Shown here: positions 1 through 64,000 of the stretch, piece after piece
Numbering within the stretch: the stretch's first letter is position 1
How the letters are laid out: each line of letters opens with the position of its first letter
From: Chthoniobacteraceae bacterium
Lineage (GTDB): Bacteria; Verrucomicrobiota; Verrucomicrobiia; Chthoniobacterales; Chthoniobacteraceae
Assembly (NCBI GenBank): GCA_028293625.1
Contig: JAQGOL010000011.1
Span: 62,001 to 126,000, forward strand
DNA length: 64,000 bases
Direction of reading: 5' to 3'
Notes under the pieces: generated by a model
Databases searched by the model: none
Seen by the model: only the letters and a program-made list of their open reading frames with translations
Told to the model about the DNA's origin: nothing
Made by a program: the position numbers and the translations under genes

Positions 1-316
1 AGCGCATGGTCCCAAGGAAAGGAGGGTTGGTGAAAATGTAATCTCTCGCTACCGTACGGCGAGGTCCCCATCCCCGCTCAATATCGAGTCCGTTCTGCTC
101 GTCGCGGATCTGTTGCGAATGACAGTAAAAACAACCTTCCGCAGCATAAACATCCCGGCCTTTGCGCGCATTGGCGATTGGGTATGCCTCTCCGGACTCC
201 GGGTCGACTTGCGGCTGCAGGTTTCCAATCTGGACCTGCGGCACTACTACCAGTGCCAGGCACGAAAGGGCGAATGTACCAAAGATTCCAGTAAAGAGAT
301 AGGACGAACGGCTCAT
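1..316 (-). CDS. cbb3-type oxidase subunit II-like cytochrome c (CcoO/FixO-like), partial
   Basis: The N-terminal 105 residues of a membrane-anchored monohaem cytochrome c; the gene continues past the left edge. It opens with MSRSSYLFTGIFGTFAL, one transmembrane segment, and then carries the haem c motif GCFYCHSQQIRDE, close to the CcoO signature CYxCHSQMIRPF. It ends inside the CcoO-like stretch FLGTMR. In the family, CcoO passes electrons from c-type haems to the CcoN catalytic subunit. The start ATG overlaps the stop of the upstream ccoN-like gene in the string TAATG, so the two are translationally coupled. The CcoN-like partner lacks most metal ligands while this cytochrome keeps its haem motif, so its electron acceptor is unclear. 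The methionine haem ligand lies outside the window. Confidence 0.85.
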   Translation of the reverse strand, partial: MSRSSYLFTGIFGTFALSCLALVVVPQVQIGNLQPQVDPESGEAYPIANARKGRDVYAAEGCFYCHSQQIRDEQNGLDIERGWGPRRTVARDYIFTNPPFLGTMR

Positions 317-1800
317 TAGTGTGTCTCCTGTCCGGGGTTCGCGAAGAGCGTGGGTTCTCCACCGGGTTGCCCGATGCGAAGGAGCATCAGAAGAAAGTGC
401 AGCGCGAAAAAGAGATGCGCAAAGAGGATGAATACATAGGCCAGACTGCTTCCGGCAAAGTAGACCTGCCCGATCTGAATGACCTGCGAGAATGTCGCAT
501 CCGGATCAATCATCGTCAGGCCTGCGGACAAGCCCGAGAATGCCATCATAGCGATAATGGTGGCACCGCCGTAAGCCGCGCCCAGGAAATGTATTTTGAT
601 CAGGGAAGCGGAAAGCCATTCACAACCAACCAGCCGCGGCGTGATATAATAAATGGCTCCGAACATCACCATCGAGAAAAAGGCGTAGATTACCAAATGC
701 TGCTGAGCGGCCTGGAATTGTGTGAAATGCACGATGCTATCAAAGCCACGCAACGAGGCCAGGACTCCCACAAAGCATGAGATCGCGAAAGCAATTACGC
801 CAAAGAAAGTAAACCGGATTGTTGGCGAATAGTAAACCATGTGCGTCTGACCATGCATCGTGAAGATGAAGTTGGTCAGGACGGTGACAATCGGTACGAT
901 CATCATGATGTTGGCAGCGATTCCGACCGTCACAAACCAGGCCGGGACCGGCCCCCCGCTCAACCGGGCCATCCCTGTAAGCCCGCCAAACAATGCAAAT
1001 GTCCAGAAACCAATGCTTGCAAGGTTATAGCTGTAAATAGGCCGATTGACGACTTTCGGGATGAGATAGTAGGCGGCGGCAAGACCGATGGGGGTCAGCC
1101 AAAGCAGACTCAGATTCTGCGAAAACCAGGCGGCGATCACACTTTGAACTACCCCTTGCACCTGTGGCATTGTGACAGCGATATGGGCAACACCAAAAAA
1201 CCACGGGAACCAGAAGAAGGCGCCAAGCAGATACCAGACTGAAATATAGACTGGAGCGTTGCGGCGGAACTTATAAAGAATTGCGCCCCAGAGGCCGATC
1301 AACAGATAGCCGATGAACATCAGGGCAGCCGCGCCGAACGGGATTTCCATTCCCGGGATGCCTGTATTTTTACCCGCGAGAACAGAACCTATTCCGAGCA
1401 CGAGCCCGAGATTCCAGAATACGGCGCCGAGAACCAGCACTCCCGGGTAGCGCAATGGGACCCGGCAGAGACGTGACATCAACCAGATGCTCACACCCAT
1501 TCCAACCAAACTGGCCCAACCGTAAGTTAATGCCAGATTATAGGCGGGAGCAACCCGGCCATAAGTAAGGAATGGCAGATCAGCCAGAAAACCCGGGCTA
1601 TGCAGCTTCATCGAAGTGATGAAACCAAGTAAGCTGGCCACCAGGAGCCACGCGATTGAAGTCGTGAAGAAAATCAGCACGGGCCCAGCCGCGGCGGAAT
1701 CGATCTGGGAACGTTCCACAGCGACCTTTGCATCGGTCGATGGTATGACCGGCACGGCGGCCGGCGTCAATTTGGATTCGGGAGCGGCGACTGCGGTCAT
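316..1800 (-). CDS. CcoN-like haem-copper oxidase subunit I homologue lacking most metal ligands
   Basis: A 494-residue polytopic membrane protein that aligns by eye along its length with cbb3 oxidase subunit I (CcoN). Shared landmarks include TYGRVAP, IPKVVNRPIYSYNL and GAIYYITPRLVG. The histidines that bind haem b, haem b3 and CuB are mostly gone: the helix II site is Tyr87, the first CuB site is Gln228 (FSQNLSLLWLT), the His-His pair is Ala278-Arg279, the cross-linked tyrosine is Gly272, and the haem b3 site is Gln366. Only His368, matching the second His of the helix X HxH, remains. It therefore should not reduce oxygen or bind a binuclear centre. It sits after actF and a small membrane protein, overlaps the preceding gene by 4 bases (ATGA), and precedes a ccoO-like gene. 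A structural or electron-transfer role beside alternative complex III is inference. Confidence 0.85.
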   Translation of the reverse strand: MTAVAAPESKLTPAAVPVIPSTDAKVAVERSQIDSAAAGPVLIFFTTSIAWLLVASLLGFITSMKLHSPGFLADLPFLTYGRVAPAYNLALTYGWASLVGMGVSIWLMSRLCRVPLRYPGVLVLGAVFWNLGLVLGIGSVLAGKNTGIPGMEIPFGAAALMFIGYLLIGLWGAILYKFRRNAPVYISVWYLLGAFFWFPWFFGVAHIAVTMPQVQGVVQSVIAAWFSQNLSLLWLTPIGLAAAYYLIPKVVNRPIYSYNLASIGFWTFALFGGLTGMARLSGGPVPAWFVTVGIAANIMMIVPIVTVLTNFIFTMHGQTHMVYYSPTIRFTFFGVIAFAISCFVGVLASLRGFDSIVHFTQFQAAQQHLVIYAFFSMVMFGAIYYITPRLVGCEWLSASLIKIHFLGAAYGGATIIAMMAFSGLSAGLTMIDPDATFSQVIQIGQVYFAGSSLAYVFILFAHLFFALHFLLMLLRIGQPGGEPTLFANPGQETH

Positions 1801-2351
1801 TGAGTGATCTCGGAGGTTGCGGTCCAGGGGAAGGAAACTTGAGGACCAGTGCTCAAGCTAGCAAAGAGAACCGGCATGGAAGCGGATGCGTTTGAAGCAG
1901 ACGGCGCCGCTGCAGGAGCCGGAGGCTGGAAATAGATGGTATCGGCACCCTGCGGTGCGGAAGGGAGTGCGCCCGGCGCAGGCTCTGCGGCATTCGGATC
2001 AAAGGGAGCGGGCATTGGAAGACGTGGCTCAACCTTCACAGCGGAGACACCGAGGGTCTTGTTCTTAAGTTCGCCAAGAACAAGGCGCTTGGCATCACTC
2101 AGCGGTATATGAACCACCCCTTTTGCTTTGTCGCCCCATTCCACGGCGGCAAGTTTCTCAGCGTCAGCCTTCTGAAGTGTCTCGCGTTGTGTAATGCGGT
2201 TCTCCGCGGCCTTATCGACTGCAAGCGAGCTGGGACCATTGCGGCGCATCCAGATCACCACTAGAAGGGCAAAAAGCAGGAAGAAAAAGAGCGCCCAAAG
2301 AAGGGTCAGGAATCCGCTCGGTTTCGGCAGTGAAGTATCTTCGGTCGGCAT
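1797..2351 (-). CDS. single-pass membrane protein of the ACIII/oxidase operon
   Basis: A 184-residue protein with one N-terminal transmembrane segment (residues about 12-36, FLTLLWALFFFLLFALLVVI) followed by a periplasmic domain and an Ala/Pro-rich C-terminal third. It has no cysteine and no haem motif. The segment AVEWGDKAKGVVHIPLSDAK resembles a short motif (W-x-D-x-x-x-G-V-V-x-I-P) that I associate with small proteins in cytochrome oxidase and ACIII clusters. The start ATG at 2351 is preferred over an upstream in-frame start because it lies 1 base after the actF stop. Its TGA overlaps the ATG of the ccoN-like gene. Function unknown; an assembly or linker role between ACIII and the oxidase-like pair is inferred only from position. 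Confidence 0.7.
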   Translation of the reverse strand: MPTEDTSLPKPSGFLTLLWALFFFLLFALLVVIWMRRNGPSSLAVDKAAENRITQRETLQKADAEKLAAVEWGDKAKGVVHIPLSDAKRLVLGELKNKTLGVSAVKVEPRLPMPAPFDPNAAEPAPGALPSAPQGADTIYFQPPAPAAAPSASNASASMPVLFASLSTGPQVSFPWTATSEITQ

Positions 2352-2352
2352 G

Positions 2353-3555
2353 TCAGTTCGTAAGTTTGAGCGACGCGGCCAGGCGGGGATCACGTGTTGG
2401 GAAAAGATAGCTCTTTCCAAGATTGCGGAAGAACAACCACCCCAGAATCCCGCCCATTCCAATCAGGGGAAAAATATCGAGCAGACTCGGAGAAAGGCCG
2501 GTTTCGTGAAGAGCCGGGAGCACGATCACATACATATCGAGCAACTGCATTCCGATAATCCAAAATGCGATCGCACAGAGGTATTGCGGGGCTTTTTTGG
2601 TCGCCTGCATCAACAACACCGGAAAAGGGAGAAAGAATCGGCCGACAACAAGCAGAGTGCTCAGATACCACCAACCGCCTGTGTTGCGAATCCGAAAGTA
2701 GATGGTCTCCTCCGGGATGTTCGCATACCAGATAAGCATGTATTGGCTGAACCCGATGTAAGCCCAGAAGATGGAGAAGGCGAGCATGTATTTACCCATC
2801 GTGTGGAAATGCTCTTCGTTCACAACGCTCAGGTAGCCACGGCGCTTGAGAGCCGAAACGATGATGACCAAAAGCGACATTGAACTGCCCGCCGCGCCGG
2901 CAAACAGGTAGACGCCCCACATCGTGGAGAACCAGTGAAAATCAAGCCCCATGAGCCAGTCAATGCCGGAGAACGTAATCCCGATTGCAACCGCCGGGAT
3001 ACCGCCAACACCGAGTTTGCGCATCATCAAGCTATGACTAACAGAGCCATCCTTGTCCTGGGCAATCGACCTTTTTTTCAGCGAAAGCGCGATCAGCGTA
3101 AGCAACGAGAAATAGAAAGCCGCACGAACATAAAAAAACGTGTGGTTAAGATAACCTTGTTTGGCATCGAGCAGCGGGTCAGCACCCGGAGCAAGGTCCC
3201 ACCATTTAAATAGATAACTTGTGCATGCCAGAATCGGCAAAAAGAAGAGCACAAAGTACGGAATCAGGCTCGCAACATTTTCGAGCTGCCGGCGGACAAG
3301 CACCGACCAATCCGAGTCGCTGGCGTGATGGAGGCATGTCCAAAAAAGGCAGCCGATGCAGATCGAGAAGAAAAAGAAAAAGGCAAACAGCCATGAAAAG
3401 GCAAACTGCTCGCGCCAGGAGGGCACGGCCAAGCCGATCAGACTAAGGAGGATGCCGGCAGCGCCCGCCAAAAGCAGGTTTTTAGGGAGCGATCCCGCGT
3501 GCTTGGGATCGAACTTCTCCGCCTCGGGCGGGGTGAGGTCATGTGGATGGCTCAT
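2353..3555 (-). CDS. actF: alternative complex III subunit ActF (membrane quinol-site subunit)
   Basis: A 400-residue polytopic membrane protein of about ten transmembrane helices, the length expected for ActF, which with ActC forms the NrfD-like membrane core of alternative complex III (ACIII). ACIII oxidises menaquinol and reduces a c-type cytochrome or a terminal oxidase in place of the bc1 complex. Landmarks include SGIDWLMGLDFHWFSTMWGV and FSQYMLIWYANIPEETIYF, both typical of ActF. The gene starts on the base after the actE stop and its own stop is followed within 1 base by the next ATG, so it is firmly within the operon. Confidence 0.92.
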   Translation of the reverse strand: MSHPHDLTPPEAEKFDPKHAGSLPKNLLLAGAAGILLSLIGLAVPSWREQFAFSWLFAFFFFFSICIGCLFWTCLHHASDSDWSVLVRRQLENVASLIPYFVLFFLPILACTSYLFKWWDLAPGADPLLDAKQGYLNHTFFYVRAAFYFSLLTLIALSLKKRSIAQDKDGSVSHSLMMRKLGVGGIPAVAIGITFSGIDWLMGLDFHWFSTMWGVYLFAGAAGSSMSLLVIIVSALKRRGYLSVVNEEHFHTMGKYMLAFSIFWAYIGFSQYMLIWYANIPEETIYFRIRNTGGWWYLSTLLVVGRFFLPFPVLLMQATKKAPQYLCAIAFWIIGMQLLDMYVIVLPALHETGLSPSLLDIFPLIGMGGILGWLFFRNLGKSYLFPTRDPRLAASLKLTN

Positions 3556-4242
3556 TTACTTCTTTTCCTGCTCCAATTCCTTTTGCTGCGTCTCGGTGAG
3601 GTCGGCTAATTTGCCATTCTGACTGCGCTGCAGAGCGCGGAGATAAGCGACAATCGCCCAACGATCTTCCACGGCAATCTGCGGCCCATAAGCGCCCATC
3701 GTGTTTTTGCCATTGGTAATGGTGCTGAAGATTTGCCCGTCAGGCATTACGCGAATGCGTTCGTCCTGAAGGTTGGCGACTGTCGCCCAGTTGCCAATTT
3801 TTTGCACGATCCCGTTGCCGTAGCCGGTCCGGCCATGGCAGATGGCGCAATTGATATTAAAGCGTTCCTCACCGCGGTCGATCAGTTGCGCGCTGACTTC
3901 AAGAGGAAAGCCGTCGCCGTAAGAATCGCCAAGTTTGCCGGTATTATAGTAGTCCGGCAGATTTGAGAATCCTTGTGGCTTGAGCGGCCCGTTTTTGGCG
4001 CCGACCTGCAGATAACGGCCAGCCAAAGTGTAGCCCAGAGGAATGGTGCCATCGACCGGTTTGCGTGCTGCACGGCCATCGGCAAAGAAGTTGCTTGAAT
4101 GTTGTGCCTGATACTTCGGCTGATGTTTCATATCAGGGAAGATCTCAATCGGGGGAAGACCACTATGCTGTCCGCGGAAGCCGGCGAGGGCGACCACAGC
4201 GCAGGTAATCAGAATAAAAGAAGCGAAAAAGTAGCGAAGCAT
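3556..4242 (-). CDS. actE: alternative complex III subunit ActE (monohaem cytochrome c)
   Basis: A 228-residue exported cytochrome c. An N-terminal hydrophobic segment (residues 4-21) anchors or exports it. The ActE-typical region around QPKYQAQ (about 41-47) and the DG-x-AAR-x-PVDGT stretch (55-67) precede the single haem motif CAICH (Cys132, Cys135, His136), followed by RTGYGNG. A methionine in NTMGAYG is a plausible distal ligand. In ACIII, ActE is a peripheral periplasmic haem subunit taking electrons from the ActA/ActB arm. It abuts actF with no spacer and follows actD by 14 bases. Confidence 0.92.
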   Translation of the reverse strand: MLRYFFASFILITCAVVALAGFRGQHSGLPPIEIFPDMKHQPKYQAQHSSNFFADGRAARKPVDGTIPLGYTLAGRYLQVGAKNGPLKPQGFSNLPDYYNTGKLGDSYGDGFPLEVSAQLIDRGEERFNINCAICHGRTGYGNGIVQKIGNWATVANLQDERIRVMPDGQIFSTITNGKNTMGAYGPQIAVEDRWAIVAYLRALQRSQNGKLADLTETQQKELEQEKK

Positions 4243-4256
4243 GGGTGCTAAAATTT

Positions 4257-4802
4257 CTAATCGTGAATAAGAGTCACGTGCTTGCCACCAATGGATTCAA
4301 GCAGTTCGCGCGTCTTGGTTTCGGAGAACTTCGGATCGCGGGCTTCAATCACCACAAAGAAGCCGTTGTCGGTAACGCGTTTGAAACGTTCCCAGTTGAA
4401 GACCGGGTGATACCACTTGGGCAACTGACTAAAAATCATCAGCGCAAACACAGTGGTGAATGAGGCAAAGAGGACCGTCAACTCGAACATGATCGGGAAG
4501 AACGCAGGTACGGTGCGCCAGTCATACGGTTTTCCGTGCACAATCAGCGGATAGATTCCCCAAGAAGGAATGAATGTAAGCAGAACCGCGGTAAGCGTGC
4601 CCGCAGCACCGCCGATGAGCACCGGGGCAGAGAGCCAGGACTTGCCAAGTCCCATCGCGGCATCCATGCCGTGGACAGGAAACGGGGAGTGCACGTCCCA
4701 GTTCTTGAAGCCGGCGTCGCGGAGTTTCTCAGCCGCGGCCATCAATGCTGCGGCGTCATTAAACTCGGCGCCGAGCCCATAAACTTTTTGGTATTGAGCC
4801 AT
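4257..4802 (-). CDS. actD: alternative complex III subunit ActD (DUF3341)
   Basis: A 181-residue protein of the DUF3341/ActD family with two central transmembrane helices: one at about residues 61-82 (VLIGGAAGTLTAVLLTFI) and one at about 102-125 (PIMFELTVLFASFTTVFALM). The N-terminal domain contains LRDAGFKNWDVHSPFPVHGM, whose HSPFPVHGM string is diagnostic of ActD. The C-terminal domain reads FFVVIEARDPKF, also typical. ActD is a small membrane subunit of ACIII without cofactors. Ten bases separate it from the actC stop. Confidence 0.93.
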   Translation of the reverse strand: MAQYQKVYGLGAEFNDAAALMAAAEKLRDAGFKNWDVHSPFPVHGMDAAMGLGKSWLSAPVLIGGAAGTLTAVLLTFIPSWGIYPLIVHGKPYDWRTVPAFFPIMFELTVLFASFTTVFALMIFSQLPKWYHPVFNWERFKRVTDNGFFVVIEARDPKFSETKTRELLESIGGKHVTLIHD

Positions 4803-4812
4803 GAGCGGTGAC

Positions 4813-6258
4813 CTAGTGATGCGCTTCGGTGCCGGTCTCTTCGCCGGGATTGTGGTGATGAGGATCTGCCGCGGGAGTCACAATCTTGACTTCCGACATG
4901 GCAATCATGGGAAGGAAACGCATGAACAGAAGAAAGAGCGAAAGGAAGATCCCAAAGGTGCCAACAAAGGTCCAGACCTCGATTTGCGATGGAGAATAGT
5001 GGCGCCAGGAGGACGGAAGGAAATCCTGGGCAAGCGAGGTAACGATAATGACAAACCGCTCAAACCACATTCCCGCGTTGACGAACATACAGACGATAAA
5101 TACCGCCACGTAGTTGGTTCGCATCGACTTGATCCAGAATAACTGGGGAGAAATGACGTTGCAGAACATCATGCAGTAGTAAGCCCAGGAATACCATCCG
5201 CTGTTCTTGTAACCGATACGGGCGCGGAAAAAGGTGAAAGCCTCAAACTGATTGCTGCTATACCAGGCAATGAAAAGCTCCATCAAGTAAGCGTACCCAA
5301 CGATCGTGCCAGTCAGCAGGATGATCTTGGCCATCTTGTCGACATGCTGCCGGGTGATCAGATCGTTGAGTTGCGGATAGAGTAACCGCGATGGAAGAAG
5401 AATGGTGAGCACCATCGCAAATCCGCCAAAGATAGCGCCTGCCACAAAGTAAGGCGGGAAGATGGTCGTGTGCCAACCGGGGACAATCGAAGTCGCAAAG
5501 TCAAACGACACGACCGAATGCACCGAAAGAACCAGCGGCGTGCTTAAACCAGCCAAAAGGAGGTAAGCCATCTCGTAGCTGCGCCAATGACGGTTTGAAC
5601 CGCGCCAACCGAGGGCAAAAACACCATAGATGTAGCGGGCCACGCGACTTTTGGCGCGATCGCGCAAAGTCGCCAGATCGGGCACCAATCCGGTATACCA
5701 AAATAGTACGGAAACGGTGAAGTAAGTGGAAACCGCGAACACGTCCCAAAGGAGTGGCGACCGGAAGTTGGGCCAGATCCCGTATTGGTTGGGAATAGGA
5801 GCAAGGAACCAAGCCATCCAGACGCGACCCACGTGGATGCCCGGGAAAATACCGGCGCAAACCACCGCGAAAAGCGTCATTGCTTCCGCGGCGCGGTTAA
5901 TCGAGGTCCGCCACTTCTGGCGGGTCAGGAAAAGAATTGCCGAGATCAAGGTTCCGGCGTGGCCGATACCGATCCAGAACACGAAGTTGGTAATATCCCA
6001 CGCCCAACCAACGGTCTTGTTTTCTCCCCAAACGCCTACGCCGTTGGAGATTTGATAACCAATGCAGAAGAGACCGATGAGAGCGATTGGCGAGGTGATG
6101 GCAAATGCCAGCCACCACCACATCGGTGTGGGCTCTTCAACGATTTGAGAAACCTTGTCCGTGATCCATGTCAACGGCCGATTGTTGGAGACCAACGGCA
6201 CCCGAGCCATCTCGGGCGGTGTCGTCAACGTGACTGTCGGGGAAGTCGAGTTAGCCAT
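4813..6258 (-). CDS. actC: alternative complex III subunit ActC (NrfD/PsrC-like)
   Basis: A 481-residue NrfD-family membrane protein with about ten transmembrane helices. It holds the presumed quinol-binding site of ACIII beneath the iron-sulphur subunit ActB. Landmarks are [19 protein letters not shown] (the conserved HAGT) and [19 protein letters not shown], both characteristic of ActC/NrfD proteins. The C-terminus is His/Glu-rich ([17 protein letters not shown]) and does not look like part of the membrane core. It starts 5 bases after the actB stop. Confidence 0.94.
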
Positions 6259-6263
6259 TACTT

Positions 6264-9200
6264 TTAAGCTTCGGTGTGTTCAGCTGTAACTTGATGTCCG
6301 CCGTGTTCGGCACCGCCATGTTCATGGCCGCCACCGTGGCCGGAGCCCCGGGAGTAGGCGCCGATTTTTTCAGCGCCAGGCATCTTCATGTTAGGATTGC
6401 GTATCCGGGCCAAGTACCAGACACGGGTGCTTACGTTTAGATATTCGAGGAGACGATAGCCGCGCTCGCCGGCGCGCACCTTGGAGACGCTGCTCTCGGG
6501 ATTTGAAATATCGCCAAAAGTAATCGCGTCGTTTGGACAAGCCTGCGCGCAAGCCACAGTAAACGCATCGGCAGGCACGCGAATCTGATCCGTGTCGCGG
6601 GCGCTCACCTTGGCGGCAATCTTGGCTTCCTGAATACGCTGCACGCAGAAGGTGCATTTCTCCATGACGCCGCGCATGCGGACAGTCACGTTCGGATTCT
6701 TCTGCATCTTGATCGTCTCCTCCGTTCCTTTCGGAGCGGTCAGATTCCATGCATAAAGACCCTTGTCCTCAATCTTGCGCTGATTGTAGTCGAAGAAGTT
6801 AAAACGGCGGACCTTAAACGGGCAGTTATTGGCGCAGTAACGTGTTCCAATGCAGCGATTATAAGCCATCACGTTCAAGCCGTCGTCACTATGGACAGTG
6901 GCGTTGACCGGGCAGACCGTTTCACATGGCGCATTCTCGCAATGCTGACAAAGCATTGGCTCATACACCATCTCCGGGTCGTTGGTCTCGTCATCGAAGC
7001 TGGCGAAATAACGATCGGTGCGAATCCAGTGCATTTCGCGTCCGTTCTGAACCTGTGCCTTGCCAACAATCGGAATGTTATTCTCCGACTGGCAGGCAAT
7101 CATGCAGGCCGAACAACCGGTGCAGGTGCTAAGATCGACAGTCATTCCCCACTGATGAATGTTCGTCAGTGGCGGATGGGAGTAGAGTGACTCATTAACG
7201 ACTTCAACCTTTTTGCCGTTCTCCATTTTCCACTTCGCGTGGGCATCCATGCCCATCGTCTTGGCGAAGTCGGGCTTCTTCTTGTAATCTTCAAGAGTGC
7301 CTTCACGCACAAACTCGGCTCCTCGGCCTTCCAAAGTATTATGCTCCTGGGTAACCGCGAAAGCATACTTATCATTCGTCTTCTGAACTTCGGCGCCAAC
7401 CAGGAAATAAGGCTGCGAGGTGGTTACCAAGGGATAGACGTTAAATCCGGCACTCTTGCCGGTTTCATCCTTGCCACCAACACGGCCCGGAAAGTCGCGG
7501 CCGTAACCGAGTGAAATCGACAGGGAAGCGTCGGCATGCCCAGGCGCGACAAAGAGCGGCACCCGAATGGAACGACCTTGAGAGCGAATCTCGATGATAT
7601 CACCGGTGCCAACAGACCATTTCCTCGCGCTCGCCGGGCTGATTAAAGCAGCGTTATCCCAGGAGAGCTTGGTAATCGGATCGGGAAGTTCCTGAAGCCA
7701 GCCATTATTGGCATAACGTCCGTCATCCAATTTGGAATCCGGGACGAAAACGATTTCGAAAGTCTCCGAATTAAACGCAGGCGTTGTAAAATTTTCCTGC
7801 GCATAAGCCGTAGCCGATGCGGCAACAGCAAGCTGCTCAGGTTTGGCGGCTGTATTGGCAAGGAAACCGTCATGAAGGAACGTCGCCCATGCGACGGTGA
7901 AATCAGCCGGCTTGGCAATCTGGCGGAAGGTTTCCTGAATGAGTTCAGGACCCGCAGGCTTGGAAAGACCAGCGAACTTCGCCAACACATCGAGCTCCGA
8001 CCATGCGCCAAAGAGCGGCAGGATCATTGGCTGCCCCGAAAGATAACTGCCATCGGTGGCATAACCATCACCCCACGATTCAAGATAATGGGCCAGCGGC
8101 GCATGCCATGTCGAAAGCTGCGCGGTTTCATCCTCGTGCTGAGATACCCGGATGACGACGCCCTTTTTGTTATCGCGGAAATCCTTCTGAAGATTACCCC
8201 AGTCCAGATCGGAAGGAGCATTGTAAACAGGATTGCCGCCGATAATCACCAGTGTTTTGGCGATTCCATCATCAATGGCTTTTTTAACAGCGGAAATTGT
8301 GGCTGCGGGCTTCGCTCCAGCGCGGCCAACCAGCGTCTTCCCAAAATTTCCAAGCGCGCTGTTAATGGCGGCAACCATCGCATGAACGGCACCCGGCTGA
8401 CGGGATCCGGCCAGCACAAGGCTTCTGCCTTTATGCTCAATCAGATCAACCGCGGACTCCTTGACCCACGCGGGGTCAAATGTGGCCGTGCCGGTTGGCA
8501 GATCTTTGACCAAAGTCGAAAGGACGGGGTCCTTGGTCCGCGCGGCAATTTCAGTGGCAAGAGCGAGAGTGAACGCGCCGATTAGACTTGCAGGAACACG
8601 CAGGCGATGTTCAGCCATGCCGCCGGTCAAAGTAAACCGGTTCTCCACAGCATATAGACGGTTCATTCCGCCTTCAGCTTCCGGCTTGCGGCGGGAAGTA
8701 AACTGGCGGGTTTGTTCAACCGTCGATTCGCTGCCGAGGAAGTCGCAATCAAGCGACATGATCACATCGGCTTTATCAAGCAGTGGCACCGCCTGCAGTC
8801 CATTGGCATAGATGCCGGCATCAGTGCCACCCAGCGGCTCATACTGCGCCCAGATCGCCTTGGGAAATTTTGCTTCAATCGCTGCCCGCAACCGATCACG
8901 CGTCGGCGCAGAGTTCTGCTCAAGTAGAAATACAAGACCCGTGCCGTCGCCGGCCCCGTTGATTACTTCATCGAGCCCTTTTTCGAATCCGGCGGAATCG
9001 GAAGCTCCATTTTGATTCCGGAAAGTACGGGAACGATCCGGATCATAGAGATCGAGAATGGACGCCTGCGCATAGGTATCGGTGGCCCCCTTGCTGGCGG
9101 CATGCAACGGGTTGCCTTCAATCTTGGTAGGACGCCCGTCATGCGTCGTGATCACCAATGGAAGAGCCCCGCCGCGGGACGGCATCGAACTGGTGAAAAA

Positions 9201-9491
9201 GAGCGCCTTGCCCGGAATGGACCATTCCGTGCCGCGTGTAAATGGAACGAGATGCTTTTCCGGACGACGGCAGCCGGCAAAGCTCAGTCCGGCAAGGGCC
9301 ATGGAGGCGCCCATCAGTTGGAGAAAGTTGCGGCGGGAAACTTCGCCTCCTTCAAACTCGGATGCGCCACGGGGAAACTCATGCTCCAGCCAGCCCCGGA
9401 ACTCGGGCGTATCGGCCACCTGGCCTAGGCTGCGCCAATATTTCTTACCCGTTGAATCTTCAGGCGGGTGTTGTAAAACGCGTTTGCTCAT
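6264..9491 (-). CDS. actB: alternative complex III subunit ActB (molybdopterin-like plus iron-sulphur)
   Basis: A 1075-residue periplasmic subunit exported by the Tat system: the twin-arginine motif [12 protein letters not shown] lies near residues 52-63, after a cytosolic-type leader with [13 protein letters not shown]. The large N-terminal part resembles molybdopterin oxidoreductases, though ActB proteins carry no molybdenum cofactor. The C-terminal part (about residues 785-975) is an NrfC-like ferredoxin domain with [31 protein letters not shown] and CTFCVQR plus ACAQACPND, fitting several [4Fe-4S] and a [3Fe-4S] cluster. The ATG at 9491 is preferred; a longer TTG start at 9515 would overlap actA. 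The C-terminal tail is His/Gly-rich. Confidence 0.94.
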
Positions 9492-9502
9492 CGAGAAATT
9501 CG

Positions 9503-10177
9503 TTAGCGGTGGCAACCAGCGCAGTTGCTATCGGGCGGGTTAATATTTCCCTTTGTCTTAAGGGCGAGCCCTATTTCCTGCTGGGCATCGGCCACGGACT
9601 GGCCTGACTTCGGAGTCGGCTTCCAATCCAGGTTGGTGATCTCAGAAAGCGGACGGAGCGCATCTTCGGGATGACGATGGCACTCCAGACACCAATCCAT
9701 TGAGAGCGGCTTGGCATGATAAACCACCGGCATCTCGTTGATCTGGCCATGGCAGCTTACACAGGAGACACCCCGGTTCACATGCGCCGAATGATTAAAA
9801 TAAGCGTAGTCAGGCGTCTTATGGATCTGCACCCATTCGATCGGCTTGCCCGTCTGCCAGGAATCACGCACCGCCTGAAGCTTGGGGCTATCCTTTTGAA
9901 CCTGCCCGTGACAGTTCATGCAGACCTGGGTGGTCGGGATATTGGAGTGGGCCGCCACTTCCACCGCGCTATGACAATAGCGGCAGTCCATTCCGACCTG
10001 CTTGACATGAATGTCATGAGGGAAGGGAACCGGCTGGGTCGGCTGGTAGCCAACATTTGTATACTTGTTGGTAAAGTAATACGCGAACCCAGCTGTCGTT
10101 GCGGTGCCGATAACGGCCAAACAGAGGATGATTTTGAGCGGCAGGATGTTACTCCCGCGCGGAAAGATATTCGCCAT
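9503..10177 (-). CDS. actA: alternative complex III subunit ActA (pentahaem cytochrome c)
   Basis: A 224-residue cytochrome with one N-terminal transmembrane anchor (about residues 13-33) and five CxxCH motifs: CRYCH, CMNCH, CVSCH, CLECH and CAGCH, the last at the very C-terminus. Five haems match ActA, the multihaem periplasmic subunit of ACIII that accepts electrons from ActB. It is the first gene of the operon; the next ATG (actB) lies 11 bases after its stop. The upstream 192-base gap holds the candidate Crp-type operator listed separately. Confidence 0.94.
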   Translation of the reverse strand: MANIFPRGSNILPLKIILCLAVIGTATTAGFAYYFTNKYTNVGYQPTQPVPFPHDIHVKQVGMDCRYCHSAVEVAAHSNIPTTQVCMNCHGQVQKDSPKLQAVRDSWQTGKPIEWVQIHKTPDYAYFNHSAHVNRGVSCVSCHGQINEMPVVYHAKPLSMDWCLECHRHPEDALRPLSEITNLDWKPTPKSGQSVADAQQEIGLALKTKGNINPPDSNCAGCHR

Positions 10178-10288
10178 GCGTCAGGGATGATCGGAGCTTC
10201 GAGAAATCGAATATGCGGCTGTCTGCATCAGCGGGTGGTGGAAGGTGGGGGCGGACTTTGTAAAGATGCGGAATTGAATTCAAGAAGA

Positions 10289-10306
10289 TTGTGAAAAATT
10301 TCACAA
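10289..10306. promoter_or_regulatory. candidate Crp/Fnr-family operator upstream of actA
   Basis: The palindrome TTGTGAAA-AA-TTTCACAA has perfect 8-base arms and contains TGTGA-N6-TCACA, the textbook Crp half-site arrangement. It lies 112-129 bases upstream of the actA ATG and just past the 3' end of the glycosyltransferase gene, the position expected for an activator site of the respiratory operon. A small TTGCGG-CTT-CCGCAA hairpin (10309-10323) abuts it. Binding by a Crp/Fnr-type protein is inference; no such regulator is in this window. Confidence 0.5.
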
Positions 10307-10369
10307 GCTTGCGGCTTCCGCAACCGCCAGCTCTCCGAGGTCCGCGTTCGCTTTTGGACGATGGCGCGG

Positions 10370-12055
10370 TCAGGGAGTTGGATGATTCGAAATTCGGTCC
10401 CGCGGCTGCAACAACAAAAACGTCTCCTTCGCCTCACCGGCCGAAAAAGTCCGAGCCACCACCAGGCCCGTGCGTGTTTCGGGTAATTTTTTTAACGACT
10501 GTTTTCGAGCGAGCACAAATTCGCTTCCGGGTGGGATGGAACCAATTGCGTATTTGAATGGGGTGCGCAGGTAAAAAAGTACCGCTGCGTAACCGGGGTC
10601 AAAAACAACGAGTGATTTCCCTGGGGGAATGGCCGCATCGATTTGCGCGGCGAGCGGGCGAAGGTCGTCGGCCCGGTTGATCCAGGGGATGGCGGCTGTT
10701 GCGTAAAGCAAGGAGGCGACAGCGCAAAGAATGCCGCTTCCAAGCGCCAGTGTCGCGGGGCGCAATCCAATCGGGCGCCTTGCAACGATGAAAGCGCAGA
10801 GGCCAAGGGAGAGAGTTGCGACCAAAGCAGCAGGGACAGCGCGCGCGAAATCAAAATGCCGCAACGCATCCCCTGCCCCGAGGCCACCAGGCGTTGCCCC
10901 GGCCAAAAACGGGGTTGCGAGAGCCGCCACGACAAGCAATCCGCCCAATACGACGTTGACTCGATGCCAAATCCGCAGGGCGCGCCCCACTGGGCGGCTC
11001 TCATTGAGGGCAAGCGCAAGGAGAAGTGCAAACGGCGCTCCGAGCGGGAGCAGATAACGAGGCAGCACACCGGGAACCAGCAGTAATCCAAAAAAACAGG
11101 CTCCGATTGTGACTGCCAGGGCGGCAAGAAAACGCCGGTCAACGGCAGGCCCGATATTTTCCAAATCATCCGCGCCCGATTCGGGGCGGCGGATTGCGCC
11201 GATAAGCAGCGGTGTAAAAAGCAACCACGGCAACTGATCCATCAAGCCACGCGGGATATTCAAAAAGAAATTGCCCGCGTTGAATTCGCTGTCGGTAAAT
11301 CGCTCAATCCCCTGCCGTTTCCAAACCTCGGCGGCGTTGAGAGTTTCGGGTGAGTGAAAAAACGGGATCGCCCAGGCGGCAAAGATGGCCGCCGCGATTG
11401 CCAGCCCGGCAAAATGGGCCGGATGCCATAGCCAGCGCCATTGACGTTCCACCCAAAGCGCCGCAATTACCACGGCGTAGAAGAAAAGCAGATGCAGCGA
11501 AGGCCCTTTTGCGAGTGCCGCCACGCCGAGGAAAAAAAATGGCACGGTCCATGTCAACCAAGGGGAACGCCGCTGCCGCCACCAGGCCAGCCACGTTACG
11601 ATCGCCAAGCCGCTCAGTGGCGCGTAAATGCCTTCAATCTCAGCCCCGGCAAAACGGGCTTTCGCCAGGAGCCCAAACTGTGTCATGGAAAAAAGCGCCG
11701 CGATGAACCCGGTCTCGGGATTCATCCAACCGCGTCCGCTGCTCAAGGCGACGATGGTGCCGGCCAAGGCCAGGACGCAAAGCGCGGAGGGGATCCGGGC
11801 ACTCCATTCATTGCGCACGCCGGAAATTTTAAACGAGGCAGCAATCAGCCAGTTCACCAGCGGCGGCTTGCGCAAAAACGGTTTGCCTCCCACATAAGGG
11901 ACCAGCCAGCTGCCTCCTTCGAGCATGGTAACCGCGGGCAATATGCGTCTTCCTTCTTCACCCTTGATTTCCGTGGAACCCAATCCCGGCAGAAAAATGA
12001 CCGCCCACAAAATGAGCACGAGAACAAAAGCTTGGAGTCGATTCACCGCGCGCAT
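10370..12055 (-). CDS. membrane glycosyltransferase, GT39/ArnT-like
   Basis: A 561-residue integral membrane protein of the dolichyl-phosphate-mannose/ArnT class (GT-C fold), which transfers sugar from a polyprenyl-phosphate donor to lipid or protein on the outer face of the membrane. The first luminal loop carries STEIKGEEGRRI, matching the acidic-Arg loop of ArnT/PMT enzymes, followed by YVGGKPFLRKPPLVNWLIA, the typical GKP-x-x-x-KPPL motif. About ten further hydrophobic helices follow, then a soluble C-terminal domain. The ATG at 12055 is chosen because the longer reading frame would run through the divergent lipoprotein gene. It reads toward the act operon with 192 bases between. Acceptor unknown. 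Confidence 0.82.
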   Translation of the reverse strand: MRAVNRLQAFVLVLILWAVIFLPGLGSTEIKGEEGRRILPAVTMLEGGSWLVPYVGGKPFLRKPPLVNWLIAASFKISGVRNEWSARIPSALCVLALAGTIVALSSGRGWMNPETGFIAALFSMTQFGLLAKARFAGAEIEGIYAPLSGLAIVTWLAWWRQRRSPWLTWTVPFFFLGVAALAKGPSLHLLFFYAVVIAALWVERQWRWLWHPAHFAGLAIAAAIFAAWAIPFFHSPETLNAAEVWKRQGIERFTDSEFNAGNFFLNIPRGLMDQLPWLLFTPLLIGAIRRPESGADDLENIGPAVDRRFLAALAVTIGACFFGLLLVPGVLPRYLLPLGAPFALLLALALNESRPVGRALRIWHRVNVVLGGLLVVAALATPFLAGATPGGLGAGDALRHFDFARAVPAALVATLSLGLCAFIVARRPIGLRPATLALGSGILCAVASLLYATAAIPWINRADDLRPLAAQIDAAIPPGKSLVVFDPGYAAVLFYLRTPFKYAIGSIPPGSEFVLARKQSLKKLPETRTGLVVARTFSAGEAKETFLLLQPRDRISNHPTP

Positions 12056-13655
12056 TTCCCACGAAGCGGCGGCAGCCGGAAGCCAAATCTTTTTGCTGCT
12101 GCTGGCGGCGCTGCTTTTGGGATGCAAGCCGGCCATCCAAAAACCGGCGCCGGCCAAAGCGCGTGCCGAGCATGTCGTAATCTGTATCTGGGACGGGATG
12201 CGCCCCGACTTTGTCACTGCTTCCGGCACGCCGACGCTGCATGCGCTGGCTCAAAGCGGCACGTTTTTTACGAACAACCATTCCCAGTATATCACCACCA
12301 CCGAGGTCAACGGCACGGTGCTTGCCACCGGCGTTTTCCCGGCTCGCAGTGGGATTATCGCCAATCGCGAGTTCCGGCGTGAGATCAATCCGCTCGCGTC
12401 GTTTGCCACCGAGAGCGTCGAAGCCATCCGCAAGGGAGACGAACTGACCGGCGGGAAATATCTCGGCGTCTCGACAATCGCGGAGACGGTTCAGAAAGCG
12501 GGCTTCAGCACGGCGGTTTCGGGAACCAAACCGGTGGCTTTGCTTCAGGACCGCTTTTTTGGCCGCAGCGGCACCAGGGATTCGTTGATGCTTTTCGCCG
12601 GAAAATCCCAGTCGCCCGCAGCCTTCGCCGAAATCGTTGAAGAGCTTGGCCCGTTTCCGCCCCTCCCGTCCACCGACGTCACTGTTGAGAACGTCAAACC
12701 GAATTCGGCCCAGGATACCTGGACAACGCGCGCGCTGACCGAGGTGTTTTGGAAAAACGGCGTGCCGAAGTTGAGCATCCTGTGGTTGAACGAACCGGAC
12801 TTCAGCCAGCATATGACAGCGCCGGGTTCGGCGGCGGCGTTGGCTGGTATAGCCAATTGCGATACCAGCCTGGCCGCCGTGCTTTCCACGCTTGAAACCA
12901 AAGGGATCCGCGACAAGACGGATATTTTTGTCGTCAGCGATCACGGGTTTTCCACCGTCGCAAAAATGATCAATTTAGTGGCGAAATTCAAAGCCATGGG
13001 TATTCCGGCCGGACGCGAGTTCAAATGGGCTCCCGCGCCTGGTGAAGTGCTTGTGGTCAATACGGGCGGCAGCGTTTGCATCTACGTTGCCGGCCACGTC
13101 TCCGAAATGATTCAAAAAGTTGTCGATCTGCTCCAATCAAGCGATTTCGCGGGCCCCATCTTCACCAAGGATCCATTGCCCGGCACCTTTTCCCTGAAAG
13201 ATGCACACCTCGATTCCGCCAACGCACCGGACGTCGTTTTCAGTTTTCGCGCCCTGCCCGGACCCAATCAATTTGGCACTCCCGGCTTGATTTATGGCGA
13301 ACTGGAACGTGGATTCGGCACGCACGGCACACTGGGGAAAGCCGACGTGAACAACCTCCTTATCGCCGCCGGTCCTGACATCCGCGCCGGATTCCGCGAT
13401 TTGTTTCCAAGCGGCAATATCGATGTTGCTCCAACCGTTCTTCATCTACTTGGAATCAAAGCGCCCGAGCCGCTGGATGGGCGGGTGCTCATGGAAGCGC
13501 TCGCTGCGGTCGAGTGGGATGCGCCCAAACCGCAGTCCAAACGGATGGAAGCCACCCGTCAAATCGGCGCATTGACATGGCGGCAATTTATACAAACCAC
13601 TGAATTTGCCGGTCATTCTTATCTGGACGAAGGGAATGCGAGCCTTGAGAAGTAG
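12012..13655 (+). CDS. lipoprotein type I phosphodiesterase/nucleotide pyrophosphatase
   Basis: A 547-residue alkaline-phosphatase-superfamily enzyme. A signal segment ends in the lipobox LLLGC, so it is probably a lipoprotein. Metal-site motifs of the phosphodiesterase/NPP family follow in order: IWDGMRPDFV, the nucleophile region TTTEVNGTVLATG, NEPDFSQHMTAPG (Asp and His ligands), VVSDHGFS and a C-terminal FGTHGTLG. NPP enzymes cleave phosphodiester or pyrophosphate bonds; the substrate here is unknown. The start is uncertain: ATG 12012 leaves a long n-region and makes the gene overlap the divergent glycosyltransferase start by about 44 bases. A strong terminator follows the stop. Confidence 0.83.
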   Translation: MSTRTKAWSRFTARISHEAAAAGSQIFLLLLAALLLGCKPAIQKPAPAKARAEHVVICIWDGMRPDFVTASGTPTLHALAQSGTFFTNNHSQYITTTEVNGTVLATGVFPARSGIIANREFRREINPLASFATESVEAIRKGDELTGGKYLGVSTIAETVQKAGFSTAVSGTKPVALLQDRFFGRSGTRDSLMLFAGKSQSPAAFAEIVEELGPFPPLPSTDVTVENVKPNSAQDTWTTRALTEVFWKNGVPKLSILWLNEPDFSQHMTAPGSAAALAGIANCDTSLAAVLSTLETKGIRDKTDIFVVSDHGFSTVAKMINLVAKFKAMGIPAGREFKWAPAPGEVLVVNTGGSVCIYVAGHVSEMIQKVVDLLQSSDFAGPIFTKDPLPGTFSLKDAHLDSANAPDVVFSFRALPGPNQFGTPGLIYGELERGFGTHGTLGKADVNNLLIAAGPDIRAGFRDLFPSGNIDVAPTVLHLLGIKAPEPLDGRVLMEALAAVEWDAPKPQSKRMEATRQIGALTWRQFIQTTEFAGHSYLDEGNASLEK

Positions 13656-13680
13656 CGCGATTTTCCGGAGCGCTTTTTTA
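13654..13680 (+). terminator. intrinsic terminator of the phosphodiesterase gene
   Basis: AGCGC at 13654-13658 pairs with GCGCT at 13670-13674 and is followed at once by a run of T. It overlaps the stop codon of the phosphodiesterase gene. Confidence 0.7.
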
Positions 13681-13838
13681 TCTAACTCTTTAATATCTAT
13701 CTAAGAGGCACAGGGAATTGAGATTAGGAATGGACCGCGACGATGTAGGAGCGGTTAAGAAAGTTTATACCCAGCCGTCGGCAGGGTCCCCCTTCCAAAA
13801 CTAATTTGAACGCGAAGAGACTGCCGTTGTCTTCGAAA
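13681..13838 (+). other. non-coding interval between two terminator-like hairpins
   Basis: No gene is visible in these 158 bases. The stretch contains CGGCAG near 13779 and CTGCCG at 13821, which could pair across about 40 bases, and it ends at a second terminator-like hairpin just before the ABC ATPase gene. It could be a small RNA or a regulated leader; no known riboswitch class was recognised. Confidence 0.3.
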
Positions 13839-13840
13839 AC

Positions 13841-13871
13841 CCGCGCTTGCAAAACGGCGCGGAGTTTTTTT
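13841..13871 (+). terminator. terminator-like hairpin just upstream of the ABC ATPase start
   Basis: CCGCGC (13841-13846) pairs with GCGCGG (13857-13862) across a 10-base loop, followed by AG and a run of seven T. It ends 20 bases before the ATPase ATG, so it could act as an attenuator of the exporter operon or end a short transcript. Confidence 0.6.
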
Positions 13872-13891
13872 ATCCCGATCCCCGAAACTCA

Positions 13892-14854
13892 ATGATCAAA
13901 GTTCGAAATCTGAAAAAGCATTTCGGTCCCAAAGTCGCCGTGAATGGCGTCTCGTTTACAATCGAACGAGGTGAAGTTCTTGGTTTCCTTGGACCCAATG
14001 GTGCAGGCAAATCCACCACCATGCGTATGATCACCGGCTTCATCCCGCCCAGCGAAGGCGAGATCAAGATTGGTGAATTCGATATGTTGAAAAACCCGAT
14101 CGCCGCCAAACGGCTTATCGGTTACCTCCCTGAGAACGCCCCCTCTTACGCCGATATGAGCGTGCATGGCTTTCTCTCGTTTGCCGCGGAACTGCGCGGC
14201 CTTTCAGGCGATGCGAATAAACGGGCGGTCGCCCGGGCAATTGAAATGTGCTTTCTCGAGCCGGTGCTGCATCAAAGCATCGAGACGTTGTCGAAAGGTT
14301 ACCGGCACCGCACCTGTTTTGCCCAATCGATCATCCACGATCCGGCGGTCCTCATTCTTGATGAGCCAACCGATGGGCTTGATCCAAACCAGAAACACGA
14401 AATGCGCACCCTGATCCGGCGCATGGGCGAAAAGAAGGCGATTATTTTTTCGACCCACATCCTTGAGGAAGTCGAGGCGGTCTGTTCCCGCGCGGTCATT
14501 ATCGATCGCGGCCAGATCGTCGCCAATGGAACCCCGCGTGAATTGAAAATGCGTTCAGACCAGGCGGGCGCCGTCACGTTGCGTCTGCTTGATGGAAGCG
14601 CCGCGGCAGTGAAGTCGAAAATCGACCAGATCTCCGCCGTTGCGCGCTCCATCGTCCTGAGCGAATCGCCGGTCGCGGTGCGCGCTTTTCCCAGGCAGAA
14701 AGAAAGCGGGGATGAAGTCTCGCGCGCCTTGGGGGAAATGGCCTCAAAGGAACGCTGGAAAGTGCAGGAACTGCGCATCGAGGAAGGCCGGCTCGATGAA
14801 GTCTTCCGGGGGATCACACTGCCGGACAACAAGAAAGAGGAGACAAAGAAGTGA
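13892..14854 (+). CDS. ABC transporter ATPase, GldA-like
   Basis: A 320-residue ABC-2 type ATPase. Walker A is GPNGAGKSTT (near residue 38), the signature is LSKGYRHR, and Walker B runs into LILDEPTDGLDPNQ, then STHILEE with the H-loop. A C-terminal extension of about 80 residues follows, as in GldA/NatA-like ATPases. It powers the permease encoded next, whose ATG overlaps this gene's stop by 4 bases. A longer in-frame start at 13847 exists, but it would lie inside the upstream hairpin. No Shine-Dalgarno is evident. It is the first of four genes with the layout gldA-gldF-gldG-DUF4340; gliding itself is not implied, since no other gliding genes are present. Confidence 0.88.
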   Translation: MIKVRNLKKHFGPKVAVNGVSFTIERGEVLGFLGPNGAGKSTTMRMITGFIPPSEGEIKIGEFDMLKNPIAAKRLIGYLPENAPSYADMSVHGFLSFAAELRGLSGDANKRAVARAIEMCFLEPVLHQSIETLSKGYRHRTCFAQSIIHDPAVLILDEPTDGLDPNQKHEMRTLIRRMGEKKAIIFSTHILEEVEAVCSRAVIIDRGQIVANGTPRELKMRSDQAGAVTLRLLDGSAAAVKSKIDQISAVARSIVLSESPVAVRAFPRQKESGDEVSRALGEMASKERWKVQELRIEEGRLDEVFRGITLPDNKKEETKK

Positions 14855-15585
14855 AAGAAATTCTCATTATCGCAAAACGCGAACTGCGCGGTTATTTTTC
14901 ATCGCCGGTCGCTTTCGTATTCATCGTCATTTTCCTGCTGCTCTCAGGATTTTTCACCTTCATGATGGCGAACTTCTTCGAGCGCGGAGAAGCAAACCTG
15001 CAGTCGTTCTTCATGTGGCATCCGTGGCTCTACCTGTTTTTGGTGCCGGCGGTCGGAATGCGAATGTGGTCGGATGAAAGGCGGCTTGGAACCATCGAGC
15101 TGCTCCTCACGATGCCAGTCACTCCGTGGCAGGCGATTGTTGGCAAGTTCCTCGCTTCGTGGCTGATCATTGGCCTCGCCTTGTTGCTGACCTTCCCGCT
15201 CGTGATCACGGTCAACTATCTGGGCAACCCGGATAACGGCGTCATTTTCGCCAGCTATATCGGCAGTCTGCTCATGGCAGGCGCCTACCTGGCAATCAGC
15301 GCGATGACTTCCGCCATGACCCGCAATCAGGTCGTCAGCTTTATTGTTTCAGTGGTGCTCTCGCTTTTCCTGATTCTCGCGGGATGGCCGCCGGTGACCA
15401 ATCTGCTGGTAAGCTGGGCGCAGCCATGGCTTGTCGATGGCATCGCCGCATTCAGTGTCATGACGCATTTTGACAGCATCCAAAAAGGCGTGCTCGATTC
15501 GCGCGACCTTCTCTACTTCCTCTCGGTCATGGGCTTCTCGCTCTTTACGACCAGCGTGATCATCCGCGCCCATCGCGCGGGCTGA
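14851..15585 (+). CDS. ABC-2 permease, GldF-like
   Basis: A 244-residue membrane protein with six predicted helices, starting KEILIIAKRELRGYFSSPVAFVF without a signal peptide, the pattern of GldF/ABC-2 permeases (KRELxxYFxSPxAY). RMWSDERRLGTIELLLTMPV is the cytoplasmic coupling segment that contacts the ATPase. It starts with GTG overlapping the ATPase stop (GTGA). The cargo is unknown. Confidence 0.88.
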   Translation: MKEILIIAKRELRGYFSSPVAFVFIVIFLLLSGFFTFMMANFFERGEANLQSFFMWHPWLYLFLVPAVGMRMWSDERRLGTIELLLTMPVTPWQAIVGKFLASWLIIGLALLLTFPLVITVNYLGNPDNGVIFASYIGSLLMAGAYLAISAMTSAMTRNQVVSFIVSVVLSLFLILAGWPPVTNLLVSWAQPWLVDGIAAFSVMTHFDSIQKGVLDSRDLLYFLSVMGFSLFTTSVIIRAHRAG

Positions 15586-15612
15586 ACTCCAACCCCTAAT
15601 TCTCTTTTTCCA

Positions 15613-17508
15613 ATGAAGAAAGGTCTCGAAACCTATCTCTACTCGACGGTCGGCGTGGCGGCCATGTTCGCCATCCTCGTTGCAATCAACATCATCGGCT
15701 CGCGCGCAAAACAGCGGGTCGATCTGACTGCCGAACACGCATACACCCTCTCGGCGGGAACCCGCGCGATTCTCGCGAAACTCGATACGCCGGTCCAGAT
15801 CCGCTTCTACTGCACTCGCAAGGAAAACCGGATGCCGCTTGATCTGAAGGCCTACGCTCAGCGCGTGGAGGATTTACTCGGCGAATACCGGCAGGCGTCC
15901 AAGGGCCAGATCGAAATCCAAAAGCTCGATCCGGAGCCGGATTCCGACGCGGAAGATTCAGCCAAGCTTGACGGCGTGGAAGGCCAGATGCTGCCCGATG
16001 GCGAACGCGTTTACCTCGGGGTGAGCGTCACGATGCTCGATCAGAAAGAAGCGCTCCCCTTCCTCACCCAGGACCGTGAGCGGTTGCTTGAATATGATCT
16101 CTCGCGCGCGATCTCGCGTGTGGCGGCCGCTGAAAAACCGGTGGTCGGAATCATGAGTCCATTGCAGCTTGCCGGCATGCCATCCAATCCAATGATGGCG
16201 CGCATGGGCGGTGGCCAGAGCCAGAAGCCGTGGTTGATTCAAAGTGAACTCGGCCGCGATTACACGGTGAAAACCGTCGAGATGACCGTGGATAAAATCC
16301 CTGATGAAGTGAAGGTGCTCGTCCTGGTGCATCCCAAGGCGATCTCCGATACGGCCCAGTTCGCGATCGACCAATTCATCCTGCGCGGTGGAAAACTGAT
16401 CGCGTTTCTTGATCCGCTTGCCGTGCTTGATCGCGGCGCGGGCGGGCCGATGGGACCTTCCAGCAGCTCTTCCATTGATAAGCTTCTCAAATCGTGGGGA
16501 CTCGCCTTCGACTCAACCAAAGTCGTGGCCGATATGAATTATCTCTCCAAGACCCGCCAGGGCCGCGCCCCGGCTCTGCTGACGTTGACCGAGAAAGCCG
16601 TCAACAAGGACGACGTGCTCACCGCCAATGCCGACAATCTTCTCCTGGCATTCCCCGGCGCGTTTACCGGCACTCCCAGTGAAGGGCTCAAGGAAACCGT
16701 GCTGTTGAAATCGACAACCGATTCCCAATTGGTCGAGCCGATGATGGCGCAGATGAGCGGCGAGGAAATTATCAAGAGCTTCAAATCGTCCGGCACCGAA
16801 TATGCCCTGGCCGTGCGGCTCACCGGGAAGTTCAAGACTGCTTTCCCCGAGGGAAAACCGAAGGCGGCCGATCCCAAGCCCGATGGAAAACCGCCGGAGC
16901 CTGCTTCAACCGATGCAGTTCTTAAGGAATCTGAAAAAGAGAATGCAGTCGTACTCATTGGCGACTCAGACTTTTTACAGGACCAGGTCGTCGCGCAGGA
17001 AACGATGAACCCGCTCGGTGGTCAGCGCATGTTTATCCCGGTCAACGGCAACCTGGCGTTTGCCCAGAGTGCCGTCGATCAGCTGACCGGCGATGAGAAC
17101 CTCATCAAGGTGCGCAGCCGGACCTCCCGCGAGCGTCCGTTCACGGTGGTTAATAAAATGCAGACCGACGCCGAGGAACGTTATCGCAGCAAGATCAAGG
17201 AACTTGAAACAGGCCTGGCAGATGCGCAGCGCAAATTGAGTGATCTGCAGCGGGCGAAATCGAGTGATGGCGGACCAGGACAACGTTTCATCCTTTCGCC
17301 TGAACAACAGCAGGAGATCGCCAATTTCCGCAAGAAAGAGACCGAGGTAAAACAGCAACTGAAGCTCGAGCGCAAAAAACTGCGCGCTGACATCGACTCC
17401 CTGGCCAACCGGCTCAAATGGGAAAACATCGCCGCGGTCCCCTTCCTTGTTGCATTGGGAGGTGTCGTGATGGCCGTCCAACGCCGTCGTAAACAAGCCG
17501 CCCGTTAA
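15613..17508 (+). CDS. GldG-like ABC transporter auxiliary protein
   Basis: A 631-residue protein with an N-terminal transmembrane helix (about residues 12-29), a large extracytoplasmic ABC_transp_aux domain beginning RVDLTAEHAYTLSAGTRAIL, the family's conserved entry motif, and a C-terminal helix near 607-624 ending in an Arg/Lys-rich tail. A charged helical stretch at about 515-600 looks like a coiled coil. A short Pro/Lys/Asp-rich insert lies near 414-430. In the Gld family this protein partners the permease. It follows the permease by 27 bases. Function in this organism unknown. Confidence 0.85.
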   Translation: MKKGLETYLYSTVGVAAMFAILVAINIIGSRAKQRVDLTAEHAYTLSAGTRAILAKLDTPVQIRFYCTRKENRMPLDLKAYAQRVEDLLGEYRQASKGQIEIQKLDPEPDSDAEDSAKLDGVEGQMLPDGERVYLGVSVTMLDQKEALPFLTQDRERLLEYDLSRAISRVAAAEKPVVGIMSPLQLAGMPSNPMMARMGGGQSQKPWLIQSELGRDYTVKTVEMTVDKIPDEVKVLVLVHPKAISDTAQFAIDQFILRGGKLIAFLDPLAVLDRGAGGPMGPSSSSSIDKLLKSWGLAFDSTKVVADMNYLSKTRQGRAPALLTLTEKAVNKDDVLTANADNLLLAFPGAFTGTPSEGLKETVLLKSTTDSQLVEPMMAQMSGEEIIKSFKSSGTEYALAVRLTGKFKTAFPEGKPKAADPKPDGKPPEPASTDAVLKESEKENAVVLIGDSDFLQDQVVAQETMNPLGGQRMFIPVNGNLAFAQSAVDQLTGDENLIKVRSRTSRERPFTVVNKMQTDAEERYRSKIKELETGLADAQRKLSDLQRAKSSDGGPGQRFILSPEQQQEIANFRKKETEVKQQLKLERKKLRADIDSLANRLKWENIAAVPFLVALGGVVMAVQRRRKQAAR

Positions 17509-17526
17509 CTTCCTTCTTTATTCCTC

Positions 17527-18921
17527 ATGAAAGGCAAACAACTCGCATTTCTGCTTCTGCTCGCGCTCGTTCTCGGCGCCGCGGGCTATTATCTGTATAA
17601 AAATACCGGCGACACGTGGAACGCCGCCGGCACCGGAACCGCCGGATCCAAAGTAGTCGACCTGCCGATCAACGATGTTGCCCGGCTGGTTGTGAAAAGC
17701 TCAGGCTCGGAATTGAACCTGGTCAAAAAGGACGAGACATGGACGGTGCAGGAACGCGCCGATTATCCCGCCAACTACGAGCAAATCAGCGGGCTGCTGC
17801 TGAAGTTGTGGAATCTCAAGTCGGTCCAGGAAGTTAAAGTCGGCCCCTCGCAATTCGCGAGGCTCGACCTTGAGCCAGGCAAAGGCGCCGGCACCCAGCT
17901 CGAGTTCAAGGACAAGGATGGCAAACAGCTCGCCGCCCTTTTGCTTGGAAAATCGTATGTGAAAAAGGGCGAGGCCGATGGCGGTGAAATGCCCGGTCTT
18001 CCTTCCGGCCGGTACGTGCTGCCCGTTGGTGCCGGGGCGAAAGTTTCGCTCGTTTCCGAAACGCTTGATGAGGTCAACGCAAAGCCTGAAAACTGGCTTA
18101 AACGTGATTTCCTCAAGATTGAAAATCCGAAAACGATCACGCTGAGTGGTGTCACGGATGCCCAGAAGTGGAAGCTTGATCGCGATACCGTCGCCGCCGA
18201 CTGGAAGCTCGATGGCGCCAAGGAAGAGGAAAAAATCGACACCGCCAAAACCGGTCCGGTTTCCAGCGCGTTTGCCGCCGCCAGCTTCTCCGATGTGCTC
18301 GCTCCTGATGCGAAGCCCGAAGAGACCGGCCTCGACAAGCCGACTGTGGCAACGATTGAGACCTTCGATCATTTCGTTTACACGCTTAAAATCGGTAAAC
18401 AGAGCGGCGGCAACTATCCGGTTGCAGTCGAGGTCGCGGCCACTCTTCCAAAAGAGCGGACACCGGGCAAAGAGGAGAAGCCTGAGGAGAAGACCAAGCT
18501 CGACGAAGAATTCAAAACAACGACCAAGCGTCTTGAAGAGAAGCTTGCCACCGAACAGAAATTCGCCGGCCGCCCTTTCCTGATTGCCAGTTCGACGATT
18601 GACCAACTGGTAAAAGATCGTGCGGCGCTGCTGGTGGAGAAGAAGCCTGAGCCTCCCGTTGCCACCACCCCGCCGGTTTCGGCCACCACCCCGCCGGTTT
18701 CGGTGACCACTCCGCCCGTAACAGTACCACCAGCGCCAGAGCCGACTCCAGTGCCGCCGACTCCAGTGCCGCCGACTCCAGTGCCAGAGCCCCAGCCAGC
18801 GCCCGCACCGCCGACTTCAGAACCCCAGCCGGCGCCAGTACCCGCACCGCCGGCTCCAGCTCCGCAGCCGCCGCCAGCTCCGGAAGCTCAGCCATCGCCA
18901 GAACCGGAAGCAGCTAAGTAA
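17527..18921 (+). CDS. DUF4340 protein with proline-rich C-terminal tail
   Basis: A 464-residue protein with an N-terminal membrane anchor (LAFLLLLALVLGAAGYYLY). DUF4340 features follow: LPINDVARLVVKSSG early on, WTVQERADYPANYEQI, and repeated beta-rich units such as ITLSGV and WKLDGAKEEEKIDT. DUF4340 genes commonly follow gldG-like genes, as here with an 18-base gap. Residues after about 375 form a tail of about 90 residues of almost only Pro, Ala, Glu, Val and Thr, built from short tandem DNA repeats, and likely disordered in the periplasm. No catalytic motif is visible. Confidence 0.78.
   Translation: MKGKQLAFLLLLALVLGAAGYYLYKNTGDTWNAAGTGTAGSKVVDLPINDVARLVVKSSGSELNLVKKDETWTVQERADYPANYEQISGLLLKLWNLKSVQEVKVGPSQFARLDLEPGKGAGTQLEFKDKDGKQLAALLLGKSYVKKGEADGGEMPGLPSGRYVLPVGAGAKVSLVSETLDEVNAKPENWLKRDFLKIENPKTITLSGVTDAQKWKLDRDTVAADWKLDGAKEEEKIDTAKTGPVSSAFAAASFSDVLAPDAKPEETGLDKPTVATIETFDHFVYTLKIGKQSGGNYPVAVEVAATLPKERTPGKEEKPEEKTKLDEEFKTTTKRLEEKLATEQKFAGRPFLIASSTIDQLVKDRAALLVEKKPEPPVATTPPVSATTPPVSVTTPPVTVPPAPEPTPVPPTPVPPTPVPEPQPAPAPPTSEPQPAPVPAPPAPAPQPPPAPEAQPSPEPEAAK
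18655..18915 (+). repeat. tandem repeats encoding the Pro-rich tail
   Basis: Two adjacent near-identical 21-base units (coding for TTPPVSA/TTPPVSV) at about 18661-18702 are followed by three copies of a 15-base unit coding for PTPVP near 18747-18785, then looser Pro/Ala/Glu repeats. Such runs change length easily, so the tail may vary between strains. Confidence 0.75.
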
Positions 18922-18940
18922 TCCGGTTCTTATGCGGGTA

Positions 18941-18972
18941 GCGGAAGGCAATCACTTTTTGATTGCCTCCGC
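18941..18972 (+). terminator. hairpin downstream of the exporter operon
   Basis: GCGGAAGGCAATCA pairs with TGATTGCCTCCGC (one bulged A) around a short loop of C and T. No T-run follows, so it is a stable 3' hairpin rather than a clear intrinsic terminator. Confidence 0.45.
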
Positions 18973-19118
18973 TGGGTTAGAGGGCGGATGTCAAACCCGT
19001 CAAGAGTGCCGCTTAAGTGCAACAAAAAATGCCTTATCAAGCCTCGGATAAAGCAATGAGATCTGGTTCAAATCGGCGGTTTTAGCCGAATCGCTGTAGC
19101 GGCGAACCTGTTGCGGCT

Positions 19119-19565
19119 TCAGGCCACGGGCCGTTTCAACGCGTGGCCTTTTTCAAACAAACGCTTGAACCTGCGCAGATTGGCGCAAACCCGCTGCCGC
19201 ATTGCCGCTTCGCTGATGATTCCCCAAGGAGCGCTATTTCCGTAGGTAAGCCGAAAGGTGACATGGGATTTGCCTTCGCCCGCTGGCTCGATCGTCACGG
19301 AACCCGATGCGCCATCGTCGCCGACTACTCGCCAGGCAATGCGCTGATGGGGAATCAGGAGCGTGATGGCGCATTCCCAGGCAACCCGGGTGCCATCGAA
19401 ATCGGAGATCCAAAGGTAACGGCGATCATCAATCTGACGCACTTCACGCACGCCCTCCATGAAACTGGGATAGTTCTCAAAATCGGTCCACGCCTCATAA
19501 ACGTCAGTGGTTTTTCCAACAATCTCGACGCTATGAAGAATGGTTTTGACGTGCACGGCCCCCAC
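19119..19565 (-). CDS. SRPBCC-fold (polyketide cyclase/dehydrase-like) protein
   Basis: A 148-residue START/SRPBCC-family protein. The opening SVEIVGKTTDVYEAWTDFEN and YPSFMEGVREVRQIDDRRYL match the cyclase/dehydrase pattern of a strand, a helix and F-P-x-F-M-x-x-V, and the C-terminal part forms the long helix typical of the fold (LRRFKRLFEKG). These proteins form a hydrophobic cavity that can bind lipids or polyketides; no substrate can be assigned. The start is uncertain: GTG at 19565 or GTG at 19556. It stands alone, convergent with the exporter operon. Confidence 0.75.
   Translation of the reverse strand: MGAVHVKTILHSVEIVGKTTDVYEAWTDFENYPSFMEGVREVRQIDDRRYLWISDFDGTRVAWECAITLLIPHQRIAWRVVGDDGASGSVTIEPAGEGKSHVTFRLTYGNSAPWGIISEAAMRQRVCANLRRFKRLFEKGHALKRPVA
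19121..19154 (+). terminator. intrinsic terminator reading + strand, inside the 3' end of the SRPBCC gene
   Basis: AGGCCACG (19121-19128) pairs perfectly with CGTGGCCT (19142-19149) and is followed by a T-run. It would stop transcripts from the exporter operon about 200 bases after its last gene, within the end of the convergent gene. Confidence 0.55.
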
Positions 19566-19693
19566 TCTCCACCCGGTGAAATTAATTCACACTCAGGATG
19601 GAAACCGGGCGTTGGGTCGGCGTTTCTGCTGCATGAATCGGGGATTCACCGCACCCGGAATTGAGGGGAGCCGGGATCACTCTTTCAGGCCAA

Positions 19694-22519
19694 CTATTGG
19701 CACGACTCGCAGACGCCGCCGTTGCGCATCGCTTCCAGTGAACAGGCCAGTTGGACGTCGGCCGCAACCACAGGCAAGGGATCGACTGAGCGGCGTTCGC
19801 GGTGGCTGGAATCGATGGACGATTTGTTCATTGTACGGAGGTAATAGGTTGTCTTAAGGCCGCGCTCCCAGGCTTCCCGATACATGAAGCTCGCTTTGCG
19901 GGCATCGTTGTCAGCCAGCCAGAGGTTGGTGCTCTGAGCCTGATCAATCCATTTTTGACGCACCGCGGCGCATTGCAAAATCCAGGTCGGCTCAATTTCA
20001 AACGCGGTCTTGTAGAGCCGTTTTACATCATTGGGGATCCGTTCAATGGCCTGGATGGAGCCGTCAAAGTATTTGAGGTCCGCCAGCATTTCCGCGTCCC
20101 AGAGTCCGCGCCGCTGAAGCTCTTTGACCAGCTGATCGGTTGTGCGAACAAACTCGCCGCTCAGATTCGACTTGGTGTGGATATGTTTGTAGACGGGCTC
20201 AATGCACGGGGTTGATCCCATGAGATTGGAGATCGTGGCGGTCGGCGCGATCGCGAGGCAGTTCGAATTGCGCATCCCCTGGCGAGCAATCCTGGCGCGC
20301 AGTTCTTCCCACGGCAGCCGGCTGATGCGATCAACCAGCAGTGGCACGCCGCGTTCTTTTTCCAAAAGATCGAGGGTATCGAGCGGAAGCATGCCGCGAT
20401 CCCACTTGGAGCCTTTGTAACTGGGATAAGTGCCGCGTTCAGCCGCCAGATCGCTGCTGGCGCTGTAAGCGTAAAACGCGATCGCTTCGAGCAGCTCGTC
20501 GTTGAATGTCACAGCCTCAAGCGAGTCGAACGGGATCTTTTTAATAAAGAGCGCATCCTGAAGTCCCATGACGCCAAGCCCGACCGGACGATGTTTGAGG
20601 TTCGCGTTGGCTGAAGCCGGCACCGGGTAAAAGTTGATGTCGATGACGTTATCGAGCATCCGCATCAACGTGTTGATGGTGGCGCGCAATTTCTCGTGAT
20701 CGAGGGCGCCATCCTCCCGCAGGTGACTGGGAATATTGATGGAGGCGAGGTTGCAGACGGCCACCTCGTCCATGCTCGTATTGAGCTCAATCTCAGTGCA
20801 GAGATTGGAGTTATGGATCACGCCGCAATGGTCCTGCGGCGAGCGGACATTGGCCGGATCTTTCCAGGTCATCCACGGGTGGCCGGTCTCGAACAGGGTT
20901 TCGAGCATCTTTTTCCATAACGCCAGGATCCGCACCTTGCGGCCCCAGATCTTCCCGTCATCCACGAGCCGCTCGTAATGTTCATACCGTTCCTCAAAAG
21001 CCCGGCCGAAGATCTCAGGCAGATCCGCGACGTCATTGGAGCGAAAAAGGGTCCACGAAGCGTCCTTGGGAAGGGCTCCTTCCGAGATGGCCTTGAGCCG
21101 TTTCATGAACAGATCAGGAATCCAGTGAGCGGTGTTCATGTTGTGCGTGCGGCGCCGGTCATCGCCGGTTTCCTTGCGCAGATCCATGAAGTCTTCCACA
21201 TCGGTGTGCCAGAGCTCGATGTAGCTGCAAAGGGCGCCGGGCCGTTTGCCGCCTTGATTCACGGCAATGGCGATATCGTTGGAGACCTTCAGAAAAGGGA
21301 TCACGCCCGAGGATTCGCCGTTGGTGCCGTGAATGTGCGAGCCGGTGCCGCGCACCGCCGTCCAGGAGCAACCCAGGCCGCCCGCCCATTTGGAGAGATG
21401 CGAGAAGCGGCTCCACGTCTCGGTGATTTCCTCAATGGAATCGCCGCAATAGAGGAGGTAACAACTCGAAAGCTGCGGACGCAGCGTGCCGGAGTTAAAG
21501 AGGGTCGGCGTGGAGGAACACGCCCGGCGCGTCTTGTAAACGCTGTAAAATTCACGGGCCCTCGCCTCGCGCTCCGTCTCAAGCAACGAAAGCCCCATCG
21601 CGACGCGCATCCAGAACATCTGCGGCGCTTCGACCCGGCGCTTTTTGCCGGTCTGCGGATCGCGGACATGGACGAGGTACCGATCGTAGAGATTCTGGAT
21701 GCCGATGAAGTCAAACTGCAGATCGGCGTACGGGTCGAGCGCTTCGGAGAGCGGTTTGAGATCAAACTCCGCCAGCCGTGGATCAAAGCGCTGCGCTTCA
21801 ATGCCGGCGGGAATGGAACTCAGGAATCCACGGCGATGGGCTTCTTTGAGCGCGCCAATACCGTCGGCAATTTTCCATGGGAGCGTTTCCTCATAAATGT
21901 AGCTCAGGAGGATGCGCCCGGCGAAAAAGCGCGAGTCCGCATCGACATCGAGCAGGTTTTTCGCGTTGAGGATGATCGTCTCGCGCTGTTCATCCAGGGT
22001 AAGATTCATCGAGACGCTCCGCAGCATCCGGGCAATCAGATCGTCTTCGGAAAGGGTGAGATGCAACCCGATGCGGGCAAAAGAGAGCCGTTCCCGGATA
22101 TCGGCAAGCTGTTCACGCGAGGCGAGCTCAAGCTGTGTCTCATCGGCGGCGGGCGGCTCCTGCTTCAGTTCACGCAAGGCTGAACGCCGGGCCCGGTATT
22201 TGGCATACGTGAGCGCCACTTTGCCGTGTCCGAGCTCCATCAGGGTCTCTTCCACAAGATCCTGCAATTGCTCGATATGGATAAAGAGCGGCCTCTCGCG
22301 TTTAAGCCGGAATTCGATCTCGGCCTGGACCTGATCGCCGATGGAAGCCTCCGCGCCCGCGGCCAGCGCGGCGGCCCGGACAGCCTGGGCGATCTTGGAT
22401 CCCAACCACGCCACCACGCGCGGCTTTTCGGATTTCAGATGCGTGGCATCGCGCCGGATCACCTGGGGGAATTCGCCGGTAAACTCAGCGATGTCGTTTG
22501 AAAGGGTAAACGTGCTCAT
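19694..22519 (-). CDS. nrdA: ribonucleoside-diphosphate reductase class I alpha subunit
   Basis: A 941-residue class I large subunit, which reduces ribonucleotides to deoxyribonucleotides. An N-terminal ATP-cone-like domain (about residues 20-120) suggests allosteric activity control. Active-site elements are visible: LSSCYLLYCGDS (first redox cysteine), NLCTEIELNT (Asn, radical Cys and Glu), AVCNLASINI (second redox cysteine), and the C-terminal shuttle pair CESCQ ending the protein. PTATISNLMGSTPCIEP and YYLRT near the C-terminus are further family marks, the latter holding the radical-transfer tyrosines. It follows nrdB by 8 bases on the same strand, giving the order nrdB-nrdA. Confidence 0.95.
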   Translation of the reverse strand: MSTFTLSNDIAEFTGEFPQVIRRDATHLKSEKPRVVAWLGSKIAQAVRAAALAAGAEASIGDQVQAEIEFRLKRERPLFIHIEQLQDLVEETLMELGHGKVALTYAKYRARRSALRELKQEPPAADETQLELASREQLADIRERLSFARIGLHLTLSEDDLIARMLRSVSMNLTLDEQRETIILNAKNLLDVDADSRFFAGRILLSYIYEETLPWKIADGIGALKEAHRRGFLSSIPAGIEAQRFDPRLAEFDLKPLSEALDPYADLQFDFIGIQNLYDRYLVHVRDPQTGKKRRVEAPQMFWMRVAMGLSLLETEREARAREFYSVYKTRRACSSTPTLFNSGTLRPQLSSCYLLYCGDSIEEITETWSRFSHLSKWAGGLGCSWTAVRGTGSHIHGTNGESSGVIPFLKVSNDIAIAVNQGGKRPGALCSYIELWHTDVEDFMDLRKETGDDRRRTHNMNTAHWIPDLFMKRLKAISEGALPKDASWTLFRSNDVADLPEIFGRAFEERYEHYERLVDDGKIWGRKVRILALWKKMLETLFETGHPWMTWKDPANVRSPQDHCGVIHNSNLCTEIELNTSMDEVAVCNLASINIPSHLREDGALDHEKLRATINTLMRMLDNVIDINFYPVPASANANLKHRPVGLGVMGLQDALFIKKIPFDSLEAVTFNDELLEAIAFYAYSASSDLAAERGTYPSYKGSKWDRGMLPLDTLDLLEKERGVPLLVDRISRLPWEELRARIARQGMRNSNCLAIAPTATISNLMGSTPCIEPVYKHIHTKSNLSGEFVRTTDQLVKELQRRGLWDAEMLADLKYFDGSIQAIERIPNDVKRLYKTAFEIEPTWILQCAAVRQKWIDQAQSTNLWLADNDARKASFMYREAWERGLKTTYYLRTMNKSSIDSSHRERRSVDPLPVVAADVQLACSLEAMRNGGVCESCQ

Positions 22520-22527
22520 GGGATGCC

Positions 22528-23685
22528 TCAGATCAGGTCGTCTTCACTCGCGTTTTTGACACTGCCGCCCGTCTGGTATTCGGTCACGCGGGTCTCGAAA
22601 AAGTTCTTCTCTTTTTTCAGGAAGATCACTTCATCCAGCCAGAGGAACGGATTGGCTTTGATCTGGGAAAGCGGCTGCAAACCAAGGCCAACCAGGCGGC
22701 GGTCGGCGTTAAAATCCACGTAATCGAGAAACTCGGCCTGGCTCATTCCAACACCGTCTTCAGGAAGGCAATCGAGCACGAATTCCTTTTCAAGCCGCAC
22801 TCCCTCCCTCATGAACTCGACCAGTTCCGCTCGGAACTCGGGTGTCCAAATGTCGGGGTTTTCGTTAATGAGTTCCTCGAGGATATACCGGCCCAGCGCG
22901 ATATGGTTGGACTCGTCACGCAGCGTGTATTGGAACATTTGACCGATGCCGGTCATTTTGTTCTGACGATGAATGGAGAGGATCATGGCAAAGAGCGCGT
23001 AGAACTGCGTTCCTTCCATGACCTGGGTGATGCCGAAAAGCGCCTTGGCAAACTTCTGCTTGTTGACGGTTTGCGTCAGATCGATGCCGCGCTTGAGCTC
23101 GGGCATCTGGCGGGTGATGAACTCGTTTTTATTGCGAATGCTCGGGATATCCTGAAACCGGGCCGTTACTTCATCGATGTCGATATTAAGGCTGCCGATG
23201 ATGTGAAGGAGGGAATCCATGTGGATTGATTCCTCCGCGATCTGGCGCAATGACGCGTGTTTGAGTTCCGCTGCTGTCAGATTGTCCTCAATGACGTGCA
23301 ACACGGAATCGCCCACGATCCCTTCCGCAGCGGAGAAATAACCGACGCCCATTTCAATGATCCAGCGTTCCTTGGCGGAAAGCGCGCCTGAATTCCACTG
23401 GGTGCAATCCTTGGTCATATCAATCACGTCGGGCTCCCAGTGATTGGCCTTCATCTGCTTATAAATGCGGTAAGCCTCATGATATTTGAGCGGAAGCACG
23501 TTCAGCTCGGCACTGCGCTCGCCATTGATGACCCGTTTTCCCGCCATCCGTGCCCTGGCCTTCTCCTTATTTAAGCGAAAAGTCTTATTGCCGATCGTGT
23601 AGACGACATGATTCCCCTCTTCACGGGTGGTGAAGTCAGTTGGAATTTCCATTTCAATGGGAGGTTCAAGGACGGCGCTGCTCAT
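22528..23685 (-). CDS. nrdB: ribonucleotide reductase class I beta subunit, class Ic-type residues
   Basis: A 385-residue radical-generating subunit. The metal ligands align with E. coli NrdB by exact spacing: Glu121, Glu152, His155, then Glu224, Glu258 and His261 (DESNH). Two positions differ from class Ia: the first ligand is Glu rather than Asp84, and the radical tyrosine (four residues after the first His, in IHMDSL) is Leu159. Loss of the Tyr and Asp-to-Glu are the marks of class Ic enzymes such as that of Chlamydia, which use a Mn/Fe centre instead of a tyrosyl radical. The start ATG at 23685 is chosen because the upstream extension would cross the promoter region and its NrdR-like boxes. 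It is the promoter-proximal gene. Confidence 0.93.
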   Translation of the reverse strand: MSSAVLEPPIEMEIPTDFTTREEGNHVVYTIGNKTFRLNKEKARARMAGKRVINGERSAELNVLPLKYHEAYRIYKQMKANHWEPDVIDMTKDCTQWNSGALSAKERWIIEMGVGYFSAAEGIVGDSVLHVIEDNLTAAELKHASLRQIAEESIHMDSLLHIIGSLNIDIDEVTARFQDIPSIRNKNEFITRQMPELKRGIDLTQTVNKQKFAKALFGITQVMEGTQFYALFAMILSIHRQNKMTGIGQMFQYTLRDESNHIALGRYILEELINENPDIWTPEFRAELVEFMREGVRLEKEFVLDCLPEDGVGMSQAEFLDYVDFNADRRLVGLGLQPLSQIKANPFLWLDEVIFLKKEKNFFETRVTEYQTGGSVKNASEDDLI

Positions 23686-23767
23686 TATATATCGGTTGGA
23701 TGGTAAAATCTGCCAGGGGACGGGTATGAAAAAAGTGAGCCGGCAAGCGAACGCGCGGCGGGGGAAT

Positions 23768-23783
23768 CCACAACATCTTGTGG
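23768..23783. promoter_or_regulatory. NrdR-box-like palindrome 1 upstream of nrdB
   Basis: CCACAACATCTTGTGG is a near-perfect dyad (longer form ATCCACAA-CATC-TTGTGGAT at 23766-23785). By eye it matches the NrdR consensus ACACWATATATWGTGT at 12 of 16 positions. It lies 83-98 bases before the nrdB ATG. NrdR represses ribonucleotide reductase operons in many bacteria. Confidence 0.6.
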
Positions 23784-23798
23784 ATATGGAAAGAACGG

Positions 23799-23814
23799 CG
23801 GCCACCCATAGTGG
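23799..23814. promoter_or_regulatory. NrdR-box-like site 2, 31 bases from the first
   Basis: CGGCCACCCATAGTGG matches the right half of the NrdR consensus (ATAGTG) well and the left half weakly. Its offset of exactly 31 bases (about three helical turns) from the first box fits the usual pairing of NrdR sites. Confidence 0.4.
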
Positions 23815-23978
23815 GCGAGCCGGCAAAATGTCAAGAAAACCACTTCCAACAAATCACGTTGCCTGGGCAAAAATAAATCCCCAGCCACGCCCTTTCCACT
23901 TCCTGCATTTCATCCCTCGAAATTCGCTGACAACTCCTCTTTTCAATGCCAGCGCGCCGCCGGTAGTCTCCGGGTTCC

Positions 23979-24692
23979 ATGTCCAGGGAATACAAAGTGA
24001 AACTTGAGGTCTTTGAAGGCCCGCTGGATCTGCTCCTTTACCTCATCAAAAAGGATGAGGTCGACGTCTATGACGTCACCATCGAGCGGATCACCCAGCA
24101 ATACCTGGATTACATGGACGCGTTCTCGGTCCTTAATCTTGATATAGCCGGCGAGTTTGTGGTTATGGCCGCCAATCTCATTTATATTAAAAGCCGGACC
24201 CTGCTGCCGGCCAATGTCCAACCGCCCGAGGAAGAGGCCGAGGAGGACGATCCGCGCTGGGAACTGGTGCGCCAGCTTGTGGAATACAAAAAATTCAAGG
24301 ACGCCGCCTCGCATCTGGCCAAACGCGAAGTCGAGCAGTCCAACCGGTTTGCGCGGCTCCCTGAAAAGGAAGCCGCGCCGGAGCGGCCGCTGGGCGATGT
24401 GAGCGTGTTCGACCTGATCGGCGCTTTTAACAACCTGCTTAAAAAACTGAACCACCGCGACGATTTGCGCGAGATTTTCGAGGAAAACTACACCGTTTCA
24501 GACAAGATCGATCTGATTGCAAAAATGATCAGCGACGGCGTTGCCTTGCACTTTCACGAGCTCTTTTCTGAAACAGCCTCTCGCGCTGAAATCGTGGTGA
24601 CGTTCCTGGCGCTGTTGGAATTAATCCGGCTTAAGATGGTCAAAGCCGTGCAGGAAGGCGCGTTTGGCGAAATCGAATTGCGGGCGGCGTAG
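23979..24692 (+). CDS. scpA: segregation and condensation protein A
   Basis: A 237-residue kleisin that bridges the SMC heads in the bacterial condensin complex. The N-terminus VKLEVFEGPLDLLLYLIKK is the classic ScpA opening, followed by the segment MAANLIYIKSRTLLP. The C-terminal winged-helix part ends with VVTFLALLELIRLKMVKAVQ, also typical. It is followed 27 bases later by scpB, the usual pair. The 293-base region upstream is shared with the divergent nrdB promoter. Confidence 0.94.
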   Translation: MSREYKVKLEVFEGPLDLLLYLIKKDEVDVYDVTIERITQQYLDYMDAFSVLNLDIAGEFVVMAANLIYIKSRTLLPANVQPPEEEAEEDDPRWELVRQLVEYKKFKDAASHLAKREVEQSNRFARLPEKEAAPERPLGDVSVFDLIGAFNNLLKKLNHRDDLREIFEENYTVSDKIDLIAKMISDGVALHFHELFSETASRAEIVVTFLALLELIRLKMVKAVQEGAFGEIELRAA

Positions 24693-24719
24693 GCTGCGAG
24701 GAACTTTTCATGTGTCACC

Positions 24720-25373
24720 ATGACGCTTAACCAAGTCATTGAAGCGCTCGTTTTTGCTTCGCCAAAACCGATCTCAATCAAAGAGATCCTGGCAGCGTTG
24801 CGCGGAGCGGGCGAACAGACCGAAGCGCTTTTGCAACGGGAATACGCCGGTGCAAAAGAGCCCGAGGTACGCGCTGCCCTCGTCCAATTGCAGGCGGAAT
24901 ATGAGGCTACCGGACGCGCTTTTCACCTTTCAGAGCAGGTAAGCGGATGGTTGTTTATCACCACGGCAGATTCTTCGCCATGGGTGCGTCAGCTTTATCC
25001 CGAAGCAAAACCGACCCGCCTCACCGGCCCGCAACTCGAGACCCTGGCGATTGTGGCTTACCGGCAACCTGTGACACGCGCCGATATCGAGGCTGTTCGC
25101 GGCGTTGCGGTTGATGGCGTCATGCAAGTGCTCCTTGACCGCAGTCTCGTAAAGATCGCGGGCCGGGCTGAACTGCCCGGGCGCCCTCTCCTTTACCGAA
25201 CCACCGAATATTTCCTGCAACATTTCGGGCTCAAAAATACCGATGAGCTCCCGAATTCGAGCGAGCTCAAGCGTGTTGCTCTTCCCACGGCGCAAGTTTT
25301 GGCCGAAATATCGAAACCGAAAGAGGCGCCTGCTGCCGGAAACGACTCGCAACCCGCCACCCCGAATCCTTAA
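24720..25373 (+). CDS. scpB: segregation and condensation protein B
   Basis: A 217-residue ScpB: two winged-helix domains, with VIEALVFASPKPISIKEI at the start and LTGPQLETLAIVAYRQPVTR followed by IEAVRGV in the second domain, which is the family signature. GRPLLYRTTEYFLQHFGL closes the second domain. The tail after about residue 190 is low complexity. ScpB binds ScpA and SMC for chromosome compaction. It lies between scpA and pheA with small gaps, so one transcript is likely. Confidence 0.93.
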   Translation: MTLNQVIEALVFASPKPISIKEILAALRGAGEQTEALLQREYAGAKEPEVRAALVQLQAEYEATGRAFHLSEQVSGWLFITTADSSPWVRQLYPEAKPTRLTGPQLETLAIVAYRQPVTRADIEAVRGVAVDGVMQVLLDRSLVKIAGRAELPGRPLLYRTTEYFLQHFGLKNTDELPNSSELKRVALPTAQVLAEISKPKEAPAAGNDSQPATPNP

Positions 25374-25384
25374 TCCGCAATCGA

Positions 25385-26461
25385 ATGACCCTGTCTGCCA
25401 TCCGCAAAAAAATCGACATCATCGACGAACAACTCGTCAAACTTTTTAACGAACGTGCCGATCTTGTCCATGAAGTCGGCATGGTGAAAAAGGTCGAAGG
25501 AACCGCCATTTATGCCCCGGAACGGGAGGAACAGGTGCTTCGGGCATTGGTGGATAAAAACAGCGCGTTTGGCGGACGGCTTCCTGAAAAAGCGATCCGG
25601 GCCATCTACCGGGAAATCATGTCGGCCTCGCTGGCCCTTGAGAAAGATCTCACGATTGCGTATTTCGGACCGCAATCGACCAACACGCATCAGGCCGCGC
25701 GCAGCAAGTTTGGCGCAAGCGTCAATTACCTTGCCTGCACAACCATTGCCGATGTCTTCGACACCGTGGCGCGCGGCAACGCCGATTATGGAGTGGTCCC
25801 GATCGAAAATTCCACCGAAGGCGCCATCAACCACACCCTCGATGTCTTCATGGATTCGGATCTGCGGATTTGCGCGCAAATCCTAATGAAGATCGAAAAC
25901 CATCTGGTTGCGAAAATCGCCAGGGACCAGATCGAGAAGATCTATTCGCATCCGCAGGTTTTGGGACAATGCCGGAACTGGCTGCGGCAGAATCTTCCGC
26001 ATGTCGACCTGATTGAAGCTTCGAGCACTCCTCGCGCAGCCCAGCTGGCGGCTACTGAAGCCCACGCGGCGGCAATCACCGGTGCGATGGCGGCCGAGGT
26101 GCACGGACTGACCACACTCAATGCATCCATTCAGGATAGCCCAAACAATGCCACCCGCTTCCTGGTAATCGGACAATCCGCCTCACCACCAACCGGCAGC
26201 GATCGCACCTCGCTGATGTTCTGCGTCCAGGATAAACCGGGCGCCCTTTTCTCTGCGCTGGAGCCATTCAACCGGCTCAAAATCAGCATGAGCAAGATTG
26301 AAAGCCGGCCGTCAAAACGCAAGGCGTGGGAATATTTCTTCTTTGCCGATGTCGACGGCCATGCCAGCGAGCCGAAGCTGGTGGAAGCCATCAATGAGCT
26401 GGAAAATCACTGCAACTTTGTCAAAATCCTCGGGACGTATCCACGCACCCCGGCGGTCTAA
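25385..26461 (+). CDS. pheA: bifunctional chorismate mutase/prephenate dehydratase (P-protein)
   Basis: A 358-residue enzyme for phenylalanine synthesis. Domain 1 (about 1-85) is a type II chorismate mutase: IRKKIDIIDEQLVKLFNERA. Domain 2 (about 90-270) is prephenate dehydratase, from IAYFGPQSTNTHQAA to the catalytic NATRFLVIG, with VVPIENSTEGAINHTLD between. Domain 3 is an ACT regulatory domain with KISMSKIESRPSKRKAWEY, where the ESRP motif binds phenylalanine for feedback inhibition. A hairpin terminator follows the stop. Confidence 0.95.
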   Translation: MTLSAIRKKIDIIDEQLVKLFNERADLVHEVGMVKKVEGTAIYAPEREEQVLRALVDKNSAFGGRLPEKAIRAIYREIMSASLALEKDLTIAYFGPQSTNTHQAARSKFGASVNYLACTTIADVFDTVARGNADYGVVPIENSTEGAINHTLDVFMDSDLRICAQILMKIENHLVAKIARDQIEKIYSHPQVLGQCRNWLRQNLPHVDLIEASSTPRAAQLAATEAHAAAITGAMAAEVHGLTTLNASIQDSPNNATRFLVIGQSASPPTGSDRTSLMFCVQDKPGALFSALEPFNRLKISMSKIESRPSKRKAWEYFFFADVDGHASEPKLVEAINELENHCNFVKILGTYPRTPAV

Positions 26462-26482
26462 AACGCAGTCCGCTCTGCGTTA
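26461..26482. terminator. bidirectional hairpin between convergent pheA and dehydrogenase genes
   Basis: AACGCAG (26462-26468) pairs with CTGCGTT (26475-26481) over a 6-base loop, flanked by A and T. It touches the stop codons of both convergent genes, so it may terminate both. Confidence 0.5.
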
Positions 26483-27370
26483 AGCGTCGGCCTGGCGGCC
26501 TTTAAATGTCAGTTCCGCGACGGCGGATTTATCGAGTTCGCCCAAGCCTTCAAAAACGAGCCGGTTGAACTGCGCCCGAGTCGCTTCGGCCAGCGGTAGA
26601 TCGAGACCGACATCGCGTGCAAGCTGCAAGGCGATCCCGCTATCCTTGGCGGCGTGCGCGGCGGAAAAAAAGCACGAATGCTCGCGGTTTTGCATGTCTT
26701 CGCCGTCGGTTTGAAGCACACGCGAATTGGCGCCGGTTTCGGAAAAGACTTCGCGCACCATCTGAAGGTCGAGTCCGAGGGCATCGGCCAGGCCCAGCCC
26801 TTCAGCCAGACCTGCGGTGTTAATATTCATTACCATGTTCACCAGCGCCTTGACCCTGGCGGCCTGGCCCGTGCTCCCCACAAACCGAACCGACGCGGCG
26901 AGCATCGCAAGCAGCGGTTTGGCCCGATCGAAAGCCGGTTGAGGCCCGGCGCACATCAGATAAAGGGTGCCTTCGCGTGCCTGGGTGATGCTAGAAGCCA
27001 TGCACGCTTCCAGCGATTGCGCGCCGACGTTTCCCGCACGCTGCTCCACCTCCAGGTGCGTTTGGGGACTGACTGTCGCGCAATTGATAAAAAGACGGCC
27101 CTGCGCGCCGACCAGAAGCGAGTCGCCGCTCTCAGCAAAAATCCGATCCATCGCTTCGTCATCACTCACCACTGTGACGATGATGTCTGCGAGCGCTGTG
27201 ACTTCCGATAAACGCTCCGGCGCGGCGCACCCAAGTTCATTGGCCAGCGAAAAGGCAACCGCCGCATTCGCATCGTAGACCGCCGTGACTGTCAAATTCT
27301 GGTCTTTCAACCGACGCGCCATATTGGCGCCCATGCGGCCGGTTCCGACAAAAGCGATTTTTTCGAGCAT
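26480..27370 (-). CDS. beta-hydroxyacid dehydrogenase (3-hydroxyisobutyrate dehydrogenase family)
   Basis: A 296-residue NAD(P)-dependent enzyme. The Rossmann motif is IAFVGTGRMGANMARRL at the N-terminus, the substrate loop is near VSPQTHLEVEQRAG, and the catalytic lysine lies in TGQAARVKALVNMVMN. The family oxidises short beta-hydroxyacids such as 3-hydroxyisobutyrate, tartronate semialdehyde or succinic semialdehyde; which one cannot be told. The ATG at 27370 places the Rossmann fold at the N-terminus as in the family; a longer frame adds 36 unrelated residues. It is a lone gene, 61 bases after the next gene upstream. Confidence 0.87.
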   Translation of the reverse strand: MLEKIAFVGTGRMGANMARRLKDQNLTVTAVYDANAAVAFSLANELGCAAPERLSEVTALADIIVTVVSDDEAMDRIFAESGDSLLVGAQGRLFINCATVSPQTHLEVEQRAGNVGAQSLEACMASSITQAREGTLYLMCAGPQPAFDRAKPLLAMLAASVRFVGSTGQAARVKALVNMVMNINTAGLAEGLGLADALGLDLQMVREVFSETGANSRVLQTDGEDMQNREHSCFFSAAHAAKDSGIALQLARDVGLDLPLAEATRAQFNRLVFEGLGELDKSAVAELTFKGRQADA

Positions 27371-27431
27371 ATTGGGGTGGTTGAACGGTCTAAGTGCCTG
27401 AAGGGATAACGTTTTACGCGCCGTTCCCAGT

Positions 27432-28250
27432 CTATAAATGGCCGGTAAAAAATGCGTTATGCAATTTTTCTTCCGCAATGGTGGTCATCGGCCCATGCCC
27501 GGGACAGATTACCGTAGAGTCGTTGAGCGTCAGGATTTTCTCGCGGTTATTCTTCAACGCTTCCTCGTAAGAAACAGTTCCGCCACCTATCGAACCGGCA
27601 AAAATTGAATCACCCACGATCGCCACCGGCAGGGATAGTCCGTTTACCACATAAGTGATACCGCCAGGCGAATGCCCCCATGTCAGAAGCGCCTCAATAT
27701 CCAGGGCACCGAAGCGAAACCGGCTTCCCTCCACCACGGGATGCGCGCCATCGAGAGGTTCAAGCTCACCGACGTAAGCCATGGCGCCAGTTTCCTCCAT
27801 CAACCGATCGAGATCAAAAATATGGTCTCCATGGGTGTGTGTAAGAAAGATGGCCTTTAATTTCAGGCCTTTGCTTTTGAGCAAATCGAGCATGCCGGTG
27901 CAATCGGATCCGGTATCAAAAGCCACCGCCTCGCGGGAATGAGCTTCCCAAACAAGGTACGAATTAACAGTTACATCGTCAAAAGGAGTATTAAACAACG
28001 CAAGCTGTTCAAGTTCCACCGGAAACGGATGCCATGATTTGCGGCCCGCTTCCACCAAGGCATCAGCGCCAAGGTGAAGCAAAGGCGCAATTTTGCGGGC
28101 AGCCACCTCATTGAACTCTCCTTCTCGCAACCGTTTTACTTCCAGTGCCGCAATGCCGGTCTGCTCGGCCACTTGGCTATCCGAGATCTTCAGGCCACGC
28201 ATCGCTTTGCCAATGATATCGTTAAAATTATCTTCAAGCGGGATTGTCAT
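27432..28250 (-). CDS. metallo-beta-lactamase-fold hydrolase with N-terminal HTH-like domain
   Basis: A 272-residue protein. Residues 1-70 look like a Cro/XRE-type helix-turn-helix: ISDSQVAEQTGIAALEVKRL, then RKIAPLLHLGADAL. Residues about 80-265 are a glyoxalase II-like metallo-beta-lactamase domain with THTHGDH, an Asp in AIVGDSIF and a final PGHGP motif, so two metal ions are likely. Glyoxalase II cleaves S-lactoylglutathione, but many relatives act on other thioesters or sulphur compounds. The fusion suggests DNA binding or use of the HTH as a dimerisation unit; which is unknown. Confidence 0.8.
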   Translation of the reverse strand: MTIPLEDNFNDIIGKAMRGLKISDSQVAEQTGIAALEVKRLREGEFNEVAARKIAPLLHLGADALVEAGRKSWHPFPVELEQLALFNTPFDDVTVNSYLVWEAHSREAVAFDTGSDCTGMLDLLKSKGLKLKAIFLTHTHGDHIFDLDRLMEETGAMAYVGELEPLDGAHPVVEGSRFRFGALDIEALLTWGHSPGGITYVVNGLSLPVAIVGDSIFAGSIGGGTVSYEEALKNNREKILTLNDSTVICPGHGPMTTIAEEKLHNAFFTGHL

Positions 28251-28331
28251 ACATCCTTGGAGTACAAATAAAAATCGACTCCCATATAACGAACGGTTGG
28301 AAAAGGGGGAAGCAGAATGGAGTTGCCGTTG

Positions 28332-29630
28332 TTATTCCACTTCCGGCACAGGAGCGGGTATTGAAACGGCTTCTTTTGCCGGCGAAACCGCGGCCACCAG
28401 GATAAGTGCCAGCAAAATAATGGTTCCGCTCACCCAGAATGCGATGCGGGCGTATTGCGGCCCATCCTTGTCAAAGCTGAGGAGCCAAAACGCCAGGATC
28501 GGACCGATGAAGCGGGCAAGGCTGCCGGCCGACTGCATGAGTCCCAAAGCGCGACCCTGAACGCGACGACCGGTATGTTTTGAAACCAGCCCATTGAGGG
28601 TCGGAGTAATAAAGCCGTTTCCCAGCGCGATTCCAATGCAGACAAAAAGCAGGGCGCACAATTCCGGGCTAAGATGCAGGCCAAGAAATGTTTTCCCGGC
28701 GCTCCAGGAAAAGAGCGCCGCTCCGAGTTGCGCGGTCAGTGGCAATGCAAACATGCTCAATGCGAGAATGCCCGCTCCAGCCATGGCGAGCTGCTTTTCA
28801 ATGGGACGCTTGAGGAGCCGCCGCACCAGTCCGCCCTGAATCAGGACGCCAAGCACGCCGACATAAGCCAAAATGTAACCTGTATGCGCGATGTCATATC
28901 CAAAGTGTTCTTGGTTAAACAACGCGAAAAGGGAGGTCATCATCGAGAACCCCATGATGGACGCCAAATAGGCCAATACGATCGTGGCAATCATGGTCCC
29001 ATTTTCGGTGCTGAAAACCTCGCGCAACGGTGTGCGCTCATGGGCTTGGACCCGGTGTTCGGGTCCATGAGTTTCGGGGAGAAAGCGGAGAACAAGCAGC
29101 GCGTTACAGAGTGCCAGTCCTGCCGCTACGTAGAATGGAACCGAAACCCCGAATTTTCCGCCCAGCACGCCGCCGAGCGCCGGTCCGATGATAAAGCCAA
29201 GTCCAAAAGCGACCCCAATAAGCGCCATCGACTTTGAGCGCTGCTCGGGAGTGGTCACATCGGCAATACAGGTTTGGGCCGTGGCAATATTCCCGCCGCT
29301 GATCCCATCAATGATGCGGCCCAGGAAGAGCATCCAGAGCGTATTGGCCGCTCCCAGGATCACAAATCCGATAGCCGTGCCGAAGATACTGAAAACCAGA
29401 ACCGGTTTACGCCCGATACGGTCGGAGATTTTTCCAAAAAGCGGCGAAAAAATCACCTGCAGGAGCGAGTAGATTCCCACCAGGAACCCAAGCTGCATTT
29501 CAGTCGCCCCAAACCTCGCCTCATGTGCATAAACCGGCAGGACCGGAATCATGATTCCGAACCCGATCATATCGATCAAAATGGTTAGAAAAATGAGACC
29601 TAGTGGAGAACGAGCGGGCGAAGCGGACAT
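28332..29630 (-). CDS. major facilitator superfamily transporter, TetA-like
   Basis: A 432-residue, 12-helix MFS protein of the drug:H+ antiporter-1 (TetA) type: the first helix contains FLTILIDMIGFGIMIPVLPV, and the loop 2-3 motif is GKISDRIGRKPVLVFS. The loop after helix 4 contains CIADVTTPEQRSKSMALIG, also as in TetA. Substrate unknown; such proteins often export drugs or small metabolites. It precedes the HTH/metallo-beta-lactamase gene by 81 bases on the same strand, so co-transcription is possible. Confidence 0.85.
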   Translation of the reverse strand: MSASPARSPLGLIFLTILIDMIGFGIMIPVLPVYAHEARFGATEMQLGFLVGIYSLLQVIFSPLFGKISDRIGRKPVLVFSIFGTAIGFVILGAANTLWMLFLGRIIDGISGGNIATAQTCIADVTTPEQRSKSMALIGVAFGLGFIIGPALGGVLGGKFGVSVPFYVAAGLALCNALLVLRFLPETHGPEHRVQAHERTPLREVFSTENGTMIATIVLAYLASIMGFSMMTSLFALFNQEHFGYDIAHTGYILAYVGVLGVLIQGGLVRRLLKRPIEKQLAMAGAGILALSMFALPLTAQLGAALFSWSAGKTFLGLHLSPELCALLFVCIGIALGNGFITPTLNGLVSKHTGRRVQGRALGLMQSAGSLARFIGPILAFWLLSFDKDGPQYARIAFWVSGTIILLALILVAAVSPAKEAVSIPAPVPEVE

Positions 29631-29741
29631 GCAAAAAGGAATGGTGAAAGGGCTTTGATTAATGGATCACACAATCAAAGGGAAAGGTTCATTGCGGGAA
29701 TCCACAGCGGAGCGTGCGAATCGGGTGCCTTAAGAAACCAA

Positions 29742-29966
29742 TCAATGGCATCCGCAGCCGGTCCCACACGATCCGCCGGCCGGCGTTGGACTCGCCCCTC
29801 CGCCTCCTCCTTTTGCGACAAATCCGTAGCCGCCACTGATGACGCGCTGGACCGGCTCGCCCGTTTCCGGATCGGCGCTCAGTGGTGCATCTTTCATGCT
29901 CTGCTGAAATTCGAACCGTCTTACAGGTTTTGAAGAATCGGTGGTTTCGTAAACGTAGGTGGCCAT
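29742..29966 (-). CDS. FmdB-like small protein with C-terminal Cys/His tail
   Basis: A 74-residue protein beginning MATYVYET, then FEFQQSMKDAPLSADPETGEPVQRVISGGYG. This is the FmdB/CxxC zinc-ribbon layout, but without the two CxxC pairs of the usual ribbon. The C-terminus is Gly-rich and ends CGTGCGCH, which could bind a metal. Function unknown. It lies upstream of the MFS gene on the same strand (111-base gap). Confidence 0.65.
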   Translation of the reverse strand: MATYVYETTDSSKPVRRFEFQQSMKDAPLSADPETGEPVQRVISGGYGFVAKGGGGGASPTPAGGSCGTGCGCH

Positions 29967-30020
29967 CCTTGGAACTTATCGGCCGCCCGAGCCGGGTGGC
30001 AAGCGGCACGAAAACAAAGA

Positions 30021-30048
30021 AAAGCGGGGCTCGAATGAACCCCGTTTT
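30021..30048 (-). terminator. intrinsic terminator of the sedolisin gene
   Basis: CGGGG (30025-30029) pairs with CCCCG (30040-30044), with AAAG and TTTT flanks extending the stem. On the minus strand the U-rich side follows, about 29 bases past the protease stop codon. Confidence 0.65.
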
Positions 30049-30076
30049 CGCTAAGCCGCCCGATTTCCGGCACTAA

Positions 30077-33022
30077 TCAGCGAGGCGAGAGCTGGATCGC
30101 GCCACTTTTATTAACAATCAAAAACACCCCTCCAGCAGTACCTTGGACCTGAAGCAACGCGCCTGAGAATAATGTTTTAGACCTTGATACCGAGTGGATG
30201 AACGAACCCTGAAAAATTCCAGTGGGCGCATTTATAACAATCGACAATTTGTTTACGTTTTCTGATTCAAGCGTGATTTTATTCGACAAAGAAAGAAGCA
30301 AATCCGCTTCAAGTGGCGTCGGTAGATTTCCCTCGCTCAACATCAGTTTGCCCGCCCCTTCGGCCCAGTCCAAAACCCGGGTTTCCTTTTGCGGCGCGGC
30401 GTACCGGGAGCCGATCACAGCAAGATTTTTGATCACAAACCCTTCTGAATAGACGCCCGAGGATTGAGCCGGCCTGATCCAGGCGACGCTACCCGCACAA
30501 TCGCTAACGGCCGGGTCTTCCTTGAAGAAAAGTTCGCCGGCAATGCCACCAAGAGGCTTTTTATAAAGCGGCGAGTAAATCGGAAATAGACCTCCGCTCT
30601 TAAGCAAAGTGCTGGAGCTAAGCGATTGGGCATCCCCCAGCTTGCCGCTGAATTTAACCTGCCCGGCCGCACTTACTTTTAACCTCCCATAACCGTAGCC
30701 TTGAGGAAACTGCGGCGACGGATACGACTGCGGATCCGGGATCAACAAAAGCGTATAGCTGCCTTGCTGGGGAGCCGGTTGAGCCACGCTGTAGAAGGGA
30801 CGAGACGCACTTAAAGTGCCGAGCCGTCCGCCCACATATAGCACACCAGCAATTCGCGGAGAGTCTTGCGAGCCGATAAAGCTCAAGTCTACTACAATAT
30901 CGCCCGTGTCCTGGCTGAGCTTAACATGAGAGTTACCACTTTGACTGAATGCACCCGCGAAACTATAAACTTTGCCGTTGATTTTGATTTGCGCAGTAAA
31001 CCGGTTTGTTCTCGTTACATTCGCCTTGAAGTATCCATTGCCATCTCCTTGAATGAAGTTAATCAGCCCTTCGTAAACCCCTGGCGCCGGCAACACCGCT
31101 TCCCCGGTCACGGTGAATTCATTCGGACTTTCTACTGTTCCCGATGCTACCTCGACCGTCACTTTCCCGGTGGAGGCGCCCACCGGGACCGCGGTCACGA
31201 TCTGTGTTGACAGGTTTGATGTGATGACGGCCTCGGTTCCATTGAACTTCACACTCGTAGCGCCCGAGAGATTATTTCCTATGATAGTAACCGAGGCGGC
31301 GAAAGCACCGATGGAAGGATTCACCTCTCTAATAGACGCACCGCTGTTTTGCCCGGTCAACGTTTGCAGCAGCACGGCGACGTCCGGCACACCAACACCG
31401 GTTACCAGGTCATAACCAGAGCCCGCCCGATAGGCTCCGTTATTACCCGTAATGACATCGCGAAAACTATCCGTGCCTAACAAGGGATAAATGCGAGGAT
31501 TCAGAAGCCCTAAGGGAGGCTGTGAAAGCTTCGCGCGCGCTTCATTGATTAACGCGCAGAAGCCCGCCCAGACAGGCGCGCTCCAACTCGTCCCGGCGAC
31601 TGAATACCCTTGCCCTCTAAAATAAATATAAGCCGGCGTGGGACTGCCTCCAACCAGACTTAAATCCGGCGCAAGCCGATCTGTCCCCGCCGGCACGCCG
31701 ATGCCGACTTGCCAGCTTGGGCGGCTGAAAAGCCGGCTTAATCCCCCGCCGCTGCCTGACCACCCCACCTCGCTACTGCGCTGCCCTGTTGTCGGATTCA
31801 AATAAAGGTTGGTTCCACCGACCGACGTGACGCTTGGATCCGAAGAGAAATACTCGACCTGAAGCGGCCCGGTTGCATGCCCGTCATTACTCTGGTCCGG
31901 ATTGGAACCTTCGTCTCCCGATGAAACCAGAATACTTACTCCGCTGTTGGCAATTGTGGCAAAATACTGCGTCTCGGCCTGGAGCACGCTGATGGGCAGA
32001 TAGGTTTCACCAATACCGAGACTGATTGAAAGCTGCTGCAATTGCGGCTGTGACGGCAGGTCGCTGATTATCCGCAGCAACGATTTATTTATATCAACGA
32101 AGGTAAGCGAACCTGCCGCGTACACCCGCACCTTGGCGCCTGGCGCAATGCCACTGCTCCACTCCACATCGAGGGTCTCCTCCACACCGAGCGGAGGCAA
32201 TTGGACGCCGGTCACATTGATTTTCTCAATATTATTGATGCTCTGCGAAATGCCGTTGATCAGCCAAAACTGAATCAAGTCATCGTCATTGGGCACAGTA
32301 TCAATTAGAATGCCGATTTTCTGTCCGGCGCCTGTTACACCGAGGTTATTGGCATTGTAGGCGCCGGTGATTTCACCAATGAGATAAGGAGCGCGATTGG
32401 AAAAGTTAGGCTCGACGCTTGAGACCTTCTTATGAAACTTCAAGTAAGGCTGTAGTCCGTTGATACCCAACACTGAGCCGGCCACATCCGCCGGCATGCT
32501 TGGAGCAGTCCGCGCACTTTTATAACTGACTCCCTCCACGGATACTTCAACCACCTCAGTATTAAAACTCTTTTGAATCTGATCGACTGTTCCCCTCACA
32601 AACAGCGCCAGCCGGCTTGAATCAACAAGAGTGATCTCAAATCCTTCTTTCAAAAACCATTTGCGCAAGGCGGCATAATCGGATTCCAAGGGCAGGTAAC
32701 GCCGTTCCATTTCGGCATGAGAAACCACTTTTCCACTCGCTACCTTCTGCGTGAACTCCGCGTAGTTGCGCATTCGGAGTGGAATCTCAAGTTCCATCGT
32801 GGTCTGCGTCTGATTTTTTCGCAGGAGATGCATTGTCGCCGCGGCTTCCGCAGGCGGCGGCACGAGGCTCCCTGCAAAAACAACGCGCTCCGGAGAAGCT
32901 GCGCCTGCCTTGAGCGGAAACCCGACGAGTCCCGCGACCATTATCCAAACCACCAAACCCATTACGAATAAAGGGAGCTTACCTCGTTTTATTCTCCCTC
33001 TATTCCCGACGCGCACCACCAT
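30077..33022 (-). CDS. secreted sedolisin (peptidase S53) with IPT and C-terminal beta domains
   Basis: A 981-residue exported serine-carboxyl peptidase. A basic n-region and hydrophobic segment form the signal (about residues 1-42). A pro-kumamolisin activation domain follows, then the S53 catalytic domain: Glu and Asp in GVEETLDVEWSSG, the oxyanion Asp in VSSGDEGSN, and the nucleophile in AGTSWSAP; GVGVPDV probably lies at the calcium site. After it come an IPT/TIG domain (SVTIIGNNLSGATSVKFNG) and about 350 residues of beta-rich sequence beginning GVYEGLINFIQGDGNGYFK. Sedolisins work in acidic surroundings. The start is uncertain: ATGs at 33022, 33040 or 33130; 33022 gives the most compact signal peptide. 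Confidence 0.85.
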   Translation of the reverse strand: MVVRVGNRGRIKRGKLPLFVMGLVVWIMVAGLVGFPLKAGAASPERVVFAGSLVPPPAEAAATMHLLRKNQTQTTMELEIPLRMRNYAEFTQKVASGKVVSHAEMERRYLPLESDYAALRKWFLKEGFEITLVDSSRLALFVRGTVDQIQKSFNTEVVEVSVEGVSYKSARTAPSMPADVAGSVLGINGLQPYLKFHKKVSSVEPNFSNRAPYLIGEITGAYNANNLGVTGAGQKIGILIDTVPNDDDLIQFWLINGISQSINNIEKINVTGVQLPPLGVEETLDVEWSSGIAPGAKVRVYAAGSLTFVDINKSLLRIISDLPSQPQLQQLSISLGIGETYLPISVLQAETQYFATIANSGVSILVSSGDEGSNPDQSNDGHATGPLQVEYFSSDPSVTSVGGTNLYLNPTTGQRSSEVGWSGSGGGLSRLFSRPSWQVGIGVPAGTDRLAPDLSLVGGSPTPAYIYFRGQGYSVAGTSWSAPVWAGFCALINEARAKLSQPPLGLLNPRIYPLLGTDSFRDVITGNNGAYRAGSGYDLVTGVGVPDVAVLLQTLTGQNSGASIREVNPSIGAFAASVTIIGNNLSGATSVKFNGTEAVITSNLSTQIVTAVPVGASTGKVTVEVASGTVESPNEFTVTGEAVLPAPGVYEGLINFIQGDGNGYFKANVTRTNRFTAQIKINGKVYSFAGAFSQSGNSHVKLSQDTGDIVVDLSFIGSQDSPRIAGVLYVGGRLGTLSASRPFYSVAQPAPQQGSYTLLLIPDPQSYPSPQFPQGYGYGRLKVSAAGQVKFSGKLGDAQSLSSSTLLKSGGLFPIYSPLYKKPLGGIAGELFFKEDPAVSDCAGSVAWIRPAQSSGVYSEGFVIKNLAVIGSRYAAPQKETRVLDWAEGAGKLMLSEGNLPTPLEADLLLSLSNKITLESENVNKLSIVINAPTGIFQGSFIHSVSRSKTLFSGALLQVQGTAGGVFLIVNKSGAIQLSPR

Positions 33023-33169
33023 TTGCGATTGCATAGCCATCCATGGTAAGCGCGCAACGCTTAACCATAAATGCGCCAAAAAGCCCACGCTAAACCCACT
33101 CCGCAACTTCACCCATAAATACCTTTCCATCCGAGTTGCCAATCCGTGCAAAAAAGTCACATTACACGC

Positions 33170-33544
33170 ATGGATCTTCCTGATGAAATTGCCTTGACCA
33201 AAGAGCAACGCAACTGGGCCATGTTCGCGCATCTGAGCGCGTTCGCCTATTATTTTACTGGTGTCGGACACATCATCGGCCCGCTCGTCATCTGGTTGCT
33301 TAAACGCGACGGCAATCCATTTGTTGATGACCAGGCCAAGGAAGCGCTCAACTTCCAGATCTCAATTTCCATCTACGTCATTGGCGCAATCGTGCTCTGC
33401 TTAACCCTCGTTTTTGCAGTCATCGGCATTCCCCTACTTTTTTTACTGCACGCTTTTCAGATCGTTTGCATGGTGATTGCCGCCATCAAAGCCAGCGAGG
33501 GCGTCCCGTTTCGCTACCCGTTTTCAATCCGCTTTATCAAGTAA
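33170..33544 (+). CDS. DUF4870 membrane protein
   Basis: A 124-residue protein with three hydrophobic helices. Family marks: MFAHLSAFAYYFTGVGHIIG, GPLVIWLLKRDG, then VDDQAKEALNFQISI and the C-terminal FRYPFSIRFIK. DUF4870 has no known function. The ATG at 33170 is preferred over a GTG at 33146. It diverges from the sedolisin gene and precedes the first PQQ-like gene. Confidence 0.85.
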   Translation: MDLPDEIALTKEQRNWAMFAHLSAFAYYFTGVGHIIGPLVIWLLKRDGNPFVDDQAKEALNFQISISIYVIGAIVLCLTLVFAVIGIPLLFLLHAFQIVCMVIAAIKASEGVPFRYPFSIRFIK

Positions 33545-33603
33545 TCAGGGCAGGCTCAGAGAGGGCGTTGACAGACTTCACGAGCCTGCGTAGGGCTTGG
33601 ACT

Positions 33604-34857
33604 GTGAATGGTAAAATTTCCTTTGGACGGCTGAATCCATTAACCGGATCGCTTCTTGGAGCGGTATTTGGTTTTTCGCTTTTTTGCACCGACGCTTCTG
33701 CCGATTGGCTCCATTACCGCGGCCCGGCTTTTAACGGCAGTTCCACGGAAAAACTTCCAGCTACGCTTCCTTCCGAAAGCCCCCGTCAACTCTGGAAAGC
33801 GTCCCTTGGCGTTGGCACATCCGCGATTACGGTCAGTAACGGGCGGATATATTCCATGGGCAATCTTAACGACAAAGACGTCGTTTATTGTCTTGATGCG
33901 AAAACCGGCAAAGAGGTCTGGCGCCACGAATACCCGCTTGGACTCGACAAACGGATGTTTGAAGGAGGTCCGGCCTCGACTCCCACTCTCGATGGCGAAC
34001 ATGTCTATACCGTCAGCCATCAGGGAGACCTTTTTTGCCTGGAAGCAGCCACCGGGAAAAAGATCTGGTATAAACATTACCAAAAAGATTTAGGCGGCAG
34101 ACGCCCTCAATGGGGCTTTGCTGGTTCGCCCACGGTTGAAGGCAGGATGCTCCTCCTTGATGTTGGAGGGGAAAGCGCTTCAACGGTCGCCCTCGATAAA
34201 TCAACCGGCGCGGTCCTCTGGAAAGCTGGCAACGATGAAGCGGGTTACGCCTCGCCCGTTGTCGCAACGATCGGCGGCAAACGGACCGCCATCCTCTTTA
34301 AGGAAAATGCGCTGGTCGGTTTGGATATCAAAGACGGCCGCGAACTTTGGCGCTCTGGCTGGAAAACCAGCTATGGCGTCAATGCAGCCACCCCAATTGT
34401 CCTGCCCGGCGACAAAATCTTCATTTCAAGCGGTTACGGGAGCGGTTGCGCTTTGATTGCCATCGCCAATGGCAAGGCGACGGAACTCTGGCGCAACAAA
34501 AACCTTAAATCGCAGGTCAACACGCCTGTCGCTTTTCAAAACCACATTTACGGGCTCGACGGCCAGGCTGATCCAAAATCGCCTTTAGTCTGTCTCGATG
34601 CCGCTCGCGGTTCTGTTGTCTGGACCGACAAAAGCGTCGGCGGTGGATCTCTTGTTATTGCCGACGGTAAACTGATCATCCTGAGCGAGCGCGGTGAACT
34701 GCTTATTGGCGACGCCTCCCCTGCCGGATTCAAACCGGTTTTGCGGGCGCAAGTGCTAGGCGGCCGTTGCTGGGTTCAGCCGACCTATTCGGGCGGCAAA
34801 GTTTTTGCGAAGAATAATCAGGGTGAATTGGTTGCTCTCGATCTTTCTTCAAAATAA
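33604..34857 (+). CDS. secreted PQQ-binding-like beta-propeller protein 1
   Basis: A 417-residue exported repeat protein. A signal sequence ends near ASADW, followed by LHYRGPAFNGSS. The body is made of PQQ-type beta-propeller blades with the pattern Y-x-L-D-A-x-T-G-K-x-x-W, e.g. VYCLDAKTGKEVWRHEY, FCLEAATGKKIWYKHY and VALDKSTGAVLWKAG. In this subfamily the propeller usually is not a PQQ enzyme but a BamB-like scaffold; no function is known. The GTG at 33604 is chosen because it directly precedes the signal peptide. Confidence 0.75.
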   Translation: MNGKISFGRLNPLTGSLLGAVFGFSLFCTDASADWLHYRGPAFNGSSTEKLPATLPSESPRQLWKASLGVGTSAITVSNGRIYSMGNLNDKDVVYCLDAKTGKEVWRHEYPLGLDKRMFEGGPASTPTLDGEHVYTVSHQGDLFCLEAATGKKIWYKHYQKDLGGRRPQWGFAGSPTVEGRMLLLDVGGESASTVALDKSTGAVLWKAGNDEAGYASPVVATIGGKRTAILFKENALVGLDIKDGRELWRSGWKTSYGVNAATPIVLPGDKIFISSGYGSGCALIAIANGKATELWRNKNLKSQVNTPVAFQNHIYGLDGQADPKSPLVCLDAARGSVVWTDKSVGGGSLVIADGKLIILSERGELLIGDASPAGFKPVLRAQVLGGRCWVQPTYSGGKVFAKNNQGELVALDLSSK

Positions 34858-34943
34858 AAGACGCCCGTGGTGATTGATAGCGTTGTGCGCGATGGCTTCC
34901 CGCCTGGTTATCTCGCGCTATTTCCCCTTGTAGCCCCCTTTGC

Positions 34944-36293
34944 ATGAAATTCCATTTTCCTCTCATCGCCATCGCCCTTGCCTCTTCGCTCAATGCAAAT
35001 GCCGAAAACTGGGCGCAATGGCGCGGCCCGGCTTTTAATGGCACCTCTCCGGAAGCAAATCTGCCTTCAAACTGGAACGCGACCGAAGGTGTCAAATGGT
35101 CAACACCATTGCCCGGCATCAGCGGTGCGACGCCGGCAATCTGGGAAGACTCCATTTTTGTTTCAAGCCCGGATGCCAATAAGAACCTGCTCCTTTTCTG
35201 CCTCGATCGCAAAGACGGCAAGGTGCGTTGGCAAAAACAAGTGGCCACCGGGAATATCGATAAAGGCCGCGGCAACATGGCGTCCCCCTCTCCGCTAACG
35301 GATGGCAAAACAGTTTATGCCTTCTACGGCACAGGCGATTTGGCGGCATTTGATTTTAATGGCAACGCTCTCTGGCAACGCAATCTGGGTGCTGATTACG
35401 GCCGGTTTGCCATCATGTGGACCTACGGATCCAGCCCGCTCCTTTTTGAGGGCAAACTTTACATCCAGGTTCTTCAACGGTCACCGGCTCCAGCCGATTA
35501 CCCTGGTCTGGCCGGTTCCGCGGGAGATCGCGAGAGTTACCTTATCGCCCTCGACCCGGCGACAGGCAAAACCCTCTGGAAACAGCTGCGCTCTTCCGAA
35601 GCCAAGCTCGAAAGCCAGGAAAGTTATGCATCCCCGGTGCCGCATCGCACGCCGGATGGCAAAGCGCAGATTCTGCTCGTTGGCGGCGATTGCATGACGG
35701 GCCACGATCCGGCCACGGGAGCGGAACTTTGGCGCGGATACGGCATTAACCGCAAAGGCGGCGAATGGATGCGCGTGGTTGCAAGCCCGGTCAGCGCCGC
35801 GGGTCTTGCCATCGCATCCGGTCCCAAAAAAGAACCGCTCATTGCTTTCCGCACCGATTTAAAGGGCGACATCAGCGAGAGCGGTGTGGCCTGGAGTTTT
35901 GACGAAAAAAAGACCCCTGACGTCTGCACCCCGGTCTTTTACGACGGCAAACTCTTTGTCCTTGATGGCGATTCACAGACCCTCACCTGCCTTGACCCTA
36001 AAAGCGGGGCGAAAAAATGGCAGGGCAACCTTGGTGATCGTATGGTGATCCGCAGTTCTCCCACCGCGGCTGATGGCAAGATTTACATCATCAATGAAAA
36101 AGGAACGGTCTTTGTTTGCAGCGCCGGGGACGAATTTAAACTCCTGGCGACGATTCCGATGGGCGGCAGCGAAGGAACCCGGTCATCGATCGCAATTTCC
36201 AACGGCCAGCTTTTTATCCGTACTACCAACGCCTTGCACTGCATTCAAGGCGGTCTGCCAACGGTTGATTCCGTCCAGAAATCGTCCAATTAA
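34944..36293 (+). CDS. secreted PQQ-binding-like beta-propeller protein 2
   Basis: A 449-residue paralogue of the preceding gene, 86 bases downstream. The signal peptide is FHFPLIAIALASSLNANAEN; the next stretch WAQWRGPAFNGTS parallels LHYRGPAFNGSS in the first copy. Blade motifs include FCLDRKDGKVRWQKQ, IALDPATGKTLWKQ and TCLDPKSGAKKWQG. The pair probably arose by duplication. WRGP starts of this kind are common in secreted Planctomycetes/Verrucomicrobia PQQ-like proteins. Function unknown. Confidence 0.78.
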   Translation: MKFHFPLIAIALASSLNANAENWAQWRGPAFNGTSPEANLPSNWNATEGVKWSTPLPGISGATPAIWEDSIFVSSPDANKNLLLFCLDRKDGKVRWQKQVATGNIDKGRGNMASPSPLTDGKTVYAFYGTGDLAAFDFNGNALWQRNLGADYGRFAIMWTYGSSPLLFEGKLYIQVLQRSPAPADYPGLAGSAGDRESYLIALDPATGKTLWKQLRSSEAKLESQESYASPVPHRTPDGKAQILLVGGDCMTGHDPATGAELWRGYGINRKGGEWMRVVASPVSAAGLAIASGPKKEPLIAFRTDLKGDISESGVAWSFDEKKTPDVCTPVFYDGKLFVLDGDSQTLTCLDPKSGAKKWQGNLGDRMVIRSSPTAADGKIYIINEKGTVFVCSAGDEFKLLATIPMGGSEGTRSSIAISNGQLFIRTTNALHCIQGGLPTVDSVQKSSN

Positions 36294-36428
36294 GTGCAGC
36301 CATCGGAATTCCTGTCGATTTGATACAACTAAGGAGCGAGCGTGCATGCCCGCTCTGTGCCGTTAATCCTGTTCCGGCTCCAAAAATTTGATCGGCGCGA
36401 ACAGGCAAGTAATTAAGGATTAGTTTTA

Positions 36429-38015
36429 ATGCTTTTTAATTCACACGTTTTTATATTCGCCTTCCTCCCGATTGTTTTTTTTGGATTTTTCTGGATTGGA
36501 AAATATAGACACGATCTGGCTGCATTATGGCTTACAACAGCATCCTTATTTTTTTACTGCTGGTGGGATGTCCGTTTTGTCGGGCTGCTTGTTGGATCCA
36601 TCGCGTTTAATTACAGCGCTGCATACCTGATCGGAAAAAAAATCACAGGACAATCAAAGCTGCTACTGACCGGCGCGATCGCGGGCAATTTAATCCTGCT
36701 TGGCTATTTTAAATACGCCAACTTTTTCGCCGATAACTTCAATCGCCTTGCAGGCACAGCCATTCCAATAGGCGAGGTTTTCCTTCCTCTTGGCATCTCT
36801 TTTTTCACCTTTACCCAAATCGCTTTCCTGGTGGATACGTATAAGGGAAAGGCAAAGGAACATAACTTTCTTCATTACACACTGTTTGTCACTTATTTCC
36901 CGCATCTTATTGCGGGTCCAGTGCTGCATCATAAAGAAATGATGCCACAATTCGCCAAACCTGATGTTTGCCGTCTCAATATAAATAACGTGGCCGCAGG
37001 CTTGGGAATATTCGTATTAGGACTTGCAAAAAAACTGCTGATTGCCGATTGCCTCGCGGGGATTGCCACACCGGTTTTTAATACCCTTGCTACAATTGGC
37101 CATCCAATGCTGGGCGAAGCGTGGATAGGGGCTCTGGCTTACACTTTACAGCTCTATTTCGATTTCTCCGCCTATTCGGATATGGCGATTGGATTATCGT
37201 TGATGTTCAACGTGCGCTTGCCGATGAACTTCAATTCCCCTTACAAATCTACCAGCATCATCGAATTCTGGCGGCGCTGGCACATGACACTCTCCTCCTT
37301 TTTGCGTGATTACCTCTATATCCCTTTGGGCGGTAGCCGGAACGGGAAATTCCAACGCTATTTGAACCTGATAATCACCATGCTACTTGGCGGTTTATGG
37401 CACGGCGCCGGATGGACTTTTATTGTCTGGGGAGGACTGCACGGATTTTACCTGATCGTAAACCATGCCTGGCGCAGCTTAAAACAGCGCCTCGGTTGGG
37501 GCAACGGTGGCCCGATCGCGGCCATTGGCGCATGCGCCGTGACCTTTACCGCGACGATGGTAGGCTGGGTGTTTTTTCGTGCCGATAGTTGTTCTTCAGC
37601 AATGGATATGCTGGGCGGCATGGTTGGAATGAACGGGGTTTCGGTTCCAAGAGCGCTGGAAGGCGTCTTTGGAAAGTTGGGCCTGCGATACGATTGGATC
37701 GTATTCGACAAATTAATGCCGTTATCCAATCTCTATATCATGGAAGTTCTTCCTATTCTGGCAATCGGCTTGGGCATTGCCTGGGGATTCCCGAACACCC
37801 GGGAATTATTCCTGAGCCATCGTCCTACTTGCAATGACTTGGAATCCACCAATTATCTGCCCATGGCTGAGGACTCGCCGGGAAATCAACTGCTTCGCTT
37901 TCTTCGGTGGCGTCCTTCGGGATTACAAGGGGCATTCTATGGCGCTCTGTTTTTTATATTGATCCTTTATATGACATCCGCAGAAAAATCGGAATTTCTC
38001 TACTTCCAATTCTGA
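36429..38015 (+). CDS. MBOAT O-acyltransferase, AlgI/DltB-like
   Basis: A 528-residue membrane-bound O-acyltransferase with about 11 helices that would move acyl groups across the membrane to a surface polymer. Motifs: LPLGISFFTFTQIAFLVDTY early on, the catalytic-region strings EFWRRWHMTLSSFLRDY and IPLGGSR, and GLWHGAGWTFIVWGGLHG with the invariant histidine. The gene body is visibly richer in A and T than its neighbours, which suggests acquisition. The SGNH-type partner starts 2 bases after its stop, a classic acylation pair. Confidence 0.88.
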   Translation: MLFNSHVFIFAFLPIVFFGFFWIGKYRHDLAALWLTTASLFFYCWWDVRFVGLLVGSIAFNYSAAYLIGKKITGQSKLLLTGAIAGNLILLGYFKYANFFADNFNRLAGTAIPIGEVFLPLGISFFTFTQIAFLVDTYKGKAKEHNFLHYTLFVTYFPHLIAGPVLHHKEMMPQFAKPDVCRLNINNVAAGLGIFVLGLAKKLLIADCLAGIATPVFNTLATIGHPMLGEAWIGALAYTLQLYFDFSAYSDMAIGLSLMFNVRLPMNFNSPYKSTSIIEFWRRWHMTLSSFLRDYLYIPLGGSRNGKFQRYLNLIITMLLGGLWHGAGWTFIVWGGLHGFYLIVNHAWRSLKQRLGWGNGGPIAAIGACAVTFTATMVGWVFFRADSCSSAMDMLGGMVGMNGVSVPRALEGVFGKLGLRYDWIVFDKLMPLSNLYIMEVLPILAIGLGIAWGFPNTRELFLSHRPTCNDLESTNYLPMAEDSPGNQLLRFLRWRPSGLQGAFYGALFFILILYMTSAEKSEFLYFQF

Positions 38016-38017
38016 TC

Positions 38018-39040
38018 ATGAGATTTATCAAGGCGTTTTTTATTTTCGCCATTGCAGCTTGCATTTTTCATTGCTCCGTCGCGCTGCTTTTAATCGACGC
38101 GCCCCTTCCCGCCGAATACTGGGTTGCTGAGATGATTGCCATTAAGAAATATTTGGTGCAACAGCATACCGGGAGCAAAAAAATAATCATCGCTGGTGGC
38201 TCGAGCACTCTATTTGGGATTGACACGGAATATGCCAGCCGACAATTAAATATCCCTGTTATCAACTTTGGCCTGCATGCCGGATTGAGATTGGAAAAGA
38301 TTCTGCAGGAGGTTGAGTCGGTGATTGAGAATGGCGACTGCTTAATTCTTATATTGGAACCCCCTTATTATACTCACACATCCAGATTAACAACCTGGCA
38401 GGTCTCCAACATTATTGGATGGAATCATGACTCATGGAAAGCGATGAACTATAAGGAAAAAGGCAAGTTCATTTTCTCAATTTCACCATTGCAGCTTGGT
38501 CAAATGTTTACGGCCAAGGTGCAGCAAAAATTCTATCCAACCGCCATTTCCGATCGATTGGCTACATTTGACTCCAATCTAACTCTCTCAAAGTTCCATA
38601 CTCGCGTGACTTCTGCCGATTTTCAATACTCTGCTTATAATCTGAATAGCCATGGGGATTTGCTGCGGACAGAAGGCTCAAATTTCAAAGGCATGGGTTA
38701 TGATCTTAGCCAGCCAAACCATGTGACTCCCGAAATAGAACGTTACTTGTGCGATTTTGCAAACAGTATAAAAAAGAAGGGGGCAACTGTTTACTTCGCG
38801 AATACCCCCTACATCGCTTCGGAAAAACACTTGATGACACCTGAGAAAGACGAATCAAATTTTTTAAGCGATTTATCCAATATCGGACAAATGATTGATA
38901 AACGCGAAGATCTCGTTTTTCAAAGGAAATACTTCTTTAATACACCGTTGCATTTAAACGCCGAAGGCCGCGCCCTTCGAACCAATCTATTAATAAAAGC
39001 AATCCGCACGAACATCCTTACGGATGCAACCGGCCTTTGA
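38018..39040 (+). CDS. SGNH/DltD-like partner of the MBOAT acyltransferase
   Basis: A 340-residue membrane-anchored protein (N-terminal helix about residues 6-25) with an SGNH-hydrolase-like layout: IIIAGGSSTLFGID with the candidate serine nucleophile, NFGLHAG, and a C-terminal TPLHLNAEGRALRTNLL that would provide the histidine. In acylation pairs this partner completes transfer of the acyl group to the polysaccharide; acceptor and acyl group unknown. It is A/T-rich like the preceding gene, with which it is tightly coupled. Confidence 0.72.
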   Translation: MRFIKAFFIFAIAACIFHCSVALLLIDAPLPAEYWVAEMIAIKKYLVQQHTGSKKIIIAGGSSTLFGIDTEYASRQLNIPVINFGLHAGLRLEKILQEVESVIENGDCLILILEPPYYTHTSRLTTWQVSNIIGWNHDSWKAMNYKEKGKFIFSISPLQLGQMFTAKVQQKFYPTAISDRLATFDSNLTLSKFHTRVTSADFQYSAYNLNSHGDLLRTEGSNFKGMGYDLSQPNHVTPEIERYLCDFANSIKKKGATVYFANTPYIASEKHLMTPEKDESNFLSDLSNIGQMIDKREDLVFQRKYFFNTPLHLNAEGRALRTNLLIKAIRTNILTDATGL

Positions 39041-39178
39041 AAGCGCCGGCTCTGTCGACCAGCTTCCTCCGTGTCGCCCTCAGGAACCGGCAGCGTTTGC
39101 CTCAATGCCGGCGCGCTTCGATGATGATGCGAGCGGCTATCCCCTTGCCCGGCGACATTCGCCCACTACGATGAGCCA

Positions 39179-39466
39179 ATGCCCACACCTTTGACCCACA
39201 CCCAGAAAAATGAACTCAAAGCACGTGCTCAACGACTCGAGCCCGTCATCAAGCTTGGCCAGGGCGGAATCACGCCTGCCTTTCTCCAGAGTCTTAATGA
39301 AGCGCTCGATCGACATGGCCTCGTCAAAGTGAAGTTTGTCGCATTCAAGGAAGAAAAAAAGCTCCTGGTGCCGCAGATGGTTGAGCAGACGCAAAGCTAC
39401 CTCATCATGCGCGTTGGCAATGTCGCGGTTTTCTACCGTGAACCGCTCGACAAGGCCGCGGAGTAA
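39179..39466 (+). CDS. yhbY: YhbY/CRM-domain RNA-binding protein
   Basis: A 95-residue CRM-domain protein: LTHTQKNELKARAQRLEPVI, KLGQGGITPAFLQ (with the GxxG RNA-contact loop), HGLVKVKF and GNVAVFYR, which together define YhbY. In E. coli YhbY associates with pre-50S ribosomal particles. The ATG at 39179 sits in a small independent gene; the next coding sequence is the DEAD-box helicase. Confidence 0.9.
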   Translation: MPTPLTHTQKNELKARAQRLEPVIKLGQGGITPAFLQSLNEALDRHGLVKVKFVAFKEEKKLLVPQMVEQTQSYLIMRVGNVAVFYREPLDKAAE

Positions 39467-39736
39467 ATGCGCACCCGCATTCGGTTGAAATTAGGCTGCG
39501 AGAGATGATCATCCGAAGCGATGAGCGCGTTTATGCGCCCAATCTGCGCACCGAGTTATTCAATTTGAGTCCGTTGCTCCCTGCTTCAGTTTTCGCCGGC
39601 CAATTCTTCATCCGCGCGCTCAAATATCCGATCTGCCGGGAAATAGAGCGCGCGTGCAGAGTTCACAAATTTCGAGCTGCATCTCTGCGGCTTGATTAGT
39701 TGTGGCCTGCCGCCCTCAGACAGACTAAAAGCTATA

Positions 39737-41482
39737 ATGCAAAAGAAACTTTTTAGCGAGCTAGGCCTCTCGCCGGAGCTCCTTAAAGCCGTCGCCAAGG
39801 TCGGTTTTGAGGAGGCCTCTCCCATTCAATCGGCTGCCATTCCAGTTATCATGAGTGGTTCGGACACAGTGGGTCAGTCGCAAACAGGCTCAGGCAAGAC
39901 CGCCGCCTTTGCGATCCCGGCCATCGAGCGTGTGGACGGCGACCTGCGTGCGACCCAGGTGCTCATACTTTGCCCTACTCGGGAACTGGCCGTGCAGGTG
40001 GCCGAAGAAGTCGCCAAGCTGGCCATGTTCAAGCGTGGCGTACGCGAACTACCCATCTACGGCGGCGCTTCCTATGAACGCCAGTTCCGCGGACTCCATG
40101 CCGGTGCCCAAATTGTCATCGGCACACCGGGCCGTATCATGGATCACCTTGATCGCGGCACCCTCAAACTGGACCAGATCCGCATGGTCATCCTCGATGA
40201 GGCCGATCGCATGCTCGACATGGGTTTTGTTGATGACATCAAAAAAATCCTCAGCATGGCGCCGCCGGAACGGCAAACCATCTTCTTCTCGGCCACGGTC
40301 CCGGCCCCGATCGCACAGCTAATCAAAAGCTTCACCAAGAGCCCGGTAACGGTCAAAATCCAATCCGAGACGCTCACGGTGCCTTTGATTGAGCAGAGCT
40401 ATTATGAAGTCGATCGGCGGGCCAAGGTGGAGGTCCTTTGCCGCCTCATTGATCTGTACGACATCAGTTACGGCATTATTTTCTGCGCGACGAAAATGAT
40501 GGTCGATGAACTTGTCGATCATCTTGTCGCCCGCGGTTATTCGGCCGATAAACTCCACGGCGATATTACTCAAAACATGCGGGAACGCGTCATGGGCAAG
40601 TTCCGCAAACGCGGCTTCGAGTTTCTGGTCGCCACCGATGTCGCCGCCCGCGGCCTTGATGTGGATGACATCGAAGTGGTCTTTAACTACGATTTGCCTC
40701 ACGACGGCGAAGATTACGTTCACCGCATCGGACGCACCGGACGCGCGGGCCGCACCGGACGCGCCATCACATTTGTGGCCGGACGCGAGATCTACAAACT
40801 TCAAAACATCCAGCGCTTTACCCAAAGCCGGATCCGCCGGGAAAAAGTGCCATCCCTTGAAGAAGTGGAGGAGAAGCGCGCAAACCTCTTTTTCGATTCG
40901 TTGAAGGAAACCCTCGAGAAAGGCGATTTCAAGCGTCACGACGTTATCATCGACCGGCTGCTTGAAGCGGGCCATTCGCCCACCGACATCGCCTCCGCCC
41001 TCATTCATCTGCTTGGCGACGACAAAGCGGCGCGGCCAGCCCAAGTGATCCCGGAGGAATTGCCGCAGCGTGAATCGCGTTATGCCGGTTCGTCCGAGCC
41101 GCGGAATTATCCCAAATACGAACCTCGCTCAGGGGATCGCGACGCGGCTCCGAGTCGTCCACGGGCAGCACGTGCTGACGGCGACGCACCGCGTCCAGCC
41201 TCCACCGAGCGCCGCTTTGCCGATCCCTCTCCCAAATCGCACGAGGCAGGGATGGCGCGGCTCGCGTTCAATATCGGACGCGATCAGAATATCCAGCCTG
41301 GTGACATCGTGGGTGTAATTGCAGGAGTCGCCAAATTGCCCAAGGAATCCATCGGCGCGATCCATCTGCAACCACAACAGACCCTGGTGGATGTGGCAGA
41401 GGATCAGGCCAAAGCAGTAATCAAGAAGCTAAACGGCATCAAATTTAAGGGAAACAAACTCGCCGTTTCCTTCGCCGTATAG
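39737..41482 (+). CDS. DEAD-box RNA helicase, DeaD/CsdA-like
   Basis: A 581-residue ATP-dependent RNA helicase. Q-motif around FEEASPIQSAAIP, motif I SQTGSGKT, Ia PTRELAVQV, II DEAD in VILDEADRMLDMG, III FSATVPAP, V ATDVAARGLDVDDI and VI HRIGRTGRAGRTGRAI. The last 80 residues form a DbpA/CsdA-type RNA-binding domain (ARLAFNIGRDQNIQPGDIVG), preceded by an Arg/Pro/Ser-rich linker (about residues 445-505). This marks it as a DeaD/CsdA-type enzyme used in ribosome assembly and cold adaptation. The ATG at 39737 sits 10 residues before the Q-motif region. The 270 bases before it hold no supported gene. Confidence 0.92.
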   Translation: MQKKLFSELGLSPELLKAVAKVGFEEASPIQSAAIPVIMSGSDTVGQSQTGSGKTAAFAIPAIERVDGDLRATQVLILCPTRELAVQVAEEVAKLAMFKRGVRELPIYGGASYERQFRGLHAGAQIVIGTPGRIMDHLDRGTLKLDQIRMVILDEADRMLDMGFVDDIKKILSMAPPERQTIFFSATVPAPIAQLIKSFTKSPVTVKIQSETLTVPLIEQSYYEVDRRAKVEVLCRLIDLYDISYGIIFCATKMMVDELVDHLVARGYSADKLHGDITQNMRERVMGKFRKRGFEFLVATDVAARGLDVDDIEVVFNYDLPHDGEDYVHRIGRTGRAGRTGRAITFVAGREIYKLQNIQRFTQSRIRREKVPSLEEVEEKRANLFFDSLKETLEKGDFKRHDVIIDRLLEAGHSPTDIASALIHLLGDDKAARPAQVIPEELPQRESRYAGSSEPRNYPKYEPRSGDRDAAPSRPRAARADGDAPRPASTERRFADPSPKSHEAGMARLAFNIGRDQNIQPGDIVGVIAGVAKLPKESIGAIHLQPQQTLVDVAEDQAKAVIKKLNGIKFKGNKLAVSFAV

Positions 41483-41520
41483 TGATTTGAGAGCGGCTTC
41501 CATGAAAGCCGCGTGAATAT

Positions 41521-41967
41521 ATGCCGCTCCCGACCAAGCCCTTTACCGAGGATGAACTCTTTTTAATGGCACAGGCTGTTATCAAGAGCGCCCGGTTCCC
41601 CCAGCTGGCCACGGTGGAGGGCGATCAGCCCCGGGTTCGTCCGGTTTCGCCGGTGCGGGTGGATGGATTCACGATCTACGTGGCCAACCTCCGCCGTTAT
41701 CATAAAACGGCGGAGATCGCAGCCAATCCCAAGGTCGAACTCAATTACCTCGACGAGCACCACGATCAGGTGCGCATCACCGGCCTTGCCGAAGTGCTCG
41801 ACGACACCCGGCTCCTGGCCGAGATCTGGGAAAGCAATCCGCTGCTGCGCAAATACCTTGGCACTCCGGATAATCCCGAACTGATCATTTATAAGATCCG
41901 GCCGCTCCAAGTCCGTTTTATGCGGGAATGGGCGCTTGACTACTTTGAGGTGCCTCTGCGCATTTAA
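41521..41967 (+). CDS. pyridoxamine 5'-phosphate oxidase-like FMN-binding protein
   Basis: A 148-residue split-barrel flavin protein of the general PNPOx-like group: ARFPQLATVEGDQPRVRPVSP, then IYVANLRRYHKTAEIAANPK and VELNYLDEHHDQVRITG. This small family binds FMN or F420 and is not the PdxH vitamin B6 enzyme, which is encoded separately at 57 kb. No specific substrate can be given. Confidence 0.8.
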   Translation: MPLPTKPFTEDELFLMAQAVIKSARFPQLATVEGDQPRVRPVSPVRVDGFTIYVANLRRYHKTAEIAANPKVELNYLDEHHDQVRITGLAEVLDDTRLLAEIWESNPLLRKYLGTPDNPELIIYKIRPLQVRFMREWALDYFEVPLRI

Positions 41968-42041
41968 TTCCCATACTGACCGGTTCCTCCCAGACACTTG
42001 AACCGGTGCGCGTCAGGCTCTCCGGCAACTTAACTTATTCA

Positions 42042-43454
42042 ATGAAAGAAGAAGCCGTCGATACGCATCAAAAAGCGCTTAGGATCAACCTCGATAACCG
42101 CTGGTATGGCACGTTTGCCGAAATCGGCGCGGGCCAGGAGGTCGTCCGCTGGTTTTTCCGGGTAGGCGGCGCCGCGGGCACCATCGCCAAAAGCATGTCG
42201 GCTTACGACATGACTGTCAGTGACGCAATTTACGGATCGACCGACCGTTATGTCTCCCGGCAGCGGCTTCAGTCGATGCTCGACCACGAGTTCCAGCTCA
42301 ACTTGGATCGGCTTCAGGATAAGCGCGGCGATGGGACCTCGTTTTTCACCTTTGCCGACACGGTGACTACCCGCAGTTTCAAGGGCAACAACGAGTGCCA
42401 CGGCTGGATGGGGGTCAAGTTTCAATCCCATCCCCTCGATGCCCCAAGCCAGATCGTCATCCATGTCCGGATGCTCGATGGCGACGCGGCCCTGCAGCAG
42501 GAAGCGCTTGGAATTGTCGGCGTGAATTTGCTCTTTGGCGCATTTTTCCGGCATCACGAACCCGACGCCATGGTTGAGTCGCTCCTGGACCAGCTCACCA
42601 CTGGCCGCATCGAGATCGACATGATCGAGTTCACCGGCATCGAATTTCGCTATGTCGATAACCGGCTGATGAGCCTTAAGCTCGTCCAGCTTGGACTCAC
42701 CGGCGCCGCCATGTTCGGGCCGAATCGCGAGGTGCTTCAGCCAAGCGAAGTTTTCCGAAAACATGCCGTCCTGGTGGCGCGCGGCAGCTTTCGTCCCGTC
42801 ACCAACGTCAACCTCGACATGCTCAGTGCGGCTCACGAGAAATTTGTTGCGCACCCCGCCGTGGCAGGCAAACCGGTGGTTCAGGTCATGGAAATCACCA
42901 TGCGCAATCTGCTGGCTACCGGCGCGGTTGATCGGCGTGATTTCCTGGCCAGGGCCGACCTCCTTTCCGCCTGTGGTATGTCGGTGCTCGTCTCCGATTA
43001 TTCGGAATACTACCGGCTGGCTGGTTACTTGGCCCGGCATACCCAGGAACGCATCGGCATCGTCATGGGCGCCGCCAGCCTTATTGAACTCTTCGACGAA
43101 AAATATTACACGGCGTTGCCGGGCGGTATTTTGGAATCGTTCGGGCGCTTGTTTAAAAACGACCTAAAGCTTTACGTCTATCCGTTGCAGGACGGCAAAA
43201 GCCCGGATCTCACCACCATCGACAACGTCCAGGTTGCCGCCGAATTGCGGCCGCTTTATCGCTACCTGGCCGACCGCGGCAGCTTTGTACAGCTCGATAA
43301 CTATCACCCCGAATGCCTGAGTATTTTCTCCCGCGACGTGCTTCAACGAATCGCCGCTCACGATGCGAGTTGGGAACAAATGGTGCCCGCTCAAGTCGCT
43401 GATTTGATCAAAAAACGCGGCTTCTTCGGATACAGCAAAGCCAGAACTGACTAA
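42042..43454 (+). CDS. conserved protein of unknown function
   Basis: A 470-residue soluble protein with no signal peptide or membrane helix. Striking conserved-looking strings are WYGTFAEIGAGQEVVRWFF, GGAAGTIAKSMSAYDMTVSD, ECHGWMGVKFQ and ARGSFRPVTNVNLDML. I recall similar sequences in other bacteria, often under misleading labels such as TonB-dependent receptor, which the lack of a beta-barrel or signal contradicts. The ATG at 42042 is preferred to a GTG at 42006. It sits between a flavin protein and a peroxiredoxin (8-base gap to the latter). Function unknown. Confidence 0.6.
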   Translation: MKEEAVDTHQKALRINLDNRWYGTFAEIGAGQEVVRWFFRVGGAAGTIAKSMSAYDMTVSDAIYGSTDRYVSRQRLQSMLDHEFQLNLDRLQDKRGDGTSFFTFADTVTTRSFKGNNECHGWMGVKFQSHPLDAPSQIVIHVRMLDGDAALQQEALGIVGVNLLFGAFFRHHEPDAMVESLLDQLTTGRIEIDMIEFTGIEFRYVDNRLMSLKLVQLGLTGAAMFGPNREVLQPSEVFRKHAVLVARGSFRPVTNVNLDMLSAAHEKFVAHPAVAGKPVVQVMEITMRNLLATGAVDRRDFLARADLLSACGMSVLVSDYSEYYRLAGYLARHTQERIGIVMGAASLIELFDEKYYTALPGGILESFGRLFKNDLKLYVYPLQDGKSPDLTTIDNVQVAAELRPLYRYLADRGSFVQLDNYHPECLSIFSRDVLQRIAAHDASWEQMVPAQVADLIKKRGFFGYSKARTD

Positions 43455-43462
43455 GAAATTCC

Positions 43463-43978
43463 ATGAAACTAAAAACCACACTCACCGCCCTGTTTTCCCT
43501 GGTTGGCATCACTTTCGGCGCCCATGCCGAACTGGAAGTCGGCAAGCCCGCCCCGGAAATCACGGCGATCGATCAGGACGGCAAAAGCGTTGATTTCAAA
43601 GACGTTTACGCCAAGGGACCGACCCTCGTTTATTTCTTCCCGAAAGCCGACACGCCCGGTTGCACCAAGCAGGCTTGCAGCATCCGTGATGATTGGTCGG
43701 CGTTGAAGGCCAAAGGCATTCAGGTGCTCGGTGTCAGCGGCGACAAAGCCGAGGGCCAGAAGAAGTTTCAGGAGAAATACACACTTCCTTTCACCCTGAT
43801 TGCGGACAGTGACAGCAAAGTCGCCGACGCCTTCGGCGTTGGACACGTTCTCGGCATCGATAAACGCCAATCGTTTCTCATCCAGAACGGCAAGATCGTC
43901 TGGACCATGCCCAAGGCGACGACCAGCACCCACGCCAAAGACGTGCTTGAAGCGTACGAAAAGCTGACCGCCAAATAG
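43463..43978 (+). CDS. periplasmic peroxiredoxin, BCP/PrxQ type
   Basis: A 171-residue thiol peroxidase. A signal peptide (residues 1-22, ending GAHA) precedes the thioredoxin-like fold. The active site is ADTPGCTKQACSIRD: the peroxidatic Cys and a resolving Cys five residues later, the atypical PrxQ pattern. VLGVSGDKAEGQKKFQEKY follows as in BCP. It reduces hydrogen peroxide or alkyl peroxides, here outside the cytoplasm. Confidence 0.88.
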   Translation: MKLKTTLTALFSLVGITFGAHAELEVGKPAPEITAIDQDGKSVDFKDVYAKGPTLVYFFPKADTPGCTKQACSIRDDWSALKAKGIQVLGVSGDKAEGQKKFQEKYTLPFTLIADSDSKVADAFGVGHVLGIDKRQSFLIQNGKIVWTMPKATTSTHAKDVLEAYEKLTAK

Positions 43979-43980
43979 GG

Positions 43981-45147
43981 TCAGTCCGCGCCAGCCAGTG
44001 CGCTTCCGATGATCTCAAGCCCGCGCACGAGTTCCTCCTCAGTGGCTTTGGCGCAGTTGAGGCGCATATAGCTTGTGCCCGGTTTATTGGTGTAAAAGAC
44101 ATCTCCGAGCGCGAACGCCACTCCTTGCGCGCGCGCCCTGGCCCGCACCTGAGCCAGGTCGTGAGCGGCGGCAAACTCCGCCCATAGCATGTAGCCGCCC
44201 CGCGGCGGAGCTACGCGGGTGCCCGCTGGAAAGCAGCGGGTAATCGTCTTCATCCCGATCGCCCGCCGACGGGCATTGCGCACGCGCAACATCTCCAGAT
44301 GCGGGTCGAGCGCGTCCTTGGCCAGAAATTCCCGGAGCGCTGCTTCCGTCGGCACTGCGCTATGGAGATCCTGCTGGCATTTGCGGGCAGTGGCCTGGTC
44401 AAAAAGCGAACCGGGCACACAATATCCGACACGCAGTCCCGGCGAGATGGACTTGGAAAAACTCGAGACGAAAGAGACGGTTGAGCCGTCATCAAAAGCA
44501 CGCATCGGCTTGGGCGCGCCGCCATCGACCAACTCCGCGTAAATGTCGTCTTCAATGATCCGCACGCCGAGCCCCCGGCAAATTTCCACCAGTTGTTCCC
44601 GGCCATCTTCCGGCACCGTGGCGCCTGACGGATTTGAAAGAGAGGAGCAGATTACCAGGCAACGCGGTTTCCATCGGGAAAGAAGTTCCTCGGCAATCCC
44701 CATCTCCACGCCGCCGCCATCACCACCAAGAGGCAGCGGCAGTACGCGTGCCCCCAACTCGCTCAGGATCTCCAGCATCCCATAATAGGCGGGCGCCTCG
44801 ATTGCCACGACGTCCCCGGGCTGTACGATCACGGAGAGCATTACCGAAAGGCCTTGTGTGCAGCCTGTCGTGGTAAAAAGTTCGCTCCCTTTGACCGCCA
44901 CGCCGCGTTTTTCAAGCCGCGCAGCAAGCAATTCGCGCAGTCCATGATCCCCATCGGGATGATGATACGCAAAGAGTCTGGCTCCTTCTTTTGCAATCGC
45001 CTCCCCCATCGCTTCGCTGAGCGCCGCCGCCGGCAATGAGTCAAGTCCCGGCACCCCGGCGGCGAGATTGATCAGACCGGGCTCATCCGCCTGCCGCATG
45101 AAATCGATCAAGCGGGCGGACGCTTTAAAATGAAAAGGCTCATTCAT
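43981..45147 (-). CDS. PLP-dependent aminotransferase class I/II (ARO8/MocR-type domain)
   Basis: A 388-residue fold-type I PLP enzyme. Motifs: LINLAAGVPGLDSLP at the start, YHHPDGDHGLRELLAARL, the cofactor Asp in RIIEDDIYAEL, and the Schiff-base lysine in SFVSSFSKSISPGLRVGY. This matches the aminotransferase domain of MocR-like regulators and of 2-aminoadipate/ARO8 aminotransferases, but here there is no N-terminal winged-helix domain, so it is a free enzyme. Substrate unknown. The ATG at 45147 is preferred; the longer frame adds 19 residues without similarity. It is convergent with the peroxiredoxin gene, with only 2 bases between stops. Confidence 0.85.
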   Translation of the reverse strand: MNEPFHFKASARLIDFMRQADEPGLINLAAGVPGLDSLPAAALSEAMGEAIAKEGARLFAYHHPDGDHGLRELLAARLEKRGVAVKGSELFTTTGCTQGLSVMLSVIVQPGDVVAIEAPAYYGMLEILSELGARVLPLPLGGDGGGVEMGIAEELLSRWKPRCLVICSSLSNPSGATVPEDGREQLVEICRGLGVRIIEDDIYAELVDGGAPKPMRAFDDGSTVSFVSSFSKSISPGLRVGYCVPGSLFDQATARKCQQDLHSAVPTEAALREFLAKDALDPHLEMLRVRNARRRAIGMKTITRCFPAGTRVAPPRGGYMLWAEFAAAHDLAQVRARARAQGVAFALGDVFYTNKPGTSYMRLNCAKATEEELVRGLEIIGSALAGAD

Positions 45148-45266
45148 AAGGAGGGAAAGTGTTGATCTGTAACTTGGAGCATGACGCATGGCCACCGCTT
45201 TCAAAGCCGGAGACGCGTCTAAAAAGAGAGCTTCCTTCCCTGCCCGGCATTGGGCATTCGTCTTGA

Positions 45267-46160
45267 ATGCCTCTTCTTACTCTCGACCTGCCGCATATTC
45301 CCAAGGTGGCTTCCGGCAAGGTGCGCGAAATCTTCGACCTCGGCGAGCATCTCCTGCTTGTGGCCACAGACCGCATTTCGGCCTTTGACTGCGTCATGCC
45401 AAACGGTATCCCGCACAAGGGTGCGGTGCTCAACACCCTTTCCTCTTTCTGGTTCTCGCGCTTTGATTTTGTCGAAAACCACGTGATCTCCACTGATCCG
45501 GCCGATTTTCCACAGGCTCTCCAACCGCATGCCGCGCTGCTTGCCGGACGCTCGATGATCGTGCGCAAAGCCAAACCGCTTCCCGTCGAGTGCGTGGTGC
45601 GCGGATACCTGGCTGGCTCGGGTTGGAAAGAATACCAGGCTTCCCAAAGCATCTGCGGAATCCCGCTCCCGGACGGACTGCGCCAGGCTGAGCAACTGCC
45701 CGAACCGCTCTTCACCCCTTCCACCAAGGCTGAAAGCGGCCACGACGAAAACATCGGCTGGGACGAATGCCGCCGCCTGCTCGGCGACAAAGTGGCAAAC
45801 GAGGTGCGCACCCTCAGCCTCCGGATCTACGAGGAAGGCCGCGCTTACGCTGCCGATCGCGGCATTATCGTGGCCGATACAAAGTTTGAATTCGGGATCC
45901 TGGACGGACGCGTCATTCTTATTGACGAGTGTCTGACCCCCGATTCCTCCCGGTTTTGGCCAGCCGACCAATACCAACTCGGCATCAGTCCGCCGAGCTT
46001 CGATAAACAGTTCGTGCGCGATTACCTCGAGACGCTCACCTGGGATAAAACACCGCCCGCGCCGCCGTTACCCGACGACGTCATCGCCCGGACCAGCGAG
46101 AAGTATCTTGAAGCCTACGCCCAGATCACCGGCTCGCCACTTCCCGGTATCGCCGCATAA
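45267..46160 (+). CDS. purC: phosphoribosylaminoimidazole-succinocarboxamide synthase
   Basis: A 297-residue SAICAR synthase of purine synthesis. Landmarks: GKVREIFDLGEHLLLVATDRISAFD, PVECVVRGYLAGSGWKEY, and LIDECLTPDSSRFWP. It joins aspartate to CAIR using ATP. The stop codon overlaps the start of the following xerD-like gene in the string TAATG. Confidence 0.95.
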   Translation: MPLLTLDLPHIPKVASGKVREIFDLGEHLLLVATDRISAFDCVMPNGIPHKGAVLNTLSSFWFSRFDFVENHVISTDPADFPQALQPHAALLAGRSMIVRKAKPLPVECVVRGYLAGSGWKEYQASQSICGIPLPDGLRQAEQLPEPLFTPSTKAESGHDENIGWDECRRLLGDKVANEVRTLSLRIYEEGRAYAADRGIIVADTKFEFGILDGRVILIDECLTPDSSRFWPADQYQLGISPPSFDKQFVRDYLETLTWDKTPPAPPLPDDVIARTSEKYLEAYAQITGSPLPGIAA

Positions 46161-47116
46161 TGCGCGAGGCGATCGAAGATTTTATCCTGTATCAAGCCAC
46201 TGAACGGGGGCTTTCGGATAATTACCAGATCTCGACCCGGCTTTCATTGGAAGGCTTTGCCCGCTGGCTTGAACGCAGGCAATTGGTGGCCGCGTTGGGA
46301 GAGGAAGAACTCCAGCGGCTCACCCGCGCCCACACGCCATTTCCCGAGACGCATATCGACCTCAACGCGATCACGCTCGACGACGTTTCACTTTATCTGG
46401 CCGATCGCAAACGTGCGGGCCTGGCAGCTGCCTCCATCAAGATCGTCGTGGTCGCCATCAAAATCTTCATTCGCTGGCTTCACCTTCGAAAACGGATTGG
46501 ACGCGACATCACCGAGCTTCTGACGCTGCCCCGCACGGAGCGCTATCTTCCTGAGACCATGAACGAGTTTCAGACCGAGACCTTGCTTGAAGGAATCCCG
46601 GTCGACGCCCCGCGCGGCCTCCGCGACCGGGCTATCGTGGAGTTGCTTTACGCCAGCGGTTTGCGCGTCTCGGAATTGGTCAACGCGCGCCTGGAAAATC
46701 TCGATCTCGATTCGCGTTTTATCCGGGTCACGGGCAAGGGCAACAAGACGCGTCTAGTGCCGGTTGGTGGCAAGGCGTGCTCCGCGATCGCGCTTTACCT
46801 GGAAAAGGAACGTCCCGGATTCGTTAGCAAACGGACCGGGAATGAAGTCTTCCTCTCCACCCGGGGCACGAAACTGACGACTGTGCGCATCTGGCAGATT
46901 GTTAAAACGTGCGCGAAAAACGCCGGCATCAATCTCAACGTTTACCCGCACCTTTTGCGGCACTCATTCGCCACGCATCTGCTCAGCAACGGCGCCGATC
47001 TGCGGATCATCCAGGAATTGCTTGGGCATGCGGACATTTCCACGACCCAGATCTACACGCACGTTGACCAGCAGCGCCTGAAAGCTGTTCATCGCAAATA
47101 TCACCCGAGGGCGTGA
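46160..47116 (+). CDS. tyrosine recombinase XerC/XerD-like
   Basis: A 318-residue integrase-family protein. The N-terminal SAM-like domain (about 1-110) is followed by the catalytic domain: the Arg in LYASGLRVSELVNARL, the Lys in VTGKGNKTRLVP, the His-Arg in HLLRHSFATHLLSNGADLR, the second His in LGHADISTTQIY and the nucleophile Tyr in IYTHVD. Length and full motif set fit the housekeeping XerC/XerD proteins that resolve chromosome dimers. It is translationally coupled to purC. No att sites or phage genes are nearby, so a mobile origin is unlikely. Confidence 0.9.
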   Translation: MREAIEDFILYQATERGLSDNYQISTRLSLEGFARWLERRQLVAALGEEELQRLTRAHTPFPETHIDLNAITLDDVSLYLADRKRAGLAAASIKIVVVAIKIFIRWLHLRKRIGRDITELLTLPRTERYLPETMNEFQTETLLEGIPVDAPRGLRDRAIVELLYASGLRVSELVNARLENLDLDSRFIRVTGKGNKTRLVPVGGKACSAIALYLEKERPGFVSKRTGNEVFLSTRGTKLTTVRIWQIVKTCAKNAGINLNVYPHLLRHSFATHLLSNGADLRIIQELLGHADISTTQIYTHVDQQRLKAVHRKYHPRA

Positions 47117-47137
47117 TTTGGAAACCAGCCGAATCGC

Positions 47138-48406
47138 TTATCCTTCCGCGCGCAGCAAATCGGCAAGCGTCTCGCGGCGCGACATGGTTTCCACCGTCCC
47201 ATCTGCTTCGAGCCAAAGCTGCGGCGCGCGCCCGATCGAATTGTAATTGCTGCTCATCGCGTAGCCATAAGCTCCGGCATCGCGGATGGAAAGCAGGTCG
47301 CCTGGTTCCATCTTCGGCAATAAACGCGGCACCAAGAGTTCCGATTCGTCCCTGGTGAAAATGTCGCCGCTCTCGCACAACGGGCCTGCCACCACGATCG
47401 ACTCGCACTCTGCATGCGCCACATCCTTGCCGACGACATCGATCCGATGATAGCTGCCATACATCGCCGGACGCACCAGATCGACAAACCCAGCGTCAAC
47501 CATGGCAAACGTCGCGCCCTGCCCCTTCTCATTGGTACGCGTCTGCTTGATATCGGTTACTTTCGTAATCAGCGAGCAGCCGGGCGCGACATAATAACGG
47601 CCTGGCTCGATCTCGAGGCGAATCGGGCGGCCTGCCGCGGCGCATAGCTTTTCCCGGCAATCCGCGAACATTCGTTGCAGCGGTTCAAGCGGGATCTGCA
47701 CATTCGGATCCCGATAATTGTGCGGGATGCCGCCACCAAGGCTCACCGCTTCCACGCCGGGAAATTGCGGCAGCAGCTCGGCGAATTCAGCCGCCAGCCG
47801 GGTCAGATTCTCATGCAATTCCTGAAACTTGGGGCCGCTGCCAATGTGCGAATGGAGCATCACCACCCGGATCCCGGCACGCGCAGCGGAGCGCGCTGTT
47901 TCGGCCAGATCCTCAAACCAGATCCCATGCTTTGAACTGGGTCCGCCCGTGTCGCAGGAGTTGACGTGCCCGTGGCCAAAGCCCGGGTTGACTCGAATGG
48001 AAATGGGCCCCTGATATCCGGCGCGCGCCAATTCAGCGATCATCCCGGGGGAACCGACATTGGGAAGAATGCCATGTTCGAGCACGACCTGGAGTGCGTT
48101 ATCGCGGAACACGTCGGCGGTAAAACAGACCTGCGGCGGATTATTTCCGGGCGCATAACCGGCATGCAAAGCACGGAGCACCTCGTTGCCGGAAACCGCG
48201 TCGATCCAGATCCCATTTTCCTTCATCTCACGAAGAATCTTGGTCGCCGGACACGCTTTCATGGCAAAGCGCGCCTGGATTCCTTCTCCCTCAGTGAGAA
48301 AGCGGATATCGGCAATGCGCTGGCGGATGACACTGGAATCATAAAGCCAGAAGGGAGTGCCCACTTGCTGGGCCAACGAATGGAGAAGGGTGGAATCGGG
48401 AGTCAT
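47138..48406 (-). CDS. lysA: diaminopimelate decarboxylase
   Basis: A 422-residue fold-type III PLP decarboxylase that makes lysine from meso-diaminopimelate. The PLP lysine is in QARFAMKACPATKILRE; further marks are HIGSGPKFQ, SLGGGIPHNYRD, EIEPGRYYVAPGC and CESGDIFTRDE with the conserved substrate-side Cys. Related carboxynorspermidine decarboxylases are less likely given this motif set. The ATG at 48406 is preferred; it leaves 134 bases to the divergent ABC gene. Confidence 0.88.
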   Translation of the reverse strand: MTPDSTLLHSLAQQVGTPFWLYDSSVIRQRIADIRFLTEGEGIQARFAMKACPATKILREMKENGIWIDAVSGNEVLRALHAGYAPGNNPPQVCFTADVFRDNALQVVLEHGILPNVGSPGMIAELARAGYQGPISIRVNPGFGHGHVNSCDTGGPSSKHGIWFEDLAETARSAARAGIRVVMLHSHIGSGPKFQELHENLTRLAAEFAELLPQFPGVEAVSLGGGIPHNYRDPNVQIPLEPLQRMFADCREKLCAAAGRPIRLEIEPGRYYVAPGCSLITKVTDIKQTRTNEKGQGATFAMVDAGFVDLVRPAMYGSYHRIDVVGKDVAHAECESIVVAGPLCESGDIFTRDESELLVPRLLPKMEPGDLLSIRDAGAYGYAMSSNYNSIGRAPQLWLEADGTVETMSRRETLADLLRAEG

Positions 48407-48540
48407 TGCGAGCTGGCCATCATGAGCGACAAGCCGGCTTTCTTTCAAGGAAGAGCATGCGCCGGTTTAAATCGGCCTATTTCCACCAACTCCCACTCCT
48501 GACCTTGCATCCGGGCGCGAGACTGTTGAAATACCGCGCC

Positions 48541-49311
48541 ATGATCTCAATCCGCGGGTTGACCAAACGTTTCGGTTCGCAACTGGCGGTCGATGCATTG
48601 ACCCTGGAGATCCCGGCCGGCGAAATCGTCGGGTTCCTTGGCCCAAACGGCGCCGGTAAAAGCACCACCCTGAAGATGCTGACCGGGATGCTCGCACCGA
48701 CCAGCGGCACGGCGGAGATTGCAGGATTTGATCTCCTGACGCAGCCGCTGGAAGTCAAACGCCATATTGGATTTGTTCCGGAATCAGGTGCTGTGTTTGA
48801 ATCGCTCACGGGCCAGGAATACCTGGAGATGGTCGCCGCCCTTTATGGGATCGGCGAAGAACGCGCGCGGGAGCGGATCGGCCAGTTCATCGCGTTTTTC
48901 GACCTCGCCCCCCAGACGCTTACCGACAAGCTGCTCAGCGCCTATTCGAAAGGGATGCGCCGCAAAGTGGTCATCATCGCGGCGCTCCTGCACAATCCGC
49001 CGGTCATTCTTTTTGATGAGCCGCTCGACGGGCTCGATGCCAACGCGGCAGTCGGGTTTAAAGCGCTCATTCAGACTCTGGCCCAGGAAGGCAAAACGGT
49101 CCTCTACAGCTCGCATGTGCTCGATGTCGTTGAGCGTGTCTGCGATCGGGTTGTCATTATCGACAAAGGCCGGCTTCAGGTCGATGGCGCGCCGGCGACC
49201 CTGCTCGCCCAGCACGATGCCGATACCCTCGAACAGCTCTTCACCCGGATGACCGGCGGCAGCCAGCTTGAAGCCCGCGCCGCCGATTTCGCACGCACTT
49301 TTCGCTCGTGA
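48541..49311 (+). CDS. ABC-2 type transporter ATPase
   Basis: A 256-residue ATPase. Walker A is GPNGAGKSTT, the signature is AYSKGMRRKV, and Walker B reads VILFDEPLDGLD, then SSHVLD with the H-loop. It matches ATPases of bipartite ABC-2 exporters. The permease starts at a GTG that overlaps its stop by 4 bases. The ATG at 48541 begins the domain directly (ISIRGLTKRFG). Substrate unknown; not closely like the gldA-like copy at 14 kb. Confidence 0.87.
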   Translation: MISIRGLTKRFGSQLAVDALTLEIPAGEIVGFLGPNGAGKSTTLKMLTGMLAPTSGTAEIAGFDLLTQPLEVKRHIGFVPESGAVFESLTGQEYLEMVAALYGIGEERARERIGQFIAFFDLAPQTLTDKLLSAYSKGMRRKVVIIAALLHNPPVILFDEPLDGLDANAAVGFKALIQTLAQEGKTVLYSSHVLDVVERVCDRVVIIDKGRLQVDGAPATLLAQHDADTLEQLFTRMTGGSQLEARAADFARTFRS

Positions 49312-50954
49312 ATAATTCCGAGATTCCTCCCGCAACTTCCTCCAGCCAGGGACACGTCCTGCGGTTGTTGTATTTGCGGCTGATGTTCCGCAGCCGGCTT
49401 AAAACGGGAAAGCCGCCGCGCAAAACCGGATTGCTGGCCGGCACAAGCATGTCGCTGCTGCTTTTTTCAATGCTTGGCGTGACGGCATTCGCCTTTTCGC
49501 ATTTGGAATTCACCGGGTTCACGGCATCGCTGCACGGTCTTACTTTTGTCATGGTTGGGATCACCCTGGCGTCGAGCAGTGGCAGCATGCTTTTTAACAA
49601 GGATGAAGCTGACGTGCTCCTGCATCGGCCTGTCCACCCGCGCGCGCTCCTGAGCGCGAAGGTGCGTGTGCTCGCCCAAGTTTCCATCGCCATGGCCGTG
49701 GCGCTTAATCTGTGCGGATTTATCGTGGGAAGCCGGGCAAAACTGGGCGGCCTTCTCTTTATCCCCGTCCATTTGCTCTCCGTGAGCCTGGAAGTGATTT
49801 TCTGCGCCAGCTTTGTTGCCCTGGCTTACAACCTTTGCCTGCGCTGGTTTGGCCGCGAAAAACTTGAAAACGTCATGACCACCGTGCAGATGGTCGTGGC
49901 TGTCGGCGCCATGCTCGCCGGGCAGATCGTTCCCCGCATTATTGGCCAGCTTGATCATTCCGCGTTTGCCTCGCCGCCGGTCTGGCTCGCCGTCCTGCCG
50001 CCGGTCTGGTTTGCCGCGCTCGATGCCGTGCTGACCGGGAAAAATTTCTCCCCGAGCTTTCTTGCTCTTGCCGCCCTTGGGACCTGCGCCACCGTTTTCA
50101 CCGCATGGCTCGGCGTCATTTGGATGGCTTCCACTTACGAACAAGGCCTCGTGACCCTCAATGAAGCGGGCGCCGGCGCGGTCAAAAGCGGAGCAAAACG
50201 CGGACGCCATGTCACCGCATTGCTGAACCTGCCGTTGGTCCGGCTCTGGCTGCGTGACCCGGTGGAACGCGCCGCCTGCCGGCTTACTATTGTCGGAATG
50301 ACCCGCTCCCGGGGCGTCAAGCTGCGCGTCTATCCGATGCTCGCCCAGTTTATGGTGATGCCGCTTGTCTTTCTTGGGGGCGGTTTGCGTTCCAGCCACA
50401 TCTTCTCCACCATCGGCCCCTTCGCCATGGCGTTTGCCGGCTCGTTTATCGCAGTCCTCCCCGCCCTGCTCCTCGATATTCTGCGCCTGAGCGAAGACTG
50501 GCATGCGGCGGATCTTTTCAGACAAGCCCCATTACCCCGGCCCGCCGCCCTTTTCCACGGAACACGCAAGACCATCATCCTGCTGGTCTGCCTGCCAGGA
50601 ATGATCGTGATCGCCGTCGCCGGTTTTTTTCTGCTCAAGGAGCGAAGCCTTCTGCTGCTCCTTTTGCCGGGCATCATAATGATTCCTGCTTTGAGCCTGT
50701 TGCCGGGATTGGGGGAACTTTTTCTCCCCTTCTCTCAGGAACCCGATGTGCAGATTCATAAACCACGAGGCTGTTTTATGATGATGGCGACCATGGCGAT
50801 CTGCGCATCGATTGCCGGTCTCTCGGGCTGGGCGTGGATCAGCAATTGGTTTGCCTGGATGTTAATTGGCGAATCGCTGCTTGTTGCAATTTTCGTGATT
50901 GTTTGCAACAAAAAGATAAACGATTCCAATACGAACCTCAGAATCGAAGAGTAA
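49308..50954 (+). CDS. large ABC-2 type permease
   Basis: A 548-residue membrane protein with about 12 predicted helices, starting at GTG 49308. It lacks a signal peptide; helices include LLAGTSMSLLLFSMLGVTAFAF at about 41-62. Its length and pairing with the preceding ATPase suggest a full-length ABC-2 permease rather than a half-size one. The signature LFNKDEADVLLHRPVHPRAL precedes the second helix block. Cargo unknown; the pair forms a self-contained two-gene exporter. Confidence 0.8.
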   Translation: MNNSEIPPATSSSQGHVLRLLYLRLMFRSRLKTGKPPRKTGLLAGTSMSLLLFSMLGVTAFAFSHLEFTGFTASLHGLTFVMVGITLASSSGSMLFNKDEADVLLHRPVHPRALLSAKVRVLAQVSIAMAVALNLCGFIVGSRAKLGGLLFIPVHLLSVSLEVIFCASFVALAYNLCLRWFGREKLENVMTTVQMVVAVGAMLAGQIVPRIIGQLDHSAFASPPVWLAVLPPVWFAALDAVLTGKNFSPSFLALAALGTCATVFTAWLGVIWMASTYEQGLVTLNEAGAGAVKSGAKRGRHVTALLNLPLVRLWLRDPVERAACRLTIVGMTRSRGVKLRVYPMLAQFMVMPLVFLGGGLRSSHIFSTIGPFAMAFAGSFIAVLPALLLDILRLSEDWHAADLFRQAPLPRPAALFHGTRKTIILLVCLPGMIVIAVAGFFLLKERSLLLLLLPGIIMIPALSLLPGLGELFLPFSQEPDVQIHKPRGCFMMMATMAICASIAGLSGWAWISNWFAWMLIGESLLVAIFVIVCNKKINDSNTNLRIEE

Positions 50955-51035
50955 GGCATCCAACAAAACATGCATGCGCGCCAACCGCGATTTGCGGATT
51001 GATTGTCCGCCCGGCGGCAGTGCAGTTTGCCACCC

Positions 51036-51914
51036 ATGTTGCGCCCCCTCGTAATTTCCCTCGCCCTTACCATCTCGGCGTTCGCCATCGACGACTACAA
51101 ACTCGGAGCGGATTCGCAACCGCGCGATTCGGTCCCCCATGGCGTGGTGACACAGATGCCCGCCTTTGAAAGCTCCACGGTTTTCCCCGGCACAAAACGC
51201 GATTGGTGGCTCTATGTGCCCGCGCAGTACGACAAATCCAAGCCGGCAAACGTCATGGTCTTCTGCGACGGGGGCGGGTTCGTCAGCAAAGAGGGGCAAT
51301 TCCGGGTGCCGGTGGTATTTGACAACCTGATCGCAGCCAATGAGATGCCCGTCACCATCGGCATCTTTATTAATCCAGGGACGATCGCCGCGGCACAACC
51401 CGGACAAAAAGAGCGCAGCAACCGCAGCTTTGAATACGACTCGCTCGGCGACGCGTACGCACGGTTTCTTCTCGATGAGATTATTCCCAAGGTGCGCGAA
51501 ACCTACGCGTTAACGGAAGACCCAAAAGGCTGGGCGATTTGCGGCAACAGTTCGGGCGGAATCTGCGCGTTTACCGCGGCATGGGAGCGGCCCGATAAGT
51601 TTGGGAAAGTGATCAGCCATATCGGCAGCTTCACCAATATCCGCGGCGGTTACGTCTATCCGGCGCAAATCCGGCAGACGAAGGGGAAAGCCAAACCGCT
51701 GCGTCTCTTCCTGCAGGACGGGTCGAACGATCTCGATAACCTTTTTGGCAACTGGCCGCTTTCCAATCAGGAGATGGCTGCCGCGCTCAAATTCGCCGGA
51801 TACGACTATAAATTTGAGTTCGGCGACGGCGGTCATAGCGGCAAACACGGCGGAGCCATGTTCCCGGACACGCTGCGCTGGTTGTGGCGCACGGAAGACA
51901 AGGCCGCCCAGTAA
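51036..51914 (+). CDS. secreted alpha/beta-hydrolase, esterase D/enterochelin-esterase-like
   Basis: A 292-residue exported esterase (signal about residues 1-17). The core matches the Fes/CE1 family: RDWWLYVPAQYDKSKPANVM, then the nucleophile in CGNSSGGICAF, an acidic residue in LQDGSNDLDN and the histidine in GGHSGKHGG. Such enzymes hydrolyse siderophore esters, feruloyl/acetyl esters of plant polysaccharides or similar. The start ATG at 51036 begins the signal peptide. It is paralogous, along its whole length, to the next gene. Confidence 0.82.
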   Translation: MLRPLVISLALTISAFAIDDYKLGADSQPRDSVPHGVVTQMPAFESSTVFPGTKRDWWLYVPAQYDKSKPANVMVFCDGGGFVSKEGQFRVPVVFDNLIAANEMPVTIGIFINPGTIAAAQPGQKERSNRSFEYDSLGDAYARFLLDEIIPKVRETYALTEDPKGWAICGNSSGGICAFTAAWERPDKFGKVISHIGSFTNIRGGYVYPAQIRQTKGKAKPLRLFLQDGSNDLDNLFGNWPLSNQEMAAALKFAGYDYKFEFGDGGHSGKHGGAMFPDTLRWLWRTEDKAAQ

Positions 51915-51940
51915 ACAGCACGGCTTTCCATCCTACTTCT

Positions 51941-53701
51941 ATGCGCATTCTATTCTTTTGCGTCCTCTCCGCCACCGCTGCGCTCGCCGCCGATGATTTC
52001 AAAGCGGCGCCTGAACACGAAGCGAACGCCAACGTCCCGCACGGCACTGTCACCCGGATGCCGGCTTGGGAATCGAAGGTTTTTGCCGGCACAATCCGCG
52101 ACTGGTCGATCTATGTGCCGGCGCAATATAAAGCGGAACAACCTGCCTCCGTCATGGTCTTCCAGGACGGGCATGATTACGTTAACACCAAGGGAAATTG
52201 GCGGGTGCCGATCGTATTCGACAACCTGATCGCCAGCGGCGAGATGCCCGTGACGATCGCCATCTTCCTTGATCCGGGCCAGGAGAGCGCCAAAGAGAAG
52301 CCCACGAGCGCCTGGAACAATAGCAACCGAAGCTTTGAATACGATTCGTTGGGCGATCGTTATGCCCGCTTTTTGCTGGAAGAGATCCTGCCCGAGGTGG
52401 AAAAAAGCTACCGGCTTTCCCATGCGCCGGCCGACCGTGCAATCAGCGGGGCTAGTTCGGGCGGAATCTGCTCGTTCACCGTGGCGTGGGAACATCCCGA
52501 GGCATTTGGCAAGGTGCTTTCCACCATCGGTAGTTTTACGAATATCCGCGGCGGCAATGTTTATCCTTCCCTGATTCGCAAGAGCGCGCACAAACCAATC
52601 CGGGTCTATCTGGAAGACGCGGGCGGCGATGTCGATAATCAGTTTGGCAACTGGCCCCTTGCCAACCAGCAGATGTATTCCGCGCTCAAATATATGGGAT
52701 ACGATACGCGGTTCGATTACGTGGACGGTTTCGCTCACAGCTCCAAACACGGCGGCTCCATTTTTCCCGAGGCGCTCAAATGGCTGTGGCGCAAGGAAAC
52801 GCCCAAGGTCGAGGCAGTCATTACCAGGAACATCGGGGGCGATTTGCCATTGCAGCAATTGCTGATCGAAGGCGAAGAATGGCAGCTCGTGGCCGAAGGA
52901 CTCGGTTTTGCCGATGGGCCGTGCGCCGACGCCGAGGGTAATTTCTATTTCTCGGATATGAAGGCGCCCGGGATCTTTAAGATGACTCCCGACGGCCTAA
53001 AGACCCAGATCAGCAACGAGGGCGCCAGCGGCCTGAAATGGGGTCCCGATGGACGCCTCTATGCCTGCCAGGGCTCCAAAAAACGAGTCATCGCCATCAA
53101 CACGGCGGATGGCGCCATTTCCGTCATGGCCGAGGAGGTCCAGCCCAACGACCTGGTGGTCACGCAAAAAGGCGATATTTACATCACCGAGACCGGCATT
53201 CAGCAGATCACAAAGATCAGCGGTGACGGAAAATCGAAGGTGGCCGCTGATAGCGGGGTTGCCGGTCCGAATGGAATTGCGCTTTCACCGGACGGCGGCA
53301 CCCTGGCGGTTTCAGATTACAAAGGGCAAAACGCCTGGGTATTTCGCATTGAATCCGACGGGGCGCTGACAGCCAAATCGCCTTACATGACGCTGCGCAC
53401 GGAGGTGAATCTCAATGCCAAAAGTCCCGACGGCCGTTCCCCGGTTTACAACGGCTCTGCCGCTGGTGATGGCATGACAACCGACACTGTCGGCCGTTAT
53501 TACGTTACAAGCGCGCTTGGGGTGCAGGTATTTGATTCGACCGGCCGTCTTTGCGGAGTTATCCCCAAGCCGCAAGCTTCAAAGCCGCTGACCAGTTGCG
53601 CTCTGGCGGGTACCAACCGGGATTACCTTTATGTGACTAATGGCGACAAAATTTTCCGCCGCAAAGTCCAGGCCACAGGCAATCCCCCTCCTGTGAAATA
53701 A
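51941..53701 (+). CDS. secreted esterase fused to an SMP-30/gluconolactonase-like propeller
   Basis: A 586-residue exported protein (signal about 1-17, ending ALAADD). Residues about 18-285 are a second copy of the neighbouring esterase: RDWSIYVPAQYKAEQPASVM, nucleophile in SGASSGGICSF, and FAHSSKHGG with the histidine. Residues about 305-586 form a beta-propeller of the SMP-30/gluconolactonase family: LVAEGLGFADGPCADAEGN, FYFSDM, GPNGIALSPDGGTLAVSD and YVTNGDKIFRR. This family hydrolyses lactones using a divalent metal. The two domains could act in sequence on one polysaccharide-derived substrate, but that is inference. Confidence 0.83.
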   Translation: MRILFFCVLSATAALAADDFKAAPEHEANANVPHGTVTRMPAWESKVFAGTIRDWSIYVPAQYKAEQPASVMVFQDGHDYVNTKGNWRVPIVFDNLIASGEMPVTIAIFLDPGQESAKEKPTSAWNNSNRSFEYDSLGDRYARFLLEEILPEVEKSYRLSHAPADRAISGASSGGICSFTVAWEHPEAFGKVLSTIGSFTNIRGGNVYPSLIRKSAHKPIRVYLEDAGGDVDNQFGNWPLANQQMYSALKYMGYDTRFDYVDGFAHSSKHGGSIFPEALKWLWRKETPKVEAVITRNIGGDLPLQQLLIEGEEWQLVAEGLGFADGPCADAEGNFYFSDMKAPGIFKMTPDGLKTQISNEGASGLKWGPDGRLYACQGSKKRVIAINTADGAISVMAEEVQPNDLVVTQKGDIYITETGIQQITKISGDGKSKVAADSGVAGPNGIALSPDGGTLAVSDYKGQNAWVFRIESDGALTAKSPYMTLRTEVNLNAKSPDGRSPVYNGSAAGDGMTTDTVGRYYVTSALGVQVFDSTGRLCGVIPKPQASKPLTSCALAGTNRDYLYVTNGDKIFRRKVQATGNPPPVK

Positions 53702-53727
53702 GGGGCGGCACGCCCTCCCCCCTTAAT
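53700..53727. terminator. hairpin after the esterase pair
   Basis: AAGGGGCGG pairs imperfectly with CCCTCCCCCCTT over a short loop, directly after the stop. A second dyad, TAATCGT (53724-53730) with ACGATTA (53763-53769), follows. The two lie between convergent genes and may terminate either. Confidence 0.4.
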
Positions 53728-53784
53728 CGTAATCTTCCCCTCTCCCCGGCAGGCTGAACGGGACGATTACAAGCGAGGCCCCTG

Positions 53785-56700
53785 TTAAGGAGCTACGGCG
53801 ATGATAAGCGCCACCGTGCGATCCTCAAAAGTAATGAGCACGGCCACGTGCCCTTCATTATCGTAGCCTTGGGCGGCGCCTATGGAACCGGTCGCGGCTT
53901 TCAAGGCCACAAGAGCTGTCACCTTCTTGTTACTGCCGGAAATCTGCATCATTTGGCCGGTCTGAACCAGCGGCTGAGGGAGGCCGGCATTGTCAACAGC
54001 CCAGAGCCCCATGTTTTTCTTTGCGGTCAGAGGCGATCCGGATTCAACGGCGCGTGTCGCGAGAAAGATGACACCTCCGTCCGGCGCGTCGCTCATCACC
54101 ACAGAAGGAAATGTCGCCCATTTCCCGCCTCCAGGCGCTGGATCACCGGCGCGCGCCAGCAGACGGACACCCTTTGTGCCCGGTGCAAACACCCATAATC
54201 CCGCGCTGTTGGTCGATTTCACATTCGGTCCGGTAACTGTTCCTGTGAAAGCGCCGCGCCTGCCGGCGCCTGCCACTGGATCGGAGAGCGTCTTAAAGCG
54301 AGTATCCGAAATCGCCACGCCATCGGAGCCCGGTGCCAGATCTGCTTCGCGAGCAAGGACCGTGGTGACTCCGCCTTGCGAGAAAAAGAGGGCCGTATCA
54401 TTGCTGGCGGTCACATTAGGAGTGCCCGCCTTAAAATTGGCGGTAAAAGCCGCGCCATCCGGGCCAAATCCCGGCAGGCCAAGCGAGCCGAGGCCGAGAT
54501 CTCCATTGGTTTCAACCAATTTGATCCAAGCCGCCCCGCTTGCAGGCATCCTATAAATCGCCTGGCTCTTATCGGAAAAAGTGACGCGAACCCCAAGAGC
54601 CGGTTGTTCATCGCTGCCCGCGAGCCAGCGTCCATCAGCCAGCGTTCCGGGGAGTCCGACTAATGAGCCTAAAACGGCAACACTCTTCCCATCCACCAAT
54701 TGGCCTTCCTGCGCCAGAATCCTCACCGAGCCATCCGTCAATGCCACGCAAAGGGCACCGTCATTTTTAGAGGTAATTCCCGTCCCCTGGAGTGTGGCGG
54801 CAAAAAAGGTCACGGGCCCGTTGCCATCAATGCTGCCAAACGTCTTGATCGTGACGCCGGCGGGTAATCCGGGAAGCGGCACCCCTTCCCGCGCGGCAAT
54901 CCGCAAAACCCCGTTTTCAAGCCCGGCAATCAAAATGCCGTCGTTCTTGGCTGTCACGGTCGGCGATGCGATCTTTAAATTGGCGGCGACAGAGTGGCCC
55001 GAAGGATCGCCAAACTTGGCGAGTTTCATGCCGCCAAGTCCGGCCGGGCTGTCATTGACTTTAAAACGCACATCGCCGTTGGAGGTGAAGATGGCGCGCA
55101 CGGTTCCTCCGCTTCCCTGCTGGGTGCCGGCAAAAGGTCCGGCGGCCGGGGTTCCCAGAGTCCCGTAAACGGTTCCTGAAAGAGCCCCGGGAATTGCGTT
55201 CCCTTTGATGGCGGCGGCATGAGGTGTGGAAGCTGTCGAGGAACGCACCTGCACGGTGGCCTTGAAGGGACCGGTCAGCGGTTTCACACCCGGTATATCC
55301 GAAGGGGTAATCGCTGTAATCGTGTAAGAAAAAGCATCCTCGCCAAAATAACTCGCGCCCGGTGTGTAAACGACGTTTACGCCATTGATGGCCACCGTGC
55401 CAAAAGCGCCTTGAGTCACCGCCCCGACCTTCTGTGAAACGGAATTACCGGGGACCAAAAGGGTTACGCCTGCCGAGGGCGAACCGGGCACGGCGTTGAC
55501 GGTCAGTGGAGAGAAAGTAACAACCTGGTTGTCGCAGACGATGGTGGCGCCGAGCGAAGCGGCAGGAAGAGTAAATGTGGCATCCGAGCCGGTGGCACTC
55601 CCTTCGGGACTCGTTGCCTTCACGCGGTAATGATAAGTCATCCCGGGTTCCAGGTCGGTGAGGACAAGGGAAACGGGAGTAGCCACATTGAAATTGGGGA
55701 TACTGTTCGGCAGCAAAAAGCTTTTTGTCAGGCCGTACGAAGTATCAAAGCCATATTCCAAACTCACAGTTGTCGTAGCGCCTTTTAAAATCGCGCTTCC
55801 TTGAATGAACGCCTCTACATTGCTGACCACATCCACACTCCCCGTCACCGGCACCGGCAACACCAGCGCAGTGTATCCAATATCGCCCAAAAAAGCCAGG
55901 TCCATTGCGGTCAGCAATTTGCGGGTCCCTGTTAAAATGGAAGGATCCATCGCCGCCTCTTGGGGAAGCCCGTCGGAAATGCGAGTGCTCATAAGGCTAC
56001 TGCTGATGTGCACGTTATCGCCGGCAACAAGTTGAGTTCCGCTGTTTGAATTCAATGCCTTCGCCCTGCTGCCCACCCATGTGGTGCCGTTATGCTCAGC
56101 GCTCCACGTGGCCGACTGGCCAAAACCAAGACTATGAATGAGCTCGTGAAGGGCGACGGAATAAAAATCATTTTTCCCCGCTTCGACCGGCTTGGTGTGA
56201 TCGTAATGCCAGAAGGCAGCAAGCGTGGCAGCGTCATCGACCGTGCCGTCTTTATTTGTATCCTTGTTAAACCAAATATTCCCAACGATGGCGCCGTACT
56301 TAAGGGTGTAATCGGCAGTCACCGGGCCGAGCGCACTCGACCCGCTGAGTGTGCCGATCACCGGCCCGCCTCCGCGGGACATCGCCGCGTTAAAAAGGTT
56401 CTGGCCATTTTTAATGGCGTTTATCCAGTCCGTTGGCAGGCCGGTTCCGGTGAAGCTGAAACCGGCACCGCCGGGACCACCCTCCCCAAGTTCTGCCGCA
56501 TTGGGAGCGAGCTTCTGCATTCCCACATAGATCCGAATCGTGTTCGCCGCGATCGAAATCCCCTGTAAGGTCACCGGAACGCCAGTGATCGGATTTCTGA
56601 AATTCACGTTCGCGTTAAACGTCGCGGTCGTGGCGCCGCTTTTACCCACAAATATATCGTTGCTGATTGCACCAAACTGCGTGGTGATCACCGCGCCAAG

Positions 56701-56862
56701 ATCGGCCGCCGCCGCTTCCACCGCGGCTTTCGCTAAAGGCGTCTGGCCGAAAAAATTGCCATTGGCCACGTCATAAGAATAATCGAGCTGGAAAGTCAGC
56801 GCCGAGGCGAAACCTGTCATTATCCATGAAGTCAGACAGAGGATAAGAGAGAAACGCCGCAT
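53785..56862 (-). CDS. large secreted zincin metalloprotease-like protein with repeat modules
   Basis: A 1025-residue exported protein (signal about residues 1-21). The N-terminal third is a metzincin-like domain with the zinc-binding motif HELIHSLGFGQS, where His-Glu-x-x-His is followed by a further His in SAEHNG rather than the usual GxxH. Then come a fibronectin-III-like domain (LEPGMTYHYRVKATSPEG), a cadherin/Big-type domain (YFGEDAFSYTITA) and about 450 residues of at least five repeated units with the pattern K/S-N-D-x-x-L-x-x-G-x-x-x-L-A-x-x-G, e.g. AKNDGILIAGLENGVLRIAA. No C-terminal PEP-CTERM signal is visible. The substrate is unknown. Confidence 0.75.
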   Translation of the reverse strand: MRRFSLILCLTSWIMTGFASALTFQLDYSYDVANGNFFGQTPLAKAAVEAAAADLGAVITTQFGAISNDIFVGKSGATTATFNANVNFRNPITGVPVTLQGISIAANTIRIYVGMQKLAPNAAELGEGGPGGAGFSFTGTGLPTDWINAIKNGQNLFNAAMSRGGGPVIGTLSGSSALGPVTADYTLKYGAIVGNIWFNKDTNKDGTVDDAATLAAFWHYDHTKPVEAGKNDFYSVALHELIHSLGFGQSATWSAEHNGTTWVGSRAKALNSNSGTQLVAGDNVHISSSLMSTRISDGLPQEAAMDPSILTGTRKLLTAMDLAFLGDIGYTALVLPVPVTGSVDVVSNVEAFIQGSAILKGATTTVSLEYGFDTSYGLTKSFLLPNSIPNFNVATPVSLVLTDLEPGMTYHYRVKATSPEGSATGSDATFTLPAASLGATIVCDNQVVTFSPLTVNAVPGSPSAGVTLLVPGNSVSQKVGAVTQGAFGTVAINGVNVVYTPGASYFGEDAFSYTITAITPSDIPGVKPLTGPFKATVQVRSSTASTPHAAAIKGNAIPGALSGTVYGTLGTPAAGPFAGTQQGSGGTVRAIFTSNGDVRFKVNDSPAGLGGMKLAKFGDPSGHSVAANLKIASPTVTAKNDGILIAGLENGVLRIAAREGVPLPGLPAGVTIKTFGSIDGNGPVTFFAATLQGTGITSKNDGALCVALTDGSVRILAQEGQLVDGKSVAVLGSLVGLPGTLADGRWLAGSDEQPALGVRVTFSDKSQAIYRMPASGAAWIKLVETNGDLGLGSLGLPGFGPDGAAFTANFKAGTPNVTASNDTALFFSQGGVTTVLAREADLAPGSDGVAISDTRFKTLSDPVAGAGRRGAFTGTVTGPNVKSTNSAGLWVFAPGTKGVRLLARAGDPAPGGGKWATFPSVVMSDAPDGGVIFLATRAVESGSPLTAKKNMGLWAVDNAGLPQPLVQTGQMMQISGSNKKVTALVALKAATGSIGAAQGYDNEGHVAVLITFEDRTVALIIAVAP

Positions 56863-56984
56863 AGTGAGATCTTCTCAATGCAATTTACAGGCCACGGAGA
56901 CGATAAAATTAATACGGGTGCTGTTTCCAGCATAAAAGGAGTGCCACTGGAACTGAGTTTTTAACGGATCCTCAAGGCTGTTCC

Positions 56985-57635
56985 TCAGGGAGAGAGGCGC
57001 TCAATCCGCCAGCTTCCCGCAGGCATCCGGGTATAACGAAGCCGGTCGTGAAGGCGGCTCCGGCGTCCCTGCCAGAATTCGATGGTTTGCGGATGCAAAC
57101 AATAGCCGCCCCAGTGCGATGGGAGAGGAACCTCGCTCCCTTCAAATCGAACGCGTGCCTCTTCGAACTGCCGTTCAAGCTGCGCCCGATCGTTAACCAC
57201 CGAGCTTTGCAAGGAAGCCCAGGCACCCAACTGGCTTGTCAGCGGCCGGGAATGGAAATATTGCGCACTCTCCTCCGTGGAAGACTTCGTAACGGAACCC
57301 GTGACATTGACCTGCCGCTCCATGGCACCCCACCAAAAAGTCAACGCCGCACGCGGATTGGCTGCAAGCTGGGCGCCTTTGCCACTCTCATAATTGGTAA
57401 AAAATGTGAAGCCGCGCTCATCGCAAATCTTCAAAAGCACCGTCCGCGACCATGGCTGGCCGCTGGGGTCCACTGTGGAAAGCGTCATCCCGTTCGGCTC
57501 GAGGATTTCGGCCTCATGGGCTTCCTTGAGCCAGGAATTAAACTGCGCGATTGGCTCGGGATCCAAATCCGCGCGGCGCAGCGGCCGCAGAGAGTACTCG
57601 CGGCGCAAAGAGGCGAGCTGCTCAGAGGTTAACAT
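56985..57635 (-). CDS. pdxH: pyridoxamine 5'-phosphate oxidase
   Basis: A 216-residue FMN enzyme of vitamin B6 synthesis that oxidises pyridoxamine or pyridoxine phosphate to pyridoxal phosphate. Motifs: SLRREYSLRPLRRADLDPEP at the start, RTVLLKICDERGFTFFTNYE with FMN contacts, YFHSRPLTSQLGAWAS, SHWGGYCLHPQTIEFWQG and RLHDRLRYTR. It has the full PdxH signature, unlike the shorter relative at 41.5 kb. It lies 6 bases after the response regulator stop. Confidence 0.95.
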   Translation of the reverse strand: MLTSEQLASLRREYSLRPLRRADLDPEPIAQFNSWLKEAHEAEILEPNGMTLSTVDPSGQPWSRTVLLKICDERGFTFFTNYESGKGAQLAANPRAALTFWWGAMERQVNVTGSVTKSSTEESAQYFHSRPLTSQLGAWASLQSSVVNDRAQLERQFEEARVRFEGSEVPLPSHWGGYCLHPQTIEFWQGRRSRLHDRLRYTRMPAGSWRIERLSP

Positions 57636-57641
57636 TGGAAG

Positions 57642-58097
57642 CTACTGCTTGTTAGGAGGCAGCTCGACGATCTCGAACCAATATTTTTCCAAGGTCTGAA
57701 GGATGTCGACCAGTGCCTCAAAAGTCACCGGTTTGACTATGTAACTGTTCACACCCAGATCGTAACTTTTGTACACATCTTCATCCGCACGCGATGTGGT
57801 GAGCACCACCACCGGGATCTGCCTCAGATCGGGATCACTCTTTATTTCCTTCAACACCGTGCGCCCGTCTTTGCGCGGCATGTTTAAGTCGAGCAGGATC
57901 AAGCCGGGCCGGGGCGCTTCCGCGGGCGGGGCGAACTTGCCCTGTTTGCGAAGGTAATCGACGAGCTCTTCGCCGTTATCAACAAACCGCACATCGTTTA
58001 TTAAACGACCCTCTTCAAGGGCTTCTTGAGTGAGCCTGCGGTCATCCGCGTCGTCATCTGCCATCAAAATGGTGATCGGCATGGTATCTTTACTCAT
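57642..58097 (-). CDS. response regulator, Rcp1-type single receiver
   Basis: A 151-residue stand-alone receiver. Acidic pocket in ILMADDDADDRRL, phospho-acceptor Asp in GLILLDLNMPRKDG, then VLTTSRADEDVYKSYDLGVN and the conserved Lys in YIVKPVTF. This Rcp family has no output domain and usually receives phosphate from a nearby kinase, often of the phytochrome type. Its ATG overlaps the stop of the histidine kinase gene by 8 bases. Confidence 0.9.
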   Translation of the reverse strand: MSKDTMPITILMADDDADDRRLTQEALEEGRLINDVRFVDNGEELVDYLRKQGKFAPPAEAPRPGLILLDLNMPRKDGRTVLKEIKSDPDLRQIPVVVLTTSRADEDVYKSYDLGVNSYIVKPVTFEALVDILQTLEKYWFEIVELPPNKQ

Positions 58098-59877
58098 GGG
58101 TCTGGTGGGAAGGTTGACGCAAAGGCAACGTGACTATGAACGTTGCTCCATGGCCTTCGGTGCTCTTTGCCACAATTGTTCCTCCGTGGCGATCAGTAAT
58201 TTTTCTACATACAGCCAATCCGATCCCAGTCCCTTCGTACTCACTGCGGCTGTGCAAACGCTGAAACACCACGAAGATCTGCTCCGCAAACTGCGGCCCG
58301 AATCCGATCCCATTGTCCTTGATCGTGATCTGGCACATTTCCTCCCCGGATTCCTGCGCATCGACTTCCACCTTCGGAGTCTCTCCCGGCCCCTGAAACT
58401 TGAGCGCGTTGCTGATCAGATTCTGGAAAAGCTGCCGCATCTGCACGGGATCCGCGTCGATGACGGGCAACGGGCCGGCTTGCACGCGCGCCGCCTTTTG
58501 TTCAATGGCAACTTCGAGATCCGAGAGAACCTCGCGCACGACGGCGTTGAGATCGCACCGCTCAAATGGCTGCGCCCGGCTTGTCACACGCGTTAATTTC
58601 AGCAAGTCCTGAATGAGCACGCGCATCCGTTCCGCGGCATTCTGCATCCGCCCGAGATAATCGAGCCCGGCCTCGCCCAGCTGCGGCCCGCACTTGACAC
58701 GCAACCGGTCGCCAAATGCCTGGATCTTGCGGAGCGGCTCCTGAAGATCGTGTGAAGCGACCGACGCAAAGTTCTGGAGCTCGGCATTGCTGCGCTCGAG
58801 CTGACTGGCAAACCGCTTGAGCTGTTCCTCGGCTCCCTTGCGTTCGGTAATGTCGGCGCTCACGCAAACTAGCCCGAGAATGCGGCCTGCCGGATCGCGC
58901 AACGGCACTTTTGTTGTCGAAAGCCACGATTCAACCCCGCTGCGCGTCAGGGTCAGCTCCTCGCGGTTACGCAGCGACACGCCACGTTCGAAAACCTCCT
59001 GATCGTCGGCGTCGTAAAGGGTCGCGATCGCTTTGGGAAAGAAATCGAACACCGTTTTTCCCTCGATGCTTTCGCCTTCAACCAACTCGAGGAACTGCCG
59101 GTGCGCCCGATTATCCATGATGTAACGTCCCTTTACATCCTTCACAAAAACGTGATCCGGCATCGTATCGATGATGCTGCTTAAGAGATTGTGCTGGTCG
59201 GCCAGCACCTCCTCGGCCCGGCGCCGGGCGCTCACATCGCGCAGGATCGTGCCGCTGGCGCTCACCAAGGCGATCAGCGTGAGAATGGTTCCCACCACCA
59301 TCACCACCAGCGTCTGGATCTCGATGGCATCCGTTAGCCGGGAACGCTTATCAAGCAGCCTGCGTTCACGCACCTGCAGGCCCGCCATCTCCTGGCGGAT
59401 GACGCGGATAAATTCGTCCTCCTCGGGCCCGTTGAAAAGTGCGGCCGCCGCGCCGTTGGCCGATTCCCTGCGGGTTTGAAGATCGACCCCGCGCATCGCA
59501 AAACGCGGCGCCAGCAGGTGTTCCATACGGGCGACACACAATCCCTGCCCAAGCGTTTCTTTTGTGTCCCGTTTGATGGCTGAAAGGACTGCCACCAGAT
59601 CCTCCCGGGCCGCATCGTATCCGGTGAGATAGATTTTCTCGCCGCTCAGCAGAAAACCGCGCCGGTGGTTTTCCATTTCAATCACCTCGCGAAACAGCTT
59701 CTCGCTGGCTTCAAGCACGCGGTAGGAGCGCTCCACCAAATCCGCTTTCTCGGCAAAATTACGGATGCTGCGCCATGTCATGAAAGCAATGGTGACAAGC
59801 ATGGCCAGCACGAGGCCGAAGCCGATCAGGACTTTGCGCCCAATTGAGCTGCGCTGCGACGAAAGTGAGCCTGGCAT
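58090..59877 (-). CDS. CHASE3/PAS sensor histidine kinase
   Basis: A 595-residue membrane sensor kinase. Transmembrane helices lie at about 13-33 and 195-215, bracketing a periplasmic CHASE3 sensor domain. A PAS domain (ADQHNLLSSIIDTMPDHVFVKD onward) follows. The dimerisation helix contains VASHDLQEPLRKIQAF with the phospho-acceptor His. ATP-binding marks are NLISNALKF, KDNGIGFG and GTGIGLAV. It likely phosphorylates the Rcp-type receiver encoded immediately after it. The signal sensed is unknown. Confidence 0.9.
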   Translation of the reverse strand: MPGSLSSQRSSIGRKVLIGFGLVLAMLVTIAFMTWRSIRNFAEKADLVERSYRVLEASEKLFREVIEMENHRRGFLLSGEKIYLTGYDAAREDLVAVLSAIKRDTKETLGQGLCVARMEHLLAPRFAMRGVDLQTRRESANGAAAALFNGPEEDEFIRVIRQEMAGLQVRERRLLDKRSRLTDAIEIQTLVVMVVGTILTLIALVSASGTILRDVSARRRAEEVLADQHNLLSSIIDTMPDHVFVKDVKGRYIMDNRAHRQFLELVEGESIEGKTVFDFFPKAIATLYDADDQEVFERGVSLRNREELTLTRSGVESWLSTTKVPLRDPAGRILGLVCVSADITERKGAEEQLKRFASQLERSNAELQNFASVASHDLQEPLRKIQAFGDRLRVKCGPQLGEAGLDYLGRMQNAAERMRVLIQDLLKLTRVTSRAQPFERCDLNAVVREVLSDLEVAIEQKAARVQAGPLPVIDADPVQMRQLFQNLISNALKFQGPGETPKVEVDAQESGEEMCQITIKDNGIGFGPQFAEQIFVVFQRLHSRSEYEGTGIGLAVCRKITDRHGGTIVAKSTEGHGATFIVTLPLRQPSHQTHE

Positions 59878-60012
59878 TCGGCGATCGGTGGCTGGGGCGG
59901 CGAAGAGGTGGGATGGAAACGGCGGCGGGCCGGCTTATACGTTCTAACACGCAAAACGCCACACTCCAGCTCTCGCTGTAAATTTGCAGTGAATTCGAGA
60001 CACCTCCGAGCA

Positions 60013-60044
60013 CAAAAAAGCCTCCCGGGCGACGGGGGCTTTTA
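60013..60044 (-). terminator. intrinsic terminator of the SDR operon
   Basis: AAAAGCCTCCCG pairs with CGGGGGCTTTT (one mismatch or bulge), flanked by A-tracts that read as a U-run on the minus strand. It lies about 95 bases past the SDR stop. Confidence 0.65.
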
Positions 60045-60138
60045 GGTCTCCGAATGGTCGAGGGCACCTCCGATCGAATCGAATACGAGAGAGGATTCGC
60101 GACCCATCGAAAGAATGAGCGGAGTAGCAGAGTCCGAG

Positions 60139-60933
60139 TCACACCGTCGGAATCGTGCCACCGTCGATCACGTATTCCGCACCATGGATGGCACTCGCCC
60201 GATCGGAGGCGAGAAACGCCACCAATTCCGCGACTTCATGCGGAAAAGCGGGACGCCCAAGCGGGATTCCGCCCAAGGCAGTCACGATTCCCTGCCGCGC
60301 CGTTTCCTCGTCACTGCCCGCAGTGGCGGCAAGCCGCTTCACCATGGCTTCGGAAGCCGAAGTGTAAATCCAGCCGGGAGCGATGGAATTGACTCGAATC
60401 CCCTTGGGCCCGAGTTCTTTCGAGAGCGCTTTGCTGTAGGCGGAAAGGGCGGCCTTCGCCGCGGCGTAGGCGGTCGTGGATTCGTGCAGTGGCAGGCGGC
60501 GCTGGATGGAAGAAATATGGACGATCACGCCGCTTCGGCGGTCGATCATCGGCGGCAAAAGCAACCGGTCCAGCCGGACCGCCGCGAGCAAGTTGAGATT
60601 CAATTCCTCCTGCCAAAACTCTTCGGTGGCCGCGGCGAATCCGCCGTCCGGAGTTTTGGAGCCGCCGACATTGTGGATGAGAATGTCCACGCCTCCGAGT
60701 TCCTGCCGCACCCGCTCGGCGACTTGCGCCGTGCCTTCCACGGTGGAAAGATCGGCCTGGATAAAAAACTTCGCGGCGGAGCCGCTGGGCAGTTCCGATC
60801 GAGCAGTCGTCGCCACGGTGGCACCACCCGCGGCCAGTCGCCGGACGATCGCTTCCCCGGTGCCCTTGGTGCCGCCGGTGACGAGAATCCGTTTCTCGAA
60901 AAACTCCGCAGAGGAGGAATGCGCGGTGGTCAT
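60139..60933 (-). CDS. short-chain dehydrogenase/reductase
   Basis: A 264-residue classical SDR. Cofactor motif ILVTGGTKGTGEAI (TGxxxGxG), the NxGG string LIHNVGGSK, catalytic Ser in VIVHISSIQRR, and Tyr-Lys in STTAYAAAKAAL. GLY/Pro-rich IAPGWIYTSAS follows as usual. Substrate unknown. The ATG at 60933 is preferred; the longer frame would overlap the upstream gene. It is the last of three genes divergent from an HxlR regulator. Confidence 0.88.
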   Translation of the reverse strand: MTTAHSSSAEFFEKRILVTGGTKGTGEAIVRRLAAGGATVATTARSELPSGSAAKFFIQADLSTVEGTAQVAERVRQELGGVDILIHNVGGSKTPDGGFAAATEEFWQEELNLNLLAAVRLDRLLLPPMIDRRSGVIVHISSIQRRLPLHESTTAYAAAKAALSAYSKALSKELGPKGIRVNSIAPGWIYTSASEAMVKRLAATAGSDEETARQGIVTALGGIPLGRPAFPHEVAELVAFLASDRASAIHGAEYVIDGGTIPTV

Positions 60934-60952
60934 GAATTTTCGGGGCGGGAGT

Positions 60953-61387
60953 TCATTCGGTGACGAAGCGGTAGAAGAGCAGCTTGCGCGACAGCGGCAG
61001 GAAGACTTCCTGCGCGGCCTTTTGATGCGCGGGATGCGTGTTGTATCGCTGCCGCGCGGCTTCGTCGCGGAACCGCACAATGAAGCACACATCAAAGCTC
61101 TGATCGCTGAACTTGCTGGCGGGTTCGATGGTCGGCGGGCCGACGGCAACGCTTTCGACATCGGGAATATCGCGGGCGAAAGCCTGGGCGGCGGCGATGA
61201 TCTTTTCCCGCTCGGGGGCGTCGCCGGGATGTTTTAGCCACACGAGGCCGACTTGCTGAATGTGTCCACGCGGCGTGCCGCCGGTGGCGCAACTTGTAAA
61301 CAGCAAGGCAGCGACGAGGAGCACGAGCGCGCCCTTGCGGGAAGATTTACGAGGATCACAGGAAAGGGTGGCTTGAGGCGGATTCAT
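60953..61387 (-). CDS. lipoprotein with Dabb (stress-responsive alpha/beta barrel) domain
   Basis: A 144-residue protein. The signal segment LVLLVAALLFTSC ends at a lipobox Cys, so it is likely a lipoprotein. The rest is a Dabb domain: IQQVGLVWLKHPGD, FDVCFIVRFRDEAARQRYNTH and PAHQKAAQEV, a ferredoxin-like dimer fold. Export of a Dabb protein is unusual. Its start overlaps the stop of the SnoaL-like gene by 4 bases. Confidence 0.8.
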   Translation of the reverse strand: MNPPQATLSCDPRKSSRKGALVLLVAALLFTSCATGGTPRGHIQQVGLVWLKHPGDAPEREKIIAAAQAFARDIPDVESVAVGPPTIEPASKFSDQSFDVCFIVRFRDEAARQRYNTHPAHQKAAQEVFLPLSRKLLFYRFVTE

Positions 61388-61725
61388 ACAACCTCCAGGC
61401 GAAGGATTTGGCCTTCCTTCAGGGTGAAAGCGAAGTGCAGTTCGACCGGGCTTCCGGGGAAGGTTCCGCTGACAAGGGCGCTCACGAGATGCCGTCCGTC
61501 CTGTTCCTTGACGCCAAGGGCTTCGACGATGGGTTGGTATTGCCGGGTGGTCTCCTCGATCCAGCCACGGATGGCGACAGGGCCTTGATGAATCCGGCTC
61601 TCGTCATGCACCACCGCATTGGCCGCGAAACAGGCGGTGGCTTCGTCGATCCTCGCGCTATTGGCGGCGCTCCAGTAAGCGGTGATGGGTGGCGGAAGTT
61701 CGAGTGGAGGTGGTTGTGCTTTCAT
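61384..61725 (-). CDS. SnoaL-like/NTF2-fold protein
   Basis: A 113-residue protein of the NTF2/SnoaL fold: the opening ITAYWSAANSARIDEATACF, then AVVHDESRIHQGPVAIRGWI and VSGTFPGSPVELHFAFTL. These small cone-shaped proteins are isomerases, hydrolases or ligand binders; none can be chosen. It is the first gene of the SnoaL-Dabb-SDR operon and starts only 28 bases from the divergent HxlR gene. Confidence 0.8.
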   Translation of the reverse strand: MKAQPPPLELPPPITAYWSAANSARIDEATACFAANAVVHDESRIHQGPVAIRGWIEETTRQYQPIVEALGVKEQDGRHLVSALVSGTFPGSPVELHFAFTLKEGQILRLEVV

Positions 61726-61753
61726 CCAAGCGATCTTCGCCGATATCTACTTT

Positions 61754-62116
61754 ATGGGAAGAACCCACAAAAAAGTAAGTAACCCACTCGAAAGGAAAGC
61801 CTGGACCCGTCTCACCGCTGCGGAAGGAGTCGAAGAGGCGCTTCAGATGCTGGAAGGCCGCTGGAAACTGCTGATTCTTTTTCAGCTTTTCGGCGGTGAG
61901 GTGAAGCGATTTTCAGAACTGGAACGGGCGATCCCCGCAGTCACCCAGAAGATGCTCGCCCAACAACTCCGATGCATGGAAAAGGACGGCATCGTGCGGC
62001 GCAAGGTCTATCCGGAGATCCCGCCCAAGGTGGAATACGCGCTGACCGAGTGGGGGCAGTCGCTCTGCCCGGCGCTCGATGCGCTCTTGAAATGGGCGGA
62101 GTTGCGACCGTCGTAG
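61754..62116 (+). CDS. HxlR-family transcriptional regulator
   Basis: A 120-residue winged-helix regulator: ALQMLEGRWKLLILFQLFGG, then RFSELERAIPAVTQKMLAQQ and RKVYPEIPPKVEYALTEWGQ, the full HxlR pattern. HxlR proteins usually sense small electrophiles, oxidants or thiol stress and control a divergent operon, here the SnoaL-Dabb-SDR genes. The 28-base gap between the two starts would hold the operator. The ATG at 61754 is chosen; a longer frame would overlap the opposing gene. Confidence 0.88.
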   Translation: MGRTHKKVSNPLERKAWTRLTAAEGVEEALQMLEGRWKLLILFQLFGGEVKRFSELERAIPAVTQKMLAQQLRCMEKDGIVRRKVYPEIPPKVEYALTEWGQSLCPALDALLKWAELRPS

Positions 62117-62235
62117 CGGCCCAGTCGGTGCCACCGGGACAGCGGCCTGGGACACGGCACCAGTTCCGAATTTGACCAAACCGCGCCGACTGGTGGCAAA
62201 GATTGCGCGAAGATGCGTTTTTACGGTGGTTCCGC

Positions 62236-63231
62236 TCACCCGATCGGCGCCATTTTGTGCAAGCGGACATGGAGACAGGCCATATCCTGCACGCTTGCGT
62301 CGAGATGAGAGACGCCAGGCAATTGGTATTTCGCGGGTACAGGAAGCGGAGAGAAGGATGACTCCACGCCGTTCATTCCTTCGATGGCGTTGTCCGCTTT
62401 GTTCTCAAAGCCACGAGGGTTCGTGCTTCTTAAAACGCCATGGGTGCCCGTAATGTCGATCTGTAGGCCAGTGCGATGGTGTTGACCGCCTTCGATCTGG
62501 ATCGAAAACAGACCTCCGCCCTCCAGGGTGCCAATAACCATCGCCGCGTCCGGCCTGGTGGTGGGAATTTTTTCTCCGGTCTCCTCGATTGTGATGAAGG
62601 GAAACTGATTTTCGATCACCGCAGTCAGCTTTTTTGGAAAGCCAACCGTATGGAAAAGCATGTCCATAAAGTGACCAGCGTAGATGGACAGGACGTGCGT
62701 GAAGCTGGCGGGGGCAATGGTCCACGCGTACCGTTCGGGCATGGTGGGCTGGAAGGCGTCCACATTGACGATCATGTGAGCGGAACGAATCTTCCCCACG
62801 TATCCCTGCGTTACTAAGTCTCTCAAGTAGCGTGCGCTCGGCCCATGACGGCGTTGCAGACCGACGACGTGCTTGACGCCTTGGCTTCGGCAAGGCTCAG
62901 AAGCTCTTGCGACTCGGCAGTGGTGGTTGAAAGCGGCCACTCGCTGTAAACGTCTTTGCCTCCCGCTATGACGGCTTTAGCAAGCCGCGCGTGCTCGGGG
63001 CCGGGAGTCAGGACTGCAACAAGATCGACCTCGGGGCATGCGATGAGATCCTGCTCATCATCGAAAGGATGCCGGATGTTAAACTGCTCCGCGTAATCTT
63101 CAGCCGTTTCTTTTTTTGCGACTCGCGACGGCAACAATCTCGGACTCCTCCAAGGATTGTAGCACAGGAATGTGCCCGTATTTTGCCCAGCCACCCGCTC
63201 TGATAATCCCAACTCGAATCTTTTCGCTCAT
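62236..63231 (-). pseudogene. Gfo/Idh/MocA-family oxidoreductase broken by two frameshifts
   Basis: The gene begins SEKIRVGIIRAGGWAKYGHI (a Rossmann N-terminus) at 63231 and reads on in a second frame through IACPEVDLVAVLTPGPEHARL and GKDVYSEWPLSTTTAESQEL, then in a third frame from GVKHVVGLQRRHGPSARYL to the stop at 62236. The first shift lies in a run of seven T (minus-strand A) at 63111-63117, the second near 62880. Total length matches the family's roughly 330 residues. It may be a decayed gene or reflect sequencing errors. Function, when intact, would be an NAD(P)-dependent sugar dehydrogenase. Confidence 0.75.
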
Positions 63232-63245
63232 AGAACGCCATAATC

Positions 63246-63281
63246 CCCAGGCGAATTCACGTCGAGTGTGGTTCGCCTGGG
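63246..63281. repeat. inverted repeat between the Gfo/Idh pseudogene and the AraC gene
   Basis: CCCAGGCGAA (63246-63255) and TTCGCCTGGG (63272-63281) are perfect 10-base arms around a 16-base spacer. It lies in the divergent promoter region and could be an operator; a second partial dyad (GGCGCC, twice) follows. Confidence 0.5.
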
Positions 63282-63381
63282 AGAATGGCGCCGTTCGCAA
63301 GTAGATTGGCGCCTTCTGCCAATTACAGACGCAGTTTTCTGCTGTAATTTCGTCTCTCGATACTTCGCCCAAGGACAAACC

Positions 63382-64000
63382 ATGAAAGCTCAAACAGATC
63401 ATTTCCGCGTCAACAGCAACGCGCAGGATCGAATCAAGCTCCCTGGCGTCTTCTGGGCTGGGCTGAAGTCAATCGGCCTCACCCCGGGTGCCATCCTTCG
63501 CCGAAGCAACCTGCCCCCGACGGTCTATAGCGGAGAGAGCCTCGTTACCACGGCTCAATCCTTCTCGATTTGGCGGGCCATTCGCGCGCTGTCGAACGAC
63601 CCCACGATGGGCTGGAAGTTCATGAGCCAGGTCGAAACGGACCAGTATCACCCGACCCTCCTCGCCGCCCTGCACGCTCGAACTTATCGCGAATCCATCG
63701 AGAGATTGGCGCGCTACAAACAGCTTTGCAGCGCCGAAGAGTTTCGGTTCACCCAGAACGGCGATGAAGTGCTGGTCGAGGTCTCCTGGCCCTTTGCAGG
63801 AGAGGAGCCGGCGCCGACTTTGTTGATCGACGCGGTTTTCGCGCTCGTGACGGAACTCGGCCGCCGAGGTACGAAGACGAAGCTCAATCCCAAGCGCATC
63901 GAACTCACACGGCCGGCTGAACCTGAGAATGGCTTTGAGGAATACTTTGGTTGCCTGGTGAAATATCGCGCCACTCGCGATGCGCTTGTTCTGCGCGCGG
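63382..64000 (+). CDS. AraC-family regulator with PF12625-type N-terminal domain, partial
   Basis: The first 206 codons of a gene cut by the right edge; the reading frame is open from ATG 63382 to the end. The visible part resembles the arabinose-binding-like N-terminal domain of OruR/ArgR-type AraC regulators: FWAGLKSIGLTPGAILRRSN, SIWRAIRALSNDPTMGWKFM, HPTLLAALHARTYRESIERL and LVTELGRRG. The helix-turn-helix part would lie beyond 64000. It is divergent from the Gfo/Idh pseudogene, so it may once have regulated it. Confidence 0.7.
   Translation, partial: MKAQTDHFRVNSNAQDRIKLPGVFWAGLKSIGLTPGAILRRSNLPPTVYSGESLVTTAQSFSIWRAIRALSNDPTMGWKFMSQVETDQYHPTLLAALHARTYRESIERLARYKQLCSAEEFRFTQNGDEVLVEVSWPFAGEEPAPTLLIDAVFALVTELGRRGTKTKLNPKRIELTRPAEPENGFEEYFGCLVKYRATRDALVLRA

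Follow-up and report, generated by a model that had tools for sequence, protein, structure and literature searches.

The window, a stretch of 64,000 nucleotides from a Chthoniobacteraceae bacterium (contig JAQGOL010000011.1, positions 62,001 to 126,000), contains the actABCDEF set of an alternative complex III (ACIII) operon, together with ORF190, a gene for a homolog of the cbb3 oxidase subunit CcoN (referred to here as N) and the 5' part of a CcoO-like gene (Table 1). The reading frame of N overlaps the upstream ORF at ATGA (1797-1800) and the CcoO-like gene at TAATG (314-318), which bears out, at the level of the sequence, an earlier claim that the gene is coupled to both of its neighbors. 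ORF190 probably consists of one N-terminal transmembrane helix and a Pro/Ala-rich domain, and homologs of it lie between actF and N in several other loci (L034-L037, L116, L072, L082, L090, and L100). The slot between actF and N, which is filled in the window by this haem-less ORF (1797-2369), is occupied in other families by a monohaem cytochrome c (L102, L105, L106, L109, L132, L140, L143).

Table 1. Genes of the ACIII operon in the window and the basis for their assignment.
Feature	Position	Strand	Basis
actA, multihaem cytochrome c subunit of ACIII	9503..10177	-	Pfam Cytochrome_C7, NCBIfam QrcA-like
actB, molybdopterin-like and FeS subunit of ACIII	6264..9515	-	NCBIfam MoCo_extend_TAT, QrcB/QrcC-like
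actC, NrfD-like quinol-site subunit	4813..6258	-	Pfam NrfD 1.2e-19
actD	4257..4802	-	Pfam ActD 1e-56
actE, monohaem cytochrome c	3556..4242	-	Pfam Cytochrome_CBB3; one CXXCH
actF, membrane subunit	2353..3555	-	Operon position and homologs in full operons
ORF190, no family	1797..2369	-	No Pfam or NCBIfam match; recurs in relatives
N, ligand-less ("dead") CcoN homolog	316..1800	-	Alignment, Pfam, fold comparison
CcoO-like monohaem c gene, 5' part	2..316	-	Pfam FixO; CXXCH and axial-type Met

The CcoO-like gene continues beyond the window start on the same contig, where its full length (L054:9654-10316, reverse strand) encodes 220 residues. It is followed on L054 by a dihaem CcoP-like protein of 473 residues with a probable N-terminal membrane helix, a monohaem cytochrome c of 158 residues and then an aa3 oxidase set comprising CoxA (624 residues), COX3, COX4_pro, and CoxB with a CuA-type motif, which putative CtaA, CtaB, and Sco genes, named by reading their sequences, would complete. 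The ccoO and ccoP neighbors of N carry c-haem motifs (FixO and ccoP/Cytochrome_CBB3 matches, CXXCH), and the placement of N in an ACIII operon with a haem-bearing CcoO-like gene, as previously proposed, agrees with the actABCDEF matches.

The gene for N is open from its ATG start and encodes 494 residues, of which residues 41-443 were matched by Pfam COX1 (1.4e-45) in a profile search, in keeping with its earlier description as full-length and unbroken. A match to NCBIfam CcoN (4.8e-30) falls far under the equivalog cut-off, and the best matches among solved structures are CcoN chains (9g6b, 3mk7, and 8smr). Pairwise alignment with Pseudomonas stutzeri CcoN (3mk7) places Tyr87 at H60, Gln228 at H207, Gly272 at Y251, Ala278 at H257, Arg279 at H258, Gln366 at H345, and His368 at H347, and a 111-sequence MAFFT alignment gave identical ligand columns. 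These are exactly the substitutions that the sequence-only reading had listed by eye, and the check for intact histidines at the six ligand columns returned only one, so that His368 is the sole survivor among the six ligand histidines and the cross-linked tyrosine. The three CuB histidines and the haem b3 histidine (H207, H257, H258, and H345) are all absent, as is the helix VII cross-linked tyrosine (Y251), and the low-spin haem b pair (H60 and H347) is incomplete. As the surviving column, H347, supplies in 3MK7 one of the pair of histidines that bind low-spin haem b, neither a haem site nor the CuB site is complete.

An AlphaFold model based on the window protein plus 17 relatives (pLDDT 86.5, pTM 0.89) superposes on 3mk7_D with a Z score of 47.5 and an rmsd of 1.8 Å over 442 residues, and its closest folds are CcoN (Z 46-48), followed by NorB (42.7) and the A-type oxidases (~36). 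The haem-copper oxidase subunit I fold with its 12 transmembrane helices is, according to this model, retained. A NorB-like nitric oxide reductase identity was considered and rejected, as the same histidine columns (haem b, haem b3, FeB) are lost and the CcoN folds are closer than NorB. The window protein is a full-length CcoN homolog that does not qualify as a haem-copper oxidase, its cofactor sites having been lost while the fold was kept, and we regard the loss of oxidase function as near-certain. That the result is an artifact, with intact ligands misaligned or the gene damaged by sequencing error, is refuted by the agreement of two independent aligners and by relatives at 60-66% identity that have the same losses, whereas live relatives at only 40% identity present all seven residues in the same alignment columns; we found nothing in favor of this explanation and give it practically no credence.

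A survey of ACIII clusters in Verrucomicrobiota, as the sequence-only reading had suggested, identified N in the ACIII operon in 93 of 388 genomes, and the order actABCDEF-N-O-P was constant in essentially every full locus. The 107 operon loci fall into two classes: 32 keep all seven key residues (live N) and 75 keep three or fewer (dead N), with none keeping four to six. Among the dead loci, 21 keep no residue, 45 keep one, seven keep two, and two keep three, and the replacement patterns, read in the column order given above, vary by clade (YQGARQH in the window, HNSQRYH, AYGVQQQ, HSAQKFI, AHSSRRW, QQGRHQQ, FEAADVQ, and SESSHFV). The low-spin pair is retained in the HNSQRYH form (two loci). 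One of the former CuB His positions is taken by Arg, Lys, or His in 57 of the 75 dead proteins, where the basic side chain perhaps replaces the charge of the lost metal, and Ser240, which belonged to the old proton channel, has mostly become Ala. Outside Verrucomicrobiota no ligand loss was found among the Acidobacteriota relatives, 12 of 12 being intact, and L049, L050, and L052 also keep all seven residues. Live N too is without the C-type Glu at stutzeri position 323, having Gln, Ile, Ala, Leu, or Thr instead (e.g., L043, L049, L050, L158-L169), and the live loci therefore represent a distinct C-type subgroup.

To address how often the change occurred, a tree of N was built with the ligand columns removed. 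It requires four changes between the live and dead states, and the hypothesis that all dead N form one clade is rejected (AU p 7.5e-4). The tree of ActB, ActC, and ActF, which is unaffected by the fast evolution of N, requires 11 changes and likewise rejects one common dead clade (AU p 5e-32). Neither tree allows the dead form to have arisen only once, and the true number of changes lies between 4 and 11, because long branches may falsely join dead N proteins in the former tree and parts of the operon may have been exchanged. Such counts carry no direction; we read the changes as losses because every tested relative outside ACIII operons is intact and the regain of six histidines is implausible. 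The observation of the first reading is thus confirmed and holds more widely than it stated: in Verrucomicrobiota an oxidase subunit has repeatedly been turned into a non-catalytic component of a module associated with ACIII. The live relatives in the same operon slot, the recurrence of the loss and the aa3 operon directly outside the window all lay beyond the view of the first reading.

One explanation for the dead form is that N is a decaying relic without function, kept only through the translational coupling of ccoO and ccoP. The overlapping gene junctions around N are consistent with this, and dead N has indeed evolved faster than live N relative to the Act proteins (tip-length ratio 1.77 vs. 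0.80, p 1e-5). By NG86, for which dS is saturated in some pairs, dN/dS of dead N ranges from 0.04 to 0.25 (median ~0.14, 22 pairs), about three times the median of live pairs (~0.05). However, dN/dS of dead N never exceeds 0.26 and is approximately in the range of ActB, ActE, and CcoO in the same pairs; each of the 75 dead N genes from ACIII operons has a single frame covering 94% or more of the core columns; 60 columns are conserved in both the live and dead sets; and the dead clades span whole families. Dead N is more relaxed than live N, yet it is far from neutral and is under purifying selection, and we consider the relic explanation quite unlikely.

The haem c partners are conserved alongside N: the CXXCH motif of CcoO is present in all 31 live and 75 dead operons compared. 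Its probable axial Met, which is invariant in live operons and present in the window, has given way, mostly to Cys but also to Lys, Arg, His, or Ala, in 24 of the 75 dead operons. The Cys replacement occurs in one dead clade (L097, L102, L105, L106, L109, L132, L140, L142-L145, L151, L153-L155), whose CcoO may have an unusual haem ligation. The earlier suggestion of selection for a non-catalytic role thus finds support in the full-length reading frames, the dN/dS values, and the conservation of the operon and c-haem motif.

What that role might be is informed by the residues that persist. The 107 columns conserved in live N only include all the ligands, Arg57, and Trp203, while the polar residues conserved in the dead set include Lys249, Tyr244, Tyr258, Asn130, Arg110, and His404. 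The retention of the helix bundle and of several such residues (e.g., Lys249 and Tyr244), as well as the basic residue at the former CuB position, could be read as signs of a new active function, in which a quinone-binding or ion-conducting N links electron flow through ACIII to the movement of charge. Against this, the column comparison revealed no new polar or metal-binding residue that the dead clades have in common but live N lacks, the conserved polar residues also occur in live oxidases and can be structural, and the proton-channel serine is mostly gone. We judge an active function of this kind to be unlikely. Of the roles named in the sequence-only reading, the best fit is a structural adaptor or a partner for electron exit from ACIII, and positive evidence for a quinone-site role did not emerge.

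The occurrence of aa3 oxidase offers a possible context for the loss. A CtaD/CoxA aa3 subunit was found in all 65 dead-N genomes surveyed and in 24 of 28 live-N genomes, the four genomes without aa3 all having live N; the difference has an uncorrected p of 0.007 and rests on only two genera without aa3. In two small genomes without aa3 (1.3-1.7 Mb; G001, L123, and G146, L011), the live ACIII-linked N is the only CcoN/CtaD-type oxidase subunit found. This pattern fits the idea, and is suggestive of it, that N dies only where another oxidase does the work. Adjacency of aa3 genes, which in raw counts is seen in 30 of 75 dead and 1 of 32 live operons (Fisher p 5e-5), was rejected as a tracker of ligand loss, as the association disappears when independent pairs are compared on the Act tree. 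N could also be a regulatory or inhibitory partner of live CcoNO or aa3 subunits encoded elsewhere in the genome, rather than of ACIII, and a separate live CcoNO fusion is present in the source genome (L055). However, the methanotroph-family genomes examined, with two to four pmoA-type genes each, have ligand-less N and no other CcoN, and the genes tightly linked to N are act, O, and P, not those of other oxidases, making such a partnership very improbable.

The reading that we favor, and consider reasonably probable, is that dead N is a cofactor-less scaffold holding the haems of CcoO and CcoP, which would form a bridge for electrons between ACIII and aa3. Its ancestor would have been the CcoN of a C-type haem-copper oxidase encoded together with ACIII, from which haem b, haem b3, and CuB were then lost to leave a cofactor-less 12-helix scaffold. 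The scaffold would anchor the haem c subunits CcoO and CcoP beside ACIII, on the ActE/ActF side, and the NOP module would still dock on ACIII with only its haem c parts in use; that N, O, and P are physically joined to ACIII is suggested by the gene arrangement. Since N without haem b and the binuclear center blocks passage, electrons must leave CcoO/CcoP to another acceptor, and the CuA of the aa3 next door is presumably the obvious one. Electrons from menaquinol would then pass through ActB, ActA, ActE, and CcoO/CcoP to the CuA of the aa3 oxidase whose genes come next in the operon. We count as support for this path that in the source genome N-O is directly followed by two more haem c proteins and the aa3 genes. 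A bridge is unnecessary in principle, as ACIII of Flavobacterium johnsoniae and Rhodothermus marinus transfers electrons to aa3 or caa3 without any NOP module (PMC8552683, PMC5928083). In the 24 dead operons with a replaced axial Met, although not in the window, the CcoO haem may have changed its role.

Taken to its full extent, this would mean that a terminal oxidase fused at the operon level to ACIII was converted at least four, perhaps about 11, independent times, the verrucomicrobial methanotrophs included, into a scaffold that lacks haem b and copper and carries a bridge of c haems. Such a scaffold would link complexes III and IV in a new way. We place this proposition barely on the favorable side of even. 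A catalytic respiratory subunit would have been repeatedly demoted to a structural part across a class of common soil and water bacteria, in what amounts to a natural experiment on how ACIII and oxidases are held together, and the presence of ccoN, ccoO, and ccoP does not imply a high-affinity oxidase. We found no description of a ligand-less CcoN in the open-access literature that was searched, and no expression data for the methanotroph genes. At least one haem-copper oxidase classifier filtered out any sequence lacking the six histidines (PMC3084760), so that such proteins are invisible to it, and this filter may explain why ligand-less N was missed.

Compared with known systems, window N resembles P. 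stutzeri CcoN (3MK7) in its predicted 12-helix fold over the full length, its partners ccoO and ccoP, and ~21% identity by structure, but it differs in missing five of the six histidines and the tyrosine, in having no complete haem or CuB site, and in its location in an ACIII operon. Its nearest non-verrucomicrobial relatives, from a stand-alone N-O-P operon of Alcaligenaceae (L052) and from Acidobacteriota (L158-L169), differ in that 13 of 13 keep all seven residues, and no act genes were seen beside L052 or L158. The F. johnsoniae and R. marinus supercomplexes are alike in that ACIII is encoded with, and feeds, an A-type oxidase, but they have no NOP module, and the two complexes are joined through a cytochrome c domain of ActA or subunit IIc (PMC8552683, PMC5928083). 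Closest in arrangement are the verrucomicrobial methanotrophs and Opitutaceae, in which ACIII and cbb3 genes are adjacent and the product has been treated as an oxidase (PMC8498564, PMC6688271), the high O2 affinity of Methylacidiphilum having been tied to such a gene set in a genome paper (PMC6688271). In Verruconatronum, three genes right after ActABCDEF (003969-003971) are listed as caa3 (2) (PMC13274419, Table 3), and by their position these may be an N-O-P set. In one genome of the methanotroph family (G072, L072:9577-16450), nosZ, nosD, and neighboring genes of a nitrous oxide reductase cluster lie between actF and a dead N so strongly diverged that neither Pfam nor NCBIfam recognizes it; nos genes between actF and N have been published for Methylacidiphilum caldifontis IT6 (PMC11102522). 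The methanotroph and Opitutaceae genes share with the window the slot directly after ACIII and the N-O-P set, but they were published as a working high-affinity oxidase, whereas the methanotroph-family N analyzed here is ligand-less (SESSHFV) and the only CcoN homolog in its genomes. The published methanotroph "cbb3" is thus probably the ligand-less dead form, the species names and the gene equation being our own deduction, and if conversion has been repeated as proposed, the "cbb3 oxidase" of verrucomicrobial methanotrophs would not exist as an oxidase.
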